This document shows, piece by piece, positions 1 through 24,863 of a stretch of 24,863 nt of DNA (positions are counted from its first letter, which is position 1; each line of letters opens with the position of its first letter). The stretch comes from a virus. The position numbers were made by a program, and so were the translations under genes. The stretch lies in IMG/VR virus record IMGVR_UViG_3300046411_001406, positions 1 through 24,863 of that record; one strand, 5' to 3'. The notes beneath the pieces are model-generated. The model searched no databases. It saw only the letters and a list, made by a program, of their open reading frames with translations, and was not told the origin of the DNA.

Positions 1-131
1 CTGAAGCATACTATGCTGGAAGATTAGAAGAAATTAAAGACTATTGCGAGGACGATGTAATAGGAACCATGAATGTCATGTTAAAAATGTCAGATATGGA
101 ACTTGTCTCTAAAGCCTTTGTACCATTCTAG
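1..131 (+). CDS. 3'-5' exonuclease (DEDDy type), C-terminal fragment
   Basis: The window opens inside a gene; its reading frame starts at base 3 and ends with TAG at 129-131. The visible 42 residues contain D-Y-C-E-D-D-V followed by a helix rich in Met and Leu. The Y-x-x-x-D spacing is the Exo III motif of DEDDy 3'-5' exonucleases, and the pattern 'YC..DV..T' is typical of the last catalytic helix of DnaQ/PolB-like proofreading or stand-alone phage exonucleases. The catalytic DxE and NxxD motifs would lie upstream, outside the window, so it cannot be told whether this is a free nuclease or the end of a longer polymerase-associated protein. The role would be trimming or proofreading DNA in phage replication. 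Family call moderately sure, exact protein unknown. Confidence 0.6.
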   Translation, partial: EAYYAGRLEEIKDYCEDDVIGTMNVMLKMSDMELVSKAFVPF

Positions 132-134
132 TAA

Positions 135-170
135 TGTCATATTGTCATACAATTTATTATAAGTATGACA
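135..170. repeat. TGTCATA direct and inverted repeats before hsp20
   Basis: TGTCATA occurs at 135-141 and again at 143-149, and its reverse complement TATGACA at 164-170. The pair TGTCATAC (143-150) and GTATGACA (163-170) makes a perfect 8-base inverted repeat around a 12-base AT-only spacer. No T-run follows, so it is a poor intrinsic terminator for the exonuclease gene; an operator for a dimeric regulator of the hsp20 promoter is an alternative. Function is inference. Confidence 0.4.
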
Positions 171-189
171 CTTTGTATAGAAAAGCAAC

Positions 190-236
190 TCTGGCACAAT
201 TTTGTTAGAATATAGTATTGTAGCGATATTGCTACG
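190..236 (+). promoter_or_regulatory. candidate hsp20 promoter and leader hairpin
   Basis: Bases 190-214 hold AATTTTG followed closely by a TATAG-containing stretch, a loose relative of the 32-base element seen at 599, 6532 and 7275. Just downstream, GTAGC (220-224) and GCTAC (231-235) form a 5-bp hairpin with a 6-base loop in what would be the 5' leader. The leader then carries ATAACTAAATAAAAA (237-251), a string also present before the gene at 7339. Promoter assignment is tentative. Confidence 0.3.
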
Positions 237-259
237 ATAACTAAATAAAAATTTTAACT

Positions 260-598
260 ATGTATTTTAAAACAACACTTGAAGATTTAATTAACGACTC
301 GATTGAAACCGTAAATTCGCTTAACGCAATTGGAGGTAAACAGGTTTTATTTGAAGAAGGTAAAATCTTATTAGCTCTTCCGGGTTTTACAAAAAAGGAT
401 ATCGACATTCAGATTGAAGATAGAGTTTTAACAGTAAGCTCAGAAGTTGAAGAAGATGGGTTTAGAAAATCATTTAGCAAAAGATTTAAATTATCGAATA
501 CACTTGACGTAGACACCGCTTCAGCATCGATGAAAGATGGAGTTTTAACTATTGCTTTCGATAAAAATGAAAAAAGTAGAAAAATAGTTGTTAAATAA
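260..598 (+). CDS. small heat shock protein, Hsp20/alpha-crystallin family
   Basis: A 112-residue ATP-independent holdase-type chaperone expected in the cytoplasm. The alpha-crystallin domain spans about residues 33-100: the strand motif L-P-G-F-T at 40-44, D-I-D-I-Q-I at 47-52, and the family signature A-x-x-x-x-G-V-L at 89-96. A short C-terminal I-V-V (109-111) matches the I-x-I/V anchor used in sHsp oligomerisation. The N-terminal arm is short, as in phage sHsps. The ATG at 260 has an A-rich leader and no Shine-Dalgarno. It is transcribed alone or with few partners: a new promoter-like element starts right behind its stop. Phage Hsp20 genes are known from T4-like cyanophages; with DnaJ (1154) it suggests a phage-supplied folding module for virion assembly or stress. 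Confidence 0.9.
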   Translation: MYFKTTLEDLINDSIETVNSLNAIGGKQVLFEEGKILLALPGFTKKDIDIQIEDRVLTVSSEVEEDGFRKSFSKRFKLSNTLDVDTASASMKDGVLTIAFDKNEKSRKIVVK

Positions 599-630
599 TT
601 TTTTTATCTCAGAAATTTTGGTTATATTAG
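599..630 (+). promoter_or_regulatory. 32-base promoter-like element, copy 1
   Basis: T-tract, then ATCTCAGAA, a TTTTG block and TATATTAG at the 3' end. It matches the copies at 6532-6563 (one difference) and 7275-7306 (three differences). It ends 23 bases before the ATG at 654, leaving room for a start site and a short A-rich leader. The last eight bases come within one base of the Bacteroidota -7 consensus TAnnTTTG. Confidence 0.65.
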
Positions 631-653
631 ACCTATAATTAAAAAAGATAAAT

Positions 654-947
654 ATGTTTGACGACTTTGATGGTTTTGAAGACCAATTTAACGATGAGCA
701 CGATGAAATAGCTCAAATTCAAAAACAGGCAGATATGGAGCAAAATCTATATGAACTAAAGGATAAACTTGTTCGAAATAACTGGGACATGATTCTAGAA
801 AAAGGTATTGACTTTAAGGCAATGCAAGAAAATGGAATTGAAACTGAACCTGTAAAAAGAACTATCCTACAAATGCTAGAATGGTTTCAAGAATCTGAAG
901 AGTATGAAAAATGTGCACACCTTCAGAAAATATTAGAAACTGAATAA
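654..947 (+). CDS. small acidic protein with UVR-like C-terminal motif (paralogue 1)
   Basis: 97 residues, strongly acidic at the N-terminus (D/E-rich 1-25), predicted all helical. Residues about 73-96 carry L-x-W-F-x-E-S-E-E-Y-E-K-C-A-x-L-x-K-I. This pattern resembles the UVR helical hairpin (the E-x-F/Y-E-x-A-x-x-L-R-D-x-I type seen in UvrB, UvrC and McsA), although the usual R-D pair is not kept. The same C-terminal signature recurs in the genes at 1938 and 2548, so the three are probably paralogues. The gene is a single transcription unit, with the 32-base promoter-like element before it and a terminator just after it. Function unknown; the UVR relation is inference from pattern only. Confidence 0.7.
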   Translation: MFDDFDGFEDQFNDEHDEIAQIQKQADMEQNLYELKDKLVRNNWDMILEKGIDFKAMQENGIETEPVKRTILQMLEWFQESEEYEKCAHLQKILETE

Positions 948-948
948 A

Positions 949-975
949 CCAAAAAAGGCCAATCGGCCTTTTTGG
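949..975 (+). terminator. intrinsic terminator after the gene at 654
   Basis: GGCC-AATC-GGCC core (957-968) flanked by an A6 run on the left and T5 on the right, with outer CC/GG pairs. The hairpin starts two bases after the stop codon. The A/T symmetry would let it work on both strands. Confidence 0.8.
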
Positions 976-1014
976 GGATTGAAACATAATCATTCAAAGA
1001 AGTATAAATATATT

Positions 1015-1209
1015 ATGGAAGAAAAGTATTTAAAGATAATTGCTGAACAATTAACTAGAATAGCAGACCTTTTAGACAATCAAGAAAAAAGAGATATTGT
1101 AGAAAAAAGAACAGCTATTAAGAAAGTAAAGGAAGCGGTTAAAACTAGAAAAAATGAATTATTACGAAACGCTGCAGGTCGAACAATCGGCAACGCAAGA
1201 AGAGATTAA
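1015..1209 (+). CDS. small basic helical protein of unknown function
   Basis: 64 residues from the ATG at 1015; an upstream TTG at 979 in the same frame is rejected because it would start inside the terminator flank. The first half reads I-I-A-E-Q-L-T-R-I-A-D-L-L-D, an amphipathic helix of a kind common in small phage proteins; the second half is Lys/Arg-rich. The gene overlaps the start of dnaJ by 56 bases in another frame, a long overlap, so either the last residues are dispensable or expression of the two is coupled. TATAAATA, the T4 late promoter string, lies at 1003-1010, only four bases before the ATG. No function can be assigned. Confidence 0.55.
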   Translation: MEEKYLKIIAEQLTRIADLLDNQEKRDIVEKRTAIKKVKEAVKTRKNELLRNAAGRTIGNARRD

Positions 1210-1945
1210 AAAAGCGTATCGTAAACTTGCAAAAGTTCACCATCCCGATGGTCCTTCAGGGGATGAATCTAAATTCAAAAAGATAGCAGAAGCTTACGAG
1301 ATTTTAGGAGACGAAAGTAAAAGAAAATCATATGATTTAGAATTATCAGGAGGGTTTAATCCTTTTCATCAGTTTTTTAACGGCAGAGATTCTTCGTTTG
1401 CCGATATGTTTGATAATGTTTTTAATGCCCAGGCGAAAGGAGACAACATCACGGTAAGAGTACAACTTTCATATGAAGAAGCTTATTATGGTATTAGTAA
1501 AAGGTTAGATCTTGGGCACACTAAATTTAATCTTAATATTCCGAAAGGGGTACACGATGGAATGAAGCTTAAAGTTTCGGGTAAAGGAAGACCGCATCCA
1601 ATCAATACGTCTGCTCCGAATGGAGACCTAATAGTTATAATACAAATAAACCCAGATTCTAATATAATTTTAAACGGAAGTGATATTTACGTAGACGTAG
1701 ATGTTCCTTTTTATGATATGATATTAGGCGGAGAAGTAACGGTCACTACTCCTTTTTATAAAATAAAGGTAAATGTACCAAAAAATTCTCAAAATAATAA
1801 GATATTAAGAATAAGTAGTAAAGGATTTCCGATATATAGACAGAACAGTTACGGCAACCTTATGGTTAAACTAAATACGTTTAATCCTATTTTAAGTGAA
1901 GCGCAGATTGAACTAATTAAAAAAATAAAAAACAACAATGAATGA
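1154..1945 (+). CDS. dnaJ: DnaJ/CbpA-type J-domain co-chaperone without zinc finger
   Basis: 263 residues. The J domain occupies about 1-62, with the Hsp70-activating H-P-D at 30-32 and the helix IV sequence around K-R-K-S-Y-D. A short Phe-rich linker (68-90, with F-N-P-F-H-Q-F-F) replaces the G/F region, and residues 96-250 form the two beta-sandwich substrate-binding domains (P-K-G-V-H-D-G-M-K-L, then G-G-E-V-T-V-T-T-P). There is no C-x-x-C-x-G-x-G repeat, so it is of the CbpA-like class that lacks the zinc finger. It should stimulate the ATPase of the host DnaK, since no phage Hsp70 is seen here, and direct it to phage clients. It sits with Hsp20 and bS21, and its 3' end overlaps the next gene by eight bases. 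Start at 1154 places the J domain directly at the N-terminus. Confidence 0.92.
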   Translation: MNYYETLQVEQSATQEEIKKAYRKLAKVHHPDGPSGDESKFKKIAEAYEILGDESKRKSYDLELSGGFNPFHQFFNGRDSSFADMFDNVFNAQAKGDNITVRVQLSYEEAYYGISKRLDLGHTKFNLNIPKGVHDGMKLKVSGKGRPHPINTSAPNGDLIVIIQINPDSNIILNGSDIYVDVDVPFYDMILGGEVTVTTPFYKIKVNVPKNSQNNKILRISSKGFPIYRQNSYGNLMVKLNTFNPILSEAQIELIKKIKNNNE

Positions 1946-2255
1946 TTTAGGTGATTTCGAAAATTGGGATAATCCTGATAAAAATAATAAACAGGAAAAA
2001 GATTTTGAAATTCGTAATAGTGTAGAGTCTATTGCATTTATTGAGCAATTAAAAACATCTTCAAAGGAAATAATGATGGACCTTATTTATAAGGCAATTG
2101 TTAAAGAAGAAATGGGAGCTTTAGAGAATAATACTCCAATTGAAGAAAAAATTGAAGCATTGCAAACAGTTATAAGATTTTTTATTGAGAGAGAAGAATA
2201 TGAAAGATGCCACGAACTTAAAAAAATAATAGATAAAATTTATGTTAATAACTAA
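1938..2255 (+). CDS. small acidic protein with UVR-like C-terminal motif (paralogue 2)
   Basis: 105 residues, starting inside the end of dnaJ (8-base overlap) and ending inside the start of the bS21 gene (14-base overlap), so the three are almost certainly co-translated. The N-terminal 30 residues are Asp/Asn/Lys-rich and probably disordered. The C-terminal part has I-R-F-F-I-E-R-E-E-Y-E-R-C-H-E-L-K-K-I-I, the same signature as in the genes at 654 and 2548. The lock-step position between a chaperone and a ribosomal protein suggests a role in translation or protein quality control, but that is inference from context only. No enzyme motif is visible. Confidence 0.7.
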   Translation: MNDLGDFENWDNPDKNNKQEKDFEIRNSVESIAFIEQLKTSSKEIMMDLIYKAIVKEEMGALENNTPIEEKIEALQTVIRFFIEREEYERCHELKKIIDKIYVNN

Positions 2256-2439
2256 AGTAGAAAAAGGAAATATAGAAAAGGCCTTAAGGCAGTATAAAAG
2301 AAAAACAATTAAAACTAAGCAAATGAAAAAGCTTAGAGATAATCAAGATTATACGAAGCCATCTGCTTTAAAAAGACTAAAAATTCAAAAGGCAGTCTAT
2401 CTTCAGAAAAAATCTGATGCCGAAAACAAAGACAATTAA
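2242..2439 (+). CDS. rpsU: ribosomal protein bS21 homologue
   Basis: 65 residues, the usual size for bS21 in Bacteroidota and shorter than the E. coli protein. It has the family pattern V-x-K-G-N-I-E-K-A-L-R-Q-Y-K-R-K (6-21), then a second helix with M-K-K-L-R and Y-T-K-P-S (37-41), and a final K-R-x-K-I-Q-K-A-V-Y-L-Q (44-55). The last string is characteristic of Bacteroidota bS21, not of proteobacterial versions. bS21 sits on the 30S platform next to the 16S 3' end; in Bacteroidota it helps to hide the anti-Shine-Dalgarno. Phage bS21 is known from large phages and is thought to replace the host copy. The ATG overlaps the preceding gene by 14 bases. It pairs conceptually with the S1-like gene at 24203. 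Confidence 0.88.
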   Translation: MLITKVEKGNIEKALRQYKRKTIKTKQMKKLRDNQDYTKPSALKRLKIQKAVYLQKKSDAENKDN

Positions 2440-2456
2440 AGAAATATAATATCATA

Positions 2457-2504
2457 TTTTTTTATTGCATTTTACCCTAATATTTATAGAAATTAAATAT
2501 ATAA
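2457..2504 (+). promoter_or_regulatory. composite promoter-like region before the gene at 2548
   Basis: Bases 2457-2489 begin with the T7-A-T start of the 32-base element and end in an AT-rich TATTTATAG, but the middle differs from the three strong copies. Seven bases further, AATATATAA (2496-2504) matches the second short motif found before structural genes. Both could serve the downstream gene. This is the only intergenic gap between bS21 and phoH long enough to hold a promoter. Confidence 0.35.
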
Positions 2505-2547
2505 ATTGAGATTATTAAGATCTCAGTTTAAAAAAATATACCTTGTG

Positions 2548-2805
2548 ATGAAGGAATCTTTAAACGATGATAGAGACGCATTGATGAGATCAAGTTATTA
2601 TACTATCACTCGTAATTTTACTAAAACTATCAATAGATTTATTGTGTTCAGTGAAGGAAAGAACACGATAGAGATTCCCCATGGAGAAGGCCAAAGAAGT
2701 AAATTTATAGATATATTAATAGAATACTTCGAAGAACTAGAGGAATATGAAAAATGTGACACACTGCTACAGTTAAAGAAAACAGTAATTATGGCAGGAG
2801 ACTAA
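2548..2805 (+). CDS. small protein with UVR-like C-terminal motif (paralogue 3)
   Basis: 85 residues from the ATG at 2548. A TTG at 2506 would add 14 residues but touches the AATATATAA motif, so the ATG is preferred. Residues about 53-75 read I-E-Y-F-E-E-L-E-E-Y-E-K-C-D-T-L-x-x-L-K-K, the third copy of the C-terminal signature found at 654 and 1938. The N-terminal half differs from both (T-R-N-F-T-K-T-I-N-R-F), so the shared piece behaves as a detachable domain on variable N-termini. Fifteen bases separate it from phoH. Function unknown. Confidence 0.65.
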   Translation: MKESLNDDRDALMRSSYYTITRNFTKTINRFIVFSEGKNTIEIPHGEGQRSKFIDILIEYFEELEEYEKCDTLLQLKKTVIMAGD

Positions 2806-2819
2806 AAAAATTAAACTCA

Positions 2820-3545
2820 ATGAGTAGAAACAACAATTCAAATAGCAATTCTAATCCTGGTAAACCTAGGAGAAGAAGATACGGAATAAAAGAAGAGAAC
2901 TTAAAAGGAGTACAATTAAGACAATCACAGAAGAAATACACAAATACAATACTAGAAAATCAAATAACATTTTGTTCAGGACCCGCGGGAACTTCAAAAA
3001 CATTTACTGCATGTTACACCGCTCTTTTGCTTTTAGCTAGAAAAGAAATTTCACAAATAGTTTTATGTAAGCCTATTCAAGAGGCAGGTGAAAAATTAGG
3101 ATTTTTACCAGGAGACATCGCCGATAAAATAGATCCATTCATGCAATCATACATTTCTAATATTACTAAAATAGTTGGAGCAGAAATTGCAGAAACCCTA
3201 GTAGAAAAAGAAGTTATTGTGTTTAGGCCGATGGCATATATGAGAGGAGATACCTTTGATGATTCGTTAATGGTTTTAGATGAAGCACAAAACGCAACGT
3301 TTAAACAACTCATGTTATTTGTGACTAGGATGGGAAAAGATTCTAAAGTAATAGTCACTGGTGACGTAAGCCAGCATGATATTTCAAAGGCGAATGTAGG
3401 TTTACCTTCTTTTTCTGAATTAATGTCAGGTATAAAGGGAATAGGTATGCATGAGTTTACAGAAAAAGATATTGTTAGGGCTAAGATTCTACAGGAAGTT
3501 GTAAAAAGATACGATAAGTGGAAAGAAAACCACGGACCTAAATAA
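2820..3545 (+). CDS. phoH: PhoH-like P-loop ATPase
   Basis: 241 residues. After a basic, Asn-rich, probably disordered start (1-35), the P-loop domain has Walker A G-P-A-G-T-S-K-T at 54-61, the family motif K-P-x-Q-E-A-G-E-K-L-G-F-L-P-G-D at 84-99, and Walker B M-V-L-D-E-A-Q-N at 151-158, followed by T-G-D (sensor-like) near 179. PhoH proteins are ATP-binding and related to the helicase-like C-terminal domain of bacterial PhoH2; they are among the most frequent phage auxiliary genes, and their role, perhaps RNA metabolism, is unsettled. The Walker A has Ser where Gly is usual (GTSKT in place of GTGKT), which is tolerated in P-loops. The start has an A-rich leader. Confidence 0.92.
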   Translation: MSRNNNSNSNSNPGKPRRRRYGIKEENLKGVQLRQSQKKYTNTILENQITFCSGPAGTSKTFTACYTALLLLARKEISQIVLCKPIQEAGEKLGFLPGDIADKIDPFMQSYISNITKIVGAEIAETLVEKEVIVFRPMAYMRGDTFDDSLMVLDEAQNATFKQLMLFVTRMGKDSKVIVTGDVSQHDISKANVGLPSFSELMSGIKGIGMHEFTEKDIVRAKILQEVVKRYDKWKENHGPK

Positions 3546-3547
3546 AC

Positions 3548-3573
3548 ATTTCACTAATTTTGTGTATAACTCC
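3548..3573 (+). promoter_or_regulatory. divergent copy of the promoter-like element before rnhB
   Basis: TTTCACTAATTTTG followed by TGTATAAC resembles the CTCAGAAATTTTG...TTATA core of the strong 32-base copies, but lacks the T-tract. It ends 14 bases before the ATG at 3588. Weak support. Confidence 0.35.
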
Positions 3574-3587
3574 TATAAACTTTTTAC

Positions 3588-4220
3588 ATGGAGCAAAAAC
3601 ACATTTTACTTAAAGGAAGTTATAACGAAGACACTAACATAGTAGAGGTCGGTGTGGATGAAGCAGGCAGAGGAGCCTTAGCGGGACCAGTTACCGTTGC
3701 AGCATGTATAATGCCGCATGGTTTTAATCATCCTTTAATTAAAGATTCTAAACTATTAAACGAAGCTCAAAGAAAAGAAGCTAGACAAATAGTGCTAGAA
3801 AATGCGATAGCCTACACGGTAGAACATATTGGTATAGACGTTATAGAAAATACTAATATTTTAAGAGCAACTCTAGAAGGCATGAGAATAGCACTCGCTA
3901 AAACATGCCAATCACATCCCTTTAATTTTATCTTAGTTGATGGAGATCAATTTCATGGATTTGATGGAAAGCCTTTTAAAACCATAATAGGAGGAGACAA
4001 TAAATATTCTTCCATTGCTGCGGCATCTATTCTGGCAAAAACAGAAAGAGATCTTTTGATGAAAACCTTAGATGAAGAGACACCCGGTTATGGATGGAAT
4101 TCTAATAAAGGCTATGGAACTAAACAGCATATAACCGCAATTAAGGAAAACGGATCGAGCGAACACCACAGACCGTCCTTTATTTCACATCTATTAACTA
4201 CCACTAACTCTTTATTTTAA
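3588..4220 (+). CDS. rnhB: ribonuclease HII
   Basis: 210 residues, full length for the family. It endonucleolytically removes RNA from RNA-DNA hybrids and single ribonucleotides in DNA using divalent metal. Motif 1, G-V-D-E-A-G-R-G-A-L-A-G-P-V, gives the catalytic D24 and E25; L-V-D-G-D provides D118; A-K-T-E-R-D provides D155. The G-Y-G-W-N-x-N-K-G-Y-G-T substrate loop and the S-x-H-H-R-P-S-F end are also present. In a T4-like phage the usual enzyme is a FEN-type RNase H, so this bacterial-type HII is a non-orthologous choice for primer or ribonucleotide removal. The stop overlaps the next start (TAATG), indicating coupling with the membrane protein gene. Confidence 0.95.
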   Translation: MEQKHILLKGSYNEDTNIVEVGVDEAGRGALAGPVTVAACIMPHGFNHPLIKDSKLLNEAQRKEARQIVLENAIAYTVEHIGIDVIENTNILRATLEGMRIALAKTCQSHPFNFILVDGDQFHGFDGKPFKTIIGGDNKYSSIAAASILAKTERDLLMKTLDEETPGYGWNSNKGYGTKQHITAIKENGSSEHHRPSFISHLLTTTNSLF

Positions 4221-4561
4221 TGAAACTTTTTTATGGTTTTTTATTATTCCTTTTAGGACAAGGTCTTATTTGGATTCAAACGAATGGTCAATTTGTTTGG
4301 CCTTGGTTTAAAAAGAATCCATGGCCAGTTGCTATAGGATTTGGTTCTATTATTAGTTACATTTTAATTAAGGCTACGCAACAAGTTGTTGAACATTTTG
4401 ACGGACTATTATGGCCCGGAAGGTTCATAGGGTTTGCGAGCGGCATCTTTATATTTACTGCCATGACGTGGTATTTTATGAATGAAGGTATTACAACTAA
4501 AACAGCAGTATCTCTCGTATTAACAATAGCTTTAATTTCAATTCAAATATTTTGGAAATAA
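4220..4561 (+). CDS. small polytopic membrane protein, function unknown
   Basis: 113 residues with four hydrophobic segments at about 3-20, 34-52, 66-87 and 93-112. Short loops contain W-P-W-F-K-K-N-P-W-P (27-36) and L-W-P-G-R-F (64-69), and there is no cleavable signal peptide. It would sit in the host inner membrane. The four-helix plan and size do not match a canonical pinholin or class I-III holin well, and no endolysin gene lies nearby, so a holin call is not justified. It starts on the last base of the rnhB stop and its end overlaps the glycosyltransferase start by about ten bases. A membrane partner for the glycosyltransferase is possible but unproven. Confidence 0.65.
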   Translation: MKLFYGFLLFLLGQGLIWIQTNGQFVWPWFKKNPWPVAIGFGSIISYILIKATQQVVEHFDGLLWPGRFIGFASGIFIFTAMTWYFMNEGITTKTAVSLVLTIALISIQIFWK

Positions 4562-5277
4562 ATTCAGTAACCGTTGTTTTAACATCTTGCGGAAGACTAG
4601 ATCTTTTAGAAAAAACTTTAGACTCTTTTTTTAAGTTTAACACATACCCTATTGAAAGATTTATAATTACAGAAGATTCGGCACAGGAAGAAGTATTTGA
4701 CGCATGTGTTGAATTAAACAAAAAATATAATAACTCTCTTGAGTTTATGTTTAATGAAAAGAAATTAGGTCAATCTAAATCTATAGATAAAGCGTATAAA
4801 ACTGTAACTACAAAATATGTTTTTCATTGTGAAGAAGATTGGGAATTTTACAGACATGGCTTTATCGAAGATTCGATAAGAGTTCTTTCAGCTAGCAAAA
4901 AGATACTACAAGCATGGATCAGACCTAAAAACGATAACATCTTAAATAAAATTTCTGAAAAAGTTTTTGAAATTAATGGTATGAAAATTAGGGCAGTTTT
5001 GCCTGTTAGTTTTTTAACCGGAGATAAAAATGAAGATGGAACGCCAATGATAGTTAAAAACTATATGGGATTTAGCTGGAATCCAGGCTTAAAAAGAATG
5101 AGCGATTATAAATTGCTGGATAATGGGTATACAGGAATGGTTAGAGAGCATCTCGTTGATCATTGGTATAGAGATAATGGTTTTATAGTCGTAAGTTTAT
5201 CTGTTAATGACAGTGACGGATATGTTAAACATATTGGTTGGAATAGAAGAGCAGGTGATCCTGGATTTGTAGGATAG
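4552..5277 (+). CDS. glycosyltransferase, GT-A fold, family-2 type
   Basis: 241 residues if started at the TTG at 4552; no ATG lies before the nucleotide-binding strand, and the preceding gene overlaps by ten bases. The N-terminus, S-V-T-V-V-L-T-S-C-G-R-L-D-L-L-E-K-T-L-D-S-F, is the classic first strand and helix of GT2-like enzymes. I-T-E-D-S (39-43) supplies the base-binding Asp, and F-H-C-E-E-D-W-E-F (91-99) takes the place of the metal-binding D-x-D. The C-terminal half has a possible acceptor site around N-Y-M-G-F-S-W-N-P-G. It should transfer a sugar from a nucleotide-sugar to a phage or host acceptor, such as virion protein, host surface glycan or modified DNA; the acceptor cannot be told from sequence. 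Confidence 0.8.
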   Translation: MEINSVTVVLTSCGRLDLLEKTLDSFFKFNTYPIERFIITEDSAQEEVFDACVELNKKYNNSLEFMFNEKKLGQSKSIDKAYKTVTTKYVFHCEEDWEFYRHGFIEDSIRVLSASKKILQAWIRPKNDNILNKISEKVFEINGMKIRAVLPVSFLTGDKNEDGTPMIVKNYMGFSWNPGLKRMSDYKLLDNGYTGMVREHLVDHWYRDNGFIVVSLSVNDSDGYVKHIGWNRRAGDPGFVG

Positions 5278-5285
5278 ATATATAA
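5277..5285 (+). promoter_or_regulatory. RATATATAA motif, 3 bases before the ATG at 5289
   Basis: GATATATAA followed by TCT and ATG. The same arrangement, with exactly three intervening bases, occurs at 8931 and 20393. It is T4-late-promoter-like in composition but too close to the ATG for an ordinary leader, so it may be a leaderless promoter or an AT-rich translation-initiation element. Confidence 0.4.
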
Positions 5286-5288
5286 TCT

Positions 5289-5849
5289 ATGAAACATTTA
5301 ATGACATTTGAAAATTATCAGAAATATTCTGATTATCAACATCCTAGAAGTAGATGGGGTAGTCCTGAAGAATTAAAGGAAGATGCATTTTTAACTCTTA
5401 AAAAATTAATGCCAACCTTTAAAGATAAATGGATTAAATCTATAAAGGATGTTTCTATAGAAGATAAAGGAATTAAGTTTGAAGCTAAAGTAGGTAAATA
5501 TACAATCCACTTGTTTAAGGTTGGAAACTGGAGAGGTCAGTGGGAATTTTATCTTAATAAAAAGAAAATAGAATCAAGCGATTTAAAATCTAGACTGGAA
5601 AAAGAAAACATGTCAGATCTAGAGCTCTTCCTAAAATATGCCAAGTCTTATGATTTTTATTATCAATACATTGACGACGGTGGCAAATATAGAGCTGCTC
5701 AGAGAAATAATTCTGCAATAGAAGATAGGTTTAATAAACTATCGAGCTCAGATAAAAAGAAGGCTAATAAAGAATTAGTTAAGCATTTTAAAGGAGCGTA
5801 CAAGGATAATAAAATTGTCGATAGAGTAAATTCTACGTTTAAAGCGTAG
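5289..5849 (+). CDS. putative capsid-targeted internal protein, unknown function
   Basis: 186 residues, very Lys-rich and hydrophilic, with no membrane segment. The N-terminus M-K-H-L-M-T-F-E-N-Y matches the pattern shared with the genes at 8943, 9817, 10470, 10789 and 11363, which resembles the capsid-targeting peptide of T4 internal proteins. The first (I/L)xE site is L-K-E at 29-31, further in than in the sister proteins. The body has alternating beta segments (I-K-F-E-A-K-V-G-K-Y-T-I-H-L-F) and basic helices at the C-terminus (S-S-D-K-K-K-A-N-K-E-L). A basic protein packed with DNA would fit. The GATATATAA motif sits directly before the ATG and a terminator closes the unit. The function of the mature body is unknown. 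Confidence 0.55.
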   Translation: MKHLMTFENYQKYSDYQHPRSRWGSPEELKEDAFLTLKKLMPTFKDKWIKSIKDVSIEDKGIKFEAKVGKYTIHLFKVGNWRGQWEFYLNKKKIESSDLKSRLEKENMSDLELFLKYAKSYDFYYQYIDDGGKYRAAQRNNSAIEDRFNKLSSSDKKKANKELVKHFKGAYKDNKIVDRVNSTFKA

Positions 5850-5861
5850 CTCTTTAAAAAT

Positions 5862-5885
5862 AACCCTAAGTTCTAGGGTTTTTTT
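5862..5885 (+). terminator. intrinsic terminator after the gene at 5289
   Basis: A-A-C-C-C-T-A (5862-5868), five-base loop, then the complementary T-A-G-G-G-T-T (5874-5880) running into T7 (5879-5885). It lies three bases before the next start codon at 5888, so that gene either needs readthrough or its own promoter. Confidence 0.85.
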
Positions 5886-5887
5886 CT

Positions 5888-6484
5888 ATGATTATTTATG
5901 TAGCACCGCCACGAGGAAAAAGAGAAAGGGAGTCAATTCAAAATTGGCTTGTTAGGTTTGGTCATGAAATAATTTGGCTCGATCTTAGACGTAAAGTTAA
6001 AGGACCCCTGTTACTATGTGGAGGAGCAGACATTGGAAAAGATGAAGAAAGAGATGCCAGGGAATTTGTATGGATTAAACAGGCTTTAGATTCTAATAAT
6101 AGAATATTGGGAATATGCAGAGGAATGCAAATCCTAAATCATTATTTTGGAGGAAAGGTAGAAGATTTATCTGATGCAATAGTAGAAGATCATAAATCAG
6201 CAGACTTTTCAGAGAACATAGATCATAGCGGAAAGCCATCTCAGTTTCATGCAGTTGAAGATTTAAATGGAACATTAACAACGGTTAATTCAAGGCATCA
6301 TCAGCACTGTAGCGTGTTATCAAATAACTTCAAGGCAACACATCTTTCTTATCCTTCGTATTCTGTTATTGAAGCCTTTGAGGATTTAGACAATAAAATA
6401 TGGGCAGTACAATGGCATCCAGAAAAAATGGAATCTGAAGACAATGAATATCCATTAAATAAACTTACCCAGAAGTTTTTATAA
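5888..6484 (+). CDS. class I glutamine amidotransferase-like hydrolase (PuuD/peptidase C26 type)
   Basis: 198 residues. The nucleophile elbow G-I-C-R-G-M-Q gives C77, and V-Q-W-H-P-E-K gives the H177/E179 pair of the catalytic triad. The oxyanion region G-G-A-D (45-48) and V-N-S-R-H-H-Q (133-139) are the marks of the PuuD/gamma-glutamyl-GABA hydrolase branch rather than GuaA, CarA or TrpG. These enzymes hydrolyse gamma-glutamyl amides or release ammonia from glutamine. No synthetase partner is next to it. In a phage it could supply ammonia for base or sugar modification, or cut a gamma-glutamyl-linked cell-envelope or metabolite compound; which one is open. It is preceded by a terminator and followed by a promoter-like element, so it stands alone. 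Confidence 0.85.
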   Translation: MIIYVAPPRGKRERESIQNWLVRFGHEIIWLDLRRKVKGPLLLCGGADIGKDEERDAREFVWIKQALDSNNRILGICRGMQILNHYFGGKVEDLSDAIVEDHKSADFSENIDHSGKPSQFHAVEDLNGTLTTVNSRHHQHCSVLSNNFKATHLSYPSYSVIEAFEDLDNKIWAVQWHPEKMESEDNEYPLNKLTQKFL

Positions 6485-6531
6485 TATCATATGGTTATAA
6501 CCAAAAGTTTTTAAAAATAATTGCTTAAATA

Positions 6532-6563
6532 TTTTTTTATCTCAGAAATTTTGCTTATATTAG
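6532..6563 (+). promoter_or_regulatory. 32-base promoter-like element, copy 2
   Basis: Differs from the copy at 599 by a single base (C for G after the TTTTG block) and ends in TATATTAG. It lies 35 bases before the ATG at 6599. It probably drives the small-gene run 6599-7273. Confidence 0.65.
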
Positions 6564-6598
6564 TATAGTAATAATCAGTAAAAGATATACACACAAAC

Positions 6599-6823
6599 AT
6601 GATCAGAAAAAAACTACACAAACATCAATCAAATCCTGTAATAATCGACTTAACAGGACCTGAAGGAAATGCCTTCATGCTATTAGCCTATGCAAAAAGT
6701 TTTTCAAAAGATCTCGGAAAGGATTGGGAAACTCTTTATTCTCAAATGACAGGAGGAGACTATGAAAATCTTATTAAGGTATTTGACGAAGCGTTTGGAG
6801 ATTTCGTAATTTTAGAAAGGTAA
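6599..6823 (+). CDS. small conserved phage protein, function unknown
   Basis: 74 residues. The stretch V-I-I-D-L-T-G-P-E-G-N-A-F (14-26) followed by L-L-A-Y-A-K-x-F-S-K and, near the end, D-Y-E-N-L-I-K-V-F-D-E-A-F-G-D is a pattern I recall from small hypothetical proteins in many tailed phages, always about this length. No catalytic motif is evident; it looks like a compact alpha-helical domain with one N-terminal beta-strand. First gene behind promoter-like copy 2. The stop TAA shares its last base with the next ATG (TAATG), so translation of the two is likely coupled. Confidence 0.75.
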   Translation: MIRKKLHKHQSNPVIIDLTGPEGNAFMLLAYAKSFSKDLGKDWETLYSQMTGGDYENLIKVFDEAFGDFVILER

Positions 6824-6969
6824 TGGAAAACGAAGGTAAGAAATTAAAAGAAGTAAATTTAACATTGCAAGAGTGGCTAGATGCTCTTCGTATGCCTACT
6901 CCCATTAGAAATAAGAAAAAGTATCGAAGAAAAAAGAAACATAAAAAACAAGACGATGGAAACATTTAA
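6823..6969 (+). CDS. very small basic-tailed protein (48 residues)
   Basis: A 48-residue ORF from the ATG at 6823, which overlaps the preceding stop by one base, to TAA at 6967-6969. The first half forms one possible amphipathic helix, V-N-L-T-L-Q-E-W-L-D-A-L-R; the second half is a run of Lys, Arg and His (about residues 29-42) that could bind nucleic acid. It fills the gap between the genes at 6599 and 6956 exactly, with overlaps at both ends, which is the main reason to believe it is real. Function unknown. Confidence 0.6.
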   Translation: MENEGKKLKEVNLTLQEWLDALRMPTPIRNKKKYRRKKKHKKQDDGNI

Positions 6970-7273
6970 AAAAATTGAAATAGTTAGAGAAGTAGTTAAG
7001 GACTATTATGATAAAAACGGCGCGTATTGTGGAATTCCAGCATTAGATAAAAAAACTGAAAACCATATCATAAAAACCGGAACAGAAATCCTGTGTCTTA
7101 AATGGAATATATCTAAACATTCAGGAGGATTTGTAGAGGCATTTGTGAATAATGATTTGACACGTGCGATTGCAAATGTTGATGGTAGTAATATGATGGC
7201 ACTCAGATTTTTTGCACAAATGTCATGGAACGTAGGTGCTCCTTCTAAACTTTTTGAAAATTCTGTAGAATAA
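6956..7273 (+). CDS. hypothetical protein
   Basis: 105 residues from the ATG at 6956; a longer in-frame start at 6881 would run back through the small gene at 6823 and is rejected. Overlaps that gene by 14 bases. Visible features are an N-terminal basic amphipathic helix (F-K-K-I-E-I-V-R-E-V-V-K-D-Y-Y), the string Y-C-G-I-P-A-L-D, and a central mixed alpha/beta region. There is no signal peptide, membrane segment or recognised motif. It closes the transcription unit started by promoter-like copy 2, and copy 3 begins two bases after its stop. Not recognised. Confidence 0.6.
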   Translation: METFKKIEIVREVVKDYYDKNGAYCGIPALDKKTENHIIKTGTEILCLKWNISKHSGGFVEAFVNNDLTRAIANVDGSNMMALRFFAQMSWNVGAPSKLFENSVE

Positions 7274-7274
7274 A

Positions 7275-7306
7275 TTTTTTTATCTCAGAATTTTTGCTTA
7301 TATTTG
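7275..7306 (+). promoter_or_regulatory. 32-base promoter-like element, copy 3
   Basis: Same T-tract, ATCTCAGAA and TTTTG-C blocks as copies 1 and 2; it ends in TATATTTG, a perfect fit to the Bacteroidota -7 consensus TAnnTTTG. The next gene starts at 7339 after an A-rich leader that repeats the ATAACTAAATAAAAA string of the hsp20 leader. Confidence 0.7.
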
Positions 7307-7338
7307 AACAGTAATTAAATAACTAAATAAAAAAAAAC

Positions 7339-7755
7339 ATGAACGTAGAATCAATTAAAGTAAACGGAATTACATGGCACGAACCTGCTAAAAATATTAT
7401 TCCGCACCTCACCACCCAAATCGGTTTATATCGGATGAGATTTACAGATAAAGAAATTTTTAATAAGTTCCCTAAAAACGATGACCATTATTTAGGTCGA
7501 AGATATTCAACGGACAGTGACGTCGCGATTAGAATCGCAGGAGCAATCGTTGAAAGTGCGGCAGATCAGTATGTATATTCAAATATGGGTCGCAACTCAA
7601 TGGAAACCGAACAAGTTGGTCTTCTCATCGAAGGTATTATAGAGTCGTGGTTTGATTCTCTATCCGCTTCTGAAATAGACGTATTAATTCAGGAAGGACT
7701 AAGGTGCTGTGCCTCTGCAGATCACTGGTATACGTTCGAAAAGGAATGGGAATAA
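7339..7755 (+). CDS. hypothetical protein
   Basis: 138 residues, no recognised family. The sequence is mixed alpha/beta, with Y-L-G-R-R-Y-S-T-D-S-D-V-A-I-R-I-A-G-A-I-V-E-S near 50-72 and a Cys pair (C-C) followed by A-S-A-D-H-W-Y near 122-132. There are no membrane segments. First gene behind promoter-like copy 3 and translationally linked to the gene at 7755 (TAATG). Arginine codons of the CGN type (CGG, CGA, CGC) are more frequent here than in the structural genes, which use AGA almost exclusively; the next two genes share this trait, hinting that 7339-8931 came in as a block. Confidence 0.65.
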   Translation: MNVESIKVNGITWHEPAKNIIPHLTTQIGLYRMRFTDKEIFNKFPKNDDHYLGRRYSTDSDVAIRIAGAIVESAADQYVYSNMGRNSMETEQVGLLIEGIIESWFDSLSASEIDVLIQEGLRCCASADHWYTFEKEWE

Positions 7756-7988
7756 TGATGACCATTCATGAAAGAATAGATCGGATAGAATCAACTACAC
7801 ACGTCGTTAGAGTTGAGGATAGTGTAGTGTATCGGCAAAATGGATATGAGATCGTAGGAGATAACATATTTGTTAATACTGAAGATGGTCTTCTTTTCTT
7901 AGATTTAGATGTATTTACATTAGAGGAAGCATGTGAAGCCGAAAGAGAAGTCAGGGATATCAAAAAGAAACTTAACTTAAAACCTTAA
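7755..7988 (+). CDS. small hypothetical protein
   Basis: 77 residues from the ATG at 7755, which overlaps the previous stop by one base; the next codon is also ATG (7758) and could be the true start. An upstream in-frame start at 7704 lies inside the preceding gene and is rejected. The protein has a beta-rich centre (H-V-V-R-V-E-D-S-V-V-Y, then D-G-L-L-F-L-D-L-D-V-F) and a charged C-terminal helix (E-E-A-C-E-A-E-R-E-V-R-D-I-K-K-K). No known family. Ten bases separate it from the UV endonuclease gene, so the two are probably co-transcribed. Confidence 0.6.
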   Translation: MMTIHERIDRIESTTHVVRVEDSVVYRQNGYEIVGDNIFVNTEDGLLFLDLDVFTLEEACEAEREVRDIKKKLNLKP

Positions 7989-7998
7989 TATAAAATAT

Positions 7999-8931
7999 AT
8001 GGCAGCAGACTACGGATATTGTTGTATCAACATGACTCTTAAAAAAGAATCAAACATATATGTTGGTAGAAAAATGATTAAAAGAACCTTTGAAGAAAAG
8101 GGTATTAAATACGCATCAGAACTTGCAGTATTGAATATCAAGGACATGATAGAAATTATCAAGTGGAACTATAAGAATGATATAACAATGTATCGTATGT
8201 CAAGCGATATGTTTCCATGGATGTCTGAATATGAATTAACCGATCTTCCCGATTATGATAAACTTTCTAATCTTCTTAAAGGTGCAGGCCAACTAGCAAA
8301 GCAATACGGGCAAAGACTTACTTTTCATCCCGGTCCTTTTAATGTTCTTGCTTCTCCTAACGAAGCGGTTGTAAAAAAAGCTCTTAAAGATTTACGACAA
8401 CATTCGGAAATTATGGATATGCTCGGTCTTCCTCAAACCCCATACTCCGCTATTAATATTCATATCGGCGGAACATATGACGATAAAGAAGCTACTAAGC
8501 AAAGATTTGCAAATAATTTCAAAAGACTTGTTCCAGGTGCAGCGAATCGACTTGTAATCGAAAACGACGATAAAACAGCACAATATTCTGTACAAGATTT
8601 ATATGACATACATTTGCTGACAGGGAAAACCCCGATCACATTCGACTATCATCATCACTGGTGTTACGAAGATCCTATGCCAGAAAAAGAAGCACTAGAA
8701 CTTGCTGCTAAATCGTGGCCTAAAGGAATTCGACAACTATGCCACTATTCTTCATGCAAACAAATACACGAAGATGCCACACAAGGCAACAAACGTGCAC
8801 ATGCAGATTACGTATATGACCACATCGAAACATACGGCATGGATCTGGATATCGAGCTCGAAGCAAAGGCAAAAGAACTTGCACTGCAGAGATATAAGAA
8901 AGAGTTTTTAAAGGAGCTCGTTCTATCATAG
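7999..8931 (+). CDS. uvsE: UV damage endonuclease, UvdE/UvsE family
   Basis: 310 residues with a TIM-barrel fold. UVDE cuts 5' of UV photoproducts and some abasic sites, starting an alternative excision repair pathway that does not need UvrABC. It begins D-Y-G-Y-C-C-I-N-M, the usual first strand. Metal-site residues typical of the family are visible: H110 in T-F-H-P-G, H155 in N-I-H-I-G-G, E188 in V-I-E-N-D-D, D216 and nearby His in F-D-Y-H-H-H, and H249 in C-H-Y-S-S. The protein is of normal length and appears intact. T4 uses DenV for the same lesion class, so this is a functional substitute. It lies in a small non-structural island between capsid-targeted proteins. Arginine codons include CGT and CGA, unlike its structural neighbours. 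Confidence 0.92.
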   Translation: MAADYGYCCINMTLKKESNIYVGRKMIKRTFEEKGIKYASELAVLNIKDMIEIIKWNYKNDITMYRMSSDMFPWMSEYELTDLPDYDKLSNLLKGAGQLAKQYGQRLTFHPGPFNVLASPNEAVVKKALKDLRQHSEIMDMLGLPQTPYSAINIHIGGTYDDKEATKQRFANNFKRLVPGAANRLVIENDDKTAQYSVQDLYDIHLLTGKTPITFDYHHHWCYEDPMPEKEALELAAKSWPKGIRQLCHYSSCKQIHEDATQGNKRAHADYVYDHIETYGMDLDIELEAKAKELALQRYKKEFLKELVLS

Positions 8932-8939
8932 ATATATAA
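8931..8939 (+). promoter_or_regulatory. RATATATAA motif, 3 bases before the ATG at 8943
   Basis: GATATATAA, then GTT, then ATG. It overlaps the last base of the uvsE stop codon and has the same spacing as the motif copies at 5277 and 20393. Confidence 0.4.
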
Positions 8940-8942
8940 GTT

Positions 8943-9482
8943 ATGAAGTTTATTAAAACATTTGAAGAGTGGGATAGCGTTTCTCCTGAGCTAAAGGCCC
9001 ATGTTGATGAGGGCTTAGATTTAACTAATTCTTTCTTTCGATTAGGAAGCGATGCATATTCAAAACTCTTTGAAGAGGTAAAACAATATTGGGATAAAAA
9101 CAATATTATTTTAAAGGGTCCTTCAGGATGGATGGCAAAAAACTTAGAAGTAGGTAAAAAAGCTATTTATAAACCAAGAGGAGGAAAACAAATAAACGTA
9201 AAATTAGATTCACCAGAAAGAGGTGGAAAAAAGAAATTCATAGTTTATAGAAACACTGGAAGAACTGATAAAGAAGGAAACGTCATTGCTAAAAAGTTAG
9301 AATGGGGAGATCCTTCGTCCACTGTTAAAAACGACGATCCAGGTAGAGCTGCTAATTTTTGGGCAAGACATGGATGTGATAAAATGTCAAAAATGGACCC
9401 TAATAAAAATGGATTCTGGGCATGCTATGGACCTACTCTATTCGGAAAACAATTAGGACTAAAAAGCGACCAGCCATGGTAA
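8943..9482 (+). CDS. putative capsid-targeted phage protein with C-terminal RHxC/WxC domain
   Basis: 179 residues. The N-terminus M-K-F-I-K-T-F-E-E-W fits the capsid-targeting pattern of this cluster; V-D-E followed by G at 21-24 is a possible prohead protease site, with Val where Ile/Leu is usual. The C-terminal domain (about 83-165) has K-K-F-I-V-Y, then W-G-D-P, N-D-D-P-G-R (130-135), W-A-R-H-G-C (140-145) and G-F-W-A-C-Y (157-162). I recall this arrangement (FGDP, DDPxR, ARHxC, WxC) as a recurring domain in proteins of T4-like marine phages; the two Cys and the His could bind zinc. The function of that domain is not known to me. The stop overlaps the next start by seven bases. Confidence 0.65.
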   Translation: MKFIKTFEEWDSVSPELKAHVDEGLDLTNSFFRLGSDAYSKLFEEVKQYWDKNNIILKGPSGWMAKNLEVGKKAIYKPRGGKQINVKLDSPERGGKKKFIVYRNTGRTDKEGNVIAKKLEWGDPSSTVKNDDPGRAANFWARHGCDKMSKMDPNKNGFWACYGPTLFGKQLGLKSDQPW

Positions 9483-9820
9483 AAGAAGATTGCGGATGTA
9501 AAAATTGCGGATGCGGAACAATGTCAATGGATGAAATGATTTCTATGATAGATGACCAGACTCTTCCTTTTACAGAGACAATTATCTCAGAAAATATAAT
9601 CATTAGGGAATTTCAACCCAATCAGCCTAGCCATCTTTTTAAATGGCACTTTGACGAGCAGGATAGAATTATCAATGCGATAGAAGATAACGACTGGAAG
9701 TTTCAATACGACAATAAAATACCCATCCCTTTAAAAGGATATATAAAGATAGAGGCTGGAGTATATCATAGAATAATTCCTGGTAAAACTCCTCTAAAAT
9801 TACAGATAAAATTAACATGA
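9476..9820 (+). CDS. cupin-like small protein with N-terminal cysteine cluster
   Basis: 114 residues from the ATG at 9476, overlapping the previous stop; the longer frame from 9422 lies inside the preceding gene. Residues 6-13 contain four Cys in a C-x-C-x-x-C-x-C layout that could bind a metal. The C-terminal half has F-K-W-H-F-D-E-Q-D-R (56-64), D-W-K-F-Q-Y-D-N, then Y-I-K-I-E-A-G-V-Y-H-R-I-I-P-G (89-103). The W-H...D-R...G-x-Y-H-R spacing is that of a small single-domain cupin, a barrel often holding metal through His58 and His98. I recall similar small cupin-like ORFs in other large phages. It lacks the capsid-targeting start of its neighbours. Its end overlaps the next ATG by four bases. 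Confidence 0.6.
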   Translation: MVKEDCGCKNCGCGTMSMDEMISMIDDQTLPFTETIISENIIIREFQPNQPSHLFKWHFDEQDRIINAIEDNDWKFQYDNKIPIPLKGYIKIEAGVYHRIIPGKTPLKLQIKLT

Positions 9821-10467
9821 GAAATGTAAAACTATTTGAATCTTTTATAAATGAATCTGCTGCTTTTGGTAAAAAAGGAATTAGAGCAAAATTAGAAGAT
9901 AAATTGTCAATAGCTAAAATGGCTATATCTAAATGGGGAGACTCATACCAATCTCAATATAAAGAGATAGAATCTATGCTTAAATCGGGTAAGTTATCTA
10001 ATTATAAAGAACATATCAATGTAGCTGGAGGAGATAAAAAAGACACTTATCAAATATTTCAAGGAAGAAACGCTATTAAATTAGCAGAAGAAATTTCTAA
10101 AGTCATAAAGAAATATAAGAAATATGAAACTGAACAATCTTCAGTTCCTGCAGCAGGTGGATGGTCAGGTACAATGAGATCAACCGTCGGTGGTAAAATT
10201 GAAGGTAGATCTAATTTTACACCAGGTGGCAGAAGAAGCTATTTAATCGCAGTTACATGTGGAGGTGGAATTAGCTCTGCGGCTAAAGATAAATTATTTC
10301 AAGAAATTTACGAACTATTATTTATATTAGATGAATTTAATTCATCAGACGGCGGAGTTTTTGTTAATCACGAATCAGGTACTAATTATTCTACGATAGG
10401 CCTTTCTTCTAACTATGGTTTCAATAAATCTTTTGCAGACAAATTAATAAGAATAATGAATGGCTAA
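9817..10467 (+). CDS. putative capsid-targeted internal protein, unknown function
   Basis: 216 residues. The start M-R-N-V-K-L-F-E-S-F is followed at once by I-N-E with S after it (11-14), which fits the (I/L)-x-E cleavage rule of the T4 prohead protease and puts the predicted cut after residue 13. The mature part is basic: a Lys-rich helical region (K-V-I-K-K-Y-K-K-Y near 100), a Gly/Ser-rich middle (A-A-G-G-W-S-G-T-M-R-S) and a mixed region with Y-L-I-A-V-T-C-G-G-G-I-S-S and V-F-V-N-H-E-S-G-T-N-Y. No enzyme family was recognised. It overlaps the preceding gene by four bases and is two bases from the next, so this is part of one operon. GATATATAA at 9738, inside the upstream gene, might add a promoter. 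Confidence 0.6.
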   Translation: MRNVKLFESFINESAAFGKKGIRAKLEDKLSIAKMAISKWGDSYQSQYKEIESMLKSGKLSNYKEHINVAGGDKKDTYQIFQGRNAIKLAEEISKVIKKYKKYETEQSSVPAAGGWSGTMRSTVGGKIEGRSNFTPGGRRSYLIAVTCGGGISSAAKDKLFQEIYELLFILDEFNSSDGGVFVNHESGTNYSTIGLSSNYGFNKSFADKLIRIMNG

Positions 10468-10469
10468 TT

Positions 10470-10784
10470 ATGAAAAAAGTAAAATTATTTGAACAGTTTA
10501 TAGGTGAAGCTAAGATTACCGAAAAAGATTTTGATAAGGTAGTTAAAGCGCTGAAAAAATCAAAATATCCAATAACTGTAATGTTTGTTTCTAAATGGAA
10601 TGAAATAGACATTGTTATAGGAATGGATGCCCCTGATCCTATTGCTGAAGACATCATCGATAGATTAGATAAAATAGGTTTATACGGAAATAGAGACATT
10701 TCAATTTCAGGCGATTCTTCTAATTATTCAAGAAGAGAATACGATAAAATTGAAAGAATTAATGGAGGTCATAGAGACTATTAA
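10470..10784 (+). CDS. putative capsid-targeted internal protein, small
   Basis: 104 residues. M-K-K-V-K-L-F-E-Q-F runs into I-G-E followed by A (11-14), the clearest T4-type targeting peptide plus cleavage site in the window; I-T-E (16-18) gives a second possible site. The mature part would be about 91 residues, mixed alpha/beta, with F-D-K-V-V-K-A-L-K-K-S-K and I-T-V-M-F-V-S-K-W-N-E-I-D-I-V-I-G-M-D, ending in a charged tail. Size and charge fit the class of small internal proteins such as T4 IPI-IPIII, whose bodies are not conserved between phages. Spacing to the neighbours is two and four bases. Specific activity unknown. Confidence 0.6.
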   Translation: MKKVKLFEQFIGEAKITEKDFDKVVKALKKSKYPITVMFVSKWNEIDIVIGMDAPDPIAEDIIDRLDKIGLYGNRDISISGDSSNYSRREYDKIERINGGHRDY

Positions 10785-10788
10785 TAAG

Positions 10789-11319
10789 ATGAAGCACCTA
10801 AAACTATTTGAAGAATTTACATCCTTAAACGAAGGAGTTAGCAAATACGACTACGATAAGTGGATTAAAAGTAACGGTAAAATTAAATACCCCAAATGGA
10901 TAGAAAAGACTCGTAAAGAAATTATTAAAGCGGGTATGATGGATAAGGTGTATGATAGTGAACACCAGAACATGTCAATATGGACTAATTCTTTAGGAGA
11001 CGAATTGTTTAAAATATACGCAGATCGTAAACTAAGAGATAAAGAGTTTGGTAAAACAGGTAGTCAATTTCTTAATGACAAATGGAATGATATTAGAGGA
11101 TATACTGCGTTCGAATGGGAAGGTGCAGTGATTGCGCTAGGATTAAGTAAAATGGTTGAAGACATGGTTGCTAACGACGAACCAGTAGAACCAGCATATT
11201 ATATTACTAAAGAATGGTTTAAAAATCATGGAAAGGATTATAGTAGAAGTAGAATGTTTGACGCAGCCACTAAAAAGTTAGAAGATTGGATAAAAAGAAA
11301 TAACATCAAAACCTTATAA
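10789..11319 (+). CDS. putative capsid-targeted internal protein, unknown function
   Basis: 176 residues from the ATG at 10789, chosen over an upstream in-frame ATG at 10750 because it restores the shared N-terminus M-K-H-L-K-L-F-E-E-F and lies four bases after the previous stop. L-N-E followed by G (13-16) is a predicted prohead protease site. The body is Lys- and Trp-rich with K-Y-P-K-W-I-E-K-T-R-K-E-I-I-K-A-G-M near 35-52, and a helical end containing F-D-A-A-T-K-K-L-E-D-W-I-K-R. It has no signal peptide, membrane segment or catalytic motif that I recognise. It closes the run of three tandem internal-protein candidates before the acidic repeat protein. Confidence 0.6.
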   Translation: MKHLKLFEEFTSLNEGVSKYDYDKWIKSNGKIKYPKWIEKTRKEIIKAGMMDKVYDSEHQNMSIWTNSLGDELFKIYADRKLRDKEFGKTGSQFLNDKWNDIRGYTAFEWEGAVIALGLSKMVEDMVANDEPVEPAYYITKEWFKNHGKDYSRSRMFDAATKKLEDWIKRNNIKTL

Positions 11320-11325
11320 AAAAGG

Positions 11326-11337
11326 GATATATATTAA
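11326..11337 (+). promoter_or_regulatory. GATATATATTAA, late-promoter-like motif before the gene at 11363
   Basis: A variant of the RATATATAA motif in the 43-base gap before the acidic repeat protein gene. Here the distance to the ATG (25 bases) leaves a normal A-rich leader, as expected if the motif is a -10-type late promoter box. Confidence 0.45.
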
Positions 11338-11362
11338 GTAAAAAAATTAAAAACAAATAATT

Positions 11363-12787
11363 ATGGCAAAATTAAAATCATTTGAACAGTTTTTATCTGA
11401 AATGGATAGAGCTGAAGAAGTGCAACAAGATGTAGTTGCTACTGCTGAGCCAGTTGAACATTCAGAAGAAGAAGCGGAAGAAGTTCAGGGTAATGGTGAT
11501 GCTGTAGAAGAATCTACTGAAGAAGTAAATGAAGGTGTACACCCTAAATTAAAGAAAGCTCAAAAAGCAATTAAGAACGGCGAAACTGTTTACGGAGAAA
11601 ACGTTAGATTTCCTGGAAGATTTAAAATCATAGAACTTGGAGATATGTTCGCAACAGTGGACTATGAAGATGGTACTAAACCAATGGAAATGGCTTCAAT
11701 GAATATCAGAATTGATTCTTTACAATTTGAATCCGTTGAAACCGAAGACGTAAACGAAGGTATTAGCCCTAAAATTAAGAAAGCTATAAAAGCTGTCGAA
11801 AAAGGAGAAACAGTTTATGGTGAAAACATCAGATTCCCTGGAAGATTTAAGATTTTATCTTTTAACAAAGCTGGTAATATGGCTACCGTAGACTATGAAG
11901 ATGGTACTAAACCAATGGAAATGGCTTCAATGAACATTGCTATTGATAAATTACAATTTGAATCAGCTGAAACTGAAACGGTTGAAGAATCATGTGGAGC
12001 ATGTAACGAAGAACCATGTGTTTGTGAATCTGAAAAAGTTACTGAAGGTAAGAAAATTGCTAAAGCAGACATCGAAGAAGTTGCAGATTTTAGAGACGGT
12101 GAAGGATATTCTTCTAATCAATATTATATTCTAGCTGACTTTGCTCAAGAAAAGCTTGGTGACGGACCATACGACATTAAAGAACTAGAAAAGTTATTAA
12201 AGTCTAAAGAAGTACAAAAAGCACTAAAAGGAGAGGAAGAAATAGACATGGAACATCTTGAAGAATTCTCAGAATCAGTAAAGACAATTACTGAATCTGG
12301 AGAAGAAGCTGGTTTACCTGCTGAAGATTTAAAAGATGAAACTAAAGAAGTTGATAACGATGTTGAAGCTCCTGAAGATAAGTCAAAAGAATTAGAAACT
12401 GAATTAGAAGATACAGTTGACGGTGCAGGTAATGAAGAAATTTCTGAATCTGAAGAATCTGAAGAATCTGAAGAAGTTGCAGAAGAAGAAGCTGAAGAAA
12501 CTAAAGCAGTTTCTGATATGTTATCTGAGGTGTATGAAGCATGTAAAAACGAAGCTAAAGCATGGGAATCTGATGCACATGATGAGCATACAGTAGAAAC
12601 TTACATGAAAGAAAATGCTGCATTAGTTGGTGGATTATCTGCTAAATGCCTTAAAGAAATGAAAGAAGATTATTCTGTTGAAGCTTATGAAGCTGCATGT
12701 AATGAAATGATCGAAGCATATTCTAAGAAAGTGAATGAGATGAAAGAATCTGATTCAGCGGTAGGTGAAGAAACACCAGAAGCTTAA
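11363..12787 (+). CDS. acidic, internally duplicated capsid-targeted protein (prohead core/internal candidate)
   Basis: 474 residues, extremely rich in Glu. The start M-A-K-L-K-S-F-E-Q-F plus L-S-E (11-13) matches the capsid-targeting peptide and cleavage site of the upstream genes. Two tandem repeats of about 75 residues follow (about 56-130 and 131-207), each beginning N-E-G and including G-E-T-V-Y-G-E-N, R-F-P-G-R-F-K-I and D-Y-E-D-G-T-K-P. V-N-E before G occurs at the head of each repeat, and V-T-E, I-T-E and I-S-E follow later, so a prohead protease could cut it into pieces. A C-x-x-C-x-x-x-x-C-x-C cluster lies at 211-221. The C-terminal third is disordered and acidic (E-S-E-E-S-E-E-S-E-E), then helical. 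T4 prohead core proteins (gp22, gp67) are similarly acidic and cleaved, so scaffold or internal-protein function is plausible but inferred. Confidence 0.65.
   Translation: MAKLKSFEQFLSEMDRAEEVQQDVVATAEPVEHSEEEAEEVQGNGDAVEESTEEVNEGVHPKLKKAQKAIKNGETVYGENVRFPGRFKIIELGDMFATVDYEDGTKPMEMASMNIRIDSLQFESVETEDVNEGISPKIKKAIKAVEKGETVYGENIRFPGRFKILSFNKAGNMATVDYEDGTKPMEMASMNIAIDKLQFESAETETVEESCGACNEEPCVCESEKVTEGKKIAKADIEEVADFRDGEGYSSNQYYILADFAQEKLGDGPYDIKELEKLLKSKEVQKALKGEEEIDMEHLEEFSESVKTITESGEEAGLPAEDLKDETKEVDNDVEAPEDKSKELETELEDTVDGAGNEEISESEESEESEEVAEEEAEETKAVSDMLSEVYEACKNEAKAWESDAHDEHTVETYMKENAALVGGLSAKCLKEMKEDYSVEAYEAACNEMIEAYSKKVNEMKESDSAVGEETPEA
11528..11983 (+). repeat. in-gene tandem duplication, two copies of about 225-231 bases
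   Basis: Copy 1 is about 11528-11752 and copy 2 about 11753-11983. They encode the repeated domain of the acidic protein. A 44-base stretch is identical in both (11660-11703 and 11891-11934), while flanking parts have diverged at the codon level. This suggests either recent gene conversion of the core or strong constraint on it. Confidence 0.85.
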
Positions 12788-12813
12788 TACTTAAACAATA
12801 ATATAAACTTTTG

Positions 12814-12848
12814 AAAAGGTCTGTGTATAATACATAGACCTTTTTTAT
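12814..12848 (+). terminator. strong intrinsic terminator after the acidic protein gene
   Basis: AAAAGGTCT (12814-12822) pairs with AGACCTTTT (12836-12844); the inner TGTA/TACA pairs and a G-U pair extend the stem to about 14 bp with a three-base loop, followed by T6. It separates the internal-protein operon from the dCMP deaminase gene. Confidence 0.9.
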
Positions 12849-12860
12849 TTATAAAGAATC

Positions 12861-13367
12861 ATGCCAAGAATATCAGTAGACGTAATTTACATGCAAATAG
12901 CATACCAAGTTTCAAAACTTAGTTATGCAGAGAGAAGAAAGGTAGGATGCATTATCGTTAAAGACGAGCAAATAGTTTCATTCGGATATAATGGAACTCC
13001 ACATGGATTTGACAATACATGTGAAGAAACCCAAACTAGAAACATAGATAATCCTGATCATAAAGAAATATTGATAGAGAAAGGATATGAGTGCGAAGAC
13101 ACTTGTTGTTCTAAACAGGTTACTAAGCAAGAGGTTTTACACGCTGAATCTAATGCGCTAATGAAGATTTCAAAATCTACACTCACTTCAAAGGGAGCTA
13201 TCCTATACACGACAACCTCTCCGTGTTTTGAATGTGCTAAATTAATTATACAAGCAGGTGTAAAGAAAGTATTCTATTGTGAAAGCTATAGAGATATGTC
13301 AGGCATTGCTTTATTAGAAAAGGCTGGAATTATTGTCGAACAAGTAATAGTATGGAATGAGCATTAA
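12861..13367 (+). CDS. dCMP deaminase (ComEB-type cytidine/deoxycytidylate deaminase)
   Basis: 168 residues. It deaminates dCMP to dUMP to feed thymidylate synthesis. The zinc site is complete: H94-A95-E96 (ligand and proton shuttle) and P121-C122-x-x-C125. G-Y-N-G-T-P-H-G (42-49) is the substrate-binding signature of dCMP deaminases, and an extra Cys/His-rich insertion (C-E-D-T-C-C near 78-83) is where T4-type enzymes hold a second, structural zinc. A complete dCTP-regulated enzyme is thus likely, though the allosteric site cannot be judged. It stands between head and tail genes, away from other nucleotide genes, with a terminator just upstream and no strong promoter element seen. Its end overlaps the next gene by 11 bases. 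Confidence 0.95.
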   Translation: MPRISVDVIYMQIAYQVSKLSYAERRKVGCIIVKDEQIVSFGYNGTPHGFDNTCEETQTRNIDNPDHKEILIEKGYECEDTCCSKQVTKQEVLHAESNALMKISKSTLTSKGAILYTTTSPCFECAKLIIQAGVKKVFYCESYRDMSGIALLEKAGIIVEQVIVWNEH

Positions 13368-13578
13368 CAAAAGATTTTTACCAGAAAAGAAAGAATTACA
13401 ATTATTTTTAAAAGAAAACGGAAGCCATAAATTCTACGAAAGGTTTCTAAAAAAGACAGATGTGATGGTAGGACCTAGTTTATCCCATGAATTCATCGAC
13501 GAATTTATGATATACTATCAGAAAGGCAACACACCCGTATTTTATCAAATTCCTCAACTTAAACTTTTTGAAGTTTAA
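13357..13578 (+). CDS. small hypothetical protein
   Basis: 73 residues, starting inside the end of the dCMP deaminase gene (11-base overlap), which suggests coupled translation. The N-terminal third is basic and helical (K-R-F-L-P-E-K-K-E-L-Q-L-F-L-K), with aromatic residues through the rest (F-Y-E-R-F, F-M-I-Y-Y, F-Y-Q-I). It has no signal peptide and no clear membrane helix. It ends with L-K-L-F-E-V, which only by chance echoes the L-K-L-F-E of the capsid-targeting peptides. Function not recognised. Confidence 0.55.
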   Translation: MSINKRFLPEKKELQLFLKENGSHKFYERFLKKTDVMVGPSLSHEFIDEFMIYYQKGNTPVFYQIPQLKLFEV

Positions 13579-13605
13579 GAGTATAATATTTAAATAGGTT
13601 TAATC

Positions 13606-14139
13606 ATGCAAAAAGAAGAGACTAAAGAAGTCCTTAAATATCAGTGGAAAAAAGGAGATAAATTTGGAACTATCGTAGAGGTAAAGGAATCTGATGATAA
13701 GTTTTTATATTTTACAGATGGAAGCAAAATATTCCATGAAGTAGCTTCTGAATTTTTAGAAGAAATAAAGGGAGAAGAGATTCCATTTCCAGGAGCAGAC
13801 TTAATAGGCGAAAACATTATTCCCGATAATAATTCTAAAAAAGAAGTAGTTGTACAACCTAAAGAAGTTAAAAAGGTTGTAGAAGTAGAGGACTCACCAT
13901 TAACACAGTTAATTAAAAACCTATCTTCTAAAAACGTGGAGTCTTTCACCATGGACATAGGGATTAATCTTCCTAAAAAAGAAATTTTTAAAATGCTAGT
14001 TGATAATTCTGAACAAGAAGAATCGGAAATAATCGAAGAGATCAGCAAAGTAGCATCTTCTCAAATAGAGATAAATAACCTACAAGAATTTTTAACAGAA
14101 GAAATTCAAAAATACGTTACTAACTATTATAAATTATAA
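13606..14139 (+). CDS. hypothetical protein, possible morphogenesis factor
   Basis: 177 residues. The N-terminal 55 residues form a small beta-rich unit (Y-Q-W-K-K-G-D-K-F-G-T-I-V-E-V, then K-F-L-Y-F-T-D-G-S-K-I), resembling an SH3-like barrel pattern. A Val/Glu/Lys-rich linker follows (about 80-100), and the C-terminal half is an acidic helical bundle (F-K-M-L-V-D-N-S-E-Q-E-E-S-E-I-I-E-E-I). It is the first gene of a compact run of five (13606-15809) that leads into the tail genes. Position suggests a head-completion, connector or chaperone role, but nothing in the sequence proves it. Confidence 0.6.
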   Translation: MQKEETKEVLKYQWKKGDKFGTIVEVKESDDKFLYFTDGSKIFHEVASEFLEEIKGEEIPFPGADLIGENIIPDNNSKKEVVVQPKEVKKVVEVEDSPLTQLIKNLSSKNVESFTMDIGINLPKKEIFKMLVDNSEQEESEIIEEISKVASSQIEINNLQEFLTEEIQKYVTNYYKL

Positions 14140-14142
14140 CAA

Positions 14143-14532
14143 ATGAGTTTAGCAAGAAAATACAGAAGAGATACTTATAGAAAAATGGGTCTATTAAAAG
14201 CTAAAAATGGCTGGGGTAGATTTTCAGAAAAAGGAATTGCATGGTACGGTCTAAAGCAGGAAGAAGGTAGAGACTTCCACGAAAAGCACATGAGGATGGT
14301 TAATGATCAAATAGAAGAACAGTTAGGTTCTAAACTAAACTCTTTAAAAGAAACGTGGAAAGGACTCAATTACTCAGAAAAAGAAATTGAAATGCTGGAA
14401 GAGGCGTTTACTATAACAAACATAAAAGATAAAGAAACCTGGAGAGAAGATAGAAAAAGGGCAAAGTCTTTGGTAAAAGAAGCTAATAAATCAAAAAAGG
14501 AAAGATTAGCAAATGCAGGAAGTAAATCTTAA
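14143..14532 (+). CDS. hypothetical basic protein
   Basis: 129 residues, Lys/Arg-rich and probably all helical. It starts M-S-L-A-R-K-Y-R-R-D-T-Y-R-K-M-G-L-L and has N-G-W-G-R-F-S-E-K-G-I-A-W-Y-G-L-K in the first third, then long charged helices to the end. Three bases separate it from the preceding stop, and its end overlaps the next gene by 20 bases. A basic N-terminus on a small protein among virion genes could mean DNA or head-neck contact, which is speculation. No known family was recognised. Confidence 0.6.
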   Translation: MSLARKYRRDTYRKMGLLKAKNGWGRFSEKGIAWYGLKQEEGRDFHEKHMRMVNDQIEEQLGSKLNSLKETWKGLNYSEKEIEMLEEAFTITNIKDKETWREDRKRAKSLVKEANKSKKERLANAGSKS

Positions 14533-14824
14533 AATAGCAGATAATGGTGTTATTAAAACTATAACAGATGATAACATTAATGCTGCTGGAGAAAATTACG
14601 AATCTACTGTCGTATATGATTTTGAAAAAGGTATCGAAGATAAGATAAATTTTATAAATGACATATGCATAGATATCGGATTAGATTTTGGTAATTCAAA
14701 ACAATCTAATCAGATACAGGTGAAAAGTGATTGGGGTAATAATTATAAGCCTTCTACCCTTGAAATAAAACATAAAATCCAAGAGCTGAAAAAAGAATTA
14801 GCTGAATTGGAGAAAATGGTATAA
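14513..14824 (+). CDS. hypothetical protein with C-terminal coiled coil
   Basis: 103 residues, acidic. The last 25 residues (E-I-K-H-K-I-Q-E-L-K-K-E-L-A-E-L-E-K-M) show a heptad pattern of a short coiled coil, which suggests it forms an oligomer. The N-terminal part is mixed, with V-V-Y-D-F-E-K-G-I-E-D-K-I-N-F-I-N-D-I. It overlaps the preceding gene by 20 bases in a different frame and shares its last base with the next ATG. Small coiled-coil proteins next to tail genes are often assembly chaperones or neck proteins; no specific match can be offered. Confidence 0.55.
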   Translation: MQEVNLKIADNGVIKTITDDNINAAGENYESTVVYDFEKGIEDKINFINDICIDIGLDFGNSKQSNQIQVKSDWGNNYKPSTLEIKHKIQELKKELAELEKMV

Positions 14825-15222
14825 TGGAAGAAAAGACGATTACTATAGAATGTATATGGTGTAATAGCCGAAAGGAATTTAATAAATTTTGCAGAAATAA
14901 TCCTGGTGAAACTGTCATCGATCATTTTAGTATTAGAAATAAATTAGTAAAATCAGATCCTTACGACACAGAACCACACGCATCAGTAATCGGCCTAGCA
15001 ATAAGAAATTCATTTATAAATGTTTTAAATAAAAATGAAGACTTAAATAAAATCGTTTATTTGTTTAAAAACTTAGATACTGAAACTATAGATAATTTTA
15101 AATTATTTTTAGAAGACACTATTGAACCAATTGCTTCATTAAATTTAACCGTAATTAATAGAGATGATTATCCTAAAAACGTTCTTAAAAGATTTGAAAG
15201 CGTTAAGATAATTGACCTATGA
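14824..15222 (+). CDS. hypothetical protein
   Basis: 132 residues, mixed alpha/beta. The start I-T-I-E-C-I-W-C-N-S-R-K-E-F-N-K-F-C carries three Cys within 17 residues, but no complete zinc motif. The middle holds I-G-L-A-I-R-N-S-F-I-N-V-L-N-K-N and the C-terminal part L-F-L-E-D-T-I-E-P-I-A-S-L-N-L-T-V-I-N. It overlaps the next gene by four bases (ATGA), so the pair is translationally coupled. Position suggests a virion morphogenesis role; sequence alone does not identify it. Confidence 0.55.
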   Translation: MEEKTITIECIWCNSRKEFNKFCRNNPGETVIDHFSIRNKLVKSDPYDTEPHASVIGLAIRNSFINVLNKNEDLNKIVYLFKNLDTETIDNFKLFLEDTIEPIASLNLTVINRDDYPKNVLKRFESVKIIDL

Positions 15223-15809
15223 TAAGACACAAACTTTTTTCAAAGGGCGAAAGGATTCACGCTCTTATTTCAAACTCTAGACATTCTCACATCGTATTTC
15301 CCGTATTGGGGGTTATACATGATGTTAAATTTGATGAGGATATGCCAAGATATCAAATTAGGATTACCAAATTTTACGATAACATAGACTTTTTAAAAAG
15401 ATATTTATTTGGAATGAAATTTTCAAAAGATTTCGGTAATAAAAAAACTACATTTGGCCTTTCTAGAAAGAACTATAAATCTATGAAAGATTTCCAAGAT
15501 CATATTGACTCAAAATGGGAATCATATATGATATCCGTAGATTCCGTAATGTGTGTTAAAACTAAGTCGGAGGTAATACAGTTGTTTAATAACATACAAG
15601 ATTTTTTAATTGAAAGAAATTTTAAAGATATTTATGAACTTTCTAGTAGGAGTGTATATTCAGGAGGTTCCTACTATTATCAATCAAAGGGAGTATATTC
15701 TGCCCATCTCAAGAAATTTTTAGGAGAAAGAGAACCAAAGATGGATAAATATTATGATAAGCTTTTATATAGACCGCAGTCAGACGACCTGGATGACATA
15801 GAATTGTGA
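15219..15809 (+). CDS. hypothetical protein, last gene before the baseplate block
   Basis: 196 residues, rich in Lys, Tyr and Phe. Beta-type stretches near the N-terminus (H-A-L-I-S-N-S-R-H-S-H-I-V-F-P-V-L-G-V) are followed by amphipathic helices and a C-terminal tail rich in Ser/Tyr (S-S-R-S-V-Y-S-G-G-S-Y-Y-Y), ending very acidic (D-D-L-D-D-I-E-L). The internal AGGAGGT string near 15661 is coding, not a ribosome site. It starts inside the previous stop and ends just before an AATATATAA motif, so it closes the five-gene morphogenesis run. No family recognised. Confidence 0.6.
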   Translation: MIRHKLFSKGERIHALISNSRHSHIVFPVLGVIHDVKFDEDMPRYQIRITKFYDNIDFLKRYLFGMKFSKDFGNKKTTFGLSRKNYKSMKDFQDHIDSKWESYMISVDSVMCVKTKSEVIQLFNNIQDFLIERNFKDIYELSSRSVYSGGSYYYQSKGVYSAHLKKFLGEREPKMDKYYDKLLYRPQSDDLDDIEL

Positions 15810-15817
15810 ATATATAA
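15809..15817 (+). promoter_or_regulatory. RATATATAA motif before the tail/baseplate block
   Basis: AATATATAA, starting at the last base of the preceding stop codon. A 27-base A-rich leader separates it from the ATG at 15845. It is in the right place for a late promoter driving the 15845-24156 operon. Confidence 0.5.
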
Positions 15818-15844
15818 AACATAGTAAAAACATAATATTAAAAT

Positions 15845-17602
15845 ATGCCATTATTTGGGTTAGTATCTACTGCAACAGTTTCCAGTTTAAAATCATCTGT
15901 TTCCGGTTTCGGAGACAAGGTTGATAATTTTTTCGATTTATCCAGTCCGGACGGATCAGGAGTACCTAAGAATGTTGATCCACAAGACACTATTCTTGGA
16001 ACGTTTGATAATCCAAATGCAAGAAGTAGGGCAATGTTAGTTGGAGAACCTCTCAGTAATGTTAGACCCGGCGGCAAAGCACAATACTATACACAAGAGG
16101 CTGAATCCGTAATATATTACAAGAGAGGTGCTGACGGAAAAGACACTAAAGAAGAGATTACAGACGGAAAGCATGCATATTCCGTGTTTAACAAATATTC
16201 TCTTGTAAATTATAGGGGTAGTTTCTTTACACCGGGTGGATCTGCAAAGGCAAAAGGAGCAGACAAAGAGGAATATAATAAAATAGATGAAAGAACTTTA
16301 GATAACCCTACTGTTTCTAAAATAGTTGAAATTACTAAAAACAATGCTTCTTCCGCAAGTGGCTATGGATATATGTATAATTATGCAGATTTTGCATTAT
16401 GCAGATATAATGGTAAAATACCTAATAATTATCTATTAACGCTTAGAAGATTCCCATATCCTGTACAGGATGATATTATCACGCCGATGAATATTGATAA
16501 GGCCGGAAAGCCTAGAGAAGTTGATCAGCCAGATATTGCGAGAGCAGTTACGTGGATGAGTGAAGTTACAGGTAACAGTATGTCTGATATTTTAGGGTGG
16601 TCTCATGGATATAATTGGAAAGATGAATCAGCAAGTGTGCAAACTAAACAATCTACTAATTCCAGTAGAAGAGGTGCCTTCGGTCAGTTTTTGGATTCAA
16701 GTGTAATAGGTACTGCAGCTGCTAATGCTGCTGCGGGTGTTGATGGAATCACAGCACAAAGAAGAAAAAACGGAGGAAGCGGATACGATTACATGGAAAA
16801 TACATATCCAAATCACGTATTTGGACCTGTTAATGTTATAAAAGATGTTGCCTTTAGAGAGCAAGGACTAACGTTTAGTCAAGAATTCAAACTTAAATTT
16901 GAATATGAATTAAGATCTTTCGGAGGAGCAAACCCTAAAGTTATGATGCTAGATCAATTGGCTAACATCATGGTTTTAACATCTAGTCAAGCTCCATTCT
17001 GGGGAGGAGCCGTAAGATATGTTGGAAGCGGAGGAGCAGGAAAACCTTTAGGAGATTTAAGTTTAATTAAATCTGGTAATTATAGCGGATTTATTAAAAG
17101 TGTCGCTTCGGGATTAGGAGATATGTTCCAAGGTGTTAAAAAGGATGTTGCTAATTTAGCATCTGGAAAGGATAGTAAATTCTTAAATAATATATTAGGT
17201 GGAACACTAATGAAACTATTTAATTCTCCATCAGGTGGACAGGCAGCAGCTTCTCTATTAACAGGAGATCCTACTGGTGCATGGCACCTTACAGTTGGAA
17301 ATCCATTAAATCCTATTATGATGGTAGGTAATCTTACATGTAGAGAAACTAATGTAACCTTTGAAGGAGGATTGGGTGTTCAGGATTTTCCAGAAAGAAT
17401 GGTTGTTGAAATAACATTAAAGCCTGGTAGAGGTAGAGATAAATTAGATATTGAATCTATGTTTAATATGGGTAGAGGTAGATTTTATTTACAACCTGAA
17501 GACGGAGTTGATGTTAATAAAGTTTATGTGGAAACTGCATACGGTGGAAAAGATAAGAGAAAGGCTCTTAACTCTGAATTTAGAAAAATAGCTAACGGGT
17601 AA
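15845..17602 (+). CDS. baseplate/tail-tube-associated structural protein
   Basis: 585 residues, Gly- and Ser-rich, no signal peptide. The C-terminal region (about 470-555) contains G-A-W-H-L-T-V-G-N-P-L-N-P-I, then G-N-L-T-C-R-E and D-F-P-E-R-M-V-V-E-I-T-L-K-P-G-R-G-R-D, then E-S-M-F-N-M-G-R-G-R-F-Y. I know this run of motifs from tail-tube-fold proteins of distant T4-like and jumbo phages, where it lies in proteins capping the baseplate hub or starting the tube (T4 gp48/gp54 role). Residues about 180-225 (R-Y-N-G-K-I-P-N-N-Y-L-L-T-L-R-R-F-P-Y-P-V) are another conserved patch. The Gly/Ala-rich middle is probably a flexible insertion. It is first in the operon, three bases from the LysM protein. 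Structural role confident, exact T4 equivalent uncertain. Confidence 0.7.
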   Translation: MPLFGLVSTATVSSLKSSVSGFGDKVDNFFDLSSPDGSGVPKNVDPQDTILGTFDNPNARSRAMLVGEPLSNVRPGGKAQYYTQEAESVIYYKRGADGKDTKEEITDGKHAYSVFNKYSLVNYRGSFFTPGGSAKAKGADKEEYNKIDERTLDNPTVSKIVEITKNNASSASGYGYMYNYADFALCRYNGKIPNNYLLTLRRFPYPVQDDIITPMNIDKAGKPREVDQPDIARAVTWMSEVTGNSMSDILGWSHGYNWKDESASVQTKQSTNSSRRGAFGQFLDSSVIGTAAANAAAGVDGITAQRRKNGGSGYDYMENTYPNHVFGPVNVIKDVAFREQGLTFSQEFKLKFEYELRSFGGANPKVMMLDQLANIMVLTSSQAPFWGGAVRYVGSGGAGKPLGDLSLIKSGNYSGFIKSVASGLGDMFQGVKKDVANLASGKDSKFLNNILGGTLMKLFNSPSGGQAAASLLTGDPTGAWHLTVGNPLNPIMMVGNLTCRETNVTFEGGLGVQDFPERMVVEITLKPGRGRDKLDIESMFNMGRGRFYLQPEDGVDVNKVYVETAYGGKDKRKALNSEFRKIANG

Positions 17603-17604
17603 GA

Positions 17605-18078
17605 ATGAAATTATATAGTATAGATAAAAAAGAAATATCTGAAGGAAAACTAACAATGTCAACTCCTTCTTTTATTTTTCTAGAAATGGCAGAAAGTTCC
17701 GTTCAATCTGTTCATGTTGTTGAAAATGATGAAACATGTAGAATAGATCTAGTGTCTCTTTCCGAATACGGAACACATGACCATGTGGATGCTATTTTAA
17801 AGTTTAATGGAATATCTAATCCTTTTTCAATCACAGAAGGAGATGTTCTTCTTATACCTAAGATAGATGTTGCTAAGAAAAAATGGAAGCTTACCTTAAA
17901 TAAAAACTATAAAAATCCTATTAGAGATCAGTTTATAAACACGAAAAGATTACCTGTGAAGGATGCTAATAGAATTAAGTATTTAAGCAAGAAATATAAT
18001 AAAGAAATATTGCCACCTAATATATTACAATCGGGGCAAACCAATATCGAAGTTACTAACGGGGAAATAAGAACTTAA
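17605..18078 (+). CDS. baseplate protein with LysM-like domain (gp53-like)
   Basis: 157 residues. Residues about 45-86 read R-I-D-L-V-S-L-S-E-Y-G-T, then a helix with A-I-L-K-F-N-G-I-S-N-P and finally I-T-E-G-D-V-L-L-I-P. This is the beta-alpha-alpha-beta order of a LysM domain, as found in T4 gp53 and in P2 gpX-type tail proteins, where the domain links the hub with wedge or sheath parts rather than digesting the wall. The N-terminal 40 residues and the basic C-terminal 70 residues flank it without known motifs. Its position, between a tube-fold protein and the gp27-like hub, agrees with a baseplate assembly role. Confidence 0.7.
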   Translation: MKLYSIDKKEISEGKLTMSTPSFIFLEMAESSVQSVHVVENDETCRIDLVSLSEYGTHDHVDAILKFNGISNPFSITEGDVLLIPKIDVAKKKWKLTLNKNYKNPIRDQFINTKRLPVKDANRIKYLSKKYNKEILPPNILQSGQTNIEVTNGEIRT

Positions 18079-18082
18079 AAGT

Positions 18083-20392
18083 ATGCCATTAAATAATCAT
18101 GTTTTAAATGTATTAGAGCACGCTTTGGAATTAGATGTTATAAAATTTGATTCGTTTAAAGAAGAAGAAGGTGCACCAAAAATAAGCCATGAAATTGGAG
18201 GGCCAGTTCCTATGATTGTAATCAATGGTGTTTCATTTTTAGATCAGGATATTAAAAGAATGGAAATAAACTGCAATGTAAAAATTCCAACAATTGATGC
18301 AACGATCATAGACACTCGAGGAACTTTAGATATAGATAACATACCAAGGGATGGTGATGTAATTTCCGTAAGAATCGCTGCAAGGCAACAAGATACATTT
18401 AGAGATATTAGAATAGATTTCGATATTGATGAGGTTTCAGGACCTCCTACTAGAGATCTGGAAAAAGCAACAAAAGGAGCTAAATATACTTTTAGTGGGA
18501 CTATGAAAATACCCACTATGCATTCTGAAGGATGTGCTTCATATGAAGGAACTTCTAGAGAACAAATTGAAGAATTTGCGACAAACCTAAAATTAGGGTT
18601 AGCCACTAATATAGATTCTGCAGACGATAACATGAAAGCGCTTAATGCCTGTCAGCCTAATTTTGAGTTTCTAAATAATTTAGTAGAACATTCATATATA
18701 GGTGAAGATAGTTTTCAAACTTATTCTATAGATCCTTATTATAATATATGTTACGTTGATGTCAACTCTCTTTTAAACTCAGAAGAAGGCGTTGATGAAA
18801 CATTTGTTAATTTTGAAATAGATTTTGATGAAGATGGCGAAGAACAATCTTCTAACAAGATACAAATGTCTAATATATTAACCAATGCTTCGTCAATGAA
18901 TGCAACTAATACATTTATAGAAAGCTATAATCTTATAAATAATTCAGGCGCATTATCTAAAAGAAATGGTTATAAGAGAAAAATGATATACTATGAAAAT
19001 GATTCTGAAGGAATAGTAGCTCATGAATTAGAGCCGCTTGCTAGTGAAAACATGAAAGACATTGAAGAGCCACTGAAGGGTAGAAGAGGAGAAGATAGAT
19101 ATCAACAAGAAGTAAAATCAAAATACGTTGGAAGGCTTCCTATTCAATCTGATGAAGCTCCGAACGTACATTTAAATTATTCATATTCTGCAATAAGCAA
19201 TAAGCAAAATATTGATGAAATGAATAAAATGAAACTTGAAATAACTTTAAAAACGTTTAACCCGGGTATACATTTATGGCAAAAAATACCTGTTCAAATA
19301 ATGAAAGGTGGTTTTGCACAAATAACTGCACAGCAACAGACTAATAAAGACAAAGATGAAAAAGGATTTGATACAGATCAAGAATTAGAATCTGAAAATG
19401 TAAATGACTTAAATGTAGATCAAGTTAGAGATGAATTTTTATCAGGTTATTATATTATAGGCGGTATTATTTATATGTATAAACCTTCTACGGGAATTAC
19501 TCAAAAATTAACACTATTAAGAAGAGAATGGCCTAGTAGAATGTCAGAAATTAACGAAGAAACTCTGGCTGAAGAAACTCCACCACCTACACCACCAGCT
19601 CCGGAACCTGAACCAACTCCTGAACCTGTTGTTGAAGAACCAGAAGAAGAATTAGAAGAATTAGAAGTAACCCTTACAATAGACGGAGAAGGCACTTCAT
19701 TCTCTCAAAGCGAAAGTAATTATCTTTCTATAACAGGAACCTGGGAATCTAATAGAGATTTTGAAGGATTTGAAGATGTTGAAATTGAATTTGAATCTAC
19801 GGATGACGATGGAATATGGGGTTATCCTCAAATAACTCCTAAAAAAGGAGAAGGTGTGACAAGTGGAACATGGGAATTTAAAAGCCCAGAGATAATATAT
19901 GAAGATGGAGATTACGAAATAAATATTACATTTACAGCGGAAGATAAGGAATTTACAGCTTCTTCTAGTATGACTTTCGCATATAATGATTCTCCATATA
20001 CATATGAAATAACAAAACAAGGTCCTAAGAAAGGCATAGTAGTCTACAAGGAAGATACTGAAGTATATAGAGGTGTTCCGGCCATAGGTGCTACTGAAGA
20101 AATGTTAGTAAAAGAAGCTAAACTCGAGCTAGACTCACTTCAAGAAGATGATGACATCCAAAACATGCAACCAAGATCTGAAGATTCTTCCCCACATGTT
20201 TATGAAATAAACACAACGGGTAATACAATAACAATCGTCGTGTATGATACCAATGGCACAGAAATATACAGAGGCGATCCTAGAATTAGTATAAACCCAA
20301 TGCTAGATGAGGGTGGAGTTGTAAACGAAGCTAAAGCAGCCTTAGATCCATCAGGGCAGGATCCTAATGTCCAAAATATGCGACCAAAATAG
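18083..20392 (+). CDS. baseplate hub protein (gp27/gpD-like) with added Ig-like and repeat domains
   Basis: 769 residues. The N-terminal 480 residues form the hub part: P-M-I-V-I-N-G-V-S-F (43-52), N-V-K-I-P-T-I-D-A-T-I-I-D-T (65-78), D-G-D-V-I-S-V-R-I and I-R-I-D-F-D-I-D-E-V-S-G follow the first barrel of the VgrG/gp27/gpD family. A Pro/Glu linker (about 499-529, alternating P-x-P) leads to an Ig-like beta domain (about 530-636). Two related repeats of about 65 residues end the protein (about 639-704 and 705-769), each with Y-E-I at the start, I-V-V-Y, Y-R-G-x-P, E-A-K and Q-N-M-x-P. gp27 is normally near 390 residues and lacks such additions, so the C-terminus is probably exposed decoration or a binding module. 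The gp5-type spike, its partner, is encoded at 21698. Confidence 0.75.
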   Translation: MPLNNHVLNVLEHALELDVIKFDSFKEEEGAPKISHEIGGPVPMIVINGVSFLDQDIKRMEINCNVKIPTIDATIIDTRGTLDIDNIPRDGDVISVRIAARQQDTFRDIRIDFDIDEVSGPPTRDLEKATKGAKYTFSGTMKIPTMHSEGCASYEGTSREQIEEFATNLKLGLATNIDSADDNMKALNACQPNFEFLNNLVEHSYIGEDSFQTYSIDPYYNICYVDVNSLLNSEEGVDETFVNFEIDFDEDGEEQSSNKIQMSNILTNASSMNATNTFIESYNLINNSGALSKRNGYKRKMIYYENDSEGIVAHELEPLASENMKDIEEPLKGRRGEDRYQQEVKSKYVGRLPIQSDEAPNVHLNYSYSAISNKQNIDEMNKMKLEITLKTFNPGIHLWQKIPVQIMKGGFAQITAQQQTNKDKDEKGFDTDQELESENVNDLNVDQVRDEFLSGYYIIGGIIYMYKPSTGITQKLTLLRREWPSRMSEINEETLAEETPPPTPPAPEPEPTPEPVVEEPEEELEELEVTLTIDGEGTSFSQSESNYLSITGTWESNRDFEGFEDVEIEFESTDDDGIWGYPQITPKKGEGVTSGTWEFKSPEIIYEDGDYEINITFTAEDKEFTASSSMTFAYNDSPYTYEITKQGPKKGIVVYKEDTEVYRGVPAIGATEEMLVKEAKLELDSLQEDDDIQNMQPRSEDSSPHVYEINTTGNTITIVVYDTNGTEIYRGDPRISINPMLDEGGVVNEAKAALDPSGQDPNVQNMRPK

Positions 20393-20401
20393 AATATATA
20401 A
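20393..20401 (+). promoter_or_regulatory. RATATATAA motif, 3 bases before the ATG at 20405
   Basis: AATATATAA, then CCC, then ATG, overlapping the hub gene stop by nothing and filling the entire gap. Same 3-base spacing as at 5277 and 8931. Confidence 0.4.
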
Positions 20402-20404
20402 CCC

Positions 20405-21694
20405 ATGTCAGACTTTAAAGATAGATTAGATTTTCAAAAAGGTAAATTAGCACAGTCTCCTTATCAGGACCCGACTTATTTGTCGTTTGTAATATTGTTT
20501 AACACGAGCGATCATACTAATTCTCCTCTTTTATCAGGTGCTGCAGAAGAATTTTACACACAGCAGCTAGGAGCGACTGCAAGAAACGAAAGAAATATAG
20601 ATAACGCTACTAAAAAGGAAGGTTCTCATGGGCTTTCGGCTCTTAGAGCTGAAGAATCTGCTAGACTAGATTCTTTGACCGACTCTTCCCCTACGGTAAG
20701 GTTTTATGAAGATAGATTACAAAATCTTATAAAGTTTAAAAAGGCATTATTAGATATTAATAGAAATACACCTTGGTTTTTCCAAGGATTACAAGGAATA
20801 GACAGGGCAGTTACTGCAATCAATCCGAGTAATCCATATTATGGAGGAGACGATGCGAAATTAACATTAAGTTGTTTAGAATCTATTAACCTTAGAGTTT
20901 CGGGTTTAATGCACCTTTATAGAAAAGCTGTTTTTGACGAAGTAAAATGGAATTGGATTTTACCTGAAAACTTAAGAAAATTTTCTATGGTGGTTTATGT
21001 AACTGAAATAAGAAAAATACAGAATATGTCTAAAATAGAGCTAACTGGAGTTCCTAAAAAAATAGACATAGATACTATTAAAGGTTTTCCTGGAAATTTA
21101 AAACCTAAAGTAGGAGTCGGTAATAGCAATGAAGGAATTTCAGGAAGTGCAAACAGACCATTCTTTATGTTTAGATTTGGAGAATGTGAATTTTCTTTAA
21201 ATACAGGTTCAGAAATATTTGGAGATCTTACTAAAAATCCAGGTGAACAGGCAAGACAAAGTATAGAGATAAACTACGAGGTCATAGATAAGATGGACGC
21301 TAGAGTTTTAAATGGAATCGTATCAGATACTATTCCAGATGCATTATCCCCTGCAGCAGATTCTGAAAACTATGCAGCCGATGGAATTGGAGGATTTTTA
21401 GAAGATAAAATAAAAGGGAAATTAAAAGAATTAGGCCAGAGAGGTCTAGATGATTTAAATAGATTAGCAAGAGAAAAGAAAGACGAATTAGTACAAGGAG
21501 CTAGAGATGCTGTTAGAGGAAGAGTTCCTAATTTTGAAAACATATATCAAGATGCTCTGCGAGGAGTTTCTGACGGAGTGGATAACATTGGAGCTACTAT
21601 TGCTGAAAACGTATTTAACGTAGATACTTCAGCAACAGTTGGAGAAGCCTTGACTAGAGCGGCTGAAGAATCTCTTGGTAACGTAAACGATTAA
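20405..21694 (+). CDS. tail/baseplate structural protein, tube-fold type
   Basis: 429 residues. The N-terminus D-P-T-Y-L-S-F-V-I-L-F (22-32), then S-P-L-L near 40, a helical stretch with L-I-K-F-K-K-A-L-L-D-I-N-R-N-T-P-W-F-F-Q-G-L (about 108-129), and L-R-V-S-G-L-M-H-L-Y-R-K-A-V-F-D with I-L-P-E-N-L-R-K-F-S-M-V-V-Y-V-T-E-I-R (about 164-204) form a conserved core I have seen in virion proteins of large Bacteroidota and jumbo myoviruses. R-F-G-E-C-E-F-S and S-I-E-I-N-Y-E-V (about 250-290) complete a tube-like beta fold. The last 100 residues are charged helices. It lies between hub and spike, so a tube-initiator or hub-collar role is likely. No confident T4 equivalent. Confidence 0.65.
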   Translation: MSDFKDRLDFQKGKLAQSPYQDPTYLSFVILFNTSDHTNSPLLSGAAEEFYTQQLGATARNERNIDNATKKEGSHGLSALRAEESARLDSLTDSSPTVRFYEDRLQNLIKFKKALLDINRNTPWFFQGLQGIDRAVTAINPSNPYYGGDDAKLTLSCLESINLRVSGLMHLYRKAVFDEVKWNWILPENLRKFSMVVYVTEIRKIQNMSKIELTGVPKKIDIDTIKGFPGNLKPKVGVGNSNEGISGSANRPFFMFRFGECEFSLNTGSEIFGDLTKNPGEQARQSIEINYEVIDKMDARVLNGIVSDTIPDALSPAADSENYAADGIGGFLEDKIKGKLKELGQRGLDDLNRLAREKKDELVQGARDAVRGRVPNFENIYQDALRGVSDGVDNIGATIAENVFNVDTSATVGEALTRAAEESLGNVND

Positions 21695-21697
21695 TAT

Positions 21698-22423
21698 ATG
21701 TCAACTGAAAAAGAATTAAATACTGATAACCTTAGAGACACTCACTGGTTAGGAGAAGTAATCGATAATGTCGATCCTCTTAAGCTAGGTAGATGTAAGG
21801 TTAAAGTTTTGGGAAAGTTTGATAATTTACCAGATGATGCTATTCCATGGGCAACTCCCATGAATAGAGACGCAGTAGGTTCACATCATGTTCCAAGAAT
21901 AGGAGATATTGTTTCCGCTAGATTTGATAATGGAAACCTATATCATCCTGAATATTGGTTTCACATCGATCAGAACAAAGACCTTAAGGCAGATATATTA
22001 GACGGCGCTGACAATGCTGAAAATGTAATTAGTTTAGTATATGATGCTGAAAGAAATGTAAGAATCTATCATTCAGAAGAAGATGGTTTGGTAATTACCA
22101 GAGGAAGTGGTGCAAAAGAAAGACCTATAATTCAAATCGACGAAGCAGGTGATATAAAAATCTCAACCGAAGCGAGAGTATTTTTAGATTCAGGAAATGT
22201 ATATTTAAGTAATACGGGTGAAGAAGGAGAAGACACATCTGAACCAGCTGTAAGAGGTAAATCTCTAGAAGCATGGTTAGATGAGTATTTAACCCTTTTC
22301 GAAAACCATATACATCCAACCGGTGTTGGTCCATCAGGAACCGCAGTCTCATTGCCGCCTACCCCATCAGGTGTTGCATCTTTGAAAAGTAAACACCCTG
22401 ATTATCAACAAGAAAATAAATAA
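21698..22423 (+). CDS. baseplate spike protein, gp5/VgrG-type OB fold
   Basis: 241 residues. Residues about 15-92 are the gp5 N-terminal OB domain: W-L-G-E-V-I-D-N-V-D-P-L-K-L-G-R-C-K-V-K-V-L-G, then I-P-W-A-T-P-M and V-P-R-I-G-D-I-V-S-A-R-F-D-N-G-N with P-E-Y-W-F. The middle repeats short beta strands (D-G-L-V-I-T-R-G-S, D-E-A-G-D-I-K-I-S-T-E-A-R-V-F-L-D-S-G-N-V-Y-L), consistent with a trimeric beta-helix spike. N-H-I-H-P-T-G (about 211-217) near the end resembles the metal-binding H-x-H site of P2 gpV-type spikes. The lysozyme domain of T4 gp5 is absent, so it punctures the outer membrane without cutting the wall. Four bases follow the previous stop and two bases precede the next start. Confidence 0.85.
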   Translation: MSTEKELNTDNLRDTHWLGEVIDNVDPLKLGRCKVKVLGKFDNLPDDAIPWATPMNRDAVGSHHVPRIGDIVSARFDNGNLYHPEYWFHIDQNKDLKADILDGADNAENVISLVYDAERNVRIYHSEEDGLVITRGSGAKERPIIQIDEAGDIKISTEARVFLDSGNVYLSNTGEEGEDTSEPAVRGKSLEAWLDEYLTLFENHIHPTGVGPSGTAVSLPPTPSGVASLKSKHPDYQQENK

Positions 22424-22425
22424 GA

Positions 22426-24156
22426 ATGACTGCACTTTGGCCAATATTTATAACAAACGTAACCAAAATTCTTCTAGAACAAACTCCAGACACAGCAGGA
22501 GATTTTGGTAATAAATTAGCTAATGAATATTTAGCAGCTGTTAAAACCTTTGCAACATGTGTTCCTGGAACAGCCATTCATGAATCTTCACCCGGAGAAT
22601 CTGCATTTATTTCAAGCTATGAACAATGGTTTACAGACCTTTTTGAAAAAGGAGAACCCGTAATGGTATCTCCTGATACCGAAGAAGAAAAATTAGGAAT
22701 TGCAGCATGGCTTGCAAGTGCAGCTGGAGCTGGATCTAGATTAAGTATCGCTGGAAAGGATAGTGATCCCGCATATAATAAATTAGAAGGAGAAATTGGA
22801 GGAGGTATACAATATCAGCCTACTGAAGAACTTGATAAGTATTTAGAGGAGTATAAAGACGACGAAGCAGAAGATCTATATAGATTTAAGTATTTTGAAT
22901 TTCATCGCCTAGATGGAAAAGAAAGTGCAGATGAGTTAGCTAGAATTTTTGCAACTAGACTATTGATGCAATTTGAAGATATTACTGACGGCCTTAAGCC
23001 CGCTAAAGATAGGAGATGGGATTTTATACGTTGGTTAGGTAAATTTGAAACAAATAAACATAACTCAAGTAATAATGGAGATGTTGGAGGCGTGACAAAT
23101 GCTATCATTAATGACAGGGTTGCAAATAGGACTTCGGCTATTAACGAATTAAAAAAACTTGACTGGAGTTGGAGTGATTTTCAAAAGGAAGTTGGAATTA
23201 CAAATAACACAAGAAACAGGAATGGAGAATTTCATAAGTTAGTTGTAAAATACGTTTATGAAGAAATAATGAAAGCACATCCCCTAGACGAAGATGCTAC
23301 ATGGGCAATGGGTACTAGTAGAACTACTGTTAGAACTACAATATGGCATGAAAGAGCTATAAAGGCGGAGGCTACACAGCCTATTAAATATCCATGGCCA
23401 TTCGACAAAGAACTACCTGAGAATTATGAGGAAATGGAACCAGGTGAAAAGATGAAAGTTAGATACCCTTTTAAATTAACTAACTTAAAAATACAGGAAC
23501 CTTATGATGAAAATCCACAGATGCCACCTGTATTAACTACAAATGTTATTTCAGAATTTACGTGGAACGGAACTAAAGAGTACGGTCAAAGAAAAAGTAA
23601 GCTTGATCAAGCCTTTATTAAAACTGAATTAAGAAAAAAATGGTTTGGGTGTCCATTAACAGAGTCAGACGAAGGCACCGATTCTATAGTGAATATAGAT
23701 ATGTCCAAAACTGGTACTGTTGCAAAACAAATTAGAAATACCTTAATAGTTGAATTAGGATTAGAAGCTGCGATGTTGGCAGAGGGAGGTAGTAAAGACG
23801 ATCCATATAAAGAACTTGCAAAGGCAACTCTTAAATACTGGAAGGACGCAAAATTACAGCCTTTTGCAACTTCTGCACCAACTCCACCATGTTCTTCTGT
23901 TCCCCCTTTGGGCGGAAAATACATAGGAGTTAGTTACGGAAATCAAAAAAAATTAGCAGACAATATACGAAGAGCACTTAATTCTGGAAAAGATTATGGA
24001 TTAGATAGGGCTGGAGCTGCGGCTGCGGTGGCTAAGGCGCTAGCGTATTCTTATTTTACACACCTTAGCGAGATGAAATTTATTTACCTTGGAGGCATTC
24101 CTGCAGGAACTGTTCCATACATTCCGATGATAGGATTTGACGCCACCGTAATTTGA
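22426..24156 (+). CDS. large virion-block protein, function unknown
   Basis: 576 residues, directly behind the spike gene and the last in the tail operon. The first 60 residues form a hydrophobic-amphipathic helix region (A-L-W-P-I-F-I-T-N-V-T-K-I-L-L-E). The central part is hydrophilic and helical with K-D-R-R-W-D-F-I-R-W-L-G-K-F-E (about 195-209). Near 480-495 there is a Pro/Ser/Cys linker (T-P-P-C-S-S-V-P-P-L-G-G-K), followed by an Ala-rich helix (A-G-A-A-A-A-V-A-K-A-L-A-Y-S-Y) and a hydrophobic end with G-G-I-P-A-G-T-V-P-Y-I-P-M-I-G-F. It has no lysozyme, amidase or peptidase motif that I can recognise. Baseplate wedge component or virion-associated protein is the best guess from context alone. 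Confidence 0.6.
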   Translation: MTALWPIFITNVTKILLEQTPDTAGDFGNKLANEYLAAVKTFATCVPGTAIHESSPGESAFISSYEQWFTDLFEKGEPVMVSPDTEEEKLGIAAWLASAAGAGSRLSIAGKDSDPAYNKLEGEIGGGIQYQPTEELDKYLEEYKDDEAEDLYRFKYFEFHRLDGKESADELARIFATRLLMQFEDITDGLKPAKDRRWDFIRWLGKFETNKHNSSNNGDVGGVTNAIINDRVANRTSAINELKKLDWSWSDFQKEVGITNNTRNRNGEFHKLVVKYVYEEIMKAHPLDEDATWAMGTSRTTVRTTIWHERAIKAEATQPIKYPWPFDKELPENYEEMEPGEKMKVRYPFKLTNLKIQEPYDENPQMPPVLTTNVISEFTWNGTKEYGQRKSKLDQAFIKTELRKKWFGCPLTESDEGTDSIVNIDMSKTGTVAKQIRNTLIVELGLEAAMLAEGGSKDDPYKELAKATLKYWKDAKLQPFATSAPTPPCSSVPPLGGKYIGVSYGNQKKLADNIRRALNSGKDYGLDRAGAAAAVAKALAYSYFTHLSEMKFIYLGGIPAGTVPYIPMIGFDATVI

Positions 24157-24163
24157 TATATAA
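24155..24163 (+). promoter_or_regulatory. RATATATAA motif before the S1-like gene
   Basis: GATATATAA overlapping the stop codon of the preceding gene. A 39-base A-rich leader follows before the ATG at 24203, fitting a late promoter for the S1-like gene. Confidence 0.45.
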
Positions 24164-24202
24164 CAAGTAAAACATACATTAACCTTTTAAAAACAAAATT
24201 AA

Positions 24203-24863
24203 ATGTCAACAAAGACAACAATTAAACAAAAGAGACAAAGAATCTCTACAAAAACACAAGAAGTAGAAGTAAAAATCGAAGAAACTTCAAAAGATGAAAG
24301 CCTTTTAAATTCCCCAGAACCACTTGAAGATTTTGATTGGGAAGCTTACGAAGCAGATTGTCCAACTAAATTTAGAAAACCAAACCCACATGTCAAGGCA
24401 CCTCCTGGTGTTAAAGTTTATAGTAGGGAAGCTTATGCCCAAGAATTACTAGACTTAATGGAGGGTTATTCATTAACTTCTAATACACAATATAATTTAA
24501 AACTAGGTTCAAGTTACACCGGAAAAGTTTACGGAGTAGACTCAGACTGGGCATCCATCGACGTAGGTTATAGAGAACTAATATATGTAGACTTATCTAG
24601 AGAAACCACAGAAGTAAGAGAATTATTACAAACAGGCGTAGAAGTAGACGTACAGTTAATAGCTGATAAATCTATGAACGTCAAAAGGTATATGGTGGGA
24701 TCAGTTACCGCTGGTCTAAAAACAAAGGTGGTAAGAGAAATTGTAGAATCTATAAATGAAGGAAATACAGCGTATAGTGGAACAGTTATTAAAATGATTC
24801 CAGGCGGAGGATATATTGTACAAGTCCAAGGCGTAGATTGTTTTATGCCAGGTTCCTTAGCTG
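24203..24863 (+). CDS. ribosomal protein S1-like RNA-binding protein, N-terminal part (cut by window end)
   Basis: 220 residues are visible, and the frame is open at the window edge. After a basic, charged start (1-38), P-L-E-D-F-D-W-E-A-Y-E (40-50) matches the P-L-E-x-F-D-W-D-x-Y/F-E motif found near the N-terminus of Bacteroidota S1. A first S1-type OB domain covers about 100-155 (Y-T-G-K-V-Y-G-V then A-S-I-D-V-G-Y-R), and a second begins near 187 (Y-S-G-T-V-I-K-M-I-P-G-G-G-Y-I-V-Q-V-Q-G-V-D-C-F-M-P-G-S-L). S1 holds mRNA on the 30S subunit and favours A/U-rich leaders. A phage copy may recruit phage mRNAs, or act as a host-ribosome mimic or in RNA handling. The late-promoter-like motif before it and its position after tail genes suggest late expression. 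The number of S1 domains is unknown. Confidence 0.85.
   Translation, partial: MSTKTTIKQKRQRISTKTQEVEVKIEETSKDESLLNSPEPLEDFDWEAYEADCPTKFRKPNPHVKAPPGVKVYSREAYAQELLDLMEGYSLTSNTQYNLKLGSSYTGKVYGVDSDWASIDVGYRELIYVDLSRETTEVRELLQTGVEVDVQLIADKSMNVKRYMVGSVTAGLKTKVVREIVESINEGNTAYSGTVIKMIPGGGYIVQVQGVDCFMPGSLA

Follow-up and report, generated by a model that had tools for sequence, protein, structure and literature searches.

The present analysis of a 24,863-base stretch of viral DNA (the window, i.e. the whole stretch that was analysed) indicates that the one bS21 gene of this virus record encodes, as judged from its sequence, a genuine ribosomal protein bS21 of the Bacteroidota type. This phage copy probably keeps the anti-Shine-Dalgarno of the 16S rRNA hidden rather than exposed, and escapes the feedback acting on host bS21. 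Phage-borne bS21, and the idea of its exchange onto host ribosomes in favour of phage mRNAs, have already been published (PMC6375957, PMC9723584). The present study adds the dnaJ block in which the gene lies, which differs from the published head-gene context, together with a phage signature at residues 23-28, the near-absence of an extended Shine-Dalgarno (SD) from phage bS21 genes, and a depletion of SD pairing at phage gene starts. The features of the window that are needed for the argument are given below.

260-598, + strand: small heat-shock protein of the Hsp20 type, close to the block (PF00011, 1.5e-13); its position differs between relatives.
654-947, + strand: third small protein of the E-EYEKC family by alignment, 97 aa, acidic (charge -16).
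1015-1209, + strand: small basic ORF of 64 aa, first gene of the block, overlapping the dnaJ start; a homologue stands in the same place in the block phages.
1154-1945, + strand: dnaJ-like co-chaperone (PF00226, 2.5e-23; PF01556, 3.3e-33), kept in place at 20 other representative phage loci.
1938-2255, + strand: u1938, small helical protein of 105 aa with E-EYERC (20-member family alignment; helical model).
2216-2241, + strand: bS21 leader, no Shine-Dalgarno (pairing -1.1 kcal/mol).
2242-2439, + strand: bS21 of the Bacteroidota type, phage subfamily, as predicted from PF01165, TIGR00030 and 7jil (phage-only clade; Tyr54 kept).
2496-2503, + strand: AATATATA, phage promoter-like motif of putative function in the gap after bS21.
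2533-2805 (2506-2805), + strand: u2533, 90 aa, second of the small E-EYEKC proteins (aligns with 654-947 and 1938-2255; conserved block position).
2820-3545, + strand: PhoH-like ATPase, block member (PF02562, 1.8e-62).
3588-4220, + strand: RNase HII, block member (PF01351, 1.6e-33).

Identity and ancestry of the phage bS21

First, the 65 codons at 2242-2439 encode a 65-residue product that matches PF01165 (E 5e-10; 39.4 bits against a curated cut-off of 27), TIGR00030 of NCBIfam (33.6 bits against a curated cut-off of 28.95) and phrog_21469, 'ribosomal protein S21'. The closest solved structures are the Bacteroidota-type bS21 chains 9i5v and 7jil (E approximately 1e-10), the latter being that of F. 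johnsoniae, and the C-terminal KIQKAVYLQ aligns with QIQKAAYIQ of F. johnsoniae, Tyr54 included. These matches bear out the earlier note on this DNA, in which a 65-residue protein with the bS21 signature, including this C-terminus, had been recognized. The predicted structure comprises two helices (pLDDT 86), and the pI of the protein is 10.2. When the model was compared with the PDB using Foldseek, all ten matches were ribosome or mitoribosome chains of about the size of bS21, none of which was individually significant (best E 0.62). The dN/dS of bS21 was 0.01-0.08 where synonymous change was not saturated, reflecting strong purifying selection.

Second, in a tree of 93 host and phage bS21 proteins, the window copy falls within a phage-only clade of 42 (support 96/90), separate from all host copies. 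That the gene was captured recently from a host was rejected on the strength of this clade, although the tree has only 64 columns. The deeper order of the tree is unsure because the alignment comprised only 64 columns, and a single origin of all phage bS21 was neither shown nor rejected (AU p 0.63). As nearest relatives, virus records with lengths of up to 178,737 bases were identified, and relatives of the window tail proteins were found in phages of Flavobacterium and Chryseobacterium. The bS21 type and these tail-protein relatives suggest that the window phage probably infects flavobacteria.

Several known systems are comparable. Mizuno et al. (2019) showed that E. coli ribosomes take up the bS21 of pelagiphage HTVC008M (PMC6375957), and the HTVC008M and metaviromic bS21 resemble the window copy in being encoded by aquatic, mostly lytic phages and in being under purifying selection. 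However, the HTVC008M protein is of the alphaproteobacterial type, unlike that of the window, and sequestration of the 16S tail by bS21 is a trait of Bacteroidota. Chen et al. (2022) described 47 Bacteroidetes phage genomes with bS21, an aromatic residue 54 and divergence at about residues 21-28, and proposed that the phage copy replaces host bS21 (PMC9723584). Their lake phages share with the window the Bacteroidota-type bS21, the aromatic residue 54, the divergence in the N-terminal helix region and predicted Bacteroidetes hosts.

The gene block around bS21

Third, bS21 lies in a conserved gene block. The order of small ORF, dnaJ, u1938, bS21, u2533, phoH, RNase HII and membrane protein was observed at 20 of 41 representative phage loci, and persists at bS21 identities down to approximately 56-59%. 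The earlier note had regarded the tight coupling of bS21 to dnaJ as the unusual part of this DNA; the coupling stands, but it is a trait of a whole phage lineage and not peculiar to the window. In the lake phages of Chen et al., bS21 is antisense among the terminase, portal, protease and capsid genes, whereas in phages of the window lineage the gene points the same way as its neighbours, within a dnaJ operon ahead of phoH and RNase HII. The antisense context, with bS21 between the prohead protease and a T4-type portal and without dnaJ, was also observed here at L149, L156, L159, L170 and L173, the head genes being identified by profile in L173, L149 and L159. A further comparison is provided by the moraphages, large aquatic Bacteroidota phages with DnaJ, DnaK and Hsp20, of which DnaJ and Hsp20 are shared with the window; the main text of the moraphage paper mentions no S21 or ribosomal protein (PMC12619734).

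Within the block, the DnaJ protein has a J domain with HPD (VHHPDG) and a DnaJ_C domain, and is not a full type I DnaJ because the zinc-finger domain is absent. The first ORF of the block had no family match above the cut-off in Pfam and profile searches. In the window, u1938 shares 8 nt with dnaJ and 14 nt with bS21; of 19 relatives, 16 have an overlap of exactly 7 nt between the u1938 stop and the bS21 start. Given this conserved stop/start overlap, translational coupling of u1938 and bS21 is the simplest reading.

LR756502 and LR745206, both huge phages whose gene order differs, also encode a J-domain protein, located two genes downstream from bS21 (L025:5679-6386 and L028:5624-6340, respectively). 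This proximity is suggestive of a functional link, and the two phages count as one case because they are related in the bS21 region.

The block might also be merely old and rarely rearranged, with bS21 and dnaJ functionally unlinked. PhoH and RNase HII, which have no obvious link, are equally conserved in the block, and phages in which bS21 lies among head genes have kept it without dnaJ. Despite these observations, the exactness of the 7-nt overlap among relatives and the J-domain proteins of the two huge phages argue for more than chance, and we place this account, which concerns the context only, slightly below an even chance.

The small neighbour u1938 shares E-EYE(K/R)C with the proteins at 654-947 and 2506-2805 in the alignment, and these are likely paralogues placed around the chaperone and bS21 genes. 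Its description as UVR-like in the earlier note was not supported. No match to UVR (PF02151) was obtained for any of the 20 members of the family at E 0.1, nor any credible match to another Pfam family, and HHalign of the family against a true UVR protein aligned only 19 columns (probability 2.4%). Searches with u1938 against PHROG, PDB profiles and folds gave nothing convincing. The UVR identity is thus unsupported at the profile level, despite a real UVR-motif protein (L028:4441-4737) located two genes upstream of bS21 in LR745206. The predicted structure of u1938 is mostly helical (pLDDT 72). Eukaryotic ribosomal-protein chaperones provide a precedent for the acidic escort of a basic ribosomal protein. 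The charge of u1938 is -9 in the window and ranges from -12 to +3 in the family, and an 'acidic escort' of the basic bS21 was accordingly dropped as a general property.

Contact residues, Shine-Dalgarno pairing and initiation

Fourth, the residues expected to hold the 16S tail, Tyr54 among them, are kept. The comparison covered 51 distinct phage and 77 distinct host bS21 sequences, with contact residues as given by Chen et al. (2022) and McNutt et al. (2023). A15, L16, K20, K22, K40, R46 and A52 are invariant across both sets, S42 and K51 show little variation among the 51 phage sequences, and Tyr54 is retained in 45 of these 51, the window included. In the window protein, Tyr53 corresponds to F. 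johnsoniae Tyr54, and the aromatic position and the conserved C-terminal helix are present. The host bS21 of F. johnsoniae (PMC9976891; 7jil) belongs to the same family and has the same tail-holding Tyr54. In the earlier note, missing contact residues would have counted against the bS21 reading; Tyr54, K40, S42, R46 and A52 are kept, and the window protein appears to retain the features for binding the 30S platform and covering the 16S 3' tail. Two divergent phage bS21 (L023:6001-6186 and L024:3667-3852) have Asn, not Tyr, at position 54, and for this reason are possibly unable to hold the 16S tail.

A consistent phage signature is observed at positions 23-28, where host proteins read F23-D/E-K/R-T-G-T/V and most phages V/T-I-K-T-K-Q. 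The window has RKTIKTKQ against host RKFDKTGT, such that the F-D-K-T-G-T stretch of F. johnsoniae is replaced and Arg21 is unchanged in this phage-specific divergence around residues 21-28. In addition, host proline 5 is absent from nearly all phage bS21, and the phage proteins are somewhat more basic (core charge 13.2 vs 11.2). The changed 23-28 stretch might add mRNA selectivity, make binding tighter or help to evade a host factor.

The kept contacts, together with strong purifying selection and the chaperones next to bS21, would also be consistent with a phage copy that only supplies more of a limiting, loosely bound protein, keeping 30S subunits complete during fast late synthesis, with no selectivity and with the dnaJ block as a general proteostasis operon. 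However, the signature at 23-28 points to something beyond a duplicate of host bS21, and such a supplement seems to us somewhat improbable.

Fifth, the phage gene differs from its host counterpart in the leader. The rpsU gene of F. johnsoniae is autoregulated through an extended SD read by ribosomes lacking bS21 (McNutt et al. 2023, PMC9976891), whereas the phage gene has none. In the present study, SD pairing was assessed with a 16S tail of the F. johnsoniae type, AUCACCUCCUUUCU, which fits the A1534-U1544 numbering of PMC9976891, and pairing of -13 kcal/mol or stronger was taken as an extended SD. Among the best 80 host matches, all 25 Flavobacteriales-type rpsU genes have an extended SD (approximately -17 to -23 kcal/mol), and all 55 Bacteroidales-type genes pair more weakly than -9 kcal/mol. 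Among 53 distinct phage bS21 genes, one reaches -13 kcal/mol and three reach -9 kcal/mol, the SD-like leaders being those of L142, L026 and L184. The L142 gene (L142:5001-5192, in the 119-kb record G005) belongs to the block lineage but differs from the other copies in its strong SD (-14.3 kcal/mol) and in His at position 54; its feedback control might have been retained or recovered. In the open-licence PMC literature, no report of SD loss in phage bS21 was found.

The weak pairing extends to the phage genes in general. In the window and six large phage records, SD-like pairing before the starts was in every case weaker than in mock regions; in the 178.7-kb relative, the mean was -0.94 before starts compared with -2.59 and -3.18 in mock regions upstream of and inside genes. 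Genes were called as simple longest ORFs, and errors in the starts weaken, but should not create, this contrast. Since phage starts are SD-depleted relative to mock regions, phage mRNAs resemble ordinary SD-less host mRNAs. The suggestion of the earlier note that the phage protein could change initiation is not supported as far as an altered exposure of the anti-Shine-Dalgarno is concerned, given the retained Tyr54 and the SD-depleted starts. The 'escape' from feedback is meaningful only with Flavobacteriales hosts, because the 55 sampled Bacteroidales-type rpsU genes also have no SD, and the absence of an SD in phage bS21 need not be selected, because SD-less is the default for phage genes here.

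Chen et al. proposed that the changed 23-28 stretch, facing the mRNA path, makes ribosomes prefer phage over host leaders. The consistent difference of this stretch between phages and hosts, in the same region where divergence was seen in 2022 (PMC9723584), and the more A-rich phage leaders fit such a preference. However, SD-less leaders that are A-rich around -11 to -13 occur in phages and hosts alike, no distinct phage motif readable by bS21 was found in the leader comparison, and, as the core charges indicate, the change may serve tighter binding instead. We therefore consider a preference of this kind rather unlikely.

Proposed exchange of bS21 on host ribosomes

Herein, we propose that a functional phage bS21 replaces host bS21 on the 30S subunit, keeps the 16S tail tucked and escapes feedback, a reading that we hold to be reasonably probable. 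Phage bS21 would be translated by coupling to the preceding u1938 and would take the place of host bS21 on the 30S platform. Once loaded, it would tuck the 16S 3' tail with its anti-Shine-Dalgarno away, as host bS21 does, and the phage-type ribosomes would go on translating SD-less phage mRNAs. Host bS21 feedback should not restrain the phage gene, as this gene is without the extended SD, and loading of phage bS21 should silence host rpsU, because bS21-replete ribosomes repress it. Host bS21 synthesis would thus be held low, and new 30S subunits would be turned phage-type. We infer the loading, the replacement, the repression of host rpsU and the benefit to phage mRNAs, as well as any role that DnaJ and u1938 have in bS21 folding or exchange. 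That the SD-less, coupled bS21 silences host rpsU as a takeover switch, with the J-protein and u1938 as an escort or exchange factor of bS21, is in our estimation unlikely.

The sole tested case, the pelagiphage bS21 in E. coli, speaks partly against the replacement by a functional phage bS21, since in vitro translation fell to approximately 5% (PMC6375957), a value that allows inhibition. Loaded phage bS21 might accordingly poison the host translation of some or all mRNAs. However, that test paired distant partners, whereas the platform and tail contacts of the window protein are host-type, and the phage itself needs SD-less translation, so that we judge a shut-off of this kind very improbable.

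Published rpsU'-gfp reporters and a published bS21 depletion strain make F. johnsoniae an organism in which the proposed replacement can be approached. The SD contrast, with a strong SD in host rpsU, none in the phage copy and depletion among phage genes, allows a direct reporter test in this organism. Moreover, two candidate helpers of bS21 exchange can be named from the conserved operon; McNutt et al. had speculated about phage factors for this step (PMC9976891).

Two further observations were made in the window. The motif GATATATA / AATATATA occurs at 2496, 5277, 8931, 11326, 15809, 20393 and 24155; it is strand-specific and precedes the starts of many phage ORFs, in most cases by 12-49 nt. 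In G001 (L189-L197), 24 copies were on the same strand vs 2 on the opposite strand, and 23 ORFs were preceded by the motif vs 1.2 expected. Enrichment was also observed in G004, G006 and G008, and the motif is a candidate phage promoter. The T4-like late promoter TATAAATA showed no enrichment in the window (9 matches vs 5.8 expected). In addition, otherwise unlike ORFs at 5289-5849, 8943-9482, 9817-10467, 10470-10784, 10750-11319 and 11363-12787 have similar N-terminal starts (MKHLMTFENY, MKFIKTFEEW, MRNVKLFESF, MKKVKLFEQF, MKHLKLFEEF and MAKLKSFEQF), which may represent a shared propeptide or sorting tag.
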